Part shown: piece after piece, positions 1 to 63,382 of the stretch
Numbering within the stretch: the stretch's first letter is position 1
How the letters are laid out: the number at the start of each line of letters is the position of its first letter
Assembly: GCA_949298545.1 (NCBI GenBank)
Contig: CASFWX010000041.1
Span: 1 to 63,382 of the forward strand
Length of the DNA: 63,382 bases
Direction of reading: 5' to 3'
From: an uncultured Verrucomicrobiota bacterium
GTDB taxonomy: Bacteria > Verrucomicrobiota > Verrucomicrobiia > Opitutales > Intestinicryptomonadaceae
Made by a program: the position numbers and the translations under genes
The notes under the pieces: model-generated
Told to the model about the DNA's origin: nothing
The model's input: only the letters and a program-made list of their open reading frames with translations
The model's database searches: none

Positions 1-281
1 CCGCGCTTCATCGCTTCAACGGCGGTTTCGACGCTTCCGTAGGCTGTCAGCATTATGCATACGGGCCGATGCGGCATAGACGCGGTTTTGTCTATTACGC
101 TAAGCCCCGATTTCCCTGCCATGCGCAAATCTGTTATGACGGCGTCGAAATTTTCGGCGTCGAGCATTCTTATGGCTTCGTCTGCGTCGGCGGCGGCGAA
201 TACGTCGTATGTGTCGGCAAGCACGGCGGACAATCCGTCGCGCGTATGTTTTTCGTCGTCTACTATGAGTACGCTTTGCAT
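1..281 (-). CDS. Response regulator receiver domain, partial (probably NtrC-type)
   Basis: The gene starts at the ATG at 281 and runs off the left edge of the window, leaving 93 codons. The visible part is a CheY-like receiver: the N-terminal acidic pair in VLIVDDEKHTR, the phospho-acceptor Asp in AVITDLRM, and the switch Thr in CIMLTAYGS followed by VETAVEAMKRG. That last stretch is typical of receivers joined to sigma-54 AAA+ domains (NtrC/AtoC type), so a longer regulator probably continues outside the window; the family assignment beyond the receiver is inference. The start lies only 2 nt after the stop of the L,D-transpeptidase, so the two are probably co-transcribed. Confidence 0.85.
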   Translation of the reverse strand, partial: MQSVLIVDDEKHTRDGLSAVLADTYDVFAAADADEAIRMLDAENFDAVITDLRMAGKSGLSVIDKTASMPHRPVCIMLTAYGSVETAVEAMKR

Positions 282-283
282 CT

Positions 284-820
284 TTAATCCCGCGATATTA
301 GAACCATGGAGCCGTCGGGGGCAAGGTCAAAAAGCTCTATCATGTCTTTGGGCGCCAGGAGAACGCAGCCGTGGCTGTTGGGAACGCCTATCTTGTCTGC
401 CTGGTTTGTTCCGTGGATATACACATAGCGGTCGAACGTGTCGAGTTCTCCGCCGGCATTTATCCCTTCCTCAAGTCCGCGGAGGCGCATTATGCGCGAA
501 AGTATCAGGTTCTTTTTTTTCTCTGATGGGCTCTGTTCCCCGAGGAGGCCGTCGGGCTTTCTGCCCCTGAATACGGTTTCGGGATTTTCTCCGGCGCCGA
601 TTTTCCCGTCTATCTTATGCAATCCCAAAGGCGTGCCGAGAGAGTCCTTCAGGCAGTTCGGTTCGGCGCGGGACGTGGAAACGAGGTATGTCCTCAAAAG
701 GGTGTTTCCGCAAAAAAGATAAAGTTTTTGCTCGCCAATAGACACGAAAATAAAATACTTCGTCCTCTTTAAATTGAGGCGCTTGCATGCGCTGGATAGT
801 TTTTCAAAGGCATTAACCAT
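284..820 (-). CDS. L,D-transpeptidase (YkuD domain)
   Basis: The product is a YkuD-type L,D-transpeptidase, a family that cross-links peptidoglycan or attaches lipoproteins to it in the periplasm. The catalytic signature HGTNQADKIGVPNSHGC lies near the C-terminus and carries the conserved His and nucleophilic Cys, preceded by an opening strand like IGEQKLYLF. No signal peptide is evident, which is unusual for a periplasmic enzyme. The ATG at 820 gives 178 residues and keeps a plausible N-terminal strand, but it shares bases with the asd start on the other strand. A GTG at 745 would give 153 residues. The next gene, a response regulator, begins 2 nt downstream. Confidence 0.82.
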   Translation of the reverse strand: MVNAFEKLSSACKRLNLKRTKYFIFVSIGEQKLYLFCGNTLLRTYLVSTSRAEPNCLKDSLGTPLGLHKIDGKIGAGENPETVFRGRKPDGLLGEQSPSEKKKNLILSRIMRLRGLEEGINAGGELDTFDRYVYIHGTNQADKIGVPNSHGCVLLAPKDMIELFDLAPDGSMVLISRD

Positions 821-1817
821 GGATAAAAAATTCAGAGTTGGAATAGTCGGAGCAACCGGCGCCGTCGGGCGCGAACTCATAGAGCTTCTCTTTGGGAGAG
901 AATTTCCAATGAAGTCTTTGACACTTCTTGCCTCGTCCCGCTCGGCAGGCAAGCAAATTAAGTTCGGCGAAGAGGTTTTTACGGTGGAGGAGGCAAAGCC
1001 CGAAAGCTTCGATAATCTCGACATCGCGATATTTTCAGCCGGGGCCTCCGTTTCGAAAATTCTCGTTCCAGAAGCCGCGAAGCGCGGCTGTGTGGCGATA
1101 GACAATAGTTCGGCGTTCCGCATGGATCCAGACGTCCCGCTCGTGGTTCCAGAAGTGAATCCGGAAGCGGTTGCAGGGCATCATAATGTGATTGCAAATC
1201 CCAACTGCACAACGGCAATATCCCTCATGGCGCTGTGTCCATTGCACAGAAAGTTCGGATTAAAAAGGTTTTTTGCTTCTACTTATCAGGCGGTATCCGG
1301 GACGGGAGTCGCCGCCATGGAGGAGCTGAAGGGGCAGGTCGAGGCATTTGCAGCGGGAAAAACTCCCGAAGTTAAAGTGTATCCATACCAGATAGCTTTT
1401 AACGTCCTTCCCCATGTCGACGTCTTTCTCGACAACGGGTATACGAAAGAGGAGATGAAAATGCTGAACGAGACCCGCAAGATTATGGGGCTTCCAGACG
1501 TGCTTTGTTCGACGACTTGCGTGAGGGTCCCGGTAATGCGCGCCCACAGCGTAGCCATAAGCGCGGAGTTTGAAAAGCCAGTTTCGGTGGAGGAGGCAAG
1601 GGAGGCAATATCAGCATTCCCAGGAGCCGAGCTTTGCGACGATCCCGAAAACAAGCTGTATCCCATGCCGTTGTTCTTTCAGAGAAAGGTCAAATGCGGC
1701 GTGGGAAGAATACGCAAGGATTTGGCTTTTCAGAACGGGCTTTCTTTTTGGGTTGCCGGAGACCAGCTTTGGAAGGGCGCGGCGCTCAACGCGGTTCAAA
1801 TAGCGGAGCTCCTTTAA
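819..1817 (+). CDS. asd: Aspartate-semialdehyde dehydrogenase
   Basis: This 332-residue enzyme reduces aspartyl-4-phosphate to aspartate semialdehyde with NADPH, the branch point to lysine/diaminopimelate, threonine and methionine. The N-terminal Rossmann motif GIVGATGAVG, the active-site Cys at about residue 130 in NPNCTT, and the C-terminal block around FWVAGDQLWKGAALNAVQIAELL-type sequence are all present, and the length is normal for the family. The start at 819 was chosen because the Rossmann strand follows at once; an upstream in-frame codon would add 15 unneeded residues. The start overlaps that of the divergent transpeptidase by 2 bases, so its promoter would lie inside that gene's first codons. 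Confidence 0.96.
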   Translation: MDKKFRVGIVGATGAVGRELIELLFGREFPMKSLTLLASSRSAGKQIKFGEEVFTVEEAKPESFDNLDIAIFSAGASVSKILVPEAAKRGCVAIDNSSAFRMDPDVPLVVPEVNPEAVAGHHNVIANPNCTTAISLMALCPLHRKFGLKRFFASTYQAVSGTGVAAMEELKGQVEAFAAGKTPEVKVYPYQIAFNVLPHVDVFLDNGYTKEEMKMLNETRKIMGLPDVLCSTTCVRVPVMRAHSVAISAEFEKPVSVEEAREAISAFPGAELCDDPENKLYPMPLFFQRKVKCGVGRIRKDLAFQNGLSFWVAGDQLWKGAALNAVQIAELL

Positions 1818-1954
1818 GCCTTGGAAATATCGAAAGAATTTTCCGCATTTCTTAAGAGAGACGATTTTTAAATCTTCGCTTTTGAAGCCGGAGGAGGCTT
1901 TTACCGCGAGTTATGCGGAGAGGTTTAGTCCAATAGCGGAGGGATATGGAAGGG

Positions 1955-2731
1955 CTAAATCTCCACCGACAATCCGTCGTAGGCGAAATGGACGCGCGGC
2001 GGAAGCTTTGGTTCGTAGACGCCGTAATCGATGTGCGATGTCATGTGGGTAAAGTAAGTTGTCTTTGCTTCCAGAAGTTTGGCGGTTTCGAGGGCGGCTT
2101 CGAGGTTCATGTGCGACGGGTGCGGGGCTATCTTCAGGCAGTCGAGCACGGCGATGTCGGCGCCCTTTGCCATTTCGACAGCCCGCGGAGTCAGGCTGTG
2201 GCAGTCGGTATAGTAGGCGAGGCGCTTGCCCTCGCCCTCTATAGCAATGCCGAGCGTTTTTACTGGTCCGTGCGGAAGTTCGTCGGATAAAATCTTTACG
2301 CCGTTTTCAAAATGCAGCTCGGCGGGCATTTTTTTAAGTTTAAAGCACGGGTATCCCGGGGAGGCGGGCTTGTCTCCCAGCGCGTACGGAAACATTGCCG
2401 ATATCCGCTCCAATCCGTATTCGTTTGAGTAAACGGGAAGGACATTGCCGGGCATATTGTCGCAGAACCTTCGGAGGTCGTCCATGCCGGCTATATGGTC
2501 GGCGTGCCCGTGGGTCAAAATGAATATGTCAGCGCTCGAAATATTGTTGGCCAGGCACTGGATTCTGAATTCCGGGCCGGCGTCTATTTGGATTTTCATT
2601 CCCGCAACCTCGACGTGCGCGCACGAGCGGTTGCGCCAATTTTTTGGGTTCGACAGATCCAAAGAACCTCTTTTCTTGCCGATAATCGGCACTCCCTGCG
2701 AGGTCCCGGTTCCCATGAAAATTATTTTCAT
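1955..2731 (-). CDS. MBL-fold metallo-hydrolase, PhnP-like
   Basis: This 258-residue protein has the metallo-beta-lactamase fold. The N-terminal motif GTGTSQGVP and the metal-binding motif THGHADHIAGMDD (about residues 74-86) resemble PhnP/YcbX-group phosphodiesterases, and a late THMTSHIDY supplies the last metal ligands. PhnP acts on cyclic ribose phosphates in phosphonate use, but no phosphonate genes are nearby, so the substrate is unknown. It stands alone: asd converges on it from the left and the aldolase diverges on the right. A TATAAA lies only 5 nt upstream of the ATG (2737-2742), so the untranslated leader may be very short. No Shine-Dalgarno sequence is visible. Confidence 0.88.
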   Translation of the reverse strand: MKIIFMGTGTSQGVPIIGKKRGSLDLSNPKNWRNRSCAHVEVAGMKIQIDAGPEFRIQCLANNISSADIFILTHGHADHIAGMDDLRRFCDNMPGNVLPVYSNEYGLERISAMFPYALGDKPASPGYPCFKLKKMPAELHFENGVKILSDELPHGPVKTLGIAIEGEGKRLAYYTDCHSLTPRAVEMAKGADIAVLDCLKIAPHPSHMNLEAALETAKLLEAKTTYFTHMTSHIDYGVYEPKLPPRVHFAYDGLSVEI

Positions 2732-2888
2732 ATTTTTTTATAGTGTGGATATGCCGCGGGAAATCTCCAGTTTTTTTTGCGCGTGAAAAATCTGTTTCCG
2801 CCTGCCAGCCGGCCGAGGTAAAAAATTTTGTTGTAAAAGGAAAGCGCCTGATTAAAGATTGAAGCTTCAAACTAAAAGAAGTCTTACT

Positions 2889-3881
2889 ATGGTATCCTAT
2901 AAAGATCTCGGTTTGGTTAATACGCGCGAGCTTTTTAAAAAAGCAATCGCAGGCAAATATGCGGTTCCCGCGTTTAACTTCAACAACATGGAACAGATGC
3001 AGGCTATAATTCAGGCCTGCGTCGAAAAGAAATCCCCTGTTATCCTGCAGGTTTCGAGCGGAGCTCGCAAGTATGCGAACCAGACGATTCTTCGCTATAT
3101 GGCCCAGGGCGCTTGCGAATACGCCAAAGAACTCGGATACTCCATTCCGATAGTTTTGCATCTCGACCACGGGGATACTTTTGAGCTTTGCAAATCGTGC
3201 ATAGACTACGGATTTTCGTCCGTGATGATAGACGGCTCCGCCCATCCATACGACGAGAACGTCGCCTTGACCAAGAGCGTCGTCGAGTATGCGCATGCGC
3301 ACGATGTCACAGTTGAAGGCGAACTCGGAGTTCTCGCGGGCATAGAGGACGAAGTTTCCCACGAGACCCATTCGTACACTCGCCCTGAAGAAGTCGAGGA
3401 TTTTGTCGGCAAGACCGGCGTGGATTCGCTCGCCATTTCCATTGGCACCTCCCACGGGGCGTACAAGTTTAAGCCTGAGCAGTGCACTCTCGATTCCAGC
3501 GGCAGGCTCGTTCCCCCGCCTTTGAGATTCGACATACTCAAGGAGATAGAGAAGCGCATACCCGGGTTCCCGATAGTCCTTCACGGTTCGTCTTCGGTTC
3601 CGCAGCAGTATGTCGACGAAATCAACAAATATGGCGGCAAGCTTGAAGCGGCTGTCGGAATTCCTGAAGAACAGCTCCGCGAGGCGGCAAAATCGGCTGT
3701 TTGCAAGATCAATATAGACTCCGACGGGCGCCTCGCAATGACAGCGACCATTCGCAAGGTTTTTGTGGAAAAGCCCTCCGAATTCGATCCGCGCAAGTAT
3801 CTCGGCCCCGCCCGCGACGAGCTCAAAAAGCTCTATATGCACAAGGTCGAATATGTGCTCGGTTCAGCCTTCAAGGCGTAA
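2889..3881 (+). CDS. fba: Fructose-bisphosphate aldolase, class II
   Basis: The 330-residue enzyme cleaves fructose 1,6-bisphosphate into the two triose phosphates in glycolysis and runs the reverse in gluconeogenesis. It is a zinc TIM barrel: VLHLDHGD (about residues 89-96) holds the catalytic Asp and a zinc His, VEGELG follows, and SIGTSHGAYK and VLHGSSSVP supply phosphate-binding and zinc-binding residues. The start at 2889 was chosen because the protein then opens with a canonical MVSYKDLGLVNT. A possible promoter, TTGTAA with a 16-nt spacer and TAAAGA, lies around 2831-2858. A rho-independent terminator follows at 3906, so the gene is probably monocistronic. Confidence 0.95.
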   Translation: MVSYKDLGLVNTRELFKKAIAGKYAVPAFNFNNMEQMQAIIQACVEKKSPVILQVSSGARKYANQTILRYMAQGACEYAKELGYSIPIVLHLDHGDTFELCKSCIDYGFSSVMIDGSAHPYDENVALTKSVVEYAHAHDVTVEGELGVLAGIEDEVSHETHSYTRPEEVEDFVGKTGVDSLAISIGTSHGAYKFKPEQCTLDSSGRLVPPPLRFDILKEIEKRIPGFPIVLHGSSSVPQQYVDEINKYGGKLEAAVGIPEEQLREAAKSAVCKINIDSDGRLAMTATIRKVFVEKPSEFDPRKYLGPARDELKKLYMHKVEYVLGSAFKA

Positions 3882-3905
3882 TTTTATGCCGGGCTGATTT
3901 ACTTT

Positions 3906-3941
3906 GGGCGTCTCGCACACGCATGGGAGGCGCCCTTTTTT
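3906..3941 (+). terminator. Rho-independent terminator after fba
   Basis: A 9-bp stem (GGGCGTCTC with GAGGCGCCC, one G-T wobble) with a 12-nt loop is followed directly by six T residues. It lies 25 nt past the aldolase stop codon. Confidence 0.85.
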
Positions 3942-3990
3942 GTTCCATTGAATCCAAACATTTAACACCTTATATATAAACAGGAAAAAT

Positions 3991-5652
3991 ATGTCGCAGA
4001 TAATCCGGATAGCGCTCTTTTGCGCTTTTGTCCTTTCCGCTTTTATATCCGCTGGCGGAACCGTTCTAAATTCCGACTCGCTCTCGAAATACGTAGAGCA
4101 GTTTAACTCCGGCGACAACGAGTTGTTTAAGGAGGCAGTGCCAAATTCCGATGCGGAGAAATTTCTCTCCGATAACATACCGCTGTTTGATTGCCCGGAT
4201 AAGGAAATTGAGGAGGTTTATTATTTCCGCTGGTGGACTTTTCGCAAACACATAAAAAAGACACCCGAAGGCTGGGCTGTCACAGAATTTTCCCCGAATG
4301 TCCGGTGGGGAGGTTTGTATAATCTTATCAGTTGTGCGTCAGGATTTCACGCCCGCGAGGGAAGATGGCTGAAAGACTCTTCGATAATATCGGAATATTT
4401 AAAAGTTATGCTAACCTCTCCGCACACCCGCCCGCGAGGCTATACTTTTGCTGCCGCGCGCGCGGTTTACGATTTGAATGTCGCCCGTTCCGTATCGGCG
4501 AATACAGATTACGTAAGGCAGATGTACCCCATACTAAAAAAGAACTCGCAGGAGTGGGAGAAAATGCGGCGTCCGGATCCGGACGAGCTTTTCTGGCAGA
4601 CGGATTTGTTGGAAGGATCGGAATGTTCGATATCCGGGGCTCAAAGTTCGCCCGAAAGCATGGAGGGCTTTAAAAAATTCGAGATGTTTACAAATGCGCG
4701 CGGCTATCGCGCGAACATGAATTCGTACATGTATGCCGACTATCAGTCGTTGTCTAAGATGGCTTCCGCGCTCGGATATGACGGCGACGCTCGGACGTAC
4801 GCCGATAAGGCGTCTAAATTAAAGGATCTAATAAACGGGCGCTTGTGGAGCGATTCGCATAAGTTTTATATGACGCGTTCGGCATTCGGGAATAAAGAGA
4901 TGTGCGACGTGCGCGAGTTGAACGGCTATACGCCGTGGCTTTTCGGCATAGCGCCCGAGCGCGCTTCCGTAGCATGGAATCAGCTTGTCGACGAGGGCGG
5001 GTTTAAGGCTCCGTATGGGCCGACTACTGCCGAGCGCAGACACCCCATGTTTAGAATAACGCGCAAGGGGCATGAATGCCAGTGGGCGGGAGTCAGCTGG
5101 CCATATATGACGGGTTCTACTTTAATATCTTTGGCGAATCTTCTAAACGAATCGGATAATCCGCCTTTGGGCAAGTCTGACTATTTTGATCTGCTTAAAA
5201 CCTACGCAAGGACACACAGCATGACATGGGGGAACGGGAAGACGGTCCGCTGGATAGACGAATGTGCGGATCCGTTTACCGGTGAATGGATAACACGCTC
5301 TCAGCTGATGAATTGGAACGAGAAGGGCTGGTGCTCCAACACGGATTCCGGAAGGTGCCCGGCTCCGGAGCGCGGGAAGGATTATAACCATTCGGTGTTT
5401 TGCGACTTGGTGATTACAGGGCTTGTGGGAGTCCGCCCGCTCGAGGGCAACAATGTCGAAATATCTCCGCTCGTCCCAGACGATTGGGACTTTTTCTGTT
5501 TGGACAATCTTAATATAAAAGGCAGGGTGCTGACTGTAATGTACGATAAGACAGGAAAACGCTATGGGCGCGGAAAAGGATTTGTAGTGTTCGTAGACGG
5601 CGTTCAAGTTAAAACTTTGGAGCGCCCCGGGAAGATGTCTCTATCTCTTTAA
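3991..5652 (+). CDS. Secreted six-hairpin glycoside hydrolase (MGH1/GH63-like)
   Basis: The 553-residue protein begins with a signal peptide (hydrophobic IALFCAFVLSAFISAGG, no lipobox), so it is exported. The body resembles (alpha/alpha)6 glycosidases of the mannosylglycerate-hydrolase/GH63/trehalase group: FRWWTFRKHI near residue 78, then VRWGGLYNLISCASGFHAREGRW, a central YMYADYQSLSKMASALGYDGDA, and HECQWAGVSWPYMTGSTL. The C-terminus ends in a beta-rich segment with a trehalase-like tail. I cannot name the catalytic acid or substrate with confidence. A good Shine-Dalgarno (AGGA) lies 6 nt upstream of the ATG. No transporter or regulator sits next to it, so it is not part of an obvious polysaccharide locus. 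Confidence 0.8.
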   Translation: MSQIIRIALFCAFVLSAFISAGGTVLNSDSLSKYVEQFNSGDNELFKEAVPNSDAEKFLSDNIPLFDCPDKEIEEVYYFRWWTFRKHIKKTPEGWAVTEFSPNVRWGGLYNLISCASGFHAREGRWLKDSSIISEYLKVMLTSPHTRPRGYTFAAARAVYDLNVARSVSANTDYVRQMYPILKKNSQEWEKMRRPDPDELFWQTDLLEGSECSISGAQSSPESMEGFKKFEMFTNARGYRANMNSYMYADYQSLSKMASALGYDGDARTYADKASKLKDLINGRLWSDSHKFYMTRSAFGNKEMCDVRELNGYTPWLFGIAPERASVAWNQLVDEGGFKAPYGPTTAERRHPMFRITRKGHECQWAGVSWPYMTGSTLISLANLLNESDNPPLGKSDYFDLLKTYARTHSMTWGNGKTVRWIDECADPFTGEWITRSQLMNWNEKGWCSNTDSGRCPAPERGKDYNHSVFCDLVITGLVGVRPLEGNNVEISPLVPDDWDFFCLDNLNIKGRVLTVMYDKTGKRYGRGKGFVVFVDGVQVKTLERPGKMSLSL

Positions 5653-6102
5653 ACTTTTTAACCAGAAATGTATTTTAGATTTTGACGCGCTCTTTAATCT
5701 TCACTTCTAAGCAAACAGCGGCAACAGTATCTGGCAAACATTCGGCCGATTAAAATGTTTGGATTGTCGGGCGGGCAACGCCTTCGTTTATTGAGTAGGC
5801 GCATGCGGCAGGCATCAGCCCAATTAGGGAAAAATAATGATATTTCCCGTAGCATATATAGAGCCTTATGAATACCATAATTCAAAGAGGGCTGCATATA
5901 TTGCAACGATAAAAATTGCCAAACTTTTTGATGGCGCCCAAAACCCCTTAATGTGGCTTGTAAGAATTTTTACGCGGCATAGTTGCCGTAATAATCGAAA
6001 TGTGAACGTAAGTGTTGGATATTAGCCACGCGGCGCCAAGGGCTTATTTTTACAAAAGCTATTGCGCTATACAAAAACCTTTAGAAAAGCCGGCTTACAA
6101 AA
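5653..6102. other. Gene-poor interval of 450 bp
   Basis: AT-rich sequence between the glycoside hydrolase and the tRNA. The open frames in it are short and have no recognisable protein features. I see no strong hairpin, direct repeat or transposase remnant. It could hold a tRNA 3' region or decayed DNA, but nothing specific is supported. Confidence 0.5.
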
Positions 6103-6179
6103 TGGTCGAGGTGAGAGGATTCGAACCTCCGGCCTCTACGTCCCGAACGTAGCGCTCTACCAGGCTAAGCTACACCTCG
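6103..6179 (-). tRNA. tRNA-Pro, anticodon CGG
   Basis: The minus strand folds as a complete tRNA. The acceptor arm is CGAGGTG with CACCTCG, the discriminator is A and the CCA end is encoded. The anticodon stem is CTACG/CGTAG around loop TTCGGGA, giving anticodon CGG, which reads CCG. The T-arm is GGAGG-TTCGAAT-CCTCT. A C1-G72 pair with A73 is the usual bacterial tRNA-Pro identity. Length is 77 nt including CCA. Confidence 0.96.
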
Positions 6180-6299
6180 ATATTTTTAAGCTTTTTATTT
6201 ATGTTTTAGCATTTTTAAAATACAAGCTTTTATTTGTCCAACAGTTCCGCGTTATTTGGATTGCTTTGGGATGTTATTTTGGGCATTTTTTAAATCGAC

Positions 6300-7532
6300 A
6301 TGAGAATTTTGCATTACGATTGTTTTGCCGGGATTAGCGGAGATATGAATCTCGGGGCTTTGATAGATATCGGGGTTGATTCTAAAAAGCTTGTTGCCGA
6401 GCTCGAAAAATTGGGGATTGATTCATGGAAACTTTCGGTGTCGCGAGAGATGCGCGGCGGCTTGTCTGGAGTCAGGGTGAACGTAGAAACGCCGGAAACG
6501 CATGCCGGTTCGCACGGCGAAGGCCATAAACACTGCCACTTCCACAGAAGTTTTGCCGACATAAAAAAGATAATAGGAGCTTCTTCCCTTTCCGATTCGG
6601 TCAAATCCCGCGCTTTAACTATATTCTCATATTTGGCTGAAGCCGAGTCTTCCGTGCATGGGGTTTCTCCTGACGATGTCAGGTTTCACGAAGTGGGGGC
6701 GGTTGATTCGATTATAGACATCGTAGGTTGCGCCGTTTGCTACGAGCTTTTAAAAATAGATTCTGTCAGTTCCTCTGCCGTCGAGCTTGGCGGGGGGGTA
6801 GTCAGATGCGCGCACGGGCTCTTGCCGGTTCCGGCGCCGGCAACGGCGATATTGGCGAAGAAGTTTCCCTCTAAAATAAACGGGGCAATGCATGAGTGCA
6901 CGACTCCCACGGGGGCGGCAATAATAGCGGCCCTTGCGAAATCCTTTGATGCTCCGATATCCGGCAGGATTGCGGCGGTTGGGATAGGAATCGGTTCGCG
7001 CGATTTTCCTGAATTGCCTAACGCGCTAAGGGTTTTGCTTTACGATACGGAAGAAGCGTCTCCCTTTGGCGGCGGATATCCCGAAGGTTGTTCGGAAGAA
7101 ACTCTTATTGAGTTTGCCGCAAATATAGACGATATGAGCGCCGAGAGGATTTCGCATTTGTGCGGAAGCCTATTTGCCGCTTCCGCTCTTGATGTCTGGC
7201 AGGAGGGCATTTTTATGAAGAAGGGGCGCGCGGCGACTAAAGTTTGCGCGCTCGCAAGGCGGGAGGACTCAAAAAAAATATTGTCGGCGTATTTCGGGAA
7301 TTCTTCGACTTTGGGGGTTCGCTGCCGCGAGGTCTCAAGAATTTCTCTTGCGCGTGAATCTTTTTTTAAAAAAACCCCTTTCGGCGATCTTCGGGCAAAG
7401 CGGTCGTTTTTTAATGGCGTTGCCCGAGAGAAGATCGAGTTCGACGAGATTCGAAAGATAGCCGACGAGACTGGAATGGGAATGGAGGAGATATTGGGGA
7501 AAATCGGCGATGGCGAGCCAAAAGATAGATAG
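6300..7532 (+). CDS. larC: LarC, nickel-insertion enzyme for the nickel-pincer cofactor
   Basis: LarC is the CTP-dependent cyclometallase that inserts nickel into the pyridinium-3,5-bisthiocarboxylate mononucleotide. The 410-residue product opens with the family signature MRILHYDCFAGISGDM and continues with RFHEVGAVDSIIDIVG and HECTTPTGAAI. A histidine-rich stretch, HAGSHGEGHKHCHFH (about residues 63-77), is a likely nickel site. In Lactiplantibacillus plantarum the protein is made through a programmed frameshift (LarC1/LarC2). Here both halves are in one uninterrupted frame. It heads the operon larC-larE-larB and overlaps larE by 23 nt. No Shine-Dalgarno is apparent. No larA follows, so the client enzyme is elsewhere. 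Confidence 0.95.
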   Translation: MRILHYDCFAGISGDMNLGALIDIGVDSKKLVAELEKLGIDSWKLSVSREMRGGLSGVRVNVETPETHAGSHGEGHKHCHFHRSFADIKKIIGASSLSDSVKSRALTIFSYLAEAESSVHGVSPDDVRFHEVGAVDSIIDIVGCAVCYELLKIDSVSSSAVELGGGVVRCAHGLLPVPAPATAILAKKFPSKINGAMHECTTPTGAAIIAALAKSFDAPISGRIAAVGIGIGSRDFPELPNALRVLLYDTEEASPFGGGYPEGCSEETLIEFAANIDDMSAERISHLCGSLFAASALDVWQEGIFMKKGRAATKVCALARREDSKKILSAYFGNSSTLGVRCREVSRISLARESFFKKTPFGDLRAKRSFFNGVAREKIEFDEIRKIADETGMGMEEILGKIGDGEPKDR

Positions 7533-8313
7533 TTTGGCAGAGTTTATCGGCCGGTGCGGAAAGTTGGCGATAGCTCTCTCGGGCGGGGTTGACAGTTCCG
7601 CTCTTTTGGCATTTTGCGCGGCGCGATTTGGCGGGGAGAATTTTTTAGCCCTCTCCGCGCGCGCTCCCTATATTCCGCGCAGGGAAATGGAATACTCCCG
7701 CGAATTGTGCGCAAAACTCGGGGTCGAGCATGTTGAAATTGAGATGGAAATTCCAAATGGGGTTGAAAAAAATCCTCCTGACAGATGTTATATCTGCAAG
7801 CGCGCGATGTTTTCATCGTTATTTTCCGAACTTGCTTCACGCGGTTTCCAAAATCTTGCCGACGGCAGCAATGTCGACGACTTGTCGGATTGGCGCCCGG
7901 GAATGCGGGCTTTGAAGGAGCTGGGAGTGTTGAGCCCGTTTATAGAGTGCGGATTTTCAAAGGGCGATATTCGCTTGCTCGCGGAGTCTCTTTCTCTCGA
8001 ATGCGCCGACGCTCCGACGAATTCCTGTTTGCTGACGCGCCTCGATTTTGGGCGGGAATTGGAAGTGCAGACCCTTAGGAAGATAGAAAAGCTTGAAAAT
8101 TTTATAAAATCGCTTGGTTTTCCCCTGGTCAGGGTACGCTTGACGGGCGATCTTGCGCGGATAGAAGTATCCGAGGACAGGCTTAGCGATCTATCGGCGG
8201 GAGGCAGATGGGAAAAGGTGAGGCTTGAGGCGGAGAAAATGGGATTTCGCAGCGAGGAATCGCCGCGAGCTTACAAGCGGAGCTGGAAGGTGATGCAAAA
8301 TGAGATCGGTTAA
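7510..8313 (+). CDS. larE: LarE, ATP-dependent sulfur transferase
   Basis: LarE adenylates and thiolates the two carboxylates of the LarB product. The 267-residue protein has the PP-loop motif LSGGVDSS (residues 23-30). It also has Cys93 and Cys96 in DRCYICK and a further Cys173 in TNSCLLTR, which aligns with the sacrificial Cys of L. plantarum LarE. Having three cysteines suggests the cluster-binding type of LarE, in which an Fe-S cluster rather than the protein Cys may carry the sulfur; this is inference from family knowledge. The gene overlaps larC by 23 nt and larB by 14 nt, so translation is probably coupled. Confidence 0.94.
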   Translation: MASQKIDSLAEFIGRCGKLAIALSGGVDSSALLAFCAARFGGENFLALSARAPYIPRREMEYSRELCAKLGVEHVEIEMEIPNGVEKNPPDRCYICKRAMFSSLFSELASRGFQNLADGSNVDDLSDWRPGMRALKELGVLSPFIECGFSKGDIRLLAESLSLECADAPTNSCLLTRLDFGRELEVQTLRKIEKLENFIKSLGFPLVRVRLTGDLARIEVSEDRLSDLSAGGRWEKVRLEAEKMGFRSEESPRAYKRSWKVMQNEIG

Positions 8314-9037
8314 GGATATTTTAAAGATGTTAGCCGACGGCAGAATTAGCTTAGATGATGCCGAAAGCATGATATGTGGACTGCCTATAATAGAACTTGG
8401 GCATACCCGCATTGACGCCGACAGGCTTAGGCGAACGGGAATTGGCGAAGTTGTTTACGGCGCGGGGAAAACGCCGGAGCAAATAGTTGACATAGCTGGG
8501 GCGTTGCTTTCGTCGGGGCAGAGGTTCCTTGCTACCAGGCTTTCCGATTCTGCTGCGGCTGCGCTCAAAAAAGCTTTTCCTGAAATCGAAATAGACAGTT
8601 TTGCCGGCATTGCCAGAATGGGGAAAATCTCGCCCACCACGAAAACCAAGATTGCCATTGTCAGCGCGGGCACTTCCGATATGCGCGTCGCCGAGGAGGC
8701 GCGCTTGTGCGCCGAATTTTTCGGGAGCAGGGTCGAGACGTTTTATGATTGCGGGGTGGCGGGGCTTTCCAGGCTGTTGTCTTCAATAGATAAAATCCGC
8801 GAAGCGCGCGTCGTAATTGTTGTCGCTGGAATGGAAGGCGCGCTTGCGAGCGTTGTTGCGGGGCTTTTGAAAGCTCCGGTTATAGCTGTTCCCACGAGCG
8901 TAGGATACGGGGCAAACTTCGGCGGACTTTCAGCTCTGCTTTCGATGATAAACTCGTGCGCAAACGGAGTTAGCGTAGTCAATATCGACAACGGATTTGG
9001 GGCTGCATATAACGCCCACCTCATAAATTCCGCGTAA
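8300..9037 (+). CDS. larB: LarB, nicotinate adenine dinucleotide carboxylase/hydrolase
   Basis: LarB carries out the first step of nickel-pincer nucleotide synthesis. It carboxylates C5 of the nicotinate ring of NaAD and releases AMP. The 245-residue product has a short helical N-terminus (about 80 residues) and then a PurE-like domain: IAIVSAGTSDMRVAEEA, VVAGMEGALASVVAGL, and VIAVPTSVGYGANFGGLSALLSMINSC-type sequence with the PurE-fold glycine-rich loops. The C-terminus NIDNGFGAAY is typical of LarB. It is the last gene of the operon. The nadC gene at 28 kb belongs to the pathway that makes its precursor but is not linked. Confidence 0.95.
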   Translation: MRSVKDILKMLADGRISLDDAESMICGLPIIELGHTRIDADRLRRTGIGEVVYGAGKTPEQIVDIAGALLSSGQRFLATRLSDSAAAALKKAFPEIEIDSFAGIARMGKISPTTKTKIAIVSAGTSDMRVAEEARLCAEFFGSRVETFYDCGVAGLSRLLSSIDKIREARVVIVVAGMEGALASVVAGLLKAPVIAVPTSVGYGANFGGLSALLSMINSCANGVSVVNIDNGFGAAYNAHLINSA

Positions 9038-9226
9038 ATAATTTACTTTTTTTTAATCGGGGCTCCGCCTGGTGGATTGTTTGCGCTGATTCCCTGGCCG
9101 GCGAGTTTCAATCATTTGAAGCGCGCGGATTTTTAGCGCTGGCGCAAGCGCAAATTTATTCGCCCATAAATTGGTTTGAGCATATTGCCGACGAAATGAT
9201 CGCCTCCGGGGAACCGCGGCACCGTT

Positions 9227-9242
9227 AAGCGCTGAAGCGCTT
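9227..9242. repeat. Short inverted repeat between converging operons
   Basis: AAGCGC and GCGCTT flank a 4-nt loop in the 228-bp space between larB and the converging polyferredoxin gene. No T-run follows on either strand, so it is only a weak terminator candidate. The rest of this space (9038-9265) shows no gene. Confidence 0.35.
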
Positions 9243-9265
9243 CTGCAATGTTTGAAGCATAAAGA

Positions 9266-10981
9266 TTAGAAGGGGAATTCGTCGCTTTTTAGCGCGGGGG
9301 AATCTGTTTTTTCCGGAATGAACTTTCTCATTGATTCATTGAATTTCTTAGCCTGCCTGTGTTCGGCGAGCCCCCGCACGACAATCGCCCTGTGCGGCCG
9401 GACCGGGCAGACAAATTCGCACGCTCCGCAGCCGATGCACACGTTTGAATGCACAAACGGTATGTATAGGCTATTTTCCTTTTTCCCGAAAGGTACCATT
9501 TCTATAGCCTGAACGGGGCAGTGTTCGGCGCAGGCGGCGCAGTCGGTGCCGTCGGTATTCACCACGCATAAGTCTTTTTGGAATACGGCAGTGCCTATTT
9601 TGACTTTTTGTTTCTGGGGATTTGTCAGAAAATCTATCGCGCCGGTCGGGCAGACTTTTGTGCACGAGTGGCATGTGTAGAGGCAGAATCCCGATGAATA
9701 GTCCATAAACGGCTGCATAAATCCCGACAATCCCCATTCGCCGGCGGACGGTTTCAAGACCTGCGATTTGCATGCCGCCACGCAGGCTTGGCACGCCGTG
9801 CAATGCTCTAAAAAGTTTTCCACGCTTTTTGAGCCTGCCGGTACGCAAAGCCGTTTGTCTGCCCGCTCTCCTTTCAAGCCGTAGGGAGATGGAACGTCGT
9901 TTTCGGCTCCGCATTTTTCGCCGGAGCCGTTTTTTCTCAGCCGCATGCGTTTTGCAGCTTGGGCGTCGCTTTTTGCAGCCGATGAAAAGAGGGCTCCTAT
10001 ACCCACGGCGAGCGCTGGAAAAGCGCGGCGCGAAGCCGAGAAGCTTTTTTGGGCATTTACCGATGCCGGCTTTGGGGCGTTTGGTCCAGCGGAAGCTTTA
10101 TCCGTGCGTATTTTGCGCCTGAGAAAATCGTTAGGCACTATTTTTATCGCGTTTTTCGGACATTTTGAAGCGCAGTCAAAGCATAGCACGCAGCGCGAGA
10201 AATCCAGAGTTTTTTTCTTGGAGTCCATGCATTGCGTTTTGCAGTTGCGTTCGCACAGACCGCATGAAACGCACTTTTCCGGGGAGAATCCCAGCTTGAA
10301 GAGGGAAAATTTTGAAAGGAATCCCAGGAATGCGCCAACCGGACAAACAGTATTGCAGTAAAGCCTTCCGCGAATGGCTGAAACGATAGCTATCGCAAAC
10401 AGAATAAAAAGCGCAAATCCGAAAGCCGAAAGCGCCACGGAAGAGTCGCCGTCAACTGGGGATACTGCGTAAGCGCCGAAAGAGTACAGAATGTCTCCGA
10501 GCTCGTCAATCGATAGCCCGATTGTCGGATGAAAGACAGACCCCATAATTTTGCCGTACAGCGAATACGGGTCGATAATTCCCAAAAGGGCCGTATAACC
10601 GAAAGCAATTGCCGCGACGGCGAGAGCCAAAAATGCGGCACGGATATAATTGTGTGCCGGGGCGAATCGCATGCCTTTTTTCGGCCTTAAAGGCTTGCCG
10701 ATGCGCCGAAATATGTCCATTAGAATTCCAAAGGGACAGAAGAAAGAGCAATATGCGCGCCCGAAAATCAGGGCAAAAACGGTGAAAGTAACGAAGGCCG
10801 CGCCCGCCACGACGCTTCCCGTGGCGAGCATTTTCAAAAGGGACGGGGCAAATTGCGTCGCCGTCGGATTATACATGAAATACGGCTTTGGAAGCTTGTG
10901 GTAGGCGTCGAGAAATTGCGCGCTTATCAATACGAACACGGCAAGCGCTATAATAATCCGCAATATGCGCAATATTTTCAT
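9266..10981 (-). CDS. Membrane polyferredoxin, NapH-NapG-like fusion
   Basis: The 571-residue protein joins two parts. Residues 1-285 resemble NapH/NosR-type membrane ferredoxins: four or more hydrophobic helices, two CxxxCP motifs (YCSFFCPFG at 78-85 and YCNTVCPVG at 209-216), and two 4Fe-4S motifs (237-251 and 264-274). Residues 286-571 resemble NapG: an internal twin-arginine segment (SASRRAFPALAVGIGALFSS, about 315-334) ending in an AxA-like site, then clusters at 394-404, 437-444, 481-488 and 515-525. The likely role is passing electrons across the membrane; donor and acceptor are unknown. The gene lies 46 nt downstream of a Tat-signal DUF362 gene, and the two probably form one transcription unit. 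Confidence 0.9.
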   Translation of the reverse strand: MKILRILRIIIALAVFVLISAQFLDAYHKLPKPYFMYNPTATQFAPSLLKMLATGSVVAGAAFVTFTVFALIFGRAYCSFFCPFGILMDIFRRIGKPLRPKKGMRFAPAHNYIRAAFLALAVAAIAFGYTALLGIIDPYSLYGKIMGSVFHPTIGLSIDELGDILYSFGAYAVSPVDGDSSVALSAFGFALFILFAIAIVSAIRGRLYCNTVCPVGAFLGFLSKFSLFKLGFSPEKCVSCGLCERNCKTQCMDSKKKTLDFSRCVLCFDCASKCPKNAIKIVPNDFLRRKIRTDKASAGPNAPKPASVNAQKSFSASRRAFPALAVGIGALFSSAAKSDAQAAKRMRLRKNGSGEKCGAENDVPSPYGLKGERADKRLCVPAGSKSVENFLEHCTACQACVAACKSQVLKPSAGEWGLSGFMQPFMDYSSGFCLYTCHSCTKVCPTGAIDFLTNPQKQKVKIGTAVFQKDLCVVNTDGTDCAACAEHCPVQAIEMVPFGKKENSLYIPFVHSNVCIGCGACEFVCPVRPHRAIVVRGLAEHRQAKKFNESMRKFIPEKTDSPALKSDEFPF

Positions 10982-11027
10982 GTTTTTAGGATTTCTGGTT
11001 GCCGTGCTCTCAAAAAAACAACGCGTG

Positions 11028-11972
11028 TCAGGCTTGCATGCTTACGCGTTTCACGTTGAGCTTTGACAAGTCGGAAGTCCCGACTCCGAGCTTTTCCGCC
11101 GCGGCTATATATTTTATTTCGGACATCTTATATGGAACCCCTTTGCCGTATTCCTTTGCCACGCTTTCAAAGATTTTTACCGATGCGGCGTCGGCTGCAA
11201 CGATGTCGGTTGACAGGATCTGATATTTTACGATAGGAGCGTACGACGGATCCTTTCCTCTCGGACCATATTCGAGCATAACCCTATACGCGTCGACTAT
11301 CGTGAGAGTGGTCTTTTGAAATGTGGCGTAATCGGCTATGCATTGCGGCAGGTTGTTTCGGTGCCAGAATTGCCTGTCCCATATGCAGCCCATATAGTTT
11401 TTGAGTGCATTTGTTATTTTTGCGCCGCCGTGGTGCTTTAGGACAGGAATATTTATGAACGCGTCGCACTCAAAAGTGAGCGGATGCACCATGGCCTTTT
11501 TCAGAGAAACGCCTTTGGGTATATCTTTGGGGACATACATATTTTCGGTGTTTCCGGCTATCATTTTGCCTCCTGCGGATTCTACGGCTTTGGCTATGCC
11601 GCTCATTTTGTATCTGTTGTCCCAGTCGTTTCCGCAAGTGTGGTCGAAACAGAGGACCTCTTTGGCGCCAGCTTTAAAACATTCTTTTACGACTTCCGCG
11701 ACGAGTTCGGGGTTTGTGTTTGCACCCACTTCCGGAGGCTGGTCCCAGCCGATATTCGGCTTTATTGTGACTTTGTAGCCCTTCTTGACAAAGCGCTCCA
11801 TGCCGCCCATTTCGGCTATGCCCCTTTTGAACATTTCAACAGGCTCGCCCCCGCGAAGGGCAACCATATCGACCGGCCTATCCTGTTTTTCCTCTCCGAG
11901 GGCGGGGAAGGGTAGTAATGCGCCCGCGGCGGCGCCGAGGGCGGAAGATGCAACAAAATCACGTCTTTTCAT
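11028..11972 (-). CDS. DUF362 protein with Tat signal
   Basis: The 314-residue product starts with MKRRDFVASSALGAAAGALL, a twin-arginine (RRDF) export signal followed by a hydrophobic core and an ALG-like cleavage site. The mature part matches DUF362, with VTIKPNIGWDQPP, VLCFDHTCGND, and FINIPVLKHHGGAKITNALKNYMG. DUF362 proteins are often linked to Fe-S proteins, but I know of no established reaction for them. Tat export fits a folded, possibly cofactor-bearing periplasmic protein. It lies directly upstream of the polyferredoxin gene (46-nt gap), so the pair is probably a redox module. The ATG at 11972 is only 9 nt from a TATAAT sequence. Confidence 0.9.
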   Translation of the reverse strand: MKRRDFVASSALGAAAGALLPFPALGEEKQDRPVDMVALRGGEPVEMFKRGIAEMGGMERFVKKGYKVTIKPNIGWDQPPEVGANTNPELVAEVVKECFKAGAKEVLCFDHTCGNDWDNRYKMSGIAKAVESAGGKMIAGNTENMYVPKDIPKGVSLKKAMVHPLTFECDAFINIPVLKHHGGAKITNALKNYMGCIWDRQFWHRNNLPQCIADYATFQKTTLTIVDAYRVMLEYGPRGKDPSYAPIVKYQILSTDIVAADAASVKIFESVAKEYGKGVPYKMSEIKYIAAAEKLGVGTSDLSKLNVKRVSMQA

Positions 11973-11981
11973 GGAGCAATT

Positions 11982-11987
11982 ATTATA
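11982..11987 (-). promoter_or_regulatory. Candidate -10 element for the DUF362 gene
   Basis: A perfect TATAAT on the minus strand lies 9 nt before the ATG at 11972. Transcription would start about 3 nt before the start codon, leaving almost no leader and no room for a Shine-Dalgarno. The -35 region, about 12005-12010 (TGCTTT), is weak, so an activator may be needed. Confidence 0.5.
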
Positions 11988-12026
11988 AAATTTATTTTTT
12001 TAGTAAAGCATATTGATAAATGGAGA

Positions 12027-12044
12027 GCGGTAAATTTTTACCGC
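12027..12044. promoter_or_regulatory. 8-bp inverted repeat, possible operator
   Basis: GCGGTAAA and TTTACCGC are perfect 8-bp arms separated by TT. The repeat lies about 60 bp upstream of the predicted DUF362 start point and 122 bp upstream of the divergent aminotransferase-like gene. Symmetry and position suit a dimeric regulator. No regulator gene lies adjacent. Confidence 0.45.
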
Positions 12045-12165
12045 ATGGAAGGGTGGGTATCGGACAATAAAATAAACAGCGGATTTGGCTCTTTGTTTCA
12101 GTTATTTCGGCTTTATTTGCAAAGACTTCTTGCAAAGACGAATTTTTCGGAGAATATACCGCGAG

Positions 12166-13239
12166 ATGATAGAGGCATTTTCCAGAAGGATCACTCCATT
12201 TATGCCGTTGCCCTCGCCGGATCTTTTTTCGGGCGGAAAGACGGGCGGAATGCCGGAGTCATTTTTTAGCGAAAGGGAATTTTTTTCGTCCGGGCGGGCT
12301 GCTCTTGCCAGGGCGGTGGCGCTTCTAAATCCGGACTCATCGAGCAAGGTTTTTTTGCCTTATTTTTTCTGTCCGCAGATCCGTGAAATGCTGAAGAAAA
12401 AATACAGCGTAGCTTATTACGAGGACTTGCCATCGGAAAGAGAGCCGCGTTTTTCATCGCTTAAAGCCCGGAGCGGCGATATTGTAGTGGCGGTAAACTT
12501 CTTCGGTTTGCGCAGGAGGGAGGCGTGGGACAAATGGAAGTCTGAGAATCCGGGCTTAATCCTCATAGAGGATCATTCGCACGCGCCGTTTTCGGAGTGG
12601 GCGCTTTCCAGCAGTGCAGATTTTGCATTTGCCTCGCTGAGGAAGTGGGCTCCGCTTCCGGACGGCGCATGGCTTTGGGGGAAGGGGAGACGTCCATCAA
12701 AAATATTTTCCAAAGGCGGAGACGCAGGCGAGTTTGCGTTCAGGTTTCTTGAGGGGGCTGCTCTTGAGGCGTTTGGAATATACGACGAAAAAATTTATTA
12801 TGGGGCGGAAAATATCCTTTACACGCTCCCGAAAATGACGCGCATTAGCGAGTATTCGCTAAAAATTCTCAAGAATTTAAACGTCGAAAAAATAGCCAGT
12901 TTGCGAGTGGAATCGATGTCGGCTTTTCTCTCCGCGCTCAGGCTCCCGGAAAGCGTATGCGAACTTCATTCAGGGAATGTAGAGCCCTCCGGGTTTTTCT
13001 CATATTTCCCGTGCTTTAAATTCGATTCCTCTTCCGCCCGCGACAAAGTTTACGCCCGCTTGCGCGACGAAGGGGTATTCGCATGCATATTTTGGGGCGG
13101 GCTCGGCGGAGAGGCGTCGGAAAATGCGCGGCGGGAGAGTTCGACTTCGTTCCAGATCCCGATCGATTTCAGGCATTCTGTATCGGACGCTCTAAAGCTC
13201 GCGGACCTTATGAATTCGCTCTGCGGAGATTTCGCATGA
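12166..13239 (+). CDS. DegT-like PLP-dependent aminotransferase-fold protein
   Basis: The 357-residue protein looks like a fold-type I PLP enzyme distantly related to DegT/DnrJ sugar aminotransferases: FFSSGRAALARAV near the N-terminus, VFLPYFFCPQI, VVAVNFFGLRR, LIEDHSHAPFSEW (PLP-contacting Asp), and FASLRKWAPLPDGAWLW, where the Lys of RKW is the likely Schiff-base residue. The substrate is unknown, and no nucleotide-sugar genes are adjacent. The ATG at 12166 was chosen because upstream codons in frame give only low-complexity sequence; the upstream GGAG is poorly spaced. The last 32 nt overlap the 3' end of the converging GluQ-like gene. Confidence 0.7.
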   Translation: MIEAFSRRITPFMPLPSPDLFSGGKTGGMPESFFSEREFFSSGRAALARAVALLNPDSSSKVFLPYFFCPQIREMLKKKYSVAYYEDLPSEREPRFSSLKARSGDIVVAVNFFGLRRREAWDKWKSENPGLILIEDHSHAPFSEWALSSSADFAFASLRKWAPLPDGAWLWGKGRRPSKIFSKGGDAGEFAFRFLEGAALEAFGIYDEKIYYGAENILYTLPKMTRISEYSLKILKNLNVEKIASLRVESMSAFLSALRLPESVCELHSGNVEPSGFFSYFPCFKFDSSSARDKVYARLRDEGVFACIFWGGLGGEASENARRESSTSFQIPIDFRHSVSDALKLADLMNSLCGDFA

Positions 13240-13987
13240 GGAGCGGGTTGTCCGCCGCGCGCGACATCGAACTCTTTGATATTTTTTTCCCGTCCGCCGA
13301 CAAGAGCAATGGGCAGTGGAAAAATTCAGGAGGCGGCTCGCCGAGGGCCGCGTATATTAGGAGCTGCCTGGCTGTCGAAACGAGCAGGTCTTCTCCTCTT
13401 ACGACCTCGCTTATTTCCATATCTATGTCGTCAACGGCGCTTGCAAGCTCGTAGGAGGGTGCTCCGATTTTTCTCCAAACGAGAAAATCCCCAAAGTCTT
13501 TTCCGGCGGTGAAGGACTGCTCTCCGAGATTATTGTCGAGAAATTTTATGGACTTTCCGTCTGGGACGCAGAATCTCCAATTTTGCTTAAAAGCGTCGGG
13601 AACATCATCGGCGTCAGCAGCCGGCCGCCTGAGAGATTTTGGGAATACGGAAGACTTACCGGCTTGCGACCTCGAAGCGTCGGAAGGATAGACGAGCCCG
13701 AGCGCGGAGAGCCTTTTCAATATGCTCCAATACCTAGCGATGCGCGAGCTTTGCCTTGCAATTTCTCCATCCCAAACTAAGCCCGCCGAAATGAGGTCGC
13801 AGATGGCGGCGGACTCGTATTCGGGGCGGCAGCGCTCGAAGTCGATGTCGTCTATCCTCAAAAAAATTTTTCCGTTTCTTTCTTTTGCGCGATTCCACGC
13901 CGTGCGGAAAGTGCGCTCGTGCCCGGCGTGTAGGAGCCCGGAAGTCGTTGGTGCCATTCTGCCGCGGTATTCAGAATGAAGGTTCAT
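13208..13987 (-). CDS. gluQ: Glutamyl-Q tRNA(Asp) synthetase-like protein
   Basis: The 259-residue protein is a class I catalytic core without the anticodon-binding half of GltX, as in GluQ-RS, which attaches glutamate to queuosine in tRNA-Asp. The HIGH-like motif is APTTSGLLHAGH (about residues 12-23), FLRIDDID follows, and the KMSKS-like motif is GKKISKS near 235. The zinc-binding cysteines usual after the YP motif are absent: the matching stretch reads VYPSDASRSQ. The start overlaps the uvrC stop by 4 nt, so it is translationally coupled behind uvrC. Its 3' end overlaps the converging gene by 32 nt. GluQ function is likely but not certain. Confidence 0.8.
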   Translation of the reverse strand: MNLHSEYRGRMAPTTSGLLHAGHERTFRTAWNRAKERNGKIFLRIDDIDFERCRPEYESAAICDLISAGLVWDGEIARQSSRIARYWSILKRLSALGLVYPSDASRSQAGKSSVFPKSLRRPAADADDVPDAFKQNWRFCVPDGKSIKFLDNNLGEQSFTAGKDFGDFLVWRKIGAPSYELASAVDDIDMEISEVVRGEDLLVSTARQLLIYAALGEPPPEFFHCPLLLSADGKKISKSSMSRAADNPLLMRNLRRANS

Positions 13988-15498
13988 AAGTCTCCGTTTT
14001 CCCGGGCGTTTTTTGTAGCGGTTCGGAAATTTGCATCTAGAAATTTCCGCAGTTCGCAGGCGGTTTCCATTCCTATGCCGTCCACTTCCGCTAGCTGTTC
14101 GGCGCTCGCCTCCTTCACCCTGGCTATGGAGCCGAATTTTTTCAAAATAGCCTCTTTTCGTTTGGCTCCCAAGCGGGGGAAGTCGTCGAGTATGCTCTCG
14201 CGGATTTTTTTGCTCCTCAGCGATTCGCTAAAGGAGTTTGCGAAGCGGTGGGCTTCGTCGCGGACGCGCTGGAGGAGCTTTAAGCCTTCGTCGCTCCGGG
14301 GCAGCTTTATTTCGCGGAAAGAATCCGTCACTATTGTTTCCTCCCTCTTGGCGAGCCCGGCGAGCGCCTTGTATTTGAGCGAGGCATCGTCAAACGCCTT
14401 CAATGCGGAGAATACCTGCCCCTTTCCGCCGTCTATGAGCACCAGATCCGGCATCGGGCTCCCTTCGGAAGCGAGGCGCGAATATCTCCTTCCGACAACT
14501 TCTTTCATCGATCGGAAATCGTCGTTGCCAACGAATGACTTTATCCTGAAGCGCCGGTACTTTTGCTTTGCTGGTTCGCCATTCTCGAACCTCACCATGC
14601 TCGCCACGCAAAAACTTCCGGATATGTGTGATATGTCAAAGCACTCTATGGATAGGGGCGGGCTCTTCAAACCCAGTGCACTTTGCAGCGACTCCATAGC
14701 CTCGCGGGCGATTTCCGGGGGTGACTTTGATATGTCCGCATTTACCTTTCCCCTCGCGTTGGCGTTTTTTGTCTCTTCTATGGCGGAGATGAGGTCGCGG
14801 AGTTTGGCGGCTTTTTCGTAGTCCATCGAGTCGGCAGCTTCGCGCATTTCCGATCTGGCTTTTTCAAGAGCTTGGTTGTCGCGCCCGCGCAGGTATTCGA
14901 GCGCGGCGCCGGCGCGCTTTGCGTATTCCTGTGGGGTGACGGTGTTTTTAAACCCCGATATTTCCGCCCTCGCGTCGTCGTAGAGAGTCCATGTGCCGTC
15001 GGGATTCTCTTTGGGGCGGGCGTCTGAAAGGAGTATGCCGAATTTTTTTTTCAGTTGTGCGAGGGCGCTTCTGAGAGCGGCCGGCCCGAGATACGGCCCG
15101 AAGTAGAGCGAGCCGTCGTCTTTCCTGTGCCTTGCCAGGGCGAAGCGGGGAAGGGGTGAGAAAGTTTCAACCCGGAGTAGGAGAAAATTTTTATTGTCCT
15201 TTTCGAGGGTATTGTAGCGCGGCTTCCACTGTTTGATGAGTTTGCTTTCCAGGATTACTGCTTCGGCATCAGAGCGGGTGGAAACGTGTTCGATATCGGC
15301 TATGCATTCTGTGAGCGATGCGATTTTCGGATTAACGCGGGTCTTGTAGGAGCGCATGAAATATTGTCCGACCCTGCGCTTTAGGTTTACGGCCTTCCCA
15401 ATGTATACGACATTCCCGAAGGCGTCTTTCATTATATAAACGCCGCTCGTATTCGGAAGCTTGCGGAGCTTTTCCTTTAGTTGGGATGGAAGAGGCAT
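13984..15498 (-). CDS. uvrC: Excinuclease ABC subunit C
   Basis: UvrC makes the two incisions around a DNA lesion in nucleotide excision repair. The 504-residue protein has the GIY-YIG nuclease domain at the N-terminus (SGVYIMKDAFGNVVYIGKA, about residues 18-36), a UVR motif near 210 (MDYEKAAKLRDLI), the RNase H-like domain with CFDISHISGSF and DLVLIDGGKGQ, and a C-terminal helix-hairpin-helix pair (RVKEASAEQLAEVDGIG). This is shorter than the E. coli protein (about 610) but within the family range. It lies between mutS (20-nt gap upstream) and the GluQ-like gene (4-nt overlap), so a DNA repair operon is likely. Confidence 0.95.
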   Translation of the reverse strand: MPLPSQLKEKLRKLPNTSGVYIMKDAFGNVVYIGKAVNLKRRVGQYFMRSYKTRVNPKIASLTECIADIEHVSTRSDAEAVILESKLIKQWKPRYNTLEKDNKNFLLLRVETFSPLPRFALARHRKDDGSLYFGPYLGPAALRSALAQLKKKFGILLSDARPKENPDGTWTLYDDARAEISGFKNTVTPQEYAKRAGAALEYLRGRDNQALEKARSEMREAADSMDYEKAAKLRDLISAIEETKNANARGKVNADISKSPPEIAREAMESLQSALGLKSPPLSIECFDISHISGSFCVASMVRFENGEPAKQKYRRFRIKSFVGNDDFRSMKEVVGRRYSRLASEGSPMPDLVLIDGGKGQVFSALKAFDDASLKYKALAGLAKREETIVTDSFREIKLPRSDEGLKLLQRVRDEAHRFANSFSESLRSKKIRESILDDFPRLGAKRKEAILKKFGSIARVKEASAEQLAEVDGIGMETACELRKFLDANFRTATKNARENGDL

Positions 15499-15518
15499 TT
15501 TGCGGAAGTCCGAAGCCG

Positions 15519-18104
15519 TCAGAAGAGCGAGAGCTGCTTAAAGTTGCTTTCGCCAGTATTTTCAAAGCGCTTGGCTTTTGGCGTTCGGGATTGTTTTCCC
15601 GATGGTTTTGCGTCTAGGTTGTCGAGCATGCTGTCGCCTTCGCTTTCAAGTTCCGCGAGAATTTCCTTGGCTCTCGATATCACTTTGTCGGGTAGCCCCG
15701 CCAATCTGGCGACTTGTATGCCGTATGATTTGTCTGCAGCTCCTTTTTCTATTCTTCTGACAAATATTATCTGGTCGTTCCACTCCTTTACGCATACGCG
15801 GTAATTTACAAGGCGGGGCAGGGTCTCCTCAAGCTTGGTGATTTCGTGGTAATGGGTGGCGAAGAGGGTCTTCGGGCCGCGCGGCCCGTCGCCGTGTATG
15901 TATTCTGCCACCGCCCAGGCTATGCTAAGGCCGTCGTAAGTGCTGGTTCCGCGGCCTATTTCGTCAAGGATTATGAGGGACTTGTCCGTGGCGTTATTCA
16001 ATATGTTTGCCGTCTCGTTCATTTCTACCATGAAGGTTGAGTTCCCGCGGGAGAGCTCGTCGCTGGCGCCGACGCGGCTGAATATTCTGTCCACTATGCC
16101 CATGGAACATTTCTTGGCAGGCACGAAGCAGCCCGTTTGCGCCATCAATGCGCTCAGGGCTATCTGCCTTATGTATGTGGATTTTCCTGCCATGTTTGGG
16201 CCCGTTATTAGAGCAATCTGCTCGCCTTCTGACGAAAGAAAAACGTCGTTTGGAACGAAGGACTCGGTGCGGGCGAGCCCCATCTTGTCGCGCCGGAGCA
16301 TTTGCTCGACGACGGGGTGCCTGCCTTCCGAAATCTCTATGGTGTCGCTTTCGTTGACGTCAGGCTTGCAATAGTCCCATTCCCTGGCAAGTTCCGACCA
16401 GCCCCTGAATACGTCGGCTTGCGCCAGAATTTCAGAGGTCGAAGCGAGGGCGTCGGCAAAGTCGAGAGTGCGCGATATTATTTCCGCAAAAATTTCCTGT
16501 TCGCGGGCTTTTGCCATCTCGTCGGAGTGGAGTATTTCCCGTTCTTTTTGGCGCAGTTCTTCGGTGGTGAAGCGCTCGGCGTTTGTCATGGTTTGGCGCC
16601 TTATGTAGTTCGGCGGAACGGCGGAGAGGTTGGATTTTGTGACCTCTATAAAATATCCGAACGCGCCGTTGTATTTTACCCGGAGATTTTTTATTCCCGT
16701 GCGCGCCTGTTCCGACTTTTCGAGTTCGGACAGCCATGACATGTTGTCGGAGGACAGAGTTCTGAGCCTGTCGAGTTCGGGGTCGAAGCCGTCCCGTATT
16801 ACGCCTCCGTCGTCGATTTTATTGGGCATTTCGTCGGCGAGCGCTCGAGAGAGCAAATCTTTCAAAGCGGAGAAGTCCCCTATTCCGCCGGCGAGTGCCG
16901 CGCAGCCTCCGCCTATCGACAGGAGAGTGTTTTTGATGGGTTCGAACTGCTCGACGCTCGCAAGGATTCCGGAAAGTTCTCTCGGATTGCGCATTCTGTT
17001 TTGCAAGCGCCCGAGTATGCGCGGTATGTCGCGCACGCGGGAGAGCATTTCCGCCAGCCTCGACGATTCCGCCGGACACGCGTAGAAGTCGTGGACGATG
17101 TTTTGCCTGCGCGATATTTCGCAGGCGTCCGTGCTCGGCGCGGACAAATAGCTTTCAAGCAGCCTCGCGCCCGCGGCGGTTTTTGTCCTGTCCATGACCC
17201 AGATCAAGCTTCCCTCGCGCGCGCCGGAAGTAGATTTGAAAATTTCGAGGTTTCTCTGTGTCGCCGGATCCACCAGCACGCTGCGCCCGCCGGAGAATTT
17301 TCTTATTGCACGCACGTTTTTCGGGAGTCCGCGCAGATTTTCCGTCGCGTAGAAAATCAGTGCGCCCGCCGGGCCTGCCAGGCGGGATCCCCGGGGTATT
17401 CCAAACCCGTCGAGGCTCGATACGCCGAGAGCTTCCCTGACTTGTTCGGCACCCCAGGCGGGGTCGAATCGGAAGTCGTGAAGCAAGGTGACCGGGCGCA
17501 GGTCAATCAGCGACCTGAACAGAGCGTTCCAATACGACAGGCGCCCGTCCTCGCCCCACTTTTTAGAGGCCTCCTCGGGAAGAAGTATTTCCTTCGGATC
17601 GCAGGCGGACATCAGGGGAAGAAAATCCTCGGGATTTTCAAATTCGGCGCAGTAAAATTCGCCCGTGCTGACATCGAGCCATGCGGCGTAGATGCGGGCG
17701 TCGGGATCGGCGTCCACGGCGAGGGCGAAATTGCTCTTGCGGCTGTCGAGCTGGCTTTCCTCGAGAGTGGTTCCGGGCGTGAGTATGCGGCTTATGGACC
17801 TTTTGACGAGTTTCCCGGGGCGGGGAATTTCGTCCTGCTCGCATATGGCAACTTTTCTTCCAGCGGACAGGGCGCGCGGCAGGTATTGTTCTATAGCGTG
17901 GTATGGAACTCCCGCCATCGGATATCCCGAGCGCTTGGTCAGGGTTATTCCGAAGATGCGGGAGCCTTCTATGGCGTCGTCGAAAAACATCTCGTAGAAG
18001 TCTCCGAGCCTGAACATGAGGAGGGTATCTTTGGGTAGGGAATTGCGGAACTCCCAATACTGCTCCATCATCGGTGTGTTCTTTTCGCTGTCGCCGCCTG
18101 CCAT
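15519..18104 (-). CDS. mutS: DNA mismatch repair protein MutS
   Basis: MutS recognises mismatches and small loops and recruits MutL. The 861-residue protein has the N-terminal mismatch-binding domain with MFRLGDFYEMFFDDA (the Phe-x-Glu wedge motif), connector and lever domains, a clamp, and the C-terminal ABC-type ATPase with Walker A TGPNMAGKSTYIRQ, Walker B LIILDEIGRGTSTYDG and TLFATHYHE. The ATG at 18104 was chosen; a TTG upstream would add 12 residues with no support, and an ATG at 18071 is also possible. It is the first gene of a minus-strand run with uvrC and gluQ. The FmdB gene diverges on the other side. Confidence 0.96.
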   Translation of the reverse strand: MAGGDSEKNTPMMEQYWEFRNSLPKDTLLMFRLGDFYEMFFDDAIEGSRIFGITLTKRSGYPMAGVPYHAIEQYLPRALSAGRKVAICEQDEIPRPGKLVKRSISRILTPGTTLEESQLDSRKSNFALAVDADPDARIYAAWLDVSTGEFYCAEFENPEDFLPLMSACDPKEILLPEEASKKWGEDGRLSYWNALFRSLIDLRPVTLLHDFRFDPAWGAEQVREALGVSSLDGFGIPRGSRLAGPAGALIFYATENLRGLPKNVRAIRKFSGGRSVLVDPATQRNLEIFKSTSGAREGSLIWVMDRTKTAAGARLLESYLSAPSTDACEISRRQNIVHDFYACPAESSRLAEMLSRVRDIPRILGRLQNRMRNPRELSGILASVEQFEPIKNTLLSIGGGCAALAGGIGDFSALKDLLSRALADEMPNKIDDGGVIRDGFDPELDRLRTLSSDNMSWLSELEKSEQARTGIKNLRVKYNGAFGYFIEVTKSNLSAVPPNYIRRQTMTNAERFTTEELRQKEREILHSDEMAKAREQEIFAEIISRTLDFADALASTSEILAQADVFRGWSELAREWDYCKPDVNESDTIEISEGRHPVVEQMLRRDKMGLARTESFVPNDVFLSSEGEQIALITGPNMAGKSTYIRQIALSALMAQTGCFVPAKKCSMGIVDRIFSRVGASDELSRGNSTFMVEMNETANILNNATDKSLIILDEIGRGTSTYDGLSIAWAVAEYIHGDGPRGPKTLFATHYHEITKLEETLPRLVNYRVCVKEWNDQIIFVRRIEKGAADKSYGIQVARLAGLPDKVISRAKEILAELESEGDSMLDNLDAKPSGKQSRTPKAKRFENTGESNFKQLSLF

Positions 18105-18191
18105 TTCAGTACGCTTTAAAAAATCCAATTTTTGTCGCAATATATAAAAATACGCTTAAAACATTCAACAGTTTTAAATTTTTTTTTCGTT

Positions 18192-18440
18192 ATGCCCATA
18201 TACGAATACAAATGTTCAAAATGCGGGAATGTTTTTGAATTTCTCGTAAGGGACGGGGAGAAGCCGTCGTGTCCTGAATGCGCTTCCAAGCGGCTGAAGA
18301 AGCTGATATCGCCCTTTTCCGCAAAGAAGTCTTCGAAGTCCGGCGGCGGGCGGAGTTTGAAAACCCGGCAGATAGCCCCCTGCGCTTCAGGATCCTGTTG
18401 TTGTGGCGGGGGCGGATGTTCTTGCCGGCATTGCGGGTGA
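18192..18440 (+). CDS. FmdB-type zinc-ribbon protein
   Basis: This 82-residue protein opens with MPIYEYKCSKCGNVFE and a second pair, CPECASKRLKKLI, so it has the four-cysteine FmdB zinc ribbon. The family is widely annotated as regulatory, but its function is not settled. The C-terminus is unusual, a glycine- and cysteine-rich tail (CASGSCCCGGGGCSCRHCG) with seven extra Cys that could bind another metal. The ATG at 18192 was chosen because the family starts with MPxYEY. It runs into the lipoprotein gene (4-nt gap), and a related cysteine-free protein is encoded at 20121. Confidence 0.85.
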   Translation: MPIYEYKCSKCGNVFEFLVRDGEKPSCPECASKRLKKLISPFSAKKSSKSGGGRSLKTRQIAPCASGSCCCGGGGCSCRHCG

Positions 18441-18444
18441 ATTT

Positions 18445-19404
18445 ATGCGCTTCATTATCGGCAGAGTTTTGTCAGCGGCGGAATCCCGATTTTTTTGGGC
18501 GATTTGGCTTTTGCTTTTTGCCGCGCTCCTGTTTGCGTGCTCTTCCGGCGCGCATGGCCCGGCGGCGGGAAGGGCTGAAAATACCGGAACGGCGGCGGGC
18601 GAGCGCGATTTTTCGATGTCGCAAAAAAGGCTTTTGGAAATAGTGGACGAGCAGGAAAAACTGTTTGCAAAACTCGATTCAAACTCGCGCATGGCGGGAT
18701 CGGATTTGATTTCCCAAAAGTCGAGGGTAGACGGAATGTGGCGCGACTACATCGCCAGAAACCCGCGCGATTTCGACGCCTTGGCGATATACGGAAAATA
18801 TTTGCGCGATACCGGCAGTTCGTCGGCGCGGGATATACTTGAGAGGGCGGACAAACTTGGGCGGTCCGCCGCAGTAAAGCATCAGCTGGCGGCGTGCTTT
18901 GCCGAAGAGGGGCGCTTCGGGGAAGCTTTTAAATATGCCAAAGAGTCGGTGGAGGCAGATCCGGACGGCTTGTTCTACTTGCTTCAGGCGGCGCAGCTGT
19001 CGGCCGTGGTGAGGGAACCTTTAGTCGAAGATGGCATTGTGCCGCGCGCGGAGATTGATTCATTCATTTTTAAATGTTATTCCCGCGCCGCGTCCCTGCG
19101 CCCGCGGGACAGAAGAATACAAACGGATTTTGCACTTTCTTTTTACGATTATGAAAAACCCGATTGGAACGCGGCGCTCGCCCAGTGGGACAGGGTGATT
19201 CCGCTGTGCGCGCTCGGGATAGAGCGCCAGACCGCCCTCGCAAACAAGGCGCGCGTCCTCGTGGAACTGAACCGCGATGCGGAAGCGGCGGAAATCTTAA
19301 AATCGGTGAATTTAAAGCCCCTTGAGAGGGCGAAGGCACTCCTTATTGGCGAGATAGGGCGCTCCGCCGCCGAGCGTTCGGCAAAATCGGGAACGGGAGA
19401 TTGA
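18445..19404 (+). CDS. TPR-like lipoprotein
   Basis: The 319-residue product has a long signal anchor (WAIWLLLFAALLFACSSG) with a lipobox-like LFAC, so it is probably a lipoprotein at the periplasmic face. The rest is helical with tetratricopeptide-like pairs, for example DFDALAIYGKYLRDTGSS, AAVKHQLAACFAEEGRFGEAFKYAKESVEADPDG and RQTALANKARVLVELNRDAEAAEIL. Such proteins usually scaffold other proteins. The start at 18445 follows GCGGGTGA and the FmdB stop by 4 nt. The M50 protease gene follows after 45 nt. The specific role is unknown. Confidence 0.75.
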   Translation: MRFIIGRVLSAAESRFFWAIWLLLFAALLFACSSGAHGPAAGRAENTGTAAGERDFSMSQKRLLEIVDEQEKLFAKLDSNSRMAGSDLISQKSRVDGMWRDYIARNPRDFDALAIYGKYLRDTGSSSARDILERADKLGRSAAVKHQLAACFAEEGRFGEAFKYAKESVEADPDGLFYLLQAAQLSAVVREPLVEDGIVPRAEIDSFIFKCYSRAASLRPRDRRIQTDFALSFYDYEKPDWNAALAQWDRVIPLCALGIERQTALANKARVLVELNRDAEAAEILKSVNLKPLERAKALLIGEIGRSAAERSAKSGTGD

Positions 19405-19449
19405 CACGCGCCTTAAACTTTGCAGAAATTAATGCAGCCTTTTTAAAAT

Positions 19450-20121
19450 ATGCACGGAGACCTGTTAACCCAAATAAGCGAGGGCGGTATATTATATATA
19501 CTGCTTGTAATAGCCATAACCATGCATGAATTCGGACACGCGTTTGTAGCGTCGAAGCTTGGGGATTACCTTCCGAAGCTTGAGGGCAGGGTTACGCTCA
19601 ATCCGCTTGCCCACATGGACATGACGGGAACTGTCATATTGCCGATTCTCACCATAGCCCTCTCTATGAATTCCCCATTCCCGATAGTTTTCGGCTGGGG
19701 GAAGCCCGTGCGCGTGGCATTGGACAACCCCAAAACCCGCGACCGCATAGATTTTCTGTCTACCGCCGGAGGGCTCGCAATGAACCTCGTTGTCGCCGCG
19801 GTCTCGGCTGTGTTGATGGCTCTGCTTCTGCGCCTGTCGTCGGAGGATTTTGCGCGCGTGGCGTATCTTTCGATAATAATAAATTGCGGGCTTTTTGTCA
19901 TTAATATGATACCGGTCCCCCCGCTCGACGGAGCGCGCATTTTGAAGCATATCGTTAAAATGAGCGACGAGTCGTTCTACGCCCTTTCAAGGTGGGGAAT
20001 GTTTATTTTCTTCGCCATAATTCTCATTCCCCAGACGAACGGAATATTGGTTTGGCTCGTTGGGGCATTGTCGGAAGTGTTTGTAGCTCTCGCCGGAATT
20101 ATCCTTTCAATCATAAGCTAA
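19450..20121 (+). CDS. Site-2 protease family (peptidase M50) membrane protein
   Basis: The 223-residue integral membrane protein has the M50 metal motif HEFGHAFVA near residue 25 and a second signature NMIPVPPLDGARIL near 155, where the Asp is a zinc ligand. About six hydrophobic segments are visible. There is no PDZ domain, as in the short M50 subfamily. These enzymes cut transmembrane substrates in regulated intramembrane proteolysis, but the substrate here is unknown. The stop codon overlaps the next start by 1 nt (TAATG), so the two are coupled. TTGACA with a 17-nt spacer and AGAAAT upstream is a weak promoter candidate. Confidence 0.88.
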   Translation: MHGDLLTQISEGGILYILLVIAITMHEFGHAFVASKLGDYLPKLEGRVTLNPLAHMDMTGTVILPILTIALSMNSPFPIVFGWGKPVRVALDNPKTRDRIDFLSTAGGLAMNLVVAAVSAVLMALLLRLSSEDFARVAYLSIIINCGLFVINMIPVPPLDGARILKHIVKMSDESFYALSRWGMFIFFAIILIPQTNGILVWLVGALSEVFVALAGIILSIIS

Positions 20122-20384
20122 TGCCGATATACAGGTACATAACCATAGAATCCGACGGCTCCGAGGGCGATGTCTTTGAAGTTGAGCAGAGCATATCTTC
20201 GCCCGCCCTCACCTCTCACCCCGAGAACGGGAAGAAGGTCAGGCGCATATACGACTCGCCGAACATAAATACGGACTACACTCCGGGAAAGGAAAAATCG
20301 CTTTCGGACGTGTCCCGCATAAAGCGCGCCGGATTTAGGATTCTCGAAAAAGACAAAATATCGGGAAAATATTTTGAAAAGTGA
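20121..20384 (+). CDS. FmdB-like protein without zinc-binding cysteines
   Basis: This 87-residue protein starts MPIYRYITIESDG and continues EGDVFEVEQSIS, then HPENGKKVRRIYDSPNI. Against an FmdB zinc ribbon the same strands are recognisable, but no Cys occurs at all, so it cannot bind zinc as the family does. This alignment is by eye from shared spacing (MPxYxY, FEV.QS.S, P..GKKV.R). It overlaps the M50 stop by 1 nt and so is likely translated with it. Its partner at 18192 keeps the cysteines. The function is unknown. Confidence 0.6.
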   Translation: MPIYRYITIESDGSEGDVFEVEQSISSPALTSHPENGKKVRRIYDSPNINTDYTPGKEKSLSDVSRIKRAGFRILEKDKISGKYFEK

Positions 20385-20457
20385 AGTTTTTGCGCGGTTG
20401 CCAAATCGCGCGCCATAGTCGGGGCGTTTTATGTTTCGAAGTTTGCCGATCGCGCGC

Positions 20458-23187
20458 TTAAGGGGAATCGCGAGTGGCTCCGCCCAGAAGCTCTTGGATT
20501 TTTTCCAAATATGTCCCGTCCTGGAATGCCGACTTCGAGAGGTATGAGTTCGCTCCGAGTTCCCTTGCGCGGATTTTATCCGAAGGCCTGTCTTTGTAAG
20601 ATACTATTATAATTGGGAGGCTGCGGTATTTTTCGCTGCTCCTTATTTTTTCGAGCAGCCCGAAACCGTCGAGCCTGGGCATGTCTATATCGCTTACCAG
20701 CAGGGAGTATTCTCCCAGCCTTATTGAATTCCAAGCGTCTATTCCGTCCACGGCAGTGTCCGCAGGATAACCGGCAGCGCGCAGTATTTTTAATTGGGCC
20801 TGGCGGACGGTTGAAGAATCGTCGGCGACCAAAATCTTCTTTGACGCCATGGCGGGCTTTTCAGCCGAAATTTGCGAGTCCGGACGCCCGCCGGGCGATA
20901 GGATTCTCCGCCTGCATGCTGAGATAATGTCGTCTATATCGGCAATCAGTATAGGATATCCCTCGTCGTCCGTAGATGCCGCCGATACGCATGCGACCTT
21001 TCCGAGCCGGGGATCGAGCGGCCTGACGACGAGCTCGCATTCTTGCGGCAGGGAGTCGAGCTCCAAGGCGAAAGAATCAGGCCCGTCCGACAGAATAATT
21101 ATATTTGCAAAGCCCGATGGGAGGCTTTTATTGCCGGTGCGGGGGATCGGAATTATTTCGCGCGCAGGAAAGACGGGCTTTGCGCTGCCTCCAAAATCCA
21201 CAAAGGGCTTTCCTTCGCCGGAGAGCATTTCGCTTCTGGAAATGCGGATTATTCTGCGCACCCTGTCGAGGGGAAAGGCGTATTTTTCCCCGCAAACATC
21301 GGCTTCGAGAGCCTTTATAACGGAGCGCGAAACGGGGAGTTGAATCGTCAGCTGCAAACCTCTGCCTTCTTCTGACGATATTTCCACCATGCCTCCGGCC
21401 TGGCGGATTGAGGATCTCACTATGTCCAAGCCGAAACCCCTGCCGCTTATTTCGCTTACCGTATCGCGCGTGGTGAACGCGGGGAGGAAGAGGAATTCGA
21501 AAATTTCCTCGCGCGACATCTTTTCAACCACGCTTGCCGACATCAAATTTTTCTCTATTATTCTGCCGCGTATCTTGCGTTCGCTCAATCCGCGTCCGTC
21601 GTCTTTTATGGAAAGTATGAAAAATCCCGATGAATGGCGGGCCGATATTTCTATGAGCCCGGTTTCCGGCTTTCCTGCAGCAGCCCTTTCGGAGGGGCTT
21701 TCTATGCCGTGGTCGCAGGAATTTCTTAAAATATGGTTTACTGGCGAGTCGAGGACCTCGAGCATTTCCCTGTCTATTGGGACTTTTCCCCCATCTATGC
21801 GGATCTTTATTTTTTTCCCGCAAGCGCGGGCAAGATCGCGTACGGCGCGCGGGAAGGATCGCGCCAGCTCCGAAAAGGGAACCATTTTCCCGCGAAGTAT
21901 AGAAGAGTACAATTCCGAAGCCAAAAAACTTCCCCTTCTCGAGTGTTCTCCGATCTCGTAGAAAATTTTTTCGGCGCCGCCCATTGCCGCGGCAAGCGAT
22001 GCCCCGAGCTGTTCGAGGCGGCGCGCGGCAGATTCGGCTCCGGAAACTCCGTCCAACGACCGGATTGCCGCGTCGATTTCCCTTTGCGCCGAAACCGAAG
22101 CCCAGCGAATTCCGGAAGCTTCGCGCAGGTGCGCCTCAAGGCGGCGGTTTTCAACCAAATTTTCAGCCGATTTTTCAAGAAGCCCGGCAAATATTTTCGC
22201 GGATATCTTGATTGTTTCGTCTTCGCCGTCCTCCGCGGGTTCGGACAATATCGAGAGCGGATTTTCGGTCAAAGGGCCCGAGGAGATTATTTCAGACAGG
22301 TTGTCCGCCCCGTTTTCAACGGCTTTAAGGCGCTTCAACAGGGAGGATACGGCGGATGCATTTACGGAGGAAAACCGCTTTTTGAGTAGTCCCGAAAGAA
22401 AGTCGGAGCATTGGAGAATGGCGTCGAGAGAATCGGAGTTGAATTTAATTTTTCCGCTCCGGGCGGCTGAAAAGCAGTTTTCCATCTGGTGCGCCAGCTC
22501 TACTATGGGAGATAATCCTACGGCGCGGGCGGCTCCTTTTATGCTGTGCGCGGCGCGCATGAGAGAATCGAGAATAGCGGTGTTGCAAAAATCCCCGTCG
22601 AGTGAAACGAGCTCCGAAGAAATTATTTTGAGCTTGTTTTCAAACTCCGACATGAAGAGCGCCCGCATTGAATCGTCTATGTCGTCTCCAAATCCGGAGG
22701 CAGCCTGGTTTTCGGCTTCTTGCGGATTTTTAGCGCGGCATGTTTCGGCGTTCGTAGAATTCTCTGGTTTTGCCGCTTCGGCGGAAACGCTCGCGCGCGG
22801 GGATTTTTCATGCGGGCAACATCCTTGGGGATCGGGGGCGGAGGCGGACGGTTTGTCAAAGGCGCGCAAGAGCCCATGTATCTTTTCGCCATCAGACGAT
22901 ATTCTATTTGAGAGCTCCGCTTTGGGGCATTTTGAAAGCGAGGCTATGTATTTTGCAGCCGGTGAAATTGCGGTGTTTGAAGCGTTTTTTCCAAATGCCG
23001 ACTCGAGATTTTCGCAAAGCTTTGCGAGATTTTCGAAGCCGAGCATTCTTGCCGCCCCCTTTAGAGAGCGAAGGGCAGATTCTGCGGCTTTAGAGGCGAC
23101 GGGCGACTTCCCCGCCTCCTCAATGGCGGTCGCCGCAGAGATGAATTCGCCGGAAAGCACATCCATCATAAAATTGTCGCCGCTCAT
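20458..23187 (-). CDS. Hybrid CheA histidine kinase with receiver domain
   Basis: The 909-residue sensor kinase has, in order: a first Hpt domain (1-110), a linker, a second Hpt (170-270) with the phospho-acceptor His at about 214 in AAHSIKGAAR, a dimerisation segment, a HATPase (N-box HILRNSCDHGIE, then IKDDGRGL), a CheW-like domain, and a C-terminal CheY receiver (VADDSSTVRQ, VSDIDMPRLDG, LSKSAF). In the first Hpt the His is replaced by Arg (ALRSLKGAAR, residue 40), so it cannot be phosphorylated. CheA-receiver fusions occur in alternative systems such as Wsp. The gene overlaps cheW by 4 nt. CheR and CheB are not in the window. Confidence 0.92.
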   Translation of the reverse strand: MSGDNFMMDVLSGEFISAATAIEEAGKSPVASKAAESALRSLKGAARMLGFENLAKLCENLESAFGKNASNTAISPAAKYIASLSKCPKAELSNRISSDGEKIHGLLRAFDKPSASAPDPQGCCPHEKSPRASVSAEAAKPENSTNAETCRAKNPQEAENQAASGFGDDIDDSMRALFMSEFENKLKIISSELVSLDGDFCNTAILDSLMRAAHSIKGAARAVGLSPIVELAHQMENCFSAARSGKIKFNSDSLDAILQCSDFLSGLLKKRFSSVNASAVSSLLKRLKAVENGADNLSEIISSGPLTENPLSILSEPAEDGEDETIKISAKIFAGLLEKSAENLVENRRLEAHLREASGIRWASVSAQREIDAAIRSLDGVSGAESAARRLEQLGASLAAAMGGAEKIFYEIGEHSRRGSFLASELYSSILRGKMVPFSELARSFPRAVRDLARACGKKIKIRIDGGKVPIDREMLEVLDSPVNHILRNSCDHGIESPSERAAAGKPETGLIEISARHSSGFFILSIKDDGRGLSERKIRGRIIEKNLMSASVVEKMSREEIFEFLFLPAFTTRDTVSEISGRGFGLDIVRSSIRQAGGMVEISSEEGRGLQLTIQLPVSRSVIKALEADVCGEKYAFPLDRVRRIIRISRSEMLSGEGKPFVDFGGSAKPVFPAREIIPIPRTGNKSLPSGFANIIILSDGPDSFALELDSLPQECELVVRPLDPRLGKVACVSAASTDDEGYPILIADIDDIISACRRRILSPGGRPDSQISAEKPAMASKKILVADDSSTVRQAQLKILRAAGYPADTAVDGIDAWNSIRLGEYSLLVSDIDMPRLDGFGLLEKIRSSEKYRSLPIIIVSYKDRPSDKIRARELGANSYLSKSAFQDGTYLEKIQELLGGATRDSP

Positions 23188-23657
23188 AGATGCCTCTTTT
23201 CTATTGCCATATTCAATAGCTCGTGATCGAGCAGGCTTACCGTTTCGCTTTCCCCTCCGCCAAAAATTTTTTCCGCGAAATTTTCCGTTTCGGAGTCGGA
23301 GGCTTCAGGGCAGCCTTTCAGATCTACCGCATTTACGGATCCAATCCCGTCTATGGAATCTACTGAAAGCGCGAACCTTTTGCCGTCCCCGCCCCAGAGT
23401 ATCAAAGGCCTGTTTTCTTCGGGAACTTTTGCGTCCGCCCCAAAGAGTTTTGCCGAGTCCACGAGTATTACGAGTTCCCCGTTTATATTCACAAGCCCAG
23501 CCAGCGCCGAATTCTCGCCGCGGGGGAGGGAATGCTTTGAACGCCCCTCAAAAACTCCGTCCACGGTCGACAGCCTGAAGGCGAATTTTTTCCCTCCTGT
23601 TGAAAATTTCAAGACTGGAAATTCTCCGCCCTTGGAACTTTCTCCGGCATCTTTCAC
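23184..23657 (-). CDS. cheW: CheW-like coupling protein
   Basis: The 157-residue protein has the CheW fold: FSTGGKKFAFRLSTVDGVFEG, then AGLVNINGELVILVDSAKLFG, and a final ALSVDSIDGIGSV. CheW links chemoreceptor signalling tips to CheA. It sits between the receptor and kinase genes with 4-nt overlaps at both ends (ATGA type), so all three are translated together. Its extra C-terminal tail of about 35 residues (EKIFGGGESETVSLLDHELL) is typical of many CheW proteins. Probable function is coupling the adjacent MCP to the hybrid CheA. Confidence 0.88.
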   Translation of the reverse strand: MKDAGESSKGGEFPVLKFSTGGKKFAFRLSTVDGVFEGRSKHSLPRGENSALAGLVNINGELVILVDSAKLFGADAKVPEENRPLILWGGDGKRFALSVDSIDGIGSVNAVDLKGCPEASDSETENFAEKIFGGGESETVSLLDHELLNMAIEKRHL

Positions 23658-25840
23658 CGGCCATGCCTCCTGAATTCGGAAAAAGCCGAAAATAGCTTTT
23701 TATTTGACTCTTCGAGTGTTGAGGCGAGTTCGAGCATGCTCTCTGCTGCCGATATTAGCGAGCGGACGTCCTCGTCAACCCTTAGCATGAGCGCCTCCGC
23801 GCGCGAGGCGTTTTCTTCCTGCGAGTTCAGCGCCGGAATGATCCGCTCGCAGCGCATGCGCGCAGACGACAATTTTTCCGACAGAGATTCCGACTCGTCG
23901 ATGGCCGAGTTTGCGGCATCTTCTCCCATGCCGATGTGCGAACGGGCGTTTTCATTCGCGGAGGCGGCAGAGTCCGAGGCGCTTCCAATGTCGGAGGCGA
24001 TATTTTCGATGTCTTTTGCGCTTTCAGCCGCCCTTTCCGAAAGCCTGCCGATTTCACGGGCGATTCCGGCGAACTTGGATCCGGCTTCTCCCGCCTTTTC
24101 CGCTTCGACAGACGCGTTTAGCGATAGAAGGCCTGTCTCGTCGGCAACTTTGGAAATACTTTCGGCAATAGACGCGAGAGCTTGGGAGCGCGACTTTATC
24201 GAAGAAATGCGGCGCATGGCTGCATTTTCGCGCTTTAATGCGTCTTCCAAGTTTTGTCGCAATTCTGAAAGCTTTCCGCGTTCGGATTCCGACAGGCTGC
24301 AAGCTTCGGCTGCCGAGTCTTTGGCGGTTTCGGCTTCGGATTTTGCATTGCCGCCGGATGCGGAAACCAGATGTTGAAATTCGGAAATTTCGCGCAGGGA
24401 GGACTTGATGGAAGACAGATGGGAAAGGCAGTCTTTTGCCGCTTCGAGCGCGCGGAGCGCGGATGTTTCTATTAGCGCGTGTTCCGACTTGAATGCGCCG
24501 TCGAATTTGCCGACGCGCTCCGAAAGCCGCTCGACAGCTTCGCCAAGGCGGCGCTCGATTCCTGTAGATGAATGTCTTTCAATGCCGCCGCCAAAATTCC
24601 CGTCTGCGGCATTTGCCGCAGACTCAATGGCGGCATCTATGCGCCCGAATGCGCGCCCGGAAAAAATAAATATTAGGAGCGCGGCGGCCGCGAACAATAT
24701 TCCGCCGGCAAGCTCCTTTGCTAACGACAACTTGGCTTGCTCGTATATTTCCGCGGATGGGACTATTTGTACGAGAACCCAGTTCCCGGGGCGCACGACG
24801 GAAAATGCCGCGCAATACTCTATTCCGCTCTCGGGATTTTTAAAATATGCAATGCGCCCGGCGGGATTTTCTACCGCCATCGGTATTTTTGAGGATTCAA
24901 AAGCGAAGTTTAGAACGTCCCGATAAAAGGAATCTCCTGCGTCCGGCATTCTTGCGGATTCTTCAGGTTTTGGCCTTTGAACCCTCGATCTAGCGCCGGA
25001 TTGCAGATCGCCTATGGGCAGGGTTTTCAGTTCCGGAGCCTTCGTGGAGCTTATTATGCGCGCTTGCGCGCTCAGGAGGAAGAGCTCAGCTTTTGCATTT
25101 GCGCTCTGGGCGGAAATTTCAGCGTCTATAGAGTCTAAATCCCTGTCGAAAGCGACTTGCCCCGAAAACCTTCCCCGATGGACGATTGCGGAGGCGTATT
25201 CCACCATTAGAGTCTTGTTGTTGTACAGGTAGGGTTCGGTGATTATGCTCGTGTCCCCCTCGGACGATTCGACTTTCTTTTTCAATCCCGCCGAATACAT
25301 TGACTTGTCCATGTCCACGAGCGGTTCGAGAAATACCTCGCCCTTTTCCCTTATCCAGTAAGCGGCAAACCTTCCGCCCGAAGTTTTTGCTATCCACTCG
25401 TCTATGGAAACTCGAGTTTGGTTGGTCTTGAATTCGTAGGAATCCGAACCCCCGTTTGCCGACGGGCTCTTCCCCTCCTTTATGTTTTGCAAACCCCGCG
25501 CGGAGGCGGCGTCGTTAAAGTCGGCATTGGTTTCGTATCCGACGCTCGCGCCGGCGTATTGCGGGAAGGCGTCGAGCAAATTCCTGATCAGCTTCACGCT
25601 CGAGCTTCTCTTTCCGAACATTTGTTCGGCGGCGGCCGCCGCAGATTTTGAGAGCGCGAGCCCGGCGGCGTTTTCGCTTCCTATCCTTCGCGCAATGCAC
25701 TCCGTGTCGGACAGGAAGTTGTATTCGGCAAGCGCCTTTATTTCACGAAAGCTGTCCATGCCGTTCCATAGTTCCACCGCCAAATATGCGGTAAAAATCG
25801 GCACCAATACCAGCAGGAGGATTTTCGCGCGTATGCTCAT
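23654..25840 (-). CDS. Methyl-accepting chemotaxis protein with dCache-like sensor
   Basis: The 728-residue receptor has an N-terminal transmembrane helix (LLLVLVPIFTAYLAVELW), a periplasmic sensor of about 340 residues consistent with a dCache domain (WIAKTSGGRFAAYWIREKGEVFLEPLVD and similar), a second helix (GGILFAAAALLIFIF), a HAMP-like segment, and a coiled-coil signalling domain with ISKVADETGLLSLNASVEAEKAGEAGSKFAGIAREIGRLSE-type sequence. The tip differs slightly from the E. coli consensus (LLSLNASVEAEKAG). The ligand is unknown. It is the first gene of the three-gene operon and overlaps cheW by 4 nt. A GGGAAG sequence upstream of the ATG is a plausible ribosome binding site. Confidence 0.9.
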   Translation of the reverse strand: MSIRAKILLLVLVPIFTAYLAVELWNGMDSFREIKALAEYNFLSDTECIARRIGSENAAGLALSKSAAAAAEQMFGKRSSSVKLIRNLLDAFPQYAGASVGYETNADFNDAASARGLQNIKEGKSPSANGGSDSYEFKTNQTRVSIDEWIAKTSGGRFAAYWIREKGEVFLEPLVDMDKSMYSAGLKKKVESSEGDTSIITEPYLYNNKTLMVEYASAIVHRGRFSGQVAFDRDLDSIDAEISAQSANAKAELFLLSAQARIISSTKAPELKTLPIGDLQSGARSRVQRPKPEESARMPDAGDSFYRDVLNFAFESSKIPMAVENPAGRIAYFKNPESGIEYCAAFSVVRPGNWVLVQIVPSAEIYEQAKLSLAKELAGGILFAAAALLIFIFSGRAFGRIDAAIESAANAADGNFGGGIERHSSTGIERRLGEAVERLSERVGKFDGAFKSEHALIETSALRALEAAKDCLSHLSSIKSSLREISEFQHLVSASGGNAKSEAETAKDSAAEACSLSESERGKLSELRQNLEDALKRENAAMRRISSIKSRSQALASIAESISKVADETGLLSLNASVEAEKAGEAGSKFAGIAREIGRLSERAAESAKDIENIASDIGSASDSAASANENARSHIGMGEDAANSAIDESESLSEKLSSARMRCERIIPALNSQEENASRAEALMLRVDEDVRSLISAAESMLELASTLEESNKKLFSAFSEFRRHGR

Positions 25841-25963
25841 AATATTTCTTCCCGCCCCGGATTTTATCCAAGGCGGATATCAGGCACTATTTAGACCTTT
25901 GCCGCCTCTTGCAAATCTTTTATGTGCCACAGTGATAGATAACGCGCGGCCTGCATAAATGCG

Positions 25964-25991
25964 AATCCGCCTTTTGCAAGCCGGGCGGATT
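25964..25991 (-). terminator. Hairpin downstream of purC, possible weak terminator
   Basis: AATCCGCC and GGCGGATT form an 8-bp stem with a 12-nt loop, 9-37 nt past the purC stop. The T content after the stem on the minus strand is poor, so termination is uncertain. The plus strand has a T run after it, but no plus-strand gene precedes it. Confidence 0.35.
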
Positions 25992-26000
25992 TTTGCGGCG

Positions 26001-26897
26001 TTAATCGCCCATCAGCTTCTCAAGCGCCTCGGAATAGCACTTTATCGTGTTTGAGACGACGTCCGGGGGAAGGATCGGGCCGGGCTCCTTCTTGTTCCAA
26101 GTGAGAGTTTCGAGCCAGTCGCGAACGTACTGCTTGTCGTAGGACGGCTGGGAATGCCCGGGTTCGTACTTGTCTGCCGGCCAATAGCGCGAGGAATCTG
26201 GAGTCAGAACTTCGTCTATTAAATACACTTTACCGGAGGAGTCCGTTCCGAATTCAAATTTAGTGTCGGCGAGTATTATGCCGCATTCTTCAGCTTTTTT
26301 GCGCCCCATTTCATAGAGCTTTAAGCTCGACTCTTTTATGCGCGAAAAAAGAGGTTCCCCGAGTATCTTCCTGCATTCTTCGTTCGTTATGGGTTCGTCG
26401 TGCCCTTCGGCGGCTTTCGTCGTGGGGGTAAAAAGGGGTTCGGGCAGCCTGCCGCTTTCGAGCATGCCCTCAGGCAGGGAAAATTCAAAAAGTTTTCCGC
26501 TCGACTTGTACTCTTTCCAGCCGCTCCCGGCGAGATATCCGCGGACTATCGCCTCGATGGGCATGGGCTTTAGCTTCTTTACAATCATCGATCTGTCTAC
26601 GAGCTCGGGGAAATCTTTTAAGATCTCCCTGACCCTTGCGGAGTGGTTGTCAGCAAGGTGCGTGGGCATGAGCTTTGCGGCCTGTTCAAACCACCAAAGG
26701 CTGATTTGCGTGAGCAGGATTCCCTTGCCGGGTATGCCGTTCGGCATCACCACGTCAAACGCGGATATGCGGTCGCTGGCGACTATCAGCAACTCGTCGC
26801 CCAGGTCGAAGTTTTCTCTGACTTTTCCCTTCGATATTTTTTTGAAGGGAAGTTTGTCTATGCTCATCAATGCTTTTTCGGGAAGATTAAATTTCAT
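26001..26897 (-). CDS. purC: SAICAR synthetase
   Basis: PurC joins aspartate to CAIR with ATP in purine synthesis. The 298-residue product has the N-terminal ATP-grasp-like region SKGKVRENFDLGDELLIVASDRISAFDVVMPNGIPGKG, then PIEAIVRGYLAGSGWKEY and the metal-binding ILADTKFEFG plus LIDEVLTPDSSRYWP. The ATG at 26897 (MKFNLPEKAL) was chosen because GGAA lies 4 nt upstream. A long in-frame extension upstream looks non-coding. It stands alone with no neighbouring pur genes, and the upstream suhB-like gene is divergent. Confidence 0.95.
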   Translation of the reverse strand: MKFNLPEKALMSIDKLPFKKISKGKVRENFDLGDELLIVASDRISAFDVVMPNGIPGKGILLTQISLWWFEQAAKLMPTHLADNHSARVREILKDFPELVDRSMIVKKLKPMPIEAIVRGYLAGSGWKEYKSSGKLFEFSLPEGMLESGRLPEPLFTPTTKAAEGHDEPITNEECRKILGEPLFSRIKESSLKLYEMGRKKAEECGIILADTKFEFGTDSSGKVYLIDEVLTPDSSRYWPADKYEPGHSQPSYDKQYVRDWLETLTWNKKEPGPILPPDVVSNTIKCYSEALEKLMGD

Positions 26898-27207
26898 ATT
26901 TCCAATCCCAAATGTCCCCAAAAAATTTGCAACCATTTTATGGAGCGGCATTGGTGCTGCGCCACTTAATTCTTTTGCGGGGAGCTTTCGCCCCCTCTTT
27001 GCTTGGATTGCCATTTGGCGAAGGATTTGCAAGGCGGCGCAGGAGACAAATGTGGCCGCTTCGCGGCTGTCAAAATCCTGGGTTTTTTTGATGGGGGGCA
27101 GAGGCTTTATGGTGGATCGCCCCGCATGAGGCTGCCGGTTCCTTGGCTCAAATATTTTTCGGGAAAAAGCGCTTGTCAAAAGCGCCGGGCAATGAAAAAT
27201 TTTAACT

Positions 27208-27972
27208 ATGGAAAATATCGACAGAAATCAGATGCTCGAGGTTGCCGTGCATGCGGCGCGGAGCGCAGGAGACAGGCTTCTCGGCGTATCTCAAAGGCGC
27301 GTAAATTCGGCTGCCGGCAACGACGTCAAGCTTCAAGAGGACGTCGAGAGCGAAATCTTTATAAGGGGTTTGTTGGCCCCGACAGGTATTCCGGTTATAG
27401 GAGAGGAAGAGGGAGGCGACTGGTCTCTTGTAAAATCTGGCAAGCCCTATTGGATTATAGACCCCATAGACGGCACTTACAACTTTCTCCGCGGGATTCC
27501 CGGGGTTTGCGTAAGCGTTGCGCTGATGCGCGGATTAAAGCCAATAGTCGGGTGCGTCTACGATTTTACGCGCGGAGAGATTTTTTCTGGCGGCGATGGG
27601 CTTGCGCTGTCTTTAAATGGGGCTTGCGTATCTCCAAATTGGGCCTCTGAAGCTTGCCAGGCAGTCTTGATGACGGGCTTCCCAAGCTTGACCGACTATT
27701 CGGATTCGCACTTGGACCGCTTCGTCAAATCAGTTCAAAAGTTTAAAAAGGTCAGAATGTGCGGCAGCGCGGCGCTGGCGATGTGCTGGGTTGCGGTTGG
27801 TCGCGCAGACATATATGCTGAGGAGCGCGTCCGCCTGTGGGACATAGCCGGGGGCCTCGCCCTCATGGAATCGGCGGGCGCGGCGTACTCGCTCTCGGAA
27901 GCCGATTCCGAAAGCGCTCCGCTTTGCTATTCGATACAGGCGGCCGCGCGCAGGGAATTTTTTGTATTTTAA
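27208..27972 (+). CDS. Inositol monophosphatase family protein
   Basis: The 254-residue protein belongs to the magnesium-dependent IMPase/SuhB/CysQ fold. The metal motifs are present: VIGEEEGGD near residue 65, the signature WIIDPIDGTYNFLRGIP at 85-100, and LWDIAGGLALMESAGA near 210. The exact substrate (inositol phosphate, PAP or fructose bisphosphate) cannot be told from sequence. It precedes nadC by 36 nt on the same strand and may be co-transcribed, although nadC has its own ribosome binding site. Upstream, TTGTCA with a 17-nt spacer and AAAATT ends 6 nt before the ATG, a weak promoter guess. Confidence 0.88.
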   Translation: MENIDRNQMLEVAVHAARSAGDRLLGVSQRRVNSAAGNDVKLQEDVESEIFIRGLLAPTGIPVIGEEEGGDWSLVKSGKPYWIIDPIDGTYNFLRGIPGVCVSVALMRGLKPIVGCVYDFTRGEIFSGGDGLALSLNGACVSPNWASEACQAVLMTGFPSLTDYSDSHLDRFVKSVQKFKKVRMCGSAALAMCWVAVGRADIYAEERVRLWDIAGGLALMESAGAAYSLSEADSESAPLCYSIQAAARREFFVF

Positions 27973-28008
27973 CAGGCTCTCCAAAAATTTGTAAGGGGAA
28001 AGTGAAAA

Positions 28009-28950
28009 ATGAAGGACGGGAAATATATCAGCCATTTGCTAAGAAGAATCTCTTGGGACGATTTGGACGAAAAATATCTTCGCAATCTCGTCGAGACCGC
28101 GCGCGCGGAGGATATAGAAGGGGCGGGGCTCAAGGAGCTTCCGAAAATCGCCGCAGACATAACTACGCTGTCTCTCACGCCAAAAATCACGGCGCGCGCC
28201 AAGCTGGCGACCAGGGTGGACGCAGTGGTGTGCGGAATGAGGCTCGTGCCGATGATATTGGAGATTTATTCGGATCTTTCGGACGGGGAATCCTGCTCCT
28301 TCGAGCCTTTTGTGCGCGACGGAGACAAAGTGGAGCGCGGGCGCGCCATCGGAGAAATTTCCGGGTCGGCGCGCGTCATGCTCCAGGCGGAGCGGGTAAT
28401 TTTGAACTTTTTGCAGCGGCTTTCCGGAGTTGCCACTTGCGCAGCGAAATTTGCGGAGGCTTTGGGCGATTCAAATACAAAGCTTTTGGATACTCGCAAA
28501 ACGACGCCATCGCTGAGGGTCCTTGAAAAATACGCCTTCGCTTGCGGAGGTGGATACAACCACAGAATGGGACTTTTCGACAGGGTGATGCTCAAAGACA
28601 ACCATCTCGCCGCCGCGCATGCGGTCTCCGGCGAAACACTGGCGGAGGCGGTTAAAATTGCCAAGGCGAAAAATCCTGGATACGCGGTCGAAGTGGAAGT
28701 CGACAAAATGTCCCAGATACCGCCCGTAGTCGAAGCCGGAGCGGACGTGGTTATGTTCGATAATTTTCCTATCGGGGATTTGAAAGATGCCGTCGATCTC
28801 GTCGGGGGGCGGGCGTGGACGGAGGTGTCCGGCGGCGTCACGCTCGACACCCTGCCTGACATAGGGCGTTCGGGGGCGGATTTCGCATCGACCGCCGCGG
28901 CGGTTCATTCAAGCAAATGGATAGATATCGGCTTGGATTTTGACGGCTAA
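28009..28950 (+). CDS. nadC: Nicotinate-nucleotide pyrophosphorylase (carboxylating)
   Basis: NadC (quinolinate phosphoribosyltransferase) makes nicotinate mononucleotide from quinolinate and PRPP in NAD synthesis. The 313-residue product has the N-terminal alpha/beta part with AERVILNFLQRLSGVAT, then LLDTRKTTPSLRVLEKYAFACGGGYNHRMGLFDRVMLKDNH-type sequence with the catalytic Arg and Lys residues, and the C-terminal VDLVGGRAWTEVSGGVTLDTLPD. The start follows AGGGGAAAG, a good Shine-Dalgarno. LarB uses a product of this pathway as substrate, but the genes are 19 kb apart, so that link is functional rather than genomic. Confidence 0.95.
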   Translation: MKDGKYISHLLRRISWDDLDEKYLRNLVETARAEDIEGAGLKELPKIAADITTLSLTPKITARAKLATRVDAVVCGMRLVPMILEIYSDLSDGESCSFEPFVRDGDKVERGRAIGEISGSARVMLQAERVILNFLQRLSGVATCAAKFAEALGDSNTKLLDTRKTTPSLRVLEKYAFACGGGYNHRMGLFDRVMLKDNHLAAAHAVSGETLAEAVKIAKAKNPGYAVEVEVDKMSQIPPVVEAGADVVMFDNFPIGDLKDAVDLVGGRAWTEVSGGVTLDTLPDIGRSGADFASTAAAVHSSKWIDIGLDFDG

Positions 28951-28980
28951 GTTTAGTCTTGCCGGGATTGTTCCAACCTG

Positions 28981-30780
28981 ATGTTATTCGAATTTATGCA
29001 AAACGACGTATCCTTCGACGAGCGCGGCGGAAGATTCCGCGACATGTTTGTCCTGGCGGTTCTATTTTTCTTTCTGTATTTAGGGCTTTCCTTTATGCGT
29101 CCCCTCGCAAGCCCTGACGAGGGCAGGTATTCCGAAATTCCAAGGGAAATGGTCGCCTCCGGGGACTGGGTGACTCCCCGTTTAAACGGAATGCCGTACT
29201 TCTACAAGCCTCCCATGTTCTATTGGATGCAGGCGACCTCAATAAAGGCTTTCGGATTGAACAGATTGGCGTTGCGATTCCCTAATTCGGCGATGGCGGT
29301 TTTCGGCATTTTGGCGACTTACCTCGCCGCGCGGGCGCTTTACGGCAGGCGGGCAGGGATATTTTCCGCTGCAGTGCTCGGCACGAGCGTGCTGTATTTT
29401 GCTCTCGGAGAGATTGTGACTCTCGACATGACGGTTTCAGTATTTATATCTTCGGCGCTGTTTTCGTTCATTGTGGCATTGCGCCGATCTGGTGTTTGGC
29501 GGGCGGTTCTCATATTGTCTTTTTTTCTGTTCTGCGGGCTTGCCGTGATGACAAAGGGGCTTATCGGAGTTTTGATACCTTTTGCGGTCGTCTTTTTGTA
29601 TGCGTGTTGTATCGGGATACCGTCATTCTTTAAGAAACTGAAAACTTCCGACTATTTGTGGTCGCTCGTCGGGCTCGCCATATTCGCGGCAGTATCCGTT
29701 CCATGGCACGTGCTGTGCGCCATCGACAATCCGCCTTTCGACACCGCGGCGGGATTGTTTTCAAAGAGCGAAGAGGGACAGGGATTTTTTTGGTACTATA
29801 TCATACACGAACACATATTGCGATATGTCGACGCTTCGACGTCGATGCGCGAACAGCCGTGGTGGTTCTTCTTAGTCTTTTCTTTTGTCGGAATGATACC
29901 TTGGGTGGTGTTTTTCCCTCGCGCGATGTCGAGCGCATTTAGCGGGGGCTGGAAGAGAGTTTCGGAAAAAAATCCTGAATTTATATTTTTTGCGGTATGG
30001 GCGGTGTTTGTGGTTCTCTTTTTCTCGGCGTCTAAATCAAAATTGGTGCCGTACATCATTCCGATATATCCGGCATTGTCCGTATTCTTCGGAGCGTGGA
30101 TAGCAAAAGTTTGGGAAAACCCTTCAAAATATTCCCTAATGCCCGAAAAATGGATTTCCGTAGCGCTCGGATTTGCCGGGTGCATTGCTCCAATCCCCAT
30201 ATATTTCATTCTTGACGCGAAGGGAAAACTCTGGGAGCCGACATATGTGGCCGCCTGCTGCTCGATGCTGGCTGCGTTCATGCTTATCGGGAATTTTGCG
30301 GTCCTCAGAATAGCCTTAAAGGGAGGCAACCGGGAGTTCTTCGCTGGATTTTTCATCGTCGTTTGCGGGCTGCTGATGTTTTTTAATCCCTTCGGGAGAT
30401 TTTTGCAGCGCCCTTCGACGGATCCTCTCGCCGAGAAGATACTCGCCGAGCGCGCTGACGGAGACGCCGTAATAGTTGCATACACCTACTCGCTGTTTCA
30501 AGATTTGCCCGTGCATTTGGAGGAGCTCGTACTGCACATAGGCCCTCCGCCAGAAGAACAAAAGTTCGGATTTATGCGCGAGCGCGAAAAAAACGCGGGG
30601 AGATTTTTTGAAACTTCCGCGGAGTTGAAGAATTTTCTCTCAAAAAATTCCGGCGGGGCGTTTATTCTCATGGCGGATAAGGATTTCGGCAGATTTAACA
30701 AAGAAATGGGCGTTCCCGTGAGAAAAATCGCAAACAACGGCATTCTCGGGCTCTACAAGTACGAGAAAGATGCGAGGTGA
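28981..30780 (+). CDS. ArnT-like membrane glycosyltransferase (PMT family)
   Basis: This 599-residue integral membrane protein has about 12 hydrophobic segments and the ArnT/PMT signature: after helix 1, SPDEGRYSEIPREMVASGDWVTPRLNG with the catalytic Asp-Glu, then PYFYKPPMFYWMQ. ArnT-type enzymes move a lipid-linked sugar to lipid A or other acceptors at the outer leaflet of the inner membrane. No arnBCD genes are present, so the donor sugar is unknown; the ArnC/GtrB-like enzyme at 53.7 kb could make such a donor. It starts a plus-strand run of four genes with tiny gaps. An ATG at 28996 is an alternative start. Confidence 0.87.
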   Translation: MLFEFMQNDVSFDERGGRFRDMFVLAVLFFFLYLGLSFMRPLASPDEGRYSEIPREMVASGDWVTPRLNGMPYFYKPPMFYWMQATSIKAFGLNRLALRFPNSAMAVFGILATYLAARALYGRRAGIFSAAVLGTSVLYFALGEIVTLDMTVSVFISSALFSFIVALRRSGVWRAVLILSFFLFCGLAVMTKGLIGVLIPFAVVFLYACCIGIPSFFKKLKTSDYLWSLVGLAIFAAVSVPWHVLCAIDNPPFDTAAGLFSKSEEGQGFFWYYIIHEHILRYVDASTSMREQPWWFFLVFSFVGMIPWVVFFPRAMSSAFSGGWKRVSEKNPEFIFFAVWAVFVVLFFSASKSKLVPYIIPIYPALSVFFGAWIAKVWENPSKYSLMPEKWISVALGFAGCIAPIPIYFILDAKGKLWEPTYVAACCSMLAAFMLIGNFAVLRIALKGGNREFFAGFFIVVCGLLMFFNPFGRFLQRPSTDPLAEKILAERADGDAVIVAYTYSLFQDLPVHLEELVLHIGPPPEEQKFGFMREREKNAGRFFETSAELKNFLSKNSGGAFILMADKDFGRFNKEMGVPVRKIANNGILGLYKYEKDAR

Positions 30781-30783
30781 AGC

Positions 30784-31530
30784 ATGTCTACGTCTAAAAA
30801 GCGCGAAAATATCTGGTTAAATCTCGGTTTCAACATAGTGCTTCCGAGCCTGCTTCTTATTAAAGGCAAAAAAATATGGGAATATTTCGGAGAGCCCTGG
30901 CAGAACGCGGATATCTGGATTTTCGTTGCGGCGATAGCTTTCCCGATAATTTACGGGACTCTCGATTTATTGTCCCGCCGCAAGTGGAACCTGTTTTCGA
31001 TAGTGGGAATTTTAAGCGTCGCGCTCACGGGCGGAATAGGCCTGATGAAATTCTCGAGGGAGTGGATGATAATAAAGGAAGGCGCTGTTCCGTTGCTGCT
31101 CGGCGCGGCGGTGCTGGCTACTGCCTTTACAAAAAAGCCGCTCGCAGGTTTGATAATGATGAACGATAGCGTAGTCGATGTTGACAAGATAGAATCGGCA
31201 ATAGAATCGCGCGGGGCGCGCGCCGGCTTCGACGCTTCCATGAAGAAGGCGACCTACTATGTCGCTGGATCATTCCTGTTGAGCTCCGTTTTAAACTTTG
31301 CGCTTGCCGCATGTATTTTTAAGAGCCCGGCCGGCACGGAGGAATTCAACGCGGAGGTGGGAAGAATGACGGCGCTGTCTTTTCCTGTCATAGCGCTTCC
31401 GACAATGGTCATTCTGGTGTATGCAATGTTTAAATTGTTTGGCGACATTACTCGCCTGACGGGGCTTTCGCTGGAGGATTTTATATCTTCCGGATCTTCG
31501 CGCGCTGGAGACAAGCGCGGCGGCGCATGA
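30784..31530 (+). CDS. VC0807-like multi-pass membrane protein
   Basis: The 248-residue product has about six hydrophobic helices (for example IWIFVAAIAFPIIYGTLDLL and LFSIVGILSVALTGGIGLM). It resembles the VC0807 family, an uncharacterised membrane family, by its N-terminal NIWLNLGFNIVLPSLLLI and the internal WMIIKEGAVPLLLGAAVLAT. This match is from memory and moderate. The start lies 3 nt after the glycosyltransferase stop, and its TGA overlaps the next ATG (ATGA). It may work with the binding protein downstream. The function is unknown. Confidence 0.7.
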   Translation: MSTSKKRENIWLNLGFNIVLPSLLLIKGKKIWEYFGEPWQNADIWIFVAAIAFPIIYGTLDLLSRRKWNLFSIVGILSVALTGGIGLMKFSREWMIIKEGAVPLLLGAAVLATAFTKKPLAGLIMMNDSVVDVDKIESAIESRGARAGFDASMKKATYYVAGSFLLSSVLNFALAACIFKSPAGTEEFNAEVGRMTALSFPVIALPTMVILVYAMFKLFGDITRLTGLSLEDFISSGSSRAGDKRGGA

Positions 31531-32405
31531 TGGAGAGAGCCCTGTCGATATCTTTTCTCGCGCTTGCTGCGTGCTTGCAAATTGCGGGCGCTTACGAAGT
31601 TGTCGACGTGCGGGGAAACTCTTTTTCTTTTGATGCGCCTCCGAAATTTGCGACGATAGTTCCGAGCGTGACCCAGACTGTGTGCGCGATAGGCGCCGAA
31701 AATTTGATGCTCGCCAACTCCCGTTATTGCGACTCTCCGAAGGGAGCGGATTCTCTCGTAAAGATAGGGGGCTATATAGATCCCGACTATGAAAAGATAG
31801 CCGAAATCAAGCCTCCGCTTTTTATTCTTCCCGATGTAAAAGACGCCCGCCTTCCGGACAGGTTGAAGGCGCTGGGAGTGCCGTGCTTTTTCATACATTC
31901 CGAAGGGCTCGGCAATATATCCGCAAACATGCGCTTGCTTGGAAAGCTGTTTTGCGTGGAGGAAGCCGCCGAAAGGGCTGCGGATAAATTCGACGCGGCA
32001 ATAAATGGCGCGCGCGCGCGCAAGGGAAGCGGCAAACGGATACCCAAAGCCCTGTTCATGTTCGGAAAAATGGCCGCGGGGAAAGGTTCGTACGTAGGCG
32101 ACATGATTGCGGCGGCTGGCGCTGAAAATGCCGCCGATTGCGCCCGCGGGATCTGGCCGGTGCTTTCAAGGGAATTTATACTTTCGTGCGATCCGGATGT
32201 GCTTTTCGTAGAGCTTGGGGGGGAGTCGTCGGCAGAAGAGCTGCTTGAGTTCTACCGCGGAGATCCGGTCTGGAGAAATGTGTCGGCGGTAAAGAAATCT
32301 CGCGTGTGCTTTGTCCCCCGCAGGTTGGTGGGTGTCCCGGGGCCGAAGGTCGCGGAAGCAGTGGCGTTGATGGGCGAATACATCAAATCTCAAGGCTTGA
32401 AATGA
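31527..32405 (+). CDS. BtuF-like periplasmic substrate-binding protein
   Basis: The 292-residue protein has a signal peptide (SISFLALAACLQIAGA) and the class III helical-backbone binding fold of BtuF/FhuD: FATIVPSVTQTVCAIGA, then KIGGYIDPDYEKIAEIKPPLFI, and a C-terminal lobe with DPDVLFVELGG. Such proteins bind cobalamin, haem or iron chelates for ABC import. No permease or ATPase is encoded next to it, so the partner must be elsewhere. It overlaps the upstream membrane protein gene by 4 nt. A G7 tract at about 32217-32223 interrupts nothing but could slip. Ligand unknown. Confidence 0.82.
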   Translation: MMERALSISFLALAACLQIAGAYEVVDVRGNSFSFDAPPKFATIVPSVTQTVCAIGAENLMLANSRYCDSPKGADSLVKIGGYIDPDYEKIAEIKPPLFILPDVKDARLPDRLKALGVPCFFIHSEGLGNISANMRLLGKLFCVEEAAERAADKFDAAINGARARKGSGKRIPKALFMFGKMAAGKGSYVGDMIAAAGAENAADCARGIWPVLSREFILSCDPDVLFVELGGESSAEELLEFYRGDPVWRNVSAVKKSRVCFVPRRLVGVPGPKVAEAVALMGEYIKSQGLK

Positions 32406-32433
32406 AGGGTGTTTTCGCAAATAATTTTATTTG

Positions 32434-34155
32434 ATGAGAAAGCTTTTTTTATTTGCGTATTATTTTGCTGTTTGCGCGGTTTTGACTTCCCGGGCGGAAT
32501 TGTCTTCTGAAAACATCTGGATAGTATACAACGCTTCTGATCCTGAATCGGCGGAGCTGGCGGATTTTTATCGGGCGGCGCGAAGCATTCCCGAAAAAAA
32601 TGTGGTAGGGCTCGATACGCTCGGAGATGCTCCGAAAGACGGGATTGTCAGCAGGGAGTATTATTTCAAAAATATAGAAAATCCACTGATTGCCGCTCTG
32701 GCGGAGCGCGGAGCTTTGGAGGCGGTAAAAATATCCGAAAATGGCGGGGAGGGGAGGCACGCGTATTTGCTGACAAAAAATAAAGCCGGTTTTATAGTCC
32801 TCTGCCGCGGGATTCCGTGGGGCGTAAAATCTTCCGATCCGAAAGTGCCGCAGAGGAGCGGCAAATATTCAGGAAATTCCGATGCGGCATCGGTAGATTC
32901 GGAGTTGTCAGCGCGGTTTTTGCCCTCGAAGAGTTTTGCGGGAAGCTTGCGCAATCCCCTGTTTGACAGGGACGGCGAAGTAAAAAGCGCGGAGGCTTTC
33001 GGGGTTCTGCGCGTTGCGCGCCTCGACGGCGCTTCAATTTCGGATGTGAAGGAGTCTGTAAAATCAGGGCTTTCGGCGGAGCTGCGCGGGGCGCGCGGAA
33101 CAGTATGCCTGGACAAATATAAAAAATTTCCCTCGGGGGACGCATGGTATGAAAATGCCGCTAAGATTCTGTCCGGCATGGGCTATGAGGTGTTTAGCGA
33201 CGATGCGATTGGCATGATGTCTTTCGACAGGCGCTTTGACGCGGTCTTGTTTTATTTGGGTTGGTACGGCAACATTCCGTCAGGACACTTAAGGGATATG
33301 GATTTGAAGTTTGCGCGCGGGGCGGTTTCGCTCCACATATATTCCTTCAGCAGCCTATACCTGAGAAGGAGGGTGGAGTGGAGCGCGAATGCGGTCGCCC
33401 ATGGAGCTGCTGCCACGGTGGGAAATGTGTTCGAGCCGTTTCTCGGCGGAGTGCACAACCCCGAAGTTTTCGTCCGCGCGCTGGCTCGCGGGGCGTGCGC
33501 GGGGGAGGCAGCCTACGCGTCGATTCCATCTTTGAGCTGGCAGTCAATCTTCTTGGGCGATCCCTTATATCGCCCCTTTAAGCTCTCTCTCGATGAGCAG
33601 CTTGCCGCGATAGCCAGGGGAGATGTCGACGAGTTTTCCCAATATGCCGTAATAAGAAAGATGAACTTGCTGAAGGCGAAGAACGGGGTGGAATCGGCGG
33701 AGCAATACGGGGAAAAATTCCTCGGGAAAATGCCGGACGATGCGATACTTTGGAAGCTGGTTTGCATGGCGAGGGACAGGGGGGAGAATTTGAGGGCCAT
33801 GGAGTTTGCCGCTGAGCTTGCGGAGAGGGATTTGACAAAGAAACCCCAATTTAGGGGGATTGCCGCCGAGCTGGCAGGATTCCTCGAAACAGGCAAGCGC
33901 ATGCGGAGGGAGAGGGCATTGGAGATTTATTCGGAAATTTTAAGGATAACCCCGTTTAACATCGAGCGCGACAGGAAGATTTTTCCGCGCGCGAAAAAGC
34001 TTGCGGAATCTTTAGGGGAGGACTTGAGCGGCGAAATTGCCCATGCTGGGGAGAGGATCGAGGCCGAAAATGCGCGGCTTGCCGCCGAAAAGGCAAAACG
34101 CGCGGCGCTAAAGGCTTCCAAAAATGCTGGTGATTTAAAGGAACCAAATAAATGA
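32434..34155 (+). CDS. TIGR03790-family secreted protein
   Basis: The 573-residue protein has a signal peptide (LFAYYFAVCAVLTSRA). It fits the uncharacterised TIGR03790 family: NIWIVYNASDPESAELADFYRAARSIPEKNVVGLD, then AGFIVLCRGIPWGVK, a long middle with LYLGWYGNIPSGHL-like sequence (AVLFYLGWYGNIPSG), and GAAATVGNVFEPFLGGVHNPEVFVRALARG. The C-terminal 150 residues are helical, with TPR-like and coiled-coil character ending in Ala/Lys-rich sequence (about 540-573). The family is found in Verrucomicrobia, Planctomycetes and Acidobacteria. The ATG at 32434 follows a TTG by one codon. The function is unknown. Confidence 0.82.
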   Translation: MRKLFLFAYYFAVCAVLTSRAELSSENIWIVYNASDPESAELADFYRAARSIPEKNVVGLDTLGDAPKDGIVSREYYFKNIENPLIAALAERGALEAVKISENGGEGRHAYLLTKNKAGFIVLCRGIPWGVKSSDPKVPQRSGKYSGNSDAASVDSELSARFLPSKSFAGSLRNPLFDRDGEVKSAEAFGVLRVARLDGASISDVKESVKSGLSAELRGARGTVCLDKYKKFPSGDAWYENAAKILSGMGYEVFSDDAIGMMSFDRRFDAVLFYLGWYGNIPSGHLRDMDLKFARGAVSLHIYSFSSLYLRRRVEWSANAVAHGAAATVGNVFEPFLGGVHNPEVFVRALARGACAGEAAYASIPSLSWQSIFLGDPLYRPFKLSLDEQLAAIARGDVDEFSQYAVIRKMNLLKAKNGVESAEQYGEKFLGKMPDDAILWKLVCMARDRGENLRAMEFAAELAERDLTKKPQFRGIAAELAGFLETGKRMRRERALEIYSEILRITPFNIERDRKIFPRAKKLAESLGEDLSGEIAHAGERIEAENARLAAEKAKRAALKASKNAGDLKEPNK

Positions 34156-34177
34156 ACGGTGAGCGAAAGAGAAACAG

Positions 34178-35992
34178 ATGAAATACAAATGCAGAATATG
34201 CGGATATGTTTACGACGAATCGTCGGAGCCTAAAAAGTGGGATGCGCTTCCGCCCGATTGGACCTGTCCCGTCTGCGGGGCGCCGAAGGATTTGTTCGAC
34301 GCCGATTCGGGAGGTGCAGGAAATTCTGGAATTTTGGGTTCGCATGCGGGCGCGCCGGCGGCGCGCACGGCTTCCGACGTCGTTGCGGAGACGCTCTCTA
34401 ATTGGGGAGTAAAATGGGTGTTCGGAATGGTCGGCCATTCGAACCTTGGAATGGGCGACGCCGTGAGGAAGCTCGTTGATAGCGGGAAGATGGGATACAT
34501 TGGAATCAGGCACGAGGGGGCTGCGGCCTTCGCGTGTTCCGCCTATGGCAAGCTTTGCGGAAAGCCTGCCGCATGCCTCTCGATAGCCGGGCCCGGCGCG
34601 ACAAACATGTTCACCGGCCTATACGACGCAAAGCTCGATTCCTCGCCTGTAATTGCGCTCATGGGGCAAGTCCCGACGCGCGATTTGGGATTGGGAATAT
34701 TTCAGGAGACAAATCTCGAATCCGCTTTTTCTGATGCGGTTGTTTCCTCTCAAACCATGTTCGCAAAGTCGGATTTTTCTGCTTTGGCGTCTTCGGCGTG
34801 CCGCAAGGCAGTCTTAAACGGAGGAGTATCCCAAATAATAATGCCGGACGACATTCAAACCATGGAAGTGTCCGGCGACGCGGCGGCAGGTTCGCCTTCG
34901 GGGGAATTGTTTAGCGCTGGCGGCGGAGTTTCTCAGGAGAATTTGCTCCGGGCGGCAGAGCTTGTCAACTCCTCAAAAAAGCCGATGATAATTGCCGGTG
35001 CCGGCTGCTTCGATTGCGCCGGCGCCGTGGCGGAACTCGCCGGACACCTCAAATGCCCGGTAGCCACAACATATCGCGCCAAGGGGGTGCTGCCGGATTC
35101 TTTTGAATATTCGTGCGGAGTGATAGGGCGGAGCGGAACGGCTGTGTCGCAAAAGTTTGCCTCGGAGGCCGACTGCATAATAGGCATAGGAATAGGGTTC
35201 AGCAGGCATTCCGAAATTCCGAAGGGCGGGGCGAAAATTGTCCAGATAGATATCGATGCGCAAAGGATAGGGCGCCTTCGCAAAGTTGATGTGGGGATTG
35301 CCGGCGACGCGGCGGAGGCGGTGCCGGCTTTGATGGGCATGCTTGCCTCGCGCGAGGCAGATTCTTCAGGAGAAATAGCCGCGGAATGGTCGAAGTGGAG
35401 GGCGGAAAAGGCCGCCCGCGCGGAAAAGGGAAGGGACGGATCTCTTTCGCCGGCGGAGATATTTTCGGCTCTCTCCCAAATCGCGCCGCATGACGCGATA
35501 ATTTGCGCAGACGTTGGAAATGTCGCCTATTCGCTCGGAAGATATTTTGAGAGCGCCAAGCAGAGATTTTTGCTTTCGTGGTATCTCGGGTCTATAGGTT
35601 GCGGGCTTCCTTCCGCCATGGGCGCTTGGTGCGCGGCGCGGCAGGAAGGCGGAAAATTCTTCGGCAGGAAAATTGTGGCTGTAGTGGGCGACGGCGGACT
35701 CGGCCAGTATCTGTCCGAATGGACGACTGTCGTCAAGAACGAGATGGATATAAAGTGCGTTGTGCTCAACAATTCCGAGCTTGCGAAAATCTCCCGCGAG
35801 CAGGAAAACGCAAAGATGGGCGTTTGGCAAACTTCGCTCCTCAATCCCGATTTTGCAGAGTATTCCCGCTTGTGCGGAGGAATGGGCATCAGGATAGAAA
35901 AGAGGTCTGAGCTGTTTGAAAAGCTAAGAGAAGCCTTCTCATGCGGCGGGCCGTGCATGGTTGATATTTTAACTGACCCGGATTTGCAGTAA
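34178..35992 (+). CDS. Rubredoxin-thiamine pyrophosphate enzyme fusion
   Basis: The 604-residue protein has an N-terminal rubredoxin-like module (CRICGYVYDE at 5-14, CPVCGAPKDLF at 30-40) and a three-domain TPP enzyme of the acetolactate synthase/pyruvate oxidase type. The TPP activator Glu lies in IRHEGAAAFACSAYGKLCGKP. The middle domain has VATTYRAKGVLPDS, and the C-terminal TPP site has VVGDGGLGQYLSEWTT and LNNSELAKISREQE. The Cys-to-Cys spacing of the rubredoxin is 21 residues, shorter than the classical 29 or so. The reaction is probably a decarboxylation or oxidation of pyruvate or a related 2-oxo acid, with the iron site carrying electrons; this is inference. It follows TIGR03790 by 22 nt. 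Confidence 0.88.
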   Translation: MKYKCRICGYVYDESSEPKKWDALPPDWTCPVCGAPKDLFDADSGGAGNSGILGSHAGAPAARTASDVVAETLSNWGVKWVFGMVGHSNLGMGDAVRKLVDSGKMGYIGIRHEGAAAFACSAYGKLCGKPAACLSIAGPGATNMFTGLYDAKLDSSPVIALMGQVPTRDLGLGIFQETNLESAFSDAVVSSQTMFAKSDFSALASSACRKAVLNGGVSQIIMPDDIQTMEVSGDAAAGSPSGELFSAGGGVSQENLLRAAELVNSSKKPMIIAGAGCFDCAGAVAELAGHLKCPVATTYRAKGVLPDSFEYSCGVIGRSGTAVSQKFASEADCIIGIGIGFSRHSEIPKGGAKIVQIDIDAQRIGRLRKVDVGIAGDAAEAVPALMGMLASREADSSGEIAAEWSKWRAEKAARAEKGRDGSLSPAEIFSALSQIAPHDAIICADVGNVAYSLGRYFESAKQRFLLSWYLGSIGCGLPSAMGAWCAARQEGGKFFGRKIVAVVGDGGLGQYLSEWTTVVKNEMDIKCVVLNNSELAKISREQENAKMGVWQTSLLNPDFAEYSRLCGGMGIRIEKRSELFEKLREAFSCGGPCMVDILTDPDLQ

Positions 35993-36049
35993 TTTTCTTG
36001 TAGTCGCCTGTTTCGGGTGCATTATTTTATGCCAAAGTCGTAAAACAAT

Positions 36050-37129
36050 ATGAAAAATAAAATATTTTATAAGGTGTGCGCATGCGCTGCTTTCTTCGCG
36101 CTCTGTGCCTGCTCCAGTCCCGATGCTGGCGACACCGCCTGTAAAATGGGGGTTGTGCTTCCCCTCGGCGGAAAGGATTCCGCCGCGGCAAACGCAGTTT
36201 TGGACGGCATGATGCTCGCTTGCGACGAGGTCAACTCCAAAGGCGGGATCCTCGGCGTGCCGCTTTCGCTCGACGTGCGCGATTCGAGCGATTCAGACTT
36301 CTCGTTTTTTGAAAGCTTCGATTCAATGCGCTCCGACGGGATTCGCGTGTTCCATCTCGGGCTTTCAGAGGAAACCGTATTCCTCAATCAGACAACCTCA
36401 AAGTGCGGCGATGTCTTCGTGAATTGGCTGAGCGATTATCCTCCCATAACCCTTGAAGGGTCCAATTCGGTTCGCATTTTTATAAACGGAGCGCAAGAGG
36501 GGGATTTAATGTCGATGCTCGTCAAGCGCGGAGACAAGGACGTAAACATCGTGGTGATGAACGTAGACAACAAGGCTGGCAAATCCGTCGGAGACTATTT
36601 GGCGTTCAACCTCAAGCTTGAAAAGACCAATTTATACAAAGACGTGTTTGGGTCCGGGGAAAAGAATTTTTCCGTTTTCCGCGAACAGATAGCGCGCCTT
36701 TCTGCAGACTATGTGTTTTACGCCGGAACTGGAAGGGAACTCGGGGATTTCGTGTCTTCGCTTTCGGACGGCGGGTTTTCTGGCGACGTAATTTCTACCT
36801 GCCCGTATTTTTCAAAGAAAATTCCCCACTCCAAGAACATGAGGCTTTTTGAAGTAGCCACGCTTTTTGAGCAGGGAAAGATAAATACAAAAGAGTCGAA
36901 AGCTTTTGTGGAGGCGTTCAAAAGGCGTTATGGGCGTTCTCCGAATTGGCTTTCCGCATACGGGTACGATTCCGTCAAGCTTGCCGCCATGGCGATGGAG
37001 AAATCGCGGTTCAATCCTGCCAAGATGCGCCCGCTCTTTGCCGGAAAGTCCTTTAACGGTGCTATAGGCGAAATAGTGTTCGACAAATCCGGAGACTCGA
37101 CTTCGCCCCTAACCATGGTCGAAAAGTAG
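36050..37129 (+). CDS. Orphan type-I periplasmic binding lipoprotein (Peripla_BP_6-like)
   Basis: The 359-residue lipoprotein has a signal peptide (VCACAAFFALCACSSPD) with the lipobox LCAC. The mature part resembles amino-acid binding proteins: KMGVVLPLGGKDSAAANAVLDGMMLACDEVNSKGGILGVPLSL, then DYVFYAG and a C-terminal lobe ending in FNGAIGEIVFDKSGD. Proteins like this usually deliver amino acids or small solutes to Liv-type ABC transporters or act as sensor domains. No transporter gene is adjacent. The comEC start lies 3 nt after its stop, so the two are co-transcribed. The ligand is unknown. Confidence 0.85.
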   Translation: MKNKIFYKVCACAAFFALCACSSPDAGDTACKMGVVLPLGGKDSAAANAVLDGMMLACDEVNSKGGILGVPLSLDVRDSSDSDFSFFESFDSMRSDGIRVFHLGLSEETVFLNQTTSKCGDVFVNWLSDYPPITLEGSNSVRIFINGAQEGDLMSMLVKRGDKDVNIVVMNVDNKAGKSVGDYLAFNLKLEKTNLYKDVFGSGEKNFSVFREQIARLSADYVFYAGTGRELGDFVSSLSDGGFSGDVISTCPYFSKKIPHSKNMRLFEVATLFEQGKINTKESKAFVEAFKRRYGRSPNWLSAYGYDSVKLAAMAMEKSRFNPAKMRPLFAGKSFNGAIGEIVFDKSGDSTSPLTMVEK

Positions 37130-37132
37130 GCG

Positions 37133-38851
37133 ATGGCTGGCTTCGACACATTCGCCGGCGTGCCGGAGCCGATACACAATTCATATTCGACCCCGCTCTT
37201 GTGGCACCTGGTCTCGGCAATTCTGGCATTTTGCGCCGCAGCGGAATGGGAGTCTGCCTTTAGGGACAGTGCGAGATTGATCCTGTTTTCCGGAATGTTC
37301 TTCTGGCTCGCAGCCCTAACGGCGGCGTATGTTTTCCGATCCGCTTTGCCGCGTTTGCGCTTGGCATTGGCGCTGGCGGGAACTTTCCTCTTGGCGGCGT
37401 TTTATTTTTACGCGCGGGAGGAGGCGAATCCGTATCCTGATTTGGCTCCGCGCGAGGCCGTTGTGACCGCCCGCATAATCGAAGCTTCGCGCGGAATTAA
37501 CAATTCTCTCTACGGGGTCGCAGAAATTTTGGAAGCTCCAAAATTTGCCGAAAAATCGGCGGGAATGCGCATGTGGTATGTGGTTTCGGACGGCAAAAAA
37601 GCTTCGGACGGGCATCGGGCCGATTTTATTCCATCTCAAATCGTCCGGTTTAGCGGGGTTTTCGGCGGATTGTCGCTCGATTCTTTTAAATCCCGCGGAT
37701 ACTACGCCGATAGCCCAAAGAGCGCGTCGTTTGAAAGATATTTGTCGGGGCGGAGAATATTCTTTAAAATGCGCTCTCGCGTTGACGGCGCTCTCGCGTT
37801 GACGGCTCCGAGTACAGCGGCAAGATTTTTTTCATCTGCGCGCGCGTACATGGAGCGCTCACTGTCGGAGAATTTTTCCTTTTTCCCTCCAGATTCTGAG
37901 GCGTCGCGCACGTATTCGGCGATGATACTCGGGGACAAAAGCCTCCTGACTCCGGAGCAAAAGAAGGCTTTTTCCGACACGGGAACCATGCATATTTTTG
38001 CCATAAGCGGTTTGCATGTCGGTTTTGCCGCGGCTTTGCTGCTAGGCATAAGCTCTCTTTGCGGAATAAATTGGAGATGGTCGCCCGTATTTTGTTTGCC
38101 TCCGCTTTTTCTTTATGTATGCGCTTGCGGAGCCAGGCCGTCGGCCATGAGAGCGTTTGGAATGGTGGCGGTGGTTTGGCTCGTGCTGTCCTTCGGAAGA
38201 AGGGTGAAAGTCTTCGATGCTCTCGTTTTGGCGGCGGCGGTATCCCTCGCAGTGTCTCCGGTTCAAATTTTCGATTCCGGCTGGACGCTTTCTTACGCGG
38301 TCGTGGCGTCAATATTGCTTTACGGGGCTCCGCTTTATTCCTTACTCTGGGAGAGAAGGATGAGAAAAGGACTTCCTTTCAGAAAGGATTCCTTCGTCGG
38401 GAAGGTAAATTCGGCGATATTCGCGTCGCTTGCGGGCGGTTTTTGCATTTCTTTGGGGGCGATGTTTGCAGCCTCTCCGTTAAGCTCGCATGGATTCGGC
38501 TATATTTCGCCGCTTTCGGTGTTCTATTCGCCGGTGTTTGTCTTGGGCGCCGGAATCGCCGTATCCTTGGGGTTTATAGGTTTCGCGCTCCCGGCGTTTA
38601 TAGCGGATTTTACGAACGCCGCCGCATGCGCGGTGGTGGGAGGCATGTCATATATTGCACGCGAAGGAGTCGGCATTTTTAAGCCCGCAGTTGATGTTCG
38701 CATCGAAAGCGGAACGTTGACATTGTTCGCGGAGGGATCTTTTTTGTTTTTGTCGGGCGCGCTTCAAAATGTGAAACCCGCGGTTTTGAGGTTTGTGATA
38801 GCGCCAATGCCTCTCGCCTTAATTTTATACCGGGTTTGGATTACAAAATGA
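37133..38851 (+). CDS. comEC: ComEC/Rec2 DNA-uptake channel, short form
   Basis: ComEC forms the inner-membrane channel for imported single-stranded DNA. The 572-residue product has two N-terminal helices, an OB-like segment, and the Competence domain with SDTGTMHIFAISGLHVGFAAALLLG (about residues 277-301) and ARPSAMRAFGMVAVVWL. It ends soon after the last helices, at ALILYRVWITK. The C-terminal metallo-beta-lactamase domain of full-length ComEC (about 700-800 residues) is missing. No pilus or comEA genes are in the window. It starts 3 nt after the binding lipoprotein, and its TGA overlaps the tilS ATG. Confidence 0.88.
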   Translation: MAGFDTFAGVPEPIHNSYSTPLLWHLVSAILAFCAAAEWESAFRDSARLILFSGMFFWLAALTAAYVFRSALPRLRLALALAGTFLLAAFYFYAREEANPYPDLAPREAVVTARIIEASRGINNSLYGVAEILEAPKFAEKSAGMRMWYVVSDGKKASDGHRADFIPSQIVRFSGVFGGLSLDSFKSRGYYADSPKSASFERYLSGRRIFFKMRSRVDGALALTAPSTAARFFSSARAYMERSLSENFSFFPPDSEASRTYSAMILGDKSLLTPEQKKAFSDTGTMHIFAISGLHVGFAAALLLGISSLCGINWRWSPVFCLPPLFLYVCACGARPSAMRAFGMVAVVWLVLSFGRRVKVFDALVLAAAVSLAVSPVQIFDSGWTLSYAVVASILLYGAPLYSLLWERRMRKGLPFRKDSFVGKVNSAIFASLAGGFCISLGAMFAASPLSSHGFGYISPLSVFYSPVFVLGAGIAVSLGFIGFALPAFIADFTNAAACAVVGGMSYIAREGVGIFKPAVDVRIESGTLTLFAEGSFLFLSGALQNVKPAVLRFVIAPMPLALILYRVWITK

Positions 38852-40293
38852 GCGGATATAGAATCGAGATTTTTGGAAGGGAAGTACCGGCAGAATTTGA
38901 GATTTCAGCTTTTGGAGAGCTGAAAAGGGCGCTTGATTTGTCGGAGCGCGTCGGGATCGCATGTTCAGGGGGGGCGGATTCGGTCTTTTTGCTTTTGTCT
39001 CTGATGGAGATGTGGAAATTAAAGCCGGACAGGCTTTGTGTCCTGCACTTTAACCACAAGGCGAGGGCCGCCGCCGATGTGGACGAGGATTTTGTGCGTT
39101 CTTTAGCGGAGAATTTCAGTTTGGAATTCATTTCCGGGCGTCCGGATTCCGTTCCGGAGAAGTTGTCGGAAGACGAATTTAGAAGAATGAGAATGGATTT
39201 TTTTAGGCGGGAATTTTTCAAGAAAAACCTCTCGCTAATAGCGCAGGGCCACCATGCAGGAGATGTTGCGGAGACCATGCTTATGAGGCTGTCGCGCGGA
39301 TCCGGGATTGACGGGTTATGCGCTCCGCGCCCGGTTTCAGAAGTCGGGGGCGTGCGCTTTGTCCGTCCGCTTTTGAAGCTGAAAAAAACTTTCATAACTT
39401 CCGTGCTGGAGGGCTTGGAGCAGGGGTGGCGCGAGGACGAAAGCAATGTAAAGCCGCAATTCTTGCGCAATAAAATACGCCTAAACGTGATTGGAACTCT
39501 CGAGGATATAAGCGCGTCGAGTTTTGTTTCATCTGCTGTGAGGAGCAGGGAACTGCTTCAGGAAGACGCCGACTTCATAGGGAGAGTTTTCCGATCGGAA
39601 CTTTCGCGTTTGAATCCGGGCTTTTCGGAAAATCCGCCGAGCTCTCTATATTTGAGCGGCAGAGTGCTGGCTGAGCGCGCCCTCTTGAGGAGAGCTGTCT
39701 TGTTTTTGCTTTCAAGCAACGGGCTTCTATCCGGCATGCGGTCGGGCGCGGTGGAGGATTTTCTCAGGCGTTTGGAAAGCTCAAAGGGAAAAATTGCGAG
39801 CGCGAGCGCCGGCGGAGGTTTCATCTGTTTTAATCCGCGCGACAATTCCCTGTCTCTTTTAAAGGGCGATTGCCGGGTTCCTTTCGAGATTTTGCTTGAG
39901 ATGGGAAAAAATATCCTGCCTGGCGGAATATTGACTCTGAAGAGTATAAGCTTGTCGGGGGAAATGCTCGCGGAAATAAAGTCCGGGAAAAATGACGACA
40001 ATATTCGCGCATTTCTCGATCCTTGCGCGGCGCGGTCGGCGCGCGGAGATTTATGCCTTGTAGCGCGCTCGCCCCGTGACGGAGACTCGTATGCTCCTCT
40101 TGGATCAGCTTCTCCAAAGCGCCTCGGCGAGATCTTCAACGGAAAAAAAATACCGCGCGTGAAACGAAAGGCTTTTCCGGTTGTCTGTAATACAAGCGGT
40201 GAAATATTGTGGGTTCCGTCGCTGCCTCCGGCGGACAAGTACAAGCTTGTAAACGGATCTGAGGCTATTGAATTGACCTACGAGGCTTTTTGA
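38848..40293 (+). CDS. tilS: tRNA(Ile)-lysidine synthase
   Basis: TilS adds lysine to C34 of the tRNA-Ile CAU anticodon so that it reads AUA. The 481-residue protein has the PP-loop SGGADSVFLLL (residues 40-50), the family motif LHFNHKARAAADVDEDFV, AQGHHAGDVAETMLMRLSRGSGIDGL, and a C-terminal substrate-binding domain near residue 370 onward. The ATG at 38848 overlaps the comEC TGA (ATGA), and the TTG at 38836 is a less likely start. The ftsH gene follows 27 nt later, an arrangement (tilS-ftsH) common in bacteria. Confidence 0.94.
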   Translation: MSGYRIEIFGREVPAEFEISAFGELKRALDLSERVGIACSGGADSVFLLLSLMEMWKLKPDRLCVLHFNHKARAAADVDEDFVRSLAENFSLEFISGRPDSVPEKLSEDEFRRMRMDFFRREFFKKNLSLIAQGHHAGDVAETMLMRLSRGSGIDGLCAPRPVSEVGGVRFVRPLLKLKKTFITSVLEGLEQGWREDESNVKPQFLRNKIRLNVIGTLEDISASSFVSSAVRSRELLQEDADFIGRVFRSELSRLNPGFSENPPSSLYLSGRVLAERALLRRAVLFLLSSNGLLSGMRSGAVEDFLRRLESSKGKIASASAGGGFICFNPRDNSLSLLKGDCRVPFEILLEMGKNILPGGILTLKSISLSGEMLAEIKSGKNDDNIRAFLDPCAARSARGDLCLVARSPRDGDSYAPLGSASPKRLGEIFNGKKIPRVKRKAFPVVCNTSGEILWVPSLPPADKYKLVNGSEAIELTYEAF

Positions 40294-40320
40294 TTTTTAG
40301 TATTGGAGAAAAACAGGTTA

Positions 40321-42348
40321 ATGGAAAATAAGGACAAAAATATTCTCGGTAAAATTCCGAACAAGCCGTATCTGGTTTGGCTGATGATACTTTGCGCGGT
40401 TGTGTTTCTCGTATCGCTGCCGAAGGGCGGGGCAGGTTCTGCCTCGCAGGAGTTTGACGTGCGCAAGCTCATGAACGCGGCCAAGAACGACGAACTTGTG
40501 AGCCTTACGTTGAGGAACGATCCTGACGGCGGCAAAGACTGGTATTCCGTGCAGGGCAGGGTGAACAATCCCTTGTTCGGCAAGGAGAACGCGCCCAAAG
40601 ACGCTCCCCGCTCTTTGAATTTTACATTTAACGGGCGCATAACGGACGAAATGTATAAAACCCTCACCGATCCTTCCGCCCCTTGGGACGTTAAGGAAGT
40701 TCCGTCGAGCACTTTTTGGAGCAACATGCTTTCAGGGGTGCTCCCGTTCATCATAGTGATGGCGATACTCTATTTCCTGTTTATGCGGCAAATGAAGGTG
40801 TCCGGGCGAAGCGCGATGAGCTTTGGCAAGAGCCGCGCGCGCCTATTGACTCCGGACAAGGACCGCGTGACCTTCGACGACGTCGCCGGCTGCGACGAAT
40901 CAAAAGAGGAGGTTGCGGAAATCGTAGAATTTTTAAAAAATCCGCAGCGTTTTCGGGAGATAGGCGCGAAAATCCCCAAAGGCATTTTAATGGTCGGCCC
41001 TCCCGGAACCGGAAAGACTTTGCTCGCCCGGGCGGTTGCCGGAGAGGCGGACGTGCCGTTCTTTTCGATAAGCGGCTCGGATTTTGTCGAGATGTTCGTC
41101 GGCGTAGGGGCGGCTCGCGTCCGCGACATGTTTGAGCAGGCGAGGAAGAGCGCCCCATGCCTTGTCTTTATCGACGAAATAGACGCAGTCGGGCGCCAGC
41201 GCGGCGCCGGCATGGGCGGCGGGCACGACGAGAGGGAGCAGACTCTCAATTCGCTGCTCGTGGAGATGGACGGTTTCGACGGGCACAGCGGAGTCATTAT
41301 AATCGCCGCGACAAACCGCCCCGACGTTCTCGACAGCGCGCTTCTTCGCCCGGGACGCTTCGACAGGCAGGTAGTCATAGACCTTCCAGACCTGAACGGC
41401 AGAGAGGCAATTTTAAAAATCCATGCGGCGAAAATCAAGCTGTCTCCGGAAGTTGATTTGTCGAAAATAGCGCGCATAACGCCGGGGTGCTCCGGGGCGG
41501 ACTTGGCGAATCTTCTCAACGAGGCTGCCATAAACGCCGCGCGGGCAAACCGCGGAGAGGTAATAAATTCCGACATCGACGAGGCGCGCGACAAGATTTT
41601 CTTCGGGCGCGAGCGCAGGAAGCTGATGGACGACGAGGAAAAGCGACTGACAGCCTACCACGAAGCCGGGCACGCTCTCATACAGGCCTCCGTCGACGAT
41701 GGCAAGCTCCCCGTGCATAAAGTTACGATAATTCCGCGCGGTCAAAGCCTTGGATCAACCATGTTTATCCCGTCGAAAGACGTCCGCACGGAGAGCAGGA
41801 ATTCTTTATTGAATCATATCTGCACGAGCCTCGGCGGGCGCGTGGCGGAGGAGCTTGTCTTTACCGATATAACCAACGGAGCCTCTGCCGATATCAAGCA
41901 GGCTACGAAAGTCGCCCGAAAAATGGTTTGCGACTGGGGCATGTCCGATTTGGGCCCAATAGCGCTCGGCGAGAACCAAGACCACATATTCCTCGGAAAG
42001 GAAATCGCGCGCGAGGAGCATTTCAGCGAAAAGACGGCGCAGTTGATAGACGAGCAGGTGAAGTCGATTGTGGACGGGCAACTTGCGCGCGCGCGCAAAA
42101 TAGTTTCCGAGAACCGCGATAAGCTCGACGCGATAGCCGAGGAGCTTCTCGCGCGAGAGACGATAGACGGAGCCGACGTTTATGCCATACTCAAAGGCAC
42201 CTACGTGCGCCCGCCTGCCGCAGAAAATGCGGTTTCTAAAGCGGATTCTTCCAATGGTGGCTGTGAACATGCAGAGGAATCCGCGGCCGGCGAAGGCTCG
42301 GGGCATAGCGTTTCGCCGACGGCAGAGGGCGCAGGGGCGTCGGCGTAA
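40321..42348 (+). CDS. ftsH: ATP-dependent zinc metalloprotease FtsH
   Basis: FtsH degrades membrane and short-lived cytosolic proteins. The 675-residue protein has two transmembrane helices (about 19-35 and 135-156) with a periplasmic part between them, then the AAA+ module with [19 protein letters not shown] and [13 protein letters not shown], the second region of homology [20 protein letters not shown], and the zinc motif HEAGHAL near 440. The C-terminal 40 residues are Ala/Glu/Ser-rich and look disordered. ATG 40321 is preceded by AGG at a good distance. The TTG at 40303 is an alternative start. It converges with the DnaQ-BRCT gene, 7 nt away, with no terminator visible between them. Confidence 0.97.
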
Positions 42349-42355
42349 GGCGCTC

Positions 42356-43363
42356 CTAAAAAAACGACAAAAAATGTGATTCCGCAATCAGGGATACCGT
42401 TCCAAGTTCGAGTGCGGCATCTATTTGCGTCCCGTATTCTCCCCTCTCCCAGCTGGGCGGAATTACGCTCCCAACTATCAAATAGTCGGTTTGAGAATCT
42501 ACTTTGGGAGATACCCTGCCTCCCATATACATTATTAAATTTTCAACCTCCCTGCGGGATATAGACCTGAAAATTCCAGTCACAGAGAAAGTTTTTGTAA
42601 AGTCGATATCCGAGAAATCAAAGTCGAGGCAGTTTTCTATTTGCGTTCTTTTCCTTGAATTGGAGCGTTTGGGCAGTTTCTTCGGAAAAGTGTTTTTGGG
42701 AAACAGCATTAACGGAAAATCTGTTTCAGGCGGGATCCTTTTGAGAGATTGAAACGAAACTTGCACATCGCGCTGCCGCGATTGGGAAGGCGGAACTTTC
42801 CTTCCGCCGGGGGAAATGCATCGGAGAAAGTTCTTTGAAGTTTGGGATATGTCGAACTTTTCGGCGAGTTTCATAAAAATCATGGCGCACGCGCGCGCAT
42901 CGTCGAGGGCGTCGTGATGTTTGAAATCCGCAATGCCCATGTATTTTGCGACCTCCTCCAGCCTGTGTGATGCCAGCGACGGCAGAAATTTTCTTGAGAG
43001 TTTAAGCGTGCAGTAATATTCAAAATCTTCTGGGGCGAGCCCATAATGCTCGGTTTCAGCCCGCAGGCAGGAAATGTCGAAAGCCGCGTTGTGCGCCACA
43101 ACCGCAGGGCCGAGCATCGGGCGCATCTCTTCCCAAAAATCGCAAAATCTCGGGGCGTTTTTGACCGCGCGCTCGTCTATTCCGTGAATTTGCACAAATC
43201 TGGCGTCGAAACGCCCCTCGGGTTTTATGAGCTGCCGCATTTCCGATGCTATTTTCCCGTTTTCAACGCGGACCAAGCCGACTTGGCAGATAGAGGCCCG
43301 CGAAGAATTTGCGGTTTCAAAATCCAGAGCCGTAAAATTTATGCCTTCGCAATTCTTTTCCAT
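42356..43363 (-). CDS. DnaQ-like 3'-5' exonuclease with C-terminal BRCT domain
   Basis: The 335-residue protein has an N-terminal DEDDh exonuclease domain: FTALDFETAN (first Asp-Glu pair), VVAHNAAFDISCLR, and HHDALDDARACAMI with the last catalytic residues. After a linker of about 60 residues (basic, KRSNSRKRTQIE) comes a BRCT domain from about 255 onward (FSVTGIFRSISRREVENLIMYMGGRVSPKVDSQTDYLIVG-type). This resembles the DnaQ-BRCT exonucleases that act with DNA polymerase or in repair. The ATG at 43363 was chosen over a TTG two codons upstream. It is a single-gene unit converging with ftsH. Confidence 0.9.
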   Translation of the reverse strand: MEKNCEGINFTALDFETANSSRASICQVGLVRVENGKIASEMRQLIKPEGRFDARFVQIHGIDERAVKNAPRFCDFWEEMRPMLGPAVVAHNAAFDISCLRAETEHYGLAPEDFEYYCTLKLSRKFLPSLASHRLEEVAKYMGIADFKHHDALDDARACAMIFMKLAEKFDISQTSKNFLRCISPGGRKVPPSQSRQRDVQVSFQSLKRIPPETDFPLMLFPKNTFPKKLPKRSNSRKRTQIENCLDFDFSDIDFTKTFSVTGIFRSISRREVENLIMYMGGRVSPKVDSQTDYLIVGSVIPPSWERGEYGTQIDAALELGTVSLIAESHFLSFF

Positions 43364-43542
43364 GTTCAATGTAAATTCGCAGCCTTGGGGAGAGCTTAGC
43401 AGGGCGAATGTTCTTCGGGCATGATCCGGCGTTTTTATTTTTCATGCAATTATTTTATTGCGGATTTTAAAGCTGTTCATTTCTGCTTTTCATGGCGTTG
43501 GAGATTTTCCGGGTTTGGGGAATACAATTCCGTTGGCGCACC

Positions 43543-43572
43543 TTGACAAGGGGGGGGCAAATGCGGTAGCTT
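43543..43572 (+). promoter_or_regulatory. Promoter with G8 tract in its spacer, upstream of the dUTPase-like gene
   Basis: TTGACA (43543-43548) and TAGCTT (43567-43572) are separated by 18 nt. The spacer includes eight consecutive G residues (43550-43557). The expected start point is about 3 nt before the ATG at 43582, so the transcript would be almost leaderless. Slippage in the G tract would change the spacer length and could change promoter strength. Confidence 0.55.
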
Positions 43573-43581
43573 AGAAAAATT

Positions 43582-43953
43582 ATGGATAAGCTCGACGAAA
43601 TCTTTAAGATGCAGTATGAATTAAATAAGCGCATCGGGGTAGATACCGCCGATATGAGCGACGAGGACAAAATCAAGTGGACGCTCAATTACAGCCGCGC
43701 CATGCAGCAGGAAAACGCTGAGTTGGTTGATTCCCTGCCATGGAAATGGTGGGCGAAGTATCAAAAATTCGATCCGCAAAACGCGCGCGTCGAGGTTGTG
43801 GACATGCTGCATTTTTTAGTCTCTATGGCTCAGGTCTTGGGAATGAGCGCGGACGATTTTTACGGGGCCTACGCGAAAAAGAACCATATAAACCACGACA
43901 GGCAGGATAGCGGGTACGTCAAAAAGGACGAGGACGACTGCCGCGGTATTTGA
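43582..43953 (+). CDS. dUTPase-like all-alpha NTP pyrophosphatase
   Basis: The 123-residue protein resembles the dimeric all-alpha dUTPase/MazG-like group that hydrolyses dUTP or related nucleotides to the monophosphate. It shows KWTLNYSRAMQQENAELVDSLPWKWWAK, where the Glu pair and the following EVVDMLHFLVSMA contribute metal-binding acidic residues, and a tail KNHINHDRQDSGY like that of trypanosomal and bacterial dimeric dUTPases. No Shine-Dalgarno is seen in front of the ATG. The MurU-AmgK fusion starts 21 nt later, so the pair is probably one operon. The exact substrate is inferred. Confidence 0.82.
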   Translation: MDKLDEIFKMQYELNKRIGVDTADMSDEDKIKWTLNYSRAMQQENAELVDSLPWKWWAKYQKFDPQNARVEVVDMLHFLVSMAQVLGMSADDFYGAYAKKNHINHDRQDSGYVKKDEDDCRGI

Positions 43954-43974
43954 CGCATTTTTGCCGGCGCAGAA

Positions 43975-45657
43975 ATGGCTATCGATACGGCTTTTGTCTT
44001 GGCCGCGGGCCGCGGAGAGCGCCTGTCTCCGCTTACGGACGCGCTCCCAAAACCGCTCCTTCCGCTGGCGGGCAAGCCCGCCGTCTGCCATGTTTTCGAT
44101 TCACTAATCGCCGCTGGCGTGGGCAGAATAATTTTGAACGTCCATCATCTGGCGGGCAAATTTCCTGAAGTCCTGGGGGGCGAATATAGAGGGGTTAAAA
44201 TTGAATACGTCAAGGAGCCCGAATTGCTGGATACTGGCGGAGGGATAAAAAATATCCTATCCCGCATCGATACATCAAAACCGCTTATCGTCCACAACGG
44301 CGACATATTTTTCGACGCTCCGCTTTCGGATTTTGCCGGCGCGGCGGAATCGCTTTTCAGGAAGGATAAGAAAATATCGGCGGCGCTGTGCCTCAGAAGG
44401 GAGGGGAAGCTGAAAAACGTGGCGGTGCGCTCGGGGAAGGTTGTTGATATGCGTTTTACGACCGGAGAAACGGGCGATGCAGTGGCGCAGTACGCCGGGG
44501 TTTTTGCGGCTTTCCCTCCGCTGTTTCCGCTGCTTGAAAAAAATCCGAAATCATCTTTCCCGATAGTTGATACCTTTGTGGAATCAATAAAGTCGGATAT
44601 TGGAAGCGTCGCCGGGATATTTGAGGACCGCGGGCTTTGGGGGGACATTGGAACGCCAGAATCATATGCGGATTTAAACAGCAGCTTCGGCGACAAAGGC
44701 GATTTCTACCGCATCGCAAAGCTCAAATGCTTGGGGTTTCACGCAGACGCTTTTGTCCCGATAGCCAAAGGCGCTTCAACGAGGGAATTTTTTTCATTCA
44801 AAGACAGATCGCGCCGCGGACGCAAACTTGTGGCGTGCTTTTATTCCAAAGAAAAGCTCGAAGATTCTTTTTATGCGGATATCGCCTCTTACCTATATTC
44901 GCAGGGCATTTCCGTCCCGGAGGTGCTTTTCCATGACGCTTCGGAGAGAATAATCGTGATGGAAAGCGCGGGAGACCTGGATTTAAGCTCCCTTTCCGGA
45001 AAGTTGCGTTCGGAAGCCTACCTGCAAACCGCCCGCATTGCCCGCGATTTGCACACGCGCGTGACGCACAATTTTCTTTCGGCAGACTCTCCCCCCATTC
45101 CGCTCAATCCCCCGTTTGACGAGGAGCTTTATGCATGGGAGAGGCGGTATTTTCTCGAGGAGTGCGTGCTCGGGCGATTTGGAATAGCTTGCCCAGGCGT
45201 TTCAGATTCGGAATTTGCGGAGATCTCCAGCACACTTTTAGGCGGGGAACAATGCCTTGTGCATAGGGACTTGCAATCCCAGAACGTCATGATATCCGAA
45301 ACGGGAAAAGCTTCGCTGATAGACTTTCAGGGAATGAGAATGGGTTGCGGAATGTACGATGTCGCCTCTTTGATTTTCGATCCGTATGCGGAGCTTTCGG
45401 AATGCGAGCGGTCTGGAATATTGGAGGCGTATTTCGGGCGGGAAGCGTCGAAGCGTGAGCGGAGAGCGCTGTACATCGCCGCTTGCCAGAGGCTGATGCA
45501 GGCTCTGGGCGCCTACGGATTCCTTTCGATAAAGAAAGGAATGCCGCGCTACGGCAAGTATTTTAAGCCCGCGCTCGTGAGGCTTTGTTTTTGCGCGTCG
45601 AAAAGCGGGCTTTGCGGGCTGTCGTCGCTTGCGGAAAGATGTTTGAAAATCCTATAA
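43975..45657 (+). CDS. Bifunctional MurU-AmgK: MurNAc-1-P uridylyltransferase and MurNAc/GlcNAc kinase
   Basis: The 560-residue protein joins two enzymes. Residues 1-240 are a nucleotidyltransferase with LAAGRGERLSPLTDALPKP (signature Lys at 23) and NGDIFF, like MurU. Residues 255-560 are an aminoglycoside-phosphotransferase-fold kinase with VHRDLQSQNV and LIDFQGMRMG, like AmgK. In Pseudomonas these are separate proteins that phosphorylate anomeric MurNAc and make UDP-MurNAc, bypassing the MurA step blocked by fosfomycin. This suggests peptidoglycan sugar recycling here, in one polypeptide with the order reversed. The specificity is inferred from the domain pair. It follows the dUTPase-like gene by 21 nt. 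Confidence 0.86.
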   Translation: MAIDTAFVLAAGRGERLSPLTDALPKPLLPLAGKPAVCHVFDSLIAAGVGRIILNVHHLAGKFPEVLGGEYRGVKIEYVKEPELLDTGGGIKNILSRIDTSKPLIVHNGDIFFDAPLSDFAGAAESLFRKDKKISAALCLRREGKLKNVAVRSGKVVDMRFTTGETGDAVAQYAGVFAAFPPLFPLLEKNPKSSFPIVDTFVESIKSDIGSVAGIFEDRGLWGDIGTPESYADLNSSFGDKGDFYRIAKLKCLGFHADAFVPIAKGASTREFFSFKDRSRRGRKLVACFYSKEKLEDSFYADIASYLYSQGISVPEVLFHDASERIIVMESAGDLDLSSLSGKLRSEAYLQTARIARDLHTRVTHNFLSADSPPIPLNPPFDEELYAWERRYFLEECVLGRFGIACPGVSDSEFAEISSTLLGGEQCLVHRDLQSQNVMISETGKASLIDFQGMRMGCGMYDVASLIFDPYAELSECERSGILEAYFGREASKRERRALYIAACQRLMQALGAYGFLSIKKGMPRYGKYFKPALVRLCFCASKSGLCGLSSLAERCLKIL

Positions 45658-46218
45658 TTTTTCAAACACATCGACGCGCGCGGGCGGAATATTTAGCCAG
45701 ATCCGCGAATATTCGACGTGTCTCATGAGCTTGAACCCCAATTCTGCTGGATCCCTTTTCAGATTGTAGGTGAACTGCACGAACCTTCCGCCCTTAGGCA
45801 ATACGCGCTCGCTTTCGGATATTATTCTTTTTACGCAGTCTTTTGGCAGGCTCAGCAGCGGAAGACTAGACACTATCGCTTTCAAAGCGGCGGCATCCTC
45901 TCCGAGAATGGCGGATATGTCCTCTGCGCTGCCGTTTACGACCACCGCCTCGGGAAATTTTTTTGACAGCAGATTTGCCAGCGAGGCGTCGAACTCCACG
46001 CAGTAAAGCTTGGAAGATTTCGCAAACCCGGACTCGACGAGGGATTTTGTGACCGCGCCCGTGCCGGACCCGAGTTCGACTACGACTCCTCCCGAGCACT
46101 TTCCTGCGCCTTTTGCCATAGCCGACGCGAGGAAGCGCGAGCTTGGGCATACAGCTCCGGTCCGGCGGGGATTTCTGATGTATTTTCCTAAAAATTTTAA
46201 TGTTTCGCTGATTTTCAT
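45652..46218 (-). CDS. Class I SAM-dependent methyltransferase (PmtA/KsgA-like)
   Basis: The 188-residue enzyme has the SAM motif I VVVELGSGTGAVTKSLVESGF, with acidic VEFD after it, and a motif near ALKAIVSSLPLLSLP resembling the N/S-P-P region of rRNA and phospholipid methyltransferases. The N-terminal MKISETLKFLGKYIRNPRRTGAVCPSSRFLA is typical of the phosphatidylethanolamine N-methyltransferase-like group. The substrate is therefore uncertain (lipid or RNA). The ATG at 46218 gives the usual N-terminus. It lies 8 nt downstream of kdsD on the same strand and probably belongs to the same transcript. Confidence 0.8.
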   Translation of the reverse strand: MKISETLKFLGKYIRNPRRTGAVCPSSRFLASAMAKGAGKCSGGVVVELGSGTGAVTKSLVESGFAKSSKLYCVEFDASLANLLSKKFPEAVVVNGSAEDISAILGEDAAALKAIVSSLPLLSLPKDCVKRIISESERVLPKGGRFVQFTYNLKRDPAELGFKLMRHVEYSRIWLNIPPARVDVFEKL

Positions 46219-46226
46219 GTGCGGGT

Positions 46227-47198
46227 TTACATCGGCTGGTAGATGTCGTGGATTCTGACGAGCCCGAGGAGAGTGGAGCCGTCGCCTACGACGGGAAGGA
46301 CGGAAATCTTGGACGGGCGGTTTTCCATGAGCGAGGCGGCGTGCCCTATGGGGGCGCAGCATTCGACGCATACCGGATTTTTTGTCATTATATCGGCGGC
46401 TTTTGTCAAATCGAGGCTTTTGTTTTCCTTCAGCATTCGGCGCAGGTCTCCGTCGGTTATTATTCCTTCTATTCTTCCTTGGTTGTCGACCACGCAGGCG
46501 GCTCCGAGGGGTTTACCCGTCATTTCTATGACTACGTCCCGAACGCCGTCGTTTGCGGATACTACCGCGCATTGCGGGAGCGGGTGCATGATGTCGGAGG
46601 TTTTTAAGAGGAGGCTTTTGCCGAGCTGCCCTGCAGGGTGAAACTTGGCAAAGTCGGATTTCGAGAATCCGCGCGCCTTCATGAGTGCGCAAGCGAGGGC
46701 GTCTCCGTAGGCGAGCGCGAGAGTTGTAGAATTGGTTGGAACTATCCCGAGCGGGTCAGCCTCCCCGCCGGACGAGGCGTCGAGAAAAATATCGCATTCG
46801 CGCGCCATCGGAGATTCGGCATTGCCGACGAGCGCTATCGTAGGAGAGTTGAACTTCTTTAAAATGGGCAGCAGGCGCAGGCATTCCACGGTAGCCCCGC
46901 TGTTTGAAATCAGCATAGTCGGATCGCCCGGCTGGTAGACCCCGAGGTCTCCGTGAACGGCGTCGCAGGCATGTATAAATACGGCGGGCGTGCCGGTGCT
47001 CGAGAGCGTTGCGGCTATCTTCTGGCCCACGAGCCCGGATTTCCCAAGCCCGCATACGAGAAGCTTCCCATTGTGCAAAAGTATCGTCTTTACGGCTTTG
47101 GCGAAATTTTCGCCGAGCCTTTCTTTTGCCCGCTCTATGGATTTTGCCTCCCTGAGCAAGACTTCGCCGCCGGCGGCAATAATATCGGAATCCTCCAT
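46227..47198 (-). CDS. kdsD: Arabinose-5-phosphate isomerase
   Basis: KdsD (KpsF/GutQ family) turns ribulose 5-phosphate into arabinose 5-phosphate, the first step of Kdo synthesis for LPS. The 323-residue protein has the SIS domain (LLVCGLGKSGLVGQKIAATLSSTGTP, ISNSGATVECLRLLP, PLGIVPTNSTT) and two C-terminal CBS domains (residues 205-320). All are as usual for the family. It sits 1 nt downstream of kdsB, so the two Kdo genes form one operon, with the methyltransferase after them. Confidence 0.95.
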   Translation of the reverse strand: MEDSDIIAAGGEVLLREAKSIERAKERLGENFAKAVKTILLHNGKLLVCGLGKSGLVGQKIAATLSSTGTPAVFIHACDAVHGDLGVYQPGDPTMLISNSGATVECLRLLPILKKFNSPTIALVGNAESPMARECDIFLDASSGGEADPLGIVPTNSTTLALAYGDALACALMKARGFSKSDFAKFHPAGQLGKSLLLKTSDIMHPLPQCAVVSANDGVRDVVIEMTGKPLGAACVVDNQGRIEGIITDGDLRRMLKENKSLDLTKAADIMTKNPVCVECCAPIGHAASLMENRPSKISVLPVVGDGSTLLGLVRIHDIYQPM

Positions 47199-47199
47199 C

Positions 47200-48267
47200 T
47201 CAGGAATTTTTTTCGAGGAATTTTTCTGCCGCCGCCAGATCGGAAGGAGTGTCTATTCCGATGGAAGTAAAATCTGTTTCGACAATTTCAAACTTATATC
47301 CCGCCGCGACAAATCGCAGTTGTTCCAGCGATTCGGCTTTTTCCATTTTCGTCACCGGCAGCGAGGCGTATCTTGCCAGAGCTTTTGCGGAATATCCGTA
47401 TATGCCTATGTGGTGCCAGTAGTCCGAGCGCTCCAGCCACTTGGCGGGATCATCTTCGCCCCTGACAAATGGAAGCGGAGAACGGCTGAAATAGAGGGAT
47501 TTGCCGTCTTCCCCGCGCAGAACTTTTACTACGTTGGGGTTAAACAGGGCGTCGGGGTCTTGTATCTTGCGCGCGGCTGTGACGATGTCGGCGAGATTTG
47601 CCCGGTGCGCCTCTATTATAGAATCTATTAGCGCCGGCGATACAAATGGTTCGTCTCCCTGCACGTTCACGACAAATTCAGCCCCTATTTCATCGAAAGC
47701 TTCTATTATGCGTTCAGTGCCTGAAGCGCACTTCTCAGATGTCATTATAGACGGGGCACCTATGTGGTCGGCGAATTCCATAATTTCAACGCTGTCAGTC
47801 AATATCACCGATTTTTCCGCCAGTCGGCTCTTTGTGCAATTTTCGAAGACCCTCTCTATTACGGCCTTGCCTCCGAGCATCGCAAGCGGCTTTCCGGGAA
47901 AGCGCGTGGAGCCCATGCGGGCGGGAATCGCTATGGCGGCGCTTAACAGCAGAGCGGTTTTAAGAAGGGGATCGTCCTTCTTTTGGCGTTCGATTTTTTC
48001 CCAAAAATCCTTGCTTTCCTCTATGCCGGACACGGGTTCTTCGATGTAATTTTTGTATATGGCAAACAACCCTACAATTGCGCAGACAATTCCTATAAAG
48101 CGGAAGATGAAGATGTATTGCCTTCTCGAAAAGCCGATGAATTTGAATTTGGAGTTTTCATAGCGCTCGTTATACGACTCGTTTGAGCGAAGCAAGAATA
48201 GAGCCGCTATAAAAAACGGTATCGTAAATGTTGAGACTTCGAGAATTGTATAAAACGCATTCAGCAT
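47200..48267 (-). CDS. kdsB: CMP-Kdo synthetase with N-terminal membrane extension
   Basis: KdsB activates Kdo with CTP for LPS synthesis. From about residue 108 the 355-residue protein is a normal KdsB: IPARMGSTRFPGKPLAMLGGK, TSEKCASGTERI, VNVQGDEPFV and HHIGIYGY. Residues 1-107 are foreign to the family: two hydrophobic helices (FTIPFFIAALFLL and FIFRFIGIVCAIVGLFAIY) and a charged linker. This predicts a membrane-tethered enzyme, whereas KdsB is usually soluble. There is no good start codon near residue 108 that would restore the standard N-terminus. A GTG at 48312 is an alternative start for the extension. It heads the kdsB-kdsD run. Confidence 0.9.
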   Translation of the reverse strand: MLNAFYTILEVSTFTIPFFIAALFLLRSNESYNERYENSKFKFIGFSRRQYIFIFRFIGIVCAIVGLFAIYKNYIEEPVSGIEESKDFWEKIERQKKDDPLLKTALLLSAAIAIPARMGSTRFPGKPLAMLGGKAVIERVFENCTKSRLAEKSVILTDSVEIMEFADHIGAPSIMTSEKCASGTERIIEAFDEIGAEFVVNVQGDEPFVSPALIDSIIEAHRANLADIVTAARKIQDPDALFNPNVVKVLRGEDGKSLYFSRSPLPFVRGEDDPAKWLERSDYWHHIGIYGYSAKALARYASLPVTKMEKAESLEQLRFVAAGYKFEIVETDFTSIGIDTPSDLAAAEKFLEKNS

Positions 48268-48362
48268 ATAGATGTTATTTTTAGATTGAAAACGGTCGCC
48301 GCCAAACGACACTGAAAGGCAAATTTACAGAGCATAAAACACCCGAATTTCCGCGCCGTCAA

Positions 48363-48983
48363 ATGTTTTTAATGCCGTACAAACGTTATTCCGCAGCCGA
48401 CAACATGGCGGCTGATCTCGCCATGCTTGAAGCTTGGCCGTTGAAAGATATTTCGCGCCTCCGCTTTTACGGTTGGAAGGGCAGGCCGTACACTTGCGGT
48501 TTGTCGCAAAAACCGGAGCTCGTCGCGGCTTTGCTCCCGCGCGGGGCGGAGCTCGCAAGGCGCCCGAGCGGAGGGGGAATAGTCGCGCACGGCGACGATA
48601 TCACATACGCGCTCGTCGTTCCGCGCGGGCGAGAAATATGCGAAATGCGGGCGCGGCAATCCTACGAGTCTGTCCATGCGGCGATAGTGTCGGCGCTTGG
48701 CAGATTCGGAATTGCCTGCATGCTGTATCGCCCAGACTCTGAAAATGGAGCGCAGGGGGGCTTGTACGCTTGCTTTTCGAGCCCGGCTCCATACGACGTG
48801 GTTTCCCCTGGCGGAATAAAAATTGCCGGGGCGGCGCAAAAGCGCACGCGCAAGGGAATTCTTTTCCAGGGATCAGTCATGCCGCCGGGGGGGGTGGACC
48901 GCAAGGAACTTTCCTTGGCTATGGCGCAGGAGTTTGCAAAAATGCTGGGGGAGGAAATAGAGAGTATAGATTTCCCCTTTTGA
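48363..48983 (+). CDS. Lipoate-protein ligase/octanoyltransferase-like protein
   Basis: The 206-residue protein has the LplA/LipB fold: ARRPSGGGIVAHGDDITYALVVPRG is the ligand-binding strand with the conserved Gly-rich turn, and GGIKIAGAAQKRTRKGILFQGSV holds the conserved Lys that contacts the acyl adenylate or acyl group. Its length fits a single-domain ligase or LipM-type transferase without the C-terminal LplA accessory domain. Lipoyl proteins of the glycine cleavage or 2-oxoacid dehydrogenase type are not in the window. A G8 tract lies at 48887-48894 within the gene. Two ATGs (48363, 48372) are possible starts. It diverges from kdsB. Confidence 0.78.
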   Translation: MFLMPYKRYSAADNMAADLAMLEAWPLKDISRLRFYGWKGRPYTCGLSQKPELVAALLPRGAELARRPSGGGIVAHGDDITYALVVPRGREICEMRARQSYESVHAAIVSALGRFGIACMLYRPDSENGAQGGLYACFSSPAPYDVVSPGGIKIAGAAQKRTRKGILFQGSVMPPGGVDRKELSLAMAQEFAKMLGEEIESIDFPF

Positions 48984-48993
48984 CGCGGTTTTT

Positions 48994-50418
48994 TCACCTT
49001 CCAATTCTGGCAAGGGCGTTCCTCGCCTCTTCGTTGCCTGCCTTCGCCGCTTCTCTCATTAGCTTGACGGCTTTGTAAACGTCTTTTGTGACTCCTATGC
49101 CGTTGTAGTAGCAGGCTCCGAGATTGCCCATTGCCTGCGGATCCCCCTTCTCCGCTGCCATGCTAAGATATTTTATTGCTTCGGGGATATTGCGATCGGT
49201 TCCGACGGCGTTTATGTAGCAGGTTCCAAGATTGCTTTGGGCGTTGACGTCGCCTTTGTCGGCGGCAAGTTTTAGCCATCTGATGGCATCGCTTTGATTC
49301 TTGCCCGTCCCTATTCCCTCGAGATAGCAGTATCCGAGGCTGCTTTGGGCGTTTGTGTCTCCCTGAAAGGCGGCACGCCTGTACCATTTGACGGCTTCGT
49401 CTTTATTTTCGACGCAGCCCACACCGGTAAAATAGCAGTCCCCGAGATTGTTTTGGGCTATGGCGTATCCTTGCATGGCGGATTTTTCGTACCAGTGGAA
49501 GGCGAGGCTAGGGCTTGCTGCGACGCCGGCTCCGTTAAAATAACATACTGCTATGTTGTTTTGGGCTTCCGGATTTCCCGCTTCGGCGGCTTTTAGAATC
49601 CATTTTGCCCCCGTTTCGTAGTTTGCGATGGTGCCCAGGCCTTGCAAGTACGCCATTCCGAGCGCGAGTTGCGCGGGGGGATACCCTGCTTCGGCGGATT
49701 TTTCAAACCAGCCGAAAGCGGAGAAGTCGTCTTTTGGGCCGTCCATTCCTTCCGATATGAACACTGCGAGGTTGTTTTGCGCGATGGCATTTCCCGCTTC
49801 GGCGGATTGCGTGAGAAGCTTGCGCGCCAAGATCAAATCTTTTTGCGTTCCTATGCCCTCGATGTGCGCGCGCGCCAGGGAGACATTCGCCCGCAAGCAG
49901 CCGCCTTCAAAAGCTTTTGCAAAGAGCGCCACCGCGCGCGTCGGATTCTTTTCGACGCCATCTCCCTTATAGTAGGCTGTGCCCAGGGCGTTCGTCGCGG
50001 AGGCCACTCCGGATTTGTGGGCTTTGCGGAAAAACTCGGCGGCCGCCTTTTTATCTTCCGGGGTTCCGCGCCCAATGGACAGGCATTTGCCGATGCCGAG
50101 CTGCCCGTAGGGATTGCCTGCGAATGCCGATTTTGAAAACATAAGGACGGCCTCATAAGGGGATCTTTCCGTCCCGAGCCCCATAAATAGGCAAACGCCC
50201 GCCATATATTGCGCGTTTGAATCTCCCTTGTCCGCGGCGGCGCGGATTTTTTTATAATCGGATTCTCCGACATTTGCCTTCAAATCGTAATCAGCGTACG
50301 CGGCAAACTTTGCGGCATCGGCTGGACCATATTTGCCGGATTCTTCAGCTTCTGTCGGAAGCGCCAGGAAAAGTTGCGCCAGTATCGCCGCGCATATGAT
50401 TTTCAAAAAATTATCCAT
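48994..50418 (-). CDS. Sel1-repeat protein, exported
   Basis: The 474-residue protein has a signal peptide (IICAAILAQLFLALPTEA) and then about eleven Sel1-like repeats of roughly 36 residues with a partial twelfth, each of the form A(Q)xNLGxCYxxGxGxxxxxxxAxxWxxKAAxxG, for example AIAQNNLGDCYFTGVG and VNAQSNLGTCYINAVG. These build a solenoid used as a protein-binding scaffold in the periplasm or outside. The partner is unknown. It converges on the lipoate-ligase-like gene (10-nt gap) and is followed on its left by no terminator. The upstream hemW gene runs in the same direction, 63 nt away. Confidence 0.9.
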   Translation of the reverse strand: MDNFLKIICAAILAQLFLALPTEAEESGKYGPADAAKFAAYADYDLKANVGESDYKKIRAAADKGDSNAQYMAGVCLFMGLGTERSPYEAVLMFSKSAFAGNPYGQLGIGKCLSIGRGTPEDKKAAAEFFRKAHKSGVASATNALGTAYYKGDGVEKNPTRAVALFAKAFEGGCLRANVSLARAHIEGIGTQKDLILARKLLTQSAEAGNAIAQNNLAVFISEGMDGPKDDFSAFGWFEKSAEAGYPPAQLALGMAYLQGLGTIANYETGAKWILKAAEAGNPEAQNNIAVCYFNGAGVAASPSLAFHWYEKSAMQGYAIAQNNLGDCYFTGVGCVENKDEAVKWYRRAAFQGDTNAQSSLGYCYLEGIGTGKNQSDAIRWLKLAADKGDVNAQSNLGTCYINAVGTDRNIPEAIKYLSMAAEKGDPQAMGNLGACYYNGIGVTKDVYKAVKLMREAAKAGNEEARNALARIGR

Positions 50419-50481
50419 TCGGTTTTAAATCCCAATTAAATATTGAAAAATATTCAAAGCAAGCCGAACTTTGGGGAGTTT

Positions 50482-51630
50482 TTATAGAAGTTCAACGGCT
50501 ACGGCATCTGCCATTAGCCTGCCGGAGGCTGTCAGGCGAATCCTTCCCGGGCTTTCGCTTTCGGATTCCAGCTCGACGAGGCCTTCCTCTTTTAGAAATG
50601 CCAGGGACTGGTAATGTTTTCTAAAATCGGCTTTCGGGAAGCGCCGTTCGAGAGAGGGCAAATCTACGCCTTCGTTCATGCGGAGTCCGAATACCAGCGC
50701 GCTCGAAAACATCTCTTCATCGTCGAGCTCGACGATGTCTTCGCGGCATGGGGAGTCGAGCCGCAGGCCCGAGCTCCATTTTTCAAAAGAAGGGGAATTT
50801 CTCATGCGGAAATTTTTCCATTGAGATGCGGCTGCCGGACCCAAGCCTATCCATTGCGCCATGTGCCAGGTCGACAGATTGTGGACGCACTGGCAGCCGG
50901 GTTTTGAATAGTTTGAAATTTCATATTGCTTGAATCCGAGCGAAGGGAGGGCGCGGGAGGCTATCTCGTAAAAATCAGCTTCACGCTCCCGCCCGGGTTG
51001 GGAATCCCCCCTGCCGCAGCACGCCGAAGACCCGCTTTCAAATTCGAGGCAATACGCGCTTATGTGGTCGACGGGCTGCCGCGCGGCGGTTTGAATGTCG
51101 GATATCCATTCTTGCTGGCTTTGCCCGTCTGCCCCGAATATCAGGTCGATTGAGAAGTGCGGGAATGACTGGTCGGCGATGTCGCCGATTGCGCGGAGGG
51201 TTCTTTCAAGCGAGTGTTTTCGCCCGAGCGAGGCGAGAGTTTTTGGATTGAAGCTTTGGACGCCCATTGAAATTCTGGTGACGCCGATTTCTTTTAAAGC
51301 GCGGAGCTTTTCGGGAGATGCGCTTGACGGGGCGACTTCCACCGTCCATTCGAGAGTCGGCCTAAGCGGGGCAAGTATGTCGGACAGGCGTTTTATTTGG
51401 TCTGGGGATAGGCAGCTCGGAGTGCCTCCTCCCCAAAACATGGTTTGCGGAACCGGAAGCGGGGCGCCGTTTTCGCGGTCGCGCGAATCTATTTCAAGCG
51501 ATATGCAATGCAGGTATTCGCCGATGTCTTCGTCCGACGGGGCGCGCTTGTAAAACCGGCAGTATGAGCAGTTTTGCTGGCAGAACGGGACGTGAACATA
51601 GACCCCGAAATTTCTGAAATAGTCTTGCAT
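50482..51630 (-). CDS. hemW: Radical SAM protein HemW (HemN-like)
   Basis: The 382-residue protein has the radical SAM Fe-S motif CQQNCSYC with VYVHVPF before it and YCRFYKR after it, then FWGGGTPSCL, and AYCLEFESGS. HemW is the haem-chaperone relative of the oxygen-independent coproporphyrinogen oxidase HemN. Many genomes carry HemW with no HemN function, so I prefer HemW. The ATG at 51630 is preceded by no clear Shine-Dalgarno, and a GTG at 51660 would overlap the start of the divergent TIG lipoprotein gene. Confidence 0.87.
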   Translation of the reverse strand: MQDYFRNFGVYVHVPFCQQNCSYCRFYKRAPSDEDIGEYLHCISLEIDSRDRENGAPLPVPQTMFWGGGTPSCLSPDQIKRLSDILAPLRPTLEWTVEVAPSSASPEKLRALKEIGVTRISMGVQSFNPKTLASLGRKHSLERTLRAIGDIADQSFPHFSIDLIFGADGQSQQEWISDIQTAARQPVDHISAYCLEFESGSSACCGRGDSQPGREREADFYEIASRALPSLGFKQYEISNYSKPGCQCVHNLSTWHMAQWIGLGPAAASQWKNFRMRNSPSFEKWSSGLRLDSPCREDIVELDDEEMFSSALVFGLRMNEGVDLPSLERRFPKADFRKHYQSLAFLKEEGLVELESESESPGRIRLTASGRLMADAVAVELL

Positions 51631-51675
51631 GGGGGAAATCGCGTGGTATAAATGGCGCACATTAAGTTAAAACAC

Positions 51676-52653
51676 ATGAACATTGCAAAGAAAATAACCG
51701 CGGCGCTCTTTGCGCCATTGTTGGCGATATTGTCGGGCTGTTCCGGGATAACCAATCTCACACCGGAGCGCGTCCCAGAAAATTCGTCGCGCATATATAC
51801 CCTCACGATGAGCGCGCACATAAACGACGGCTCCCTCGTCAAGGATTCGATAGAGCCGTTTGTGGTGATAGACGAACAGACAGTTCCCATGAAGGCGACT
51901 TCCGAAATGGAGAACGACCGCATATACGAGTACGATTACACGCTCCCGAAAGGCCGCAAAGACGCCAAATATTACTTCATGCTGAAGTACAAGTCCAAGA
52001 ACGCTTCGCAGGGCGACGAGCCTGTCGAGAGGACTATGACAAGTCCCACGGTTTACACTCTCGAGCCCGTATCCCGGTACGTCGTCAGCCTCCAAAACGA
52101 CAGGGGAGCGGTGGGCACCGAAATCACGGTGCTCGGGCGCGGATTCGACAAGCTCGACAAAGTTTTTATAGGGGGAGTCGAGGCTGACACAAAATACGTG
52201 TCGCGCTCCACAATCGTATTCACGGTTCCTCCCATGCAGTACGGAAAAAATTACGACGTGGAATTGCGCGGCGAGGATTCTGCTTCGTGGATAGGGCAGT
52301 TTAGGGTTGACCCGTCCGAGATTGAAGTGTCGCCCTCGGCAGTCTCAATCCTTTCGGGCGATGTGGTGAACGTAATTTTCAATATCGGTTTCAAGGCTCC
52401 GGAAGGCGGCTTTAAAATCGACGTGAAGACCAATATTCCGAGTTCCGTCGTAATGGACGAAGTCGTCGTTCCGGAGGGAAGGACTTCCGTGAGTGTTTCC
52501 CTCAAGGGCGCGGCGGAGGGAAGAGGGGCGATTTACGTCAACGCCCCGGGATTCGCCGAAAAAGTCGTTCCCGTCGAAGTGTCACTCCCAAAGGAGGACT
52601 CGTCGGTTCTCTCCAGCGTTTCCGAAGCGGCGGCAAAAGTCGAATCTAAATAG
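51676..52653 (+). CDS. IPT/TIG-domain lipoprotein
   Basis: The 325-residue protein has a signal peptide with lipobox (FAPLLAILSGCSG) and so is a surface or periplasmic lipoprotein. The central region is beta-rich, and residues around 140-210 match an IPT/TIG immunoglobulin-like domain: GAVGTEITVLGRGFDKLDKVFIGGVEADTKYVSRSTIVFTVPPM-type sequence. A second Ig-like part follows (SPSAVSILSGDVVNVIF). Such domains occur in surface and cell-wall-associated proteins; no binding function can be assigned. The ATG at 51676 is chosen, with 51652 as an alternative. A strong terminator follows it. Confidence 0.82.
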   Translation: MNIAKKITAALFAPLLAILSGCSGITNLTPERVPENSSRIYTLTMSAHINDGSLVKDSIEPFVVIDEQTVPMKATSEMENDRIYEYDYTLPKGRKDAKYYFMLKYKSKNASQGDEPVERTMTSPTVYTLEPVSRYVVSLQNDRGAVGTEITVLGRGFDKLDKVFIGGVEADTKYVSRSTIVFTVPPMQYGKNYDVELRGEDSASWIGQFRVDPSEIEVSPSAVSILSGDVVNVIFNIGFKAPEGGFKIDVKTNIPSSVVMDEVVVPEGRTSVSVSLKGAAEGRGAIYVNAPGFAEKVVPVEVSLPKEDSSVLSSVSEAAAKVESK

Positions 52654-52700
52654 CCTGCCCGCATTTCATTCAGGTGGGCTTGGCAAAATAAATTTTAAAG

Positions 52701-52737
52701 GCGGGCCGGTTCGTCATGGAACCAGCCCGCTTTTTTT
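52701..52737 (+). terminator. Rho-independent terminator after the TIG lipoprotein
   Basis: GCGGGC-C-GGTTC pairs with GAACC-A-GCCCGC (11 pairs with one internal mismatch) and is followed by seven T residues. It lies 48 nt after the stop of the TIG-domain gene. Confidence 0.92.
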
Positions 52738-52789
52738 GTGCGGGGGAGGAAAAACTTGACGATTTTTCTTTTATGCGGGAAAAAGATTT

Positions 52790-52795
52790 TATAAT
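52790..52795 (+). promoter_or_regulatory. Perfect -10 element next to the LOG gene start
   Basis: TATAAT lies 8 nt before the ATG at 52804, so transcription would begin within about 1-2 nt of the start codon. No ribosome binding site fits. The -35 match at normal spacing (TCTTTT, 52767-52772) is poor; a TTGACG lies too far away (28 nt). Confidence 0.5.
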
Positions 52796-52803
52796 ATACG
52801 CTC

Positions 52804-53751
52804 ATGGCAAATAAGGAAGAATCGAAGCGCGCTGGCAGTTGCGACCAGCCAATAGAATGCGTAATGTCCGAGATGTCGGAACGGCTTATGCGCATACAGC
52901 GCGATCTCATAATGCCCGCGTTCATATTCGAGAACGAGGGTGTTCAAAATACGATAACATTTTTTGGGGCGTCGCGCATTCTCTCCCCCGAAGGCGCGGC
53001 GCAGCACTTGCGCGAGGTTAAGGCCGAAAAGGGAAGCGGGCCCGAATATCGGGAAAAGCTCAGGATAGCTAAAAACGACGTCGTTATGTCTAAGTACTAC
53101 GCGCAGGCAGAAGAGCTTGCGCGCAGGCTTCAAGAGTGGTCCAATTCACTTGACGTTCCGCCCGACGAAAAGTATTTTATAATGACCGGAGGCGGCCCCG
53201 GAATAATGGAGGCCGCAAACAGGGGAGCCCATATAGCCGGCGGAAAAACTATCGGCGCTACCATAACGATTCCCGACGAGCAGCACCGCAACGACTATGT
53301 CGACAGGGGCATATGGATAAACTTCAATTATTTTCTGACCCGCAAATTCTGGCTTCTGTTTTTTGCAAAGGCTCTTGTGGTTTTCCCGGGGGGAACCGGC
53401 ACTTTCGACGAATTTTTCGAGGTTTTTACTTTGATGAAGACGCGCAAGACGCACGGATACATACCGATAGTTCTCTTCGGAAGGGATTTTTGGGAGAAGG
53501 CTGTGAATTTCGACGTTCTCATAAGAGCAAATGTGATAACGAAAAAAGATTTGGACTTTTTCCGCTACGCCGAAACTGTCGACGAAGCTTACGACTTCAT
53601 TGTCGGAGAGATAATGCGCACGCACAAACTGAAACTTTTGCTTCCGGAGGATCCTACTGCGATGCGTCGAACACCCGAAAACCGGCAGCCGCGCGCTAAG
53701 GGCGGCAAATCTGCCACTAAATCCGGAAAGGGCGGGAGGGCTCGCCGGTAG
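52804..53751 (+). CDS. LOG-family protein (Rossmann fold nucleotide-binding)
   Basis: The 315-residue protein belongs to the LOG family, whose members include cytokinin-activating phosphoribohydrolases that cleave nucleoside 5'-monophosphates. It has GGGPGIMEAANRGAHIAGG and PGGTGTFDEFFEVFTLMKT, the conserved nucleotide-binding and catalytic stretches, preceded by about 110 residues of N-terminal extension (SEMSERLMRIQRDLIMPAFIFENEGVQNTITFFGAS). A Lys/Arg-rich tail of 30 residues ends it. The bacterial role is likely nucleotide salvage or housekeeping. The next gene starts 2 nt after its stop. Its promoter is almost next to the ATG. Confidence 0.88.
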   Translation: MANKEESKRAGSCDQPIECVMSEMSERLMRIQRDLIMPAFIFENEGVQNTITFFGASRILSPEGAAQHLREVKAEKGSGPEYREKLRIAKNDVVMSKYYAQAEELARRLQEWSNSLDVPPDEKYFIMTGGGPGIMEAANRGAHIAGGKTIGATITIPDEQHRNDYVDRGIWINFNYFLTRKFWLLFFAKALVVFPGGTGTFDEFFEVFTLMKTRKTHGYIPIVLFGRDFWEKAVNFDVLIRANVITKKDLDFFRYAETVDEAYDFIVGEIMRTHKLKLLLPEDPTAMRRTPENRQPRAKGGKSATKSGKGGRARR

Positions 53752-53753
53752 CG

Positions 53754-54770
53754 ATGGCTGGCGAGGCAAAAGACCGCGTTGAAGCCGCCGGCGCTTCTGA
53801 ATCAGCCGCCGGCGCGCCGGGTCCGCGCAAGCCCGCCTATGACGGGCTTTTGAGCGTCATAATACCGTGCAAGGACGAGGCGGAATCCATACCCCTCTTC
53901 TACGCGGAATTTTTGAAAGTCGCCGACTCGATGGGGAATCCTGATTTTGAATTGATATTTGTGGAGGACGGGTCTTCAGACTCCACATTGGACGAGATAA
54001 AGCGCCTCGCTTCCGAAGATTCGCGCGTGAGATTCATATCGTTCTCCAGAAATTTTGGCAAGGAGGCTGCGATGCACGCGGGAATGCAGAGCGCGCGCGG
54101 GGACTATGTCACGGTCATGGACGCGGATTTGCAGGATCCGCCGGAGCTCCTTCCCAAAATGTTCGATGCGATTTTAAACGAAGGCTACGATTCTGCCGCC
54201 GCATGCAGGATAACGCGCGACGGAGAATCCCCCTTGCGTTCGTTTTTTGCGAGGGCGTTTTATAAGGCGCTCAATTTTCTCTCTCCCATGAAATTCCGCG
54301 AGGGGGCGAGAGACTACCGCCTGATGAAGCGCAAACTCGTAGACGAGATTCTAAAAACAGACGAGGCAAACCGCTTTACAAAAGGCCTGTACGAATGGGT
54401 GGGATATAGGACGAAATGGATAGACTATAAAAATGTTCCTCGCCGCGCGGGAACTACAAAATGGTCTTTTTGGCAGCTTGCGGTTTACTCGCTCGACGCG
54501 TTGACATCGTTTTCAACTGTGCCTCTGGCGGCTGCTGCTGTTGTGGGGCTCGTTTTCTGCGCGCTTTCCTCGCTGGCGATAGTGATTTTAGCCGTTCGGC
54601 AGATGATATTCCACAATTCGGCGTTCGGGTGGACCTCGATGATTTGCGCGATATTTTTCCTGAGCGGATTGCAGCTTTTTTGCTTGGGAATGCTCGGCCA
54701 GTATATGGCTAAAATATATAACGAGACCAAGCGCAGGCCGCATTTTGTCATAAGGGAAAAGTCGTTTTAA
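53754..54770 (+). CDS. GtrB/ArnC-like glycosyltransferase family 2
   Basis: The 338-residue protein has a GT-A domain of the DPM1/GtrB/ArnC type: LSVIIPCKDEAESIPLFY, FVEDGSSDSTLDEIK, then the metal-binding VMDADLQDPPELL and RITRDGESPLRSFFARAFYKALNF. Two C-terminal hydrophobic helices (about 243-265 and 280-305) anchor it. These enzymes link a sugar to undecaprenyl phosphate, the donor type used by ArnT-like enzymes, such as the one at 28.9 kb. That link is inference. It begins 2 nt after the LOG gene stop, and about 30 residues of Ala/Gly/Pro-rich sequence precede the GT domain. Confidence 0.9.
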   Translation: MAGEAKDRVEAAGASESAAGAPGPRKPAYDGLLSVIIPCKDEAESIPLFYAEFLKVADSMGNPDFELIFVEDGSSDSTLDEIKRLASEDSRVRFISFSRNFGKEAAMHAGMQSARGDYVTVMDADLQDPPELLPKMFDAILNEGYDSAAACRITRDGESPLRSFFARAFYKALNFLSPMKFREGARDYRLMKRKLVDEILKTDEANRFTKGLYEWVGYRTKWIDYKNVPRRAGTTKWSFWQLAVYSLDALTSFSTVPLAAAAVVGLVFCALSSLAIVILAVRQMIFHNSAFGWTSMICAIFFLSGLQLFCLGMLGQYMAKIYNETKRRPHFVIREKSF

Positions 54771-54899
54771 TTTTCCGCGTTTTTTTCCGGGGCGTCTCGA
54801 TTTCGCGCGATAAGCCTATCTCCGAAAAAATATCGAAGCTGGCAAGCTTGCGTTTTTTTATATTTGAAAAGGGGCAAAGTGGGGTCAATATGTAGCCCC

Positions 54900-56162
54900 A
54901 TGATAGACGTAAAATTTTTGCGCGAACATTCCGACGAGGTCAAGGCCCGCATAGCACTTAAGAAATTCGATTGCGACATAGACGCCGTGCTCGCTTTCGA
55001 TGCCGAGCGCCGCAAGGCTGTCACCGCTTACGAGGACGCGCGCTCCGCGCAGAATGCAGCGAGCAAGGCTATGGCTGAGCTTCCCAAAGGGTCTCCGGAA
55101 TTTATCGCGAAAGTCGGCGAACTCAAACTTGTGTCCGCAAAGGTAAAGGAGCTTCAGGCGGCGGCGGACGATGCCGAGAAGAAGTGGAAATCGATGCTTC
55201 TGTCGATACCCAATCTTCCCCACGAGTCCGTGCCGGTCGGAAAGAGCGACAAGGACAATGTTGTCGTGTACACATGGGGGGACGCCGATTCCATTGAGAA
55301 CGCGGTTCCGCATTGGGAGCTTGGATTTTATTCGCGGCTGCTAGATTTCGAGCGCGGAGTGAAGGTGAGCGGTGCGGGCTTTCCGTTTTATGTAGGAGAC
55401 ATGGCGCGCCTTGTGCGTTCCCTTTTGTCTTTCTTTTTGGACGAGGCGCGCAAGAACGGCTACCGGGAATTGATGTGCCCGATAATGGTGAATGCCGCGA
55501 GCGCGACCGCTACCGGACAGCTTCCTGATAAAGAGGGCCAGATGTACCACGACGCCCAGGACGATTACTATATGATACCGACGGCGGAAGTTCCCGTTAC
55601 GAATTTTTACCGCGGAGAGATCTTCGACGAATCCGAGCTTCCCGTTTACGCCTGCGCCTACACGCCGTGTTTTCGGCGCGAGGCGGGAAGCTGGGGCAAG
55701 GACGTTCGCGGATTGAACCGCCTGCATCAATTCGACAAGGTTGAGCTCGTCAAGTGGGTGCATCCGGATTCGAGCTTCGACGAGTTGGAAAAGCTCAGGC
55801 TCGATGCGGAGGGTATTTTGCGCAAGCTTAAATTGCCGTACAGAGTGCTGTCGATTTGCACTGGCGACATAGGATTCCCGCACTCCAAACAGTTCGACCT
55901 CGAAGTGTGGGCTGCGGGGCAAAAAAAGTGGCTGGAGGTGTCGAGCTGCTCTTGCTTTACAGACTTTCAGGCCCGCCGCGCGAACATACGCTTCAGGCCG
56001 AAGGACGGGGACAAGCCGCGCTTCGTCCACACCCTGAACGGATCGGGGCTTGCCATTCCGCGCGTGCTTGCCGCAATACTTGAAAACAATGTGCGCCCAG
56101 ACGGTTCGGTCGCTGTGCCTGAAGTGCTCAAGCCTTGGTACGGCGGCGATTCAATAGCTTAG
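54900..56162 (+). CDS. serS: Seryl-tRNA synthetase
   Basis: SerRS charges tRNA-Ser with serine. The 420-residue protein has the N-terminal coiled coil (about 26-100) and the class II catalytic core: GAGFPFYVGDMARLVRSLLSFFLDEARKNGYRELMCP, TGQLPDKEGQMYHD, then YTPCFRREAGSWGKDVRGLNRLHQFDKVELV (motif 2), and motif 3 near SGLAIPRVLAAILENN. The start is the ATG at 54900, giving a standard MIDVKFLREH. ffh follows 15 nt after the stop, so the two may be co-transcribed. A GCAAG/CTTGC palindrome and T run upstream at about 54844-54860 may end the GT2 gene, weakly. Confidence 0.95.
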   Translation: MIDVKFLREHSDEVKARIALKKFDCDIDAVLAFDAERRKAVTAYEDARSAQNAASKAMAELPKGSPEFIAKVGELKLVSAKVKELQAAADDAEKKWKSMLLSIPNLPHESVPVGKSDKDNVVVYTWGDADSIENAVPHWELGFYSRLLDFERGVKVSGAGFPFYVGDMARLVRSLLSFFLDEARKNGYRELMCPIMVNAASATATGQLPDKEGQMYHDAQDDYYMIPTAEVPVTNFYRGEIFDESELPVYACAYTPCFRREAGSWGKDVRGLNRLHQFDKVELVKWVHPDSSFDELEKLRLDAEGILRKLKLPYRVLSICTGDIGFPHSKQFDLEVWAAGQKKWLEVSSCSCFTDFQARRANIRFRPKDGDKPRFVHTLNGSGLAIPRVLAAILENNVRPDGSVAVPEVLKPWYGGDSIA

Positions 56163-56177
56163 AAAAGTTTTTCAGCG

Positions 56178-57524
56178 ATGTTTGAAGGCCTTACCGAAAG
56201 CATAGGAAAGACTCTCAGAAATCTCCGCGGAGTCGGGAAACTGACAGAGGAGAATACGGCGGCGGCTCTCGACGAGGTTCGCAGGGCGCTGCTCGCATCG
56301 GACGTCCACTTCAAAGTCGCGAGGGAATTTACCGACAGGGTCAAGAAGAAATGCATTGGCACGGAAGTCATAAAATCGGTAACTCCCGGGCAGCATGTCA
56401 TAAAAATTATAAGCGACGAGCTCGAAGAGCTTCTCGGCGGCGGATCGACCGAGCTCTCGCCGCTTCGCCCTCTCAAGATTATGATGGTGGGCCTGCACGG
56501 GTCGGGCAAGACTACAAGCTCTGCAAAGCTCGCCGCATTGCTAAAAAAGCGCGGAATGAAGCCGGCTCTCATTGCCTGCGACGTTTACAGGCCTGCTGCA
56601 ATCGACCAGTTGGAGCAGTTGGGCGCGCGCGCCGGAGTCGCGGTTTATTCCGACAGAAACGAGCGAAATGTTCCCAAACTCGCCGAAAATTTGGCCCGCA
56701 AGGCCGTCTCCGACGGGGCAAACGCGGTCATATTCGACACCGCAGGTCGCCTTCAAATAGACGAGGCTTTAATAGATGAAATAAAAGAGCTCCGCGCAAA
56801 GGAGAATCCCGCGGAGGTTCTGCTCGTGGCTGATGCGGCTTTGGGGCAGGAGGCGGTGAATGTCGCGAAGGCTTTTAACGACGCCGTTCAAATTACGGGC
56901 GTCGTCCTCTCAAAACTCGACGGGGACGCCCGCGGCGGCGCGGCTCTTTCAATAAAATCAGTGTCGGGCGCGCCAATAAAGTTCGCAGGAACCGGCGAGA
57001 AACTCGACGACTTCGAGATATTCCACCCCGATAGAATGGCCCAGCGCATATTGGGAATGGGGGACGTCGTAAGCCTTGTAGAAAAAGCCCAGGAGAATAT
57101 CGATATGGAGGAGGCCGAACGCATGGCGGAAAAAATGCGGAAGGCGGAATTCGATTTTGACGATCTTCTCTCGCAAATGCGCCAGATGAAAAATATGGGT
57201 CCAATCGGCGGGCTCGTAAAGCTCATTCCGGGGCTCGGATCTTTGAATGTCGGCGAAAAAGAGGAAAGGGAGATGAGGCGGACGGAGGCGATTATTCTTT
57301 CCATGACTCCGGACGAGAGGAAGCGCCCCAATATACTAAATGCGCGCAGGCGTTTGAGAATAGCGTCGGGTTCGGGGACGCAGGTCAGGGACGTGAATAT
57401 GCTCGTAAAGAGACTCGAGGGAATGAAAAGCGTAATGAAGATGATGCGCGGGGCGGGGGGAAAGCGCCGCATGGCGCAAATGATGCGCAATCTTCCAAAG
57501 CGTTCTTCACTTTTACATTTCTAA
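56178..57524 (+). CDS. ffh: Signal recognition particle protein Ffh
   Basis: Ffh binds signal sequences of membrane proteins and delivers ribosomes to FtsY. The 448-residue protein has the N helical domain, the GTPase G domain ([57 protein letters not shown]), and the methionine-rich M domain (about 310-430, for example [13 protein letters not shown]) that binds signal sequences and SRP RNA. The 4.5S RNA gene was not found in this window. It lies 15 nt after serS and 16 nt before a HAD gene. Confidence 0.96.
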
Positions 57525-57540
57525 GAGCGAATCTTGAAAA

Positions 57541-58185
57541 ATGAAAAAAGCTTTTGTTTTCGATTTCGACGGAACTCTTACCGAAAGCCTCCCCATGACT
57601 TTCGACTCCATGCGCGCGGCATTTTCTAAACTCGGCGAGCCCTTTCCGGGCGAAGATGAAATACGTTCTAAGTTTGGCGCATCAGAGTACGGAATTCTAA
57701 AAATGTTGCGGCCGGACAAGGCGGACGAAATATTTTCGGCATACCTTGAGGAATATAAAATCCGCCTGCCGAAGTCTGTTCCTGACTTGTTCGGCGGAAT
57801 GCGAGCCGTTCTCGACAAAATCCTTTCCCGCGGGGACGCCATCGCAATGGTTACTGGAAAACATCAGGCTACTGCGGACTTTTCGATAAAATTTTACCGC
57901 ATTGAAAAATATTTTAAGATTGTTCGGTACGGCGCGCCAAAGCGTTCCGAAAAGACGGAGAGGCTCAGGGGATTGCTTGAGGCGGAGCTTCGGGATTGCG
58001 ATAGGGAAAACTCTTATTATATCGGAGACATGCCGAGAGACATATCGGAATCGAGGGAGGCGGGATTTATCCCCATTGCGGCGGCGTGGAGCCGGCTGGC
58101 AGACATCTCCAAGCTAAGCGAGCAAAACCCATATAAAATTTTTAAATCCGTTTCGGAATTTTCCGGCTTTGTGGACGGACTTTAG
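57541..58185 (+). CDS. HAD-superfamily phosphatase, phosphoglycolate-phosphatase-like
   Basis: The 214-residue protein has the four HAD motifs: motif I FDFDGTLTESLP with the nucleophile Asp and second Asp, a cap domain, VTGKH as motif II, Lys after the cap in APKRSEKTERL, and motif IV in YYIGDMPRDISESREAG. The subgroup resembles phosphoglycolate phosphatase (Gph) and pyrophosphatase (PpaX) enzymes. The substrate is unknown. It follows ffh by 16 nt and may be its operon partner. No terminator was seen after it. Confidence 0.88.
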   Translation: MKKAFVFDFDGTLTESLPMTFDSMRAAFSKLGEPFPGEDEIRSKFGASEYGILKMLRPDKADEIFSAYLEEYKIRLPKSVPDLFGGMRAVLDKILSRGDAIAMVTGKHQATADFSIKFYRIEKYFKIVRYGAPKRSEKTERLRGLLEAELRDCDRENSYYIGDMPRDISESREAGFIPIAAAWSRLADISKLSEQNPYKIFKSVSEFSGFVDGL

Positions 58186-58433
58186 CCGCTTATAACTTTG
58201 GGAGGCCTTTCGCCGATGGCGCATTGAAAACGGCGTGAGCGGCTTGCAGGCATGCTTTAGAAAATCCCCGGGAGGAGATATTGGGCGCTTCGCCTTTTTA
58301 GGTTTTGCGAATAGCGAAAAACCAAAAGGGAGCCTCATAGAAAATTTTGCGTCTGAGGAATTGCGGATTTTCGGAATTTACGGCTTTGCATGGAATGCCG
58401 TTGGAAGACGGCGTTGAATGGGCCGCAAAAATA

Positions 58434-58460
58434 AAAGGCGCGGAGTTTTTCCGCGCCTTT
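58434..58460 (-). terminator. Rho-independent terminator after nifJ
   Basis: AAAGGCGCGGA pairs perfectly with TCCGCGCCTTT around a 5-nt loop (11 bp). On the minus strand it is followed by a T-rich run (TATTTTTG), about 50 nt past the nifJ stop. The remaining 58186-58433 region holds no gene I can support. Confidence 0.88.
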
Positions 58461-58512
58461 GAGATAAAAAACTTTAGTTTTTTTCGATTTGCGATGCAGA
58501 TTTGCTTCCGGG

Positions 58513-61500
58513 CTATTTTCTCTCGGCGAGATACTTGTATTTTGCCCAGCGCGCGTTGACAAATTCTTGAGCTTCTGCGTCGAGCATAGCCGCGCGTTCC
58601 GGATTTGAACGCTGAAGCATCTTGAATCTGTTTTCGACCTGCATGTATTCCATGACTGGAATCTTCGGATCCTTTGAGTCGAGCTTGAAGGGGTTTTCAC
58701 CTGTGCCGATTTTTCTCGGATCGTAGCGGAACAGCGGCCAATAGCCCGAATCGACAGCGGCTTTTTGCTGAGCCGGCCCGTTTACGAGGTTGTATCCGTG
58801 GGATATGCAATGGCAGTACGCTATTATCAGAGATGCTCCCTCATAGGAATTCGCTTCTGTCATCGCCTTTATAAACTGCGTCTCGTTTGCTCCTATTGCG
58901 ACTTGGGCGACATATACATTGCCGTAGTCTATTGCCAGCATTCCGAGATCCTTTTTGGGGGTCGATTTTCCTTGCGTGGCGAATTTCGCAACTGCTCCGA
59001 GAGGGGTCGATTTGCTCATTTGCCCGCCGGTATTTGAATAAACTTCGGTATCCATCACCATGATGTTTACATTTTTCCCGCTCGCGAGAACATGGTCGAG
59101 GCCGCCGTATCCGATGTCGTAAGCCCAGCCGTCTCCGCCGAGAATCCACACGCTCTTTTTTACGAGATCGTCTGCGAGGGAGAGAAGCCCGATGGCGTCT
59201 TCGCTCTTGTCGCCGGCGAGTTTTGCCTTCAGGACCTCGACGCGCTCGCGCTGTGCGGCTATTCCGGCTTCGGTTGACTGGTCCGCTTCGGAAAGCTCCT
59301 TTACAAAGTCGTCTCCGAGCTTGCCGGCGAGGCGTTTTAGCAGGTCTTTTGCCATCTCCTCTTTTTTGTCGAGGGATATCCTGTATCCGAATCCGAACTC
59401 CGCGTTGTCTTCAAACAGTGAGTTTGCCCAAGCAGGCCCCCTGCCGTCTTGATTTACGCAATAGGGGGTTGTGGGAAGATTCCCGCTGTAAATTGAGGAA
59501 CAGCCAGTGGCGTTGGCAATAAGGAGCCTGTCTCCGAACAGCTGTGTCAGAGTCCTTACATACGGAGTTTCGCCGCAGCCCGCGCACGATCCGGAGAACT
59601 CGAACAATGGCTGGCGGAACTGGACGTCCTTGAACGTTTCCCCGAGCTTTAGCCTGTCGGGATTTGGTATGGAAAGGAAGAACTTGAAGTTCGCGCTTTC
59701 GCGCTCGCGGATGGGCGCTTGGGGCTTCATCATGAGCGCTTTTACGCCTTCCTCGCTTCTGCTCTTTCCGGGGCATACTGCCGCACATAGTCCGCAGCCT
59801 GTGCAGTCTTCGGGAGCAACCTGAATCGTAAACGAGCAGCCTTTGTCTTTCGGCGAGCGGTAGACGGCGCGCTTAAATCCTTCGGGAGCGTCTTTGAGGG
59901 CTTCGTCGGGATAGAACTTCGCGCGGATTGCCGCGTGCGGGCATATCGTCGCGCATTTCGTGCATTGTATACAAAGTTCCGGATTCCATTCGGGTATTTC
60001 GATTGCGATGTTGCGCTTTTCCCAGCGCGTCGTTGCGGACGGCCATGTGCCGTCGACGGGAAGGGCGGACACTGGAAGCTTGTCTCCCTCGTCCCTCATC
60101 ATGACAGCCGTCACGCGCTTTACAAAATCTGGCGCCTCGTCCGAGACCGTCTTGGGATAGGAGAATTCGGCGGTCGCATGTTCGGGAACCTTTACCTCGT
60201 GGAGATTGGCAACCGAAGCGTCGACGGCGGCGAAATTCTTTTCTACGACTTGCGGGCCTTTTTTCCCATAGGTCTTTTCTATGGCGCTCTTTATTTTTGC
60301 GATTGCCTCGTCGCGCGGAAGAACTCCGGAAATCGCGAAGTAGCAGGTCTGCATGATGGTGTTTATTCTTCCTCCCATGCCCTGTTTCTTGGCGACATCG
60401 TAGGCGTCTATGACGTAGAATTTGAGTTTCTTGTCTATTATGGTTTGTTGGACTTCCCTATTCAGGTGGTTCCAAACTTCGTCTGGGCCGTAAATTGAGT
60501 TCAGCAGGAAGACAGCGCCTTCGGACGCGCAGTCTAAGACTCTGTATTTCTCCATGAACGAGAACTGGTGGCAGCCGACAAACTGGGCGTTGCTCACCAA
60601 ATACGGTGCCTTTATTGGGTTGGGGCCGAAGCGCAGGTGCGATACCGTTATGCCGCCGCTCTTCTTTGAGTCGTAGACGAAATACGCCTGGGCGTAGTTG
60701 GGGGTCTCGTGCCCGATGATTTTTATGGTGTTCTTATTGGCGCCGACAGTCCCGTCGGACCCGAGCCCGAAGAACACCGCGCGCAGAACCTGAGAATCGT
60801 CTATAGTGAACGAGGTATCGTAGGAGAGGGAATTGTTTGTGACATCGTCGACTATTCCAACCGAGAAATGGTTTTTTGGGCTTTCCGACTTCATGTTGTC
60901 GAAAACTCCCTTCGCCATGGCTGGAATGAAATCCTTGGATCCCAGGCCGTATCTTCCGCCGACTATTTGGGGATCGAAAGAGCGCGGGAGGAGTCCGGAG
61001 TTGCGCGCCTCCGCGATCGAAGCCGAAACCTCCTGGTAGAGCGGTTCGCCCATCGCCCCGAGTTCTTTGGTGCGGTCGAGCACAGTTATGAACTTTGCGC
61101 TTTGCGGCAGGGCATCGGCAAATTTTTTCACGCTGAAGGGGCGGTACATTCTGACTTTCAAAAGTCCGACTTTTTCGCCTTTTGCATTCAGCGCTTTCAC
61201 GACTTCCCCGACGGTTTCGCAGCCGCTTCCCATCATGATTACGACACGCTCGGCATCGGGCGCGCCCTCGTACTCGTAGGGCTTATAGCTCCTGCCCGTG
61301 AGCTTGCCGAACTTCTCCATTTGGGCTTCGATAATGTCCGCGCACCTCGAATAGTAGGGGTTTCTCGCCTCCCATGATTGGAAATACACGTCGGGATTTT
61401 GTGCCGTGCCGCGTATAAACGGCTTGTTTGGATTAAGCGCGCGAGCGCGCACTTCTACGACCTTTTCGTAGGGAAGCATTTCGCGCATCAGTTCGTCGGA

Positions 61501-62061
61501 TATCGGCTCGTAGGTGTTTATTTCGTGCGAGGTCCTGAATCCGTCGAAGAAGTGGAGGAAGGGAACGCGCGCCTCGAGCGTGGAGGCGTGGGCTATGAGA
61601 GCCATGTCGTGCGCTTCTTGGACGCTGTTAGAGCAGAGCATCGCAAATCCAGTCTGGCGGCATGCCATGACGTCCGTCTGGTCCCCGAAAATCGAGAGCC
61701 CGTGGTGGGCGAGGGCGCGCGCGCTGACGTGCATCACAAAGCTCATCAGCTCTCCGGCGATTTTATACATGTTTGGTATCATTAGCAGCAGCCCTTGGGA
61801 GGCTGTGAACGTCGTCATCAGCGTTCCCGTTTGGAGCGCTCCGTGGACAGACCCGGCAACTCCTCCTTCGCTCTGGAGTTGGCTGATCGACGGGGTTATC
61901 CCCCAAATATTCTTTTTGCCCTTTACGGCCCATTCCTCGCATGATTCCGCCATCGGAGACGAGGGGGTTATGGGGTAAATCGCTATTGTTTCGCTTGCCC
62001 TAAACGCGACAGAAGCTACTGCTTCGTTCGCGTCCGTGATTACGCTGTTTTTATTTTTCAT
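58513..62061 (-). CDS. nifJ: Pyruvate:ferredoxin (flavodoxin) oxidoreductase
   Basis: This single-chain PFOR of 1182 residues converts pyruvate and CoA to acetyl-CoA and CO2, reducing ferredoxin, a hallmark of fermentative and anaerobic metabolism. The order is domain I/TPP-pyrimidine (TITPSSPMAE-like, AIYPITPSSPMAE), domain II, a domain III gamma-like part (GLGSDGTVGANKNTIKIIG), a ferredoxin domain with two clusters (CIQCTKCATICPHAAI, CTGCGLCAAVCPGKS), and the C-terminal TPP-binding domain with CAGCGETPY, IWILGGDGWAYDIGYGGLDHVLAS-type sequence. The start is ATG 62061; 9 upstream codons are unlikely. The leader carries a promoter and an inverted repeat. It stands alone. Confidence 0.97.
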   Translation of the reverse strand: MKNKNSVITDANEAVASVAFRASETIAIYPITPSSPMAESCEEWAVKGKKNIWGITPSISQLQSEGGVAGSVHGALQTGTLMTTFTASQGLLLMIPNMYKIAGELMSFVMHVSARALAHHGLSIFGDQTDVMACRQTGFAMLCSNSVQEAHDMALIAHASTLEARVPFLHFFDGFRTSHEINTYEPISDELMREMLPYEKVVEVRARALNPNKPFIRGTAQNPDVYFQSWEARNPYYSRCADIIEAQMEKFGKLTGRSYKPYEYEGAPDAERVVIMMGSGCETVGEVVKALNAKGEKVGLLKVRMYRPFSVKKFADALPQSAKFITVLDRTKELGAMGEPLYQEVSASIAEARNSGLLPRSFDPQIVGGRYGLGSKDFIPAMAKGVFDNMKSESPKNHFSVGIVDDVTNNSLSYDTSFTIDDSQVLRAVFFGLGSDGTVGANKNTIKIIGHETPNYAQAYFVYDSKKSGGITVSHLRFGPNPIKAPYLVSNAQFVGCHQFSFMEKYRVLDCASEGAVFLLNSIYGPDEVWNHLNREVQQTIIDKKLKFYVIDAYDVAKKQGMGGRINTIMQTCYFAISGVLPRDEAIAKIKSAIEKTYGKKGPQVVEKNFAAVDASVANLHEVKVPEHATAEFSYPKTVSDEAPDFVKRVTAVMMRDEGDKLPVSALPVDGTWPSATTRWEKRNIAIEIPEWNPELCIQCTKCATICPHAAIRAKFYPDEALKDAPEGFKRAVYRSPKDKGCSFTIQVAPEDCTGCGLCAAVCPGKSRSEEGVKALMMKPQAPIRERESANFKFFLSIPNPDRLKLGETFKDVQFRQPLFEFSGSCAGCGETPYVRTLTQLFGDRLLIANATGCSSIYSGNLPTTPYCVNQDGRGPAWANSLFEDNAEFGFGYRISLDKKEEMAKDLLKRLAGKLGDDFVKELSEADQSTEAGIAAQRERVEVLKAKLAGDKSEDAIGLLSLADDLVKKSVWILGGDGWAYDIGYGGLDHVLASGKNVNIMVMDTEVYSNTGGQMSKSTPLGAVAKFATQGKSTPKKDLGMLAIDYGNVYVAQVAIGANETQFIKAMTEANSYEGASLIIAYCHCISHGYNLVNGPAQQKAAVDSGYWPLFRYDPRKIGTGENPFKLDSKDPKIPVMEYMQVENRFKMLQRSNPERAAMLDAEAQEFVNARWAKYKYLAERK

Positions 62062-62102
62062 TTTTCGTGTGTAATAAGTAAAAAGCAAAACGGACTTCCA
62101 GC

Positions 62103-62164
62103 ACGGTGTTTTGCTGCATAATTGCGGAGTCCGCTATTCCATTATGGATATGAAAAAACACCGT
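62103..62164. repeat. 10-bp inverted repeat in the nifJ leader
   Basis: ACGGTGTTTT (62103-62112) and AAAACACCGT (62155-62164) are perfect 10-bp arms with 42 nt between. The arm at 62155 overlaps the predicted transcription start. Inside lie two smaller palindromes (GCGGAGTCCGC and CCATTATGG). It may be a long-range operator pair or a leader stem. Confidence 0.55.
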
Positions 62165-62166
62165 TT

Positions 62167-62195
62167 AACCTACCCCTTGCAAATATGCCCGTCAA
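62167..62195 (-). promoter_or_regulatory. Sigma-70-like promoter of nifJ
   Basis: On the minus strand TTGACG (62195-62190) is followed after exactly 17 nt by TAGGTT (62172-62167). This lies about 105 nt upstream of the nifJ ATG, giving a leader of about 100 nt. The -35 element is near consensus and the -10 is weak. The remainder of the space up to 62342 shows no gene. Confidence 0.55.
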
Positions 62196-62342
62196 CTCTT
62201 TTTTCCCTATTAAAACCATGGAATATTTAAAACAGCGGCGTTTTTGAATCCCGCGCTATCGCCAGAAAACCGACCTCAAACGAGAGCGCATTTGCACGCG
62301 CTTTTTACAGCAATAGCTAAACTCAAATGAAAATATTTTCGC

Positions 62343-63224
62343 TCAGCAGCGCAAAACGGATTTCAGCTTGAAATGGAGTATTTTCTTTCCGGAAAACCTT
62401 TCGTCGCCGAAGAGTTTTTCCAAGTCGAGCTCGGCGTCGGGAGATATGTTCTTCGACGACAATTCGCTTTCGAGGTCTCCACCCTTAAAATAAAAGACGC
62501 CGTTGGGGCAGGGCGCGCTTTTTGCGCTTGTGTGGTATATGTTTTTAGGTGTTTCCAAATGAAAAGCTTTTGCGTTTAGAACGCCGGAAGCGTCAAAAAA
62601 ACCGGATTCGCCTTCCCTGAGTTTATTTTTTACAAATTTAAAAAACATCGGAAGTGCGCATACGGAGCGCCCGGTTGCGTAGTCGAACATCTTGTTCGGC
62701 GACGGCTTAATTTTTCCAAGCGCGCGGGAGGGGGCGGAAATATTTTTCTCGGAGCGCTTAATTGCAGTATCCGAAAATCTGTTTTTTTCGGAAAATCCGC
62801 CCTCTTTAAATTCCTCTATGCGGGCGTGGTGGGCGGTAGCGTTTGGCAGCCCGAGTTCGGAAATAATCTCGTTTACCATGGCGATTTTTTTCCCGACTCC
62901 GTCAAACATGTCTATGCGCGCGTTCGGCCATAGAATCGCCATCACTATTCCGGGCAGTCCCCCGCCGGTCCCGACGTCCGCTATTCTCGCCCCGTCGGCG
63001 GGCTCAAATAACTCTCCTATTGCCGCGCAAAAGGCTATATGCCTGTATTCAACGTCGTCCATGTCCTTTCGCGACAATAGGTTTACCTTGGCATTCTTAT
63101 CGCGGAGTATCTTGCCGAATTCGAGCAGCAACTTTGCCTTTTCCGAATCTACTTTTTCCAATCTCTCAAAGGGAAATTCTTTCATCGCTTGGTATTGTGC
63201 CTGTTTATTTTTAATGTGCGACAT
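62343..63224 (-). CDS. rsmG: 16S rRNA (guanine-527-N7)-methyltransferase, enlarged
   Basis: RsmG (GidB) methylates G527 of 16S rRNA using SAM. The 293-residue protein has the family opening KVNLLSRKDMDDVEYRHI, the SAM motif IADVGTGGGLPGIVMAILWP, and IDMFDGVGKKIAMVNEI. After HARIEEFKEG there is an insert of about 35 residues, and then FDYATGRSVCALPMFFKFV and YFKGG. Compared with the common length of about 210 residues it is roughly 80 longer, with the extra sequence in two inserts. The ATG at 63224 is chosen; MKEFPFERL at 63185 is a possible alternative start. The SAM and core motifs are intact. Confidence 0.88.
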   Translation of the reverse strand: MSHIKNKQAQYQAMKEFPFERLEKVDSEKAKLLLEFGKILRDKNAKVNLLSRKDMDDVEYRHIAFCAAIGELFEPADGARIADVGTGGGLPGIVMAILWPNARIDMFDGVGKKIAMVNEIISELGLPNATAHHARIEEFKEGGFSEKNRFSDTAIKRSEKNISAPSRALGKIKPSPNKMFDYATGRSVCALPMFFKFVKNKLREGESGFFDASGVLNAKAFHLETPKNIYHTSAKSAPCPNGVFYFKGGDLESELSSKNISPDAELDLEKLFGDERFSGKKILHFKLKSVLRC

Positions 63225-63300
63225 GTTTTTTGAAAAAAATCCACTCGCGCTTTTTTTAGAGGTTCCATTTAAAAATATCGCCCATATTTCAGCAAAAAAA

Positions 63301-63326
63301 AGCCCGCCATTTTTTAATGGCGGGCT
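63301..63326 (-). terminator. Rho-independent terminator at the right edge
   Basis: AGCCCGCCATT pairs with AATGGCGGGCT (11 bp, 4-nt loop). Seven or more A residues precede it, giving a T run on the minus strand, and TTTTG follows on the plus strand. It is probably bidirectional. It would end a minus-strand gene lying beyond the window edge. The interval 63225-63300 holds no recognised feature. Confidence 0.85.
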
Positions 63327-63382
63327 TTTGCATATAACAATTAGATTGCAATTTTATATTTTTTTGCGGCGCACAGCGGCAA

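Follow-up and report, generated by a model that had tools for sequence, protein, structure and literature searches.

An exported DUF362 protein with a modelled LarA fold and a polyferredoxin partner is a candidate nickel-pincer nucleotide enzyme

We propose that a Tat-exported DUF362 protein encoded by an uncultured Verrucomicrobiota bacterium (Opitutales; Intestinicryptomonadaceae; assembly GCA_949298545.1, contig CASFWX010000041.1) is probably a LarA-fold, nickel-pincer nucleotide (NPN)-dependent periplasmic net oxidoreductase, wired to the quinone pool by a polyferredoxin and using NPN that is either made or salvaged. The proposal is built on gene content, the LarA fold of the structural model, invariant His, Lys and His residues, the pairing of the two genes, their linkage to lar genes, and the mutual exclusion of larBC and a candidate transporter component, all of which were found by computation. 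Taken together these argue strongly for NPN use by the DUF362 protein, and they suggest net redox chemistry, a direction of electron flow and a cargo for the transporter. The polyferredoxin design and DUF362 as a family are already known; as far as the openly licensed literature shows, a DUF362 protein acting as an exported, electron-chain-wired NPN enzyme would be new, as would the candidate salvage route. If the proposal holds, NPN would gain a new role outside the cytoplasm, carrying hydride in connection with the respiratory chain, and a cofactor salvage route would come in addition.

The gene pair and the lar genes beside it

The window (the whole stretch of 63,382 nucleotides that was analysed) carries the two genes on the minus strand, with the DUF362 gene upstream and 46 bp between them. 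Their features are as follows.

9266..10981, minus strand: single-chain NapH-NapG-type polyferredoxin, 571 aa (matches to ferredoxin Pfam families, with one half covered by NapH and the other by NapG models)
10112..10981, minus strand: NapH-like half, with four transmembrane segments, two CxxxCP motifs and a pair of 4Fe-4S motifs that should face the cytosol
9962..10042, minus strand: internal twin-arginine segment (RR 318-319) and weakly hydrophobic fifth helix (recurrence in relatives; Sec/Tat rule of PMC5449189)
9269..9961, minus strand: NapG-like half with four 4Fe-4S motifs, expected in the periplasm (NapG model, motif layout)
11028..11972, minus strand: Tat-exported DUF362 protein, 314 aa, LarA fold in the model, proposed NPN-dependent enzyme (PF04015 E 8e-47; AF2 model; LarA-family structure matches)
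11892..11972, minus strand: N-terminal twin-arginine signal MKRRDFV..., residues 1-27, signal end approximate (R3/R4/F6 conservation; TatC in the genome)

The original prediction described the downstream gene as a single-chain fusion of NapH-like and NapG-like halves with a twin-arginine pair at about residues 318-319, and the open reading frame, the matches to both models and the exact position of the RR bear this out. Ahead of the RR lie four segments of strong hydrophobicity and two CxxCxxCxxxC motifs; after it come a weakly hydrophobic segment (residues 320-338) and then four further cluster motifs. The hydropathy of helix 320-338 was 1.26, compared with 2.1-2.75 for the four Sec helices, and the positive stretch KRMRLRK lies on its C-terminal side. 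An RR directly ahead of a weakly hydrophobic last transmembrane helix with positive charges, in a chain that joins a NapH-like transmembrane half to a NapG-like cluster half, is the arrangement of the Sec/Tat dual-inserted polyferredoxins (PMC5449189), and the window protein has both properties. An internal RR at this join was found in nearly all relatives. For the NapH and NapG equivalog models, with cut-offs of 213 to 269 bits, the window protein stayed below threshold at 71 and 68 bits. A single chain with a Tat motif inside it is already known from the MLMS-1 polyferredoxin, a NapH-NapG fusion for which Tat dependence was shown by reporter fusions (PMC5449189), and by analogy with this homologue the C-terminal half of the window protein is predicted to be translocated by Tat.

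The upstream protein matched PF04015 with 160.3 bits against a curated cut-off of 24, placing it in the DUF362 family, and its predicted RRDF Tat signal was confirmed as conserved: the MKRRDFV start is followed by a hydrophobic stretch, and R3, R4 and F6 were invariant among 24 aligned relatives. TatC is encoded in the same genome, where a profile search detected exactly one DUF362 protein, and several relatives have tatC immediately upstream of the pair. No function assigned to DUF362 (PF04015) was found in the openly licensed literature.

Both genes occurred in the same order in 73 of 80 related loci, and the remaining loci include ones on short contigs. The pair also exists in unfused form: two loci (L131, L137) have separate NapH-like and NapG-like genes in place of the single-chain polyferredoxin, and the NapG-like product carries an RR signal of its own. 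The C-terminal clusters are expected in the periplasm and not in the cytosol, an assignment based on motifs, hydrophobic segments and the published homologue (PMC5449189). The layout of clusters and hydrophobic segments, the conserved Tat motifs, the tatC neighbours and the frequency of pairing thus support a membrane-to-periplasm electron path ending in the DUF362 protein, as originally predicted. The pair usually stands alone, with no third enzyme conserved within 10 kb. Common neighbours were considered as clues to the substrate and set aside, as they comprised tgt and LptFG (in Tannerellaceae) and antisense ORFs.

The most informative neighbour, which the original prediction had missed, is a larC-larE-larB operon directly beside the pair.

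6300..7532, plus strand: larC, nickel insertion, one uninterrupted frame (PF01969 E 7e-125; TIGR00299 and NF052512 above cut-off)
7510..8313, plus strand: larE, sacrificial sulfur transferase (TIGR00268 E 1e-69, above cut-off)
8300..9037, plus strand: larB, pyridinium carboxylase (NF033503 E 5e-85, above cut-off)

The three genes overlap in an operon-like manner, all score above curated cut-offs, and together they are a complete NPN pathway. They are convergent with the pair, with 228 bp between the stop codons, and their position suggests what the cofactor of the DUF362 protein may be. LarA gave no PF09861 match at E<=0.001 in the same assembly, which comprises 1.88 Mb in 112 contigs and is 92.5% complete, such that a missed LarA is possible.

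Modelled LarA fold and putative active-site residues of the DUF362 protein

The AF2 model of the DUF362 protein (287 residues modelled, 57-sequence alignment) had a pLDDT of 95.8 and a pTM of 0.94. All 18 Foldseek hits with E<=0.001 were LarA-family chains (E 1.7e-6 to 4e-4). In VIA, LarA-family structures had Z scores of 16-19 with an rmsd of ~3 over ~218 residues, and the next unrelated structure scored 5.3. The model therefore shows a LarA fold. A shared fold by itself proves no function, and the residues at the corresponding positions add support.

11430..11432, minus strand: His181 codon, putative counterpart of the LarA catalytic His174 (invariant; aligned by the LarA HMM in other DUF362 proteins)
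11400..11402, minus strand: Lys191 codon, putative counterpart of LarA Lys184, the site of covalent NPN attachment (invariant; +10 from the His as in LarA)
11361..11363, minus strand: His204 codon, putative counterpart of the LarA nickel ligand His200 (invariant; HMM-aligned in ferredoxin-type DUF362; loop 3 residues shorter)

All three residues were invariant in 104 of 104 Tat-type sequences and in 23 of 23 DUF362 proteins of other subfamilies. The spacing in LarA is PH-x9-K-x15-H (H174, K184, H200), and in the window subfamily it is H181-x9-K191-x12-H204. Position 111, the putative counterpart of LarA His108, was not fixed, with His in 73 and Asn in 26 of the 104 sequences; some true LarA homologues also carry one catalytic His only (PMC12611868).

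Direct comparison of sequences with LarA gave little signal. The window subfamily had no sequence link to solved structures, where just a Tat leader was matched, and profile-profile (hhalign) alignments of DUF362 with LarA were not significant for narrow sets; with broad sets a collinear weak match was obtained (E 0.013, probability 3%). Because the profile comparison was weak, we used the fold search together with an HMM route through ferredoxin-type DUF362 proteins. An HMM built from LarA proteins aligned PHfmaGfSGGrKsvlPG...H onto these proteins with identical spacing (E ~4e-4), and Pfam Lar_N independently matched the same stretch with E values down to 2.9e-5. By sequence alignment through this intermediate, the likely counterparts of the NPN lysine and the nickel histidine were assigned in the Tat-type proteins. 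Other DUF362 subfamilies carry a dicluster ferredoxin domain inserted just past the His aligned with the nickel ligand. This domain could supply electrons to bound NPN, a part that in the window type could fall to the separate polyferredoxin. DUF362 and DUF2088, the LarA family, belong to one Pfam clan (CL0471), and DUF362 has served as an outgroup in the LarA literature, where it was given no cofactor (PMC11770544). We found no paper in the openly licensed literature assigning NPN to DUF362.

Linkage to lar genes and candidate cofactor salvage

Linkage of the pair to lar genes was found in three phyla: Verrucomicrobiota (the window, L038, L058, L074), Bacteroidota (L099, L137, L144) and Gammaproteobacteria (L118). 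Operon-like orders were seen in a Competibacteraceae locus (L118; DUF362-polyferredoxin-larC-larE-larB), in Saccharicrinis (L137; DUF362-NapH-NapG-larC-larB) and in L038 (DUF362-polyferredoxin-larB-larC-larE), while in L074, L099 and L144 the lar genes were divergent or convergent neighbours of the pair. Outside the phylum sample, 5 of 23 larC-plus pair genomes were linked (binomial p ~2e-6, with genomes treated as independent). A second exported DUF362 subfamily lies directly upstream of larB-larC-larE in L034-L037.

Presence across genomes pointed the same way. Among 115 genomes of the phylum, larC was present in 44 of the 48 with the window DUF362 subfamily and in 29 of the 67 without it, an association that weakened from p 5e-8 by genome to 0.003 by genus and 0.07 by family, whereas full-length LarA was not associated with larC in these genomes (p 0.8). 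A DUF362 protein was found in 55 of 59 larC-plus genomes without full-length LarA. A family-wide rule equating DUF362 with larC presence was rejected, as DUF362 without larC and larC without DUF362 both occur; in G080, G095 and G099 the window subfamily is present without larB or larC.

Approximately 15% of genomes, most cyanobacteria included, have larBCE without larA (PMC11796402), and DUF362 offers a concrete, testable candidate for the nickel-pincer proteins expected in NPN-making bacteria without lactate racemase. Two control genomes, those of Synechococcus elongatus and Haloferax volcanii, fit this pattern, with LarB, LarC and DUF362 present and no LarA match. In Corynebacterium glutamicum and Methanocaldococcus jannaschii we found LarB and LarC with neither LarA nor DUF362, and DUF362 is thus not the whole answer.

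Outside the phylum sample, 27 of 50 pair genomes lacked larC and 26 lacked larB. The idea that loss of larBC is accompanied by loss of the His and Lys residues was rejected, as these were invariant either way. Since the active-site residues were kept despite the loss, we searched for salvage genes. In many larC-minus pair genomes a small membrane protein is encoded directly beside DUF362. One such family, A4, is a putative ECF S component and was found by genome-wide search in 11 of 27 larC-minus and 0 of 23 larC-plus pair genomes (p 4e-4; p 0.014 in Bacteroidota alone). Together with a second family, A5, which was counted by its position at the pair and not genome-wide, the counts were 16 of 27 and 0 of 23. 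The A4 model, of moderate quality (pLDDT 79), best matched ECF S components (Z 10.5-14.9; next 9.4), and its Foldseek matches were weak, with S components as the best eight. A5 (cluster 8) is called S-like only for its size, its membrane character and its position; its profile comparison with A4 was not significant, and neither family had PDB sequence matches. Among four Paludibacter genomes, two have larC without A4 and the two without larC have A4. The A4 gene is often followed by a phosphoribosyltransferase gene (PF00156) and in some genomes adjoins a TonB receptor gene, and in an Opitutales genome without larBC the polyferredoxin, an S-like ORF and a phosphoribosyltransferase are encoded in a row. 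A pattern in which larBC and the S component exclude each other is what is usually seen when uptake takes the place of cofactor synthesis. In ~10 larC-minus pair genomes no S component was found, some of which incomplete assemblies may explain.

Another exported protein showed a comparable context. L070 and L071 have larBCE, neither LarA nor DUF362, and a Tat-exported aldo/keto reductase beside larB, and two Bacteroides genomes without larC encode a Tat-exported aldo/keto reductase with a ferredoxin domain alongside polyferredoxin, TonB receptor and A4. In this small sample, larBCE and A4 again look like alternatives beside an exported redox enzyme.

Proposed mechanism, alternatives and known systems

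In the mechanism we favour, LarB, LarE and LarC would make NPN from nicotinic acid adenine dinucleotide, and while still in the cytosol NPN would be attached to Lys191, where His204 would complete the nickel coordination. The folded holo-protein would then be exported through Tat. The polyferredoxin would move electrons between the quinone pool and the DUF362 protein via two cytosol-side and four periplasmic 4Fe-4S clusters, and by analogy with NapGH we favour quinol-dependent reduction as the direction. The bound NPN would give a hydride to a substrate with a carbonyl or alcohol group, or take one from it, and His181 would act as acid/base. In this way NPN would replace NAD(P)H, which is absent from the periplasm, making the enzyme a net oxidoreductase and not a racemase. 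The many relatives without larBC may import the cofactor or its pyridine base via the ECF S component, which adjoins a phosphoribosyltransferase.

A wider reading, which we put forward tentatively and judge somewhat short of even odds, is that the whole DUF362 family is the missing non-LarA user of NPN, including in cyanobacteria and haloarchaea that have larBCE without LarA. In exported members NPN would then be a tethered carrier of hydride, serving chemistry outside the cytoplasm that is linked to the electron chain, and non-makers would salvage it via an outer-membrane TonB receptor, the ECF S component and the phosphoribosyltransferase, in the manner of vitamin B12.

Alternatively, the DUF362 protein may be a periplasmic NPN-using racemase or epimerase like LarA, with the polyferredoxin serving only to reduce, reactivate or protect the cofactor from oxidation. 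The fold and the NPN-site residues are those of LarA, known homologues of LarA need no external electrons to racemize 2-hydroxy acids (PMC11770544), and the cofactor of LarA_Lp was redox-sensitive in published sulfite-adduct work. LarA, however, requires no electron partner, and stoichiometric use of electrons better fits both a six-cluster polyferredoxin recurring at nearly all loci and, in other subfamilies, a ferredoxin insert by the active site. The putative counterpart of the second catalytic His is also not conserved, and we consider this alternative unlikely, although it is the strongest of those weighed.

Only slightly less credible is that the LarA-like fold holds another cofactor, such as a nucleotide or small molecule at the same Lys/His site, and that regulation or chance accounts for the link to lar genes. 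This would account for the same residues being kept in the roughly half of pair genomes outside the phylum sample without larB/larC, and for the non-significant hhalign comparison with LarA. It accounts poorly for lar linkage repeated in three phyla, for the co-occurrence of DUF362 with larC where LarA shows none, and for the mutual exclusion of larBC and the S component.

A further possibility, which seems very improbable, is that the pair serves some other exported enzyme as a redox relay or in its maturation, DUF362 being an NPN carrier or electron adaptor and not the catalyst. In its favour, NapGH only passes electrons to another enzyme (PMC5449189), and the Tat-exported aldo/keto reductase found near polyferredoxin and S component could be a second client. 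Against it, the pair has no conserved third enzyme nearby, and the invariance of H181 and K191 is what a catalytic site would show.

Our preferred reading, an NPN-dependent net oxidoreductase, shares features with several known systems and departs from each. The polyferredoxin resembles MLMS-1 and NapGH in joining a NapH half and a NapG half, with the RR ahead of the weak fifth helix, but has two cytosolic cluster motifs where three were reported for MLMS-1, and unlike the NapGH quinol dehydrogenase it has no nitrate reductase partner, its partner being DUF362. Within DUF362 (PF04015), the window Tat type differs from other subfamilies in having no ferredoxin insert. The candidate transporter of relatives, which lies outside the window, shares the S-component fold of ECF-type vitamin transporters (RibU, HmpT/PanT, BioY, ThiT), but A4 has no Pfam or NCBIfam match and its proposed cargo is NPN or its pyridine base. 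With the LarA superfamily (DUF2088/PF09861) the DUF362 protein shares the modelled fold, the His-x9-Lys motif with a downstream His, and a genomic link to larB, larC and larE. It differs in being Tat-exported, paired with a polyferredoxin, variable at the putative His108 counterpart and smaller (287 residues modelled compared with ~420), and it matches neither PF09861 nor LarA profiles significantly, its sequence being too distant for standard models. We therefore do not class it as a LarA but propose that it works like one.

Tat-exported aldo/keto reductases

A Tat-exported aldo/keto reductase (PF00248) adjoins larB at two loci, in the genomes G001 and G108:

L070:7652-8656, aldo/keto reductase
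L071:11177-12190, aldo/keto reductase

LarA and DUF362 had no match in these two LarBCE-bearing genomes, and the reductase may be a second kind of NPN client. At the second loci of the genomes that contain loci L097 and L121, a polyferredoxin, a Tat-exported aldo/keto reductase with a ferredoxin domain, DUF1893, a TonB receptor and an ECF S component are encoded consecutively:

L188:338-6105
L189:17-5819

Five further genomes (G016, G031, G061, G097, G107) gave a full-length LarA match with no LarC match and no LarB above the cut-off; these genomes may likewise need cofactor uptake, or may be incomplete.

Variation in the DUF362 and polyferredoxin proteins

In the DUF362 proteins of L007, L011 and L013 and others like them, a dicluster ferredoxin domain is inserted immediately behind the His in the alignment position of the LarA nickel ligand. 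Akkermansia-like polyferredoxins (L040, L064, L072, L031, L042) have LSGC or LSSC past the internal Tat helix, a motif similar to a lipobox; their periplasmic half might be cleaved and lipid-anchored.

Other apparent fusion ORFs in the window

By-eye reading alone revealed two more apparent fusions:

34178-35992, + strand, rubredoxin-like N-terminus (CRICGYVYDE...CPVCGAPK) fused to an apparent thiamine-diphosphate enzyme
43975-45657, + strand, sugar nucleotidyltransferase-like half joined to one that resembles a phosphotransferase

On the same reading, the latter resembles a MurU-AmgK fusion.
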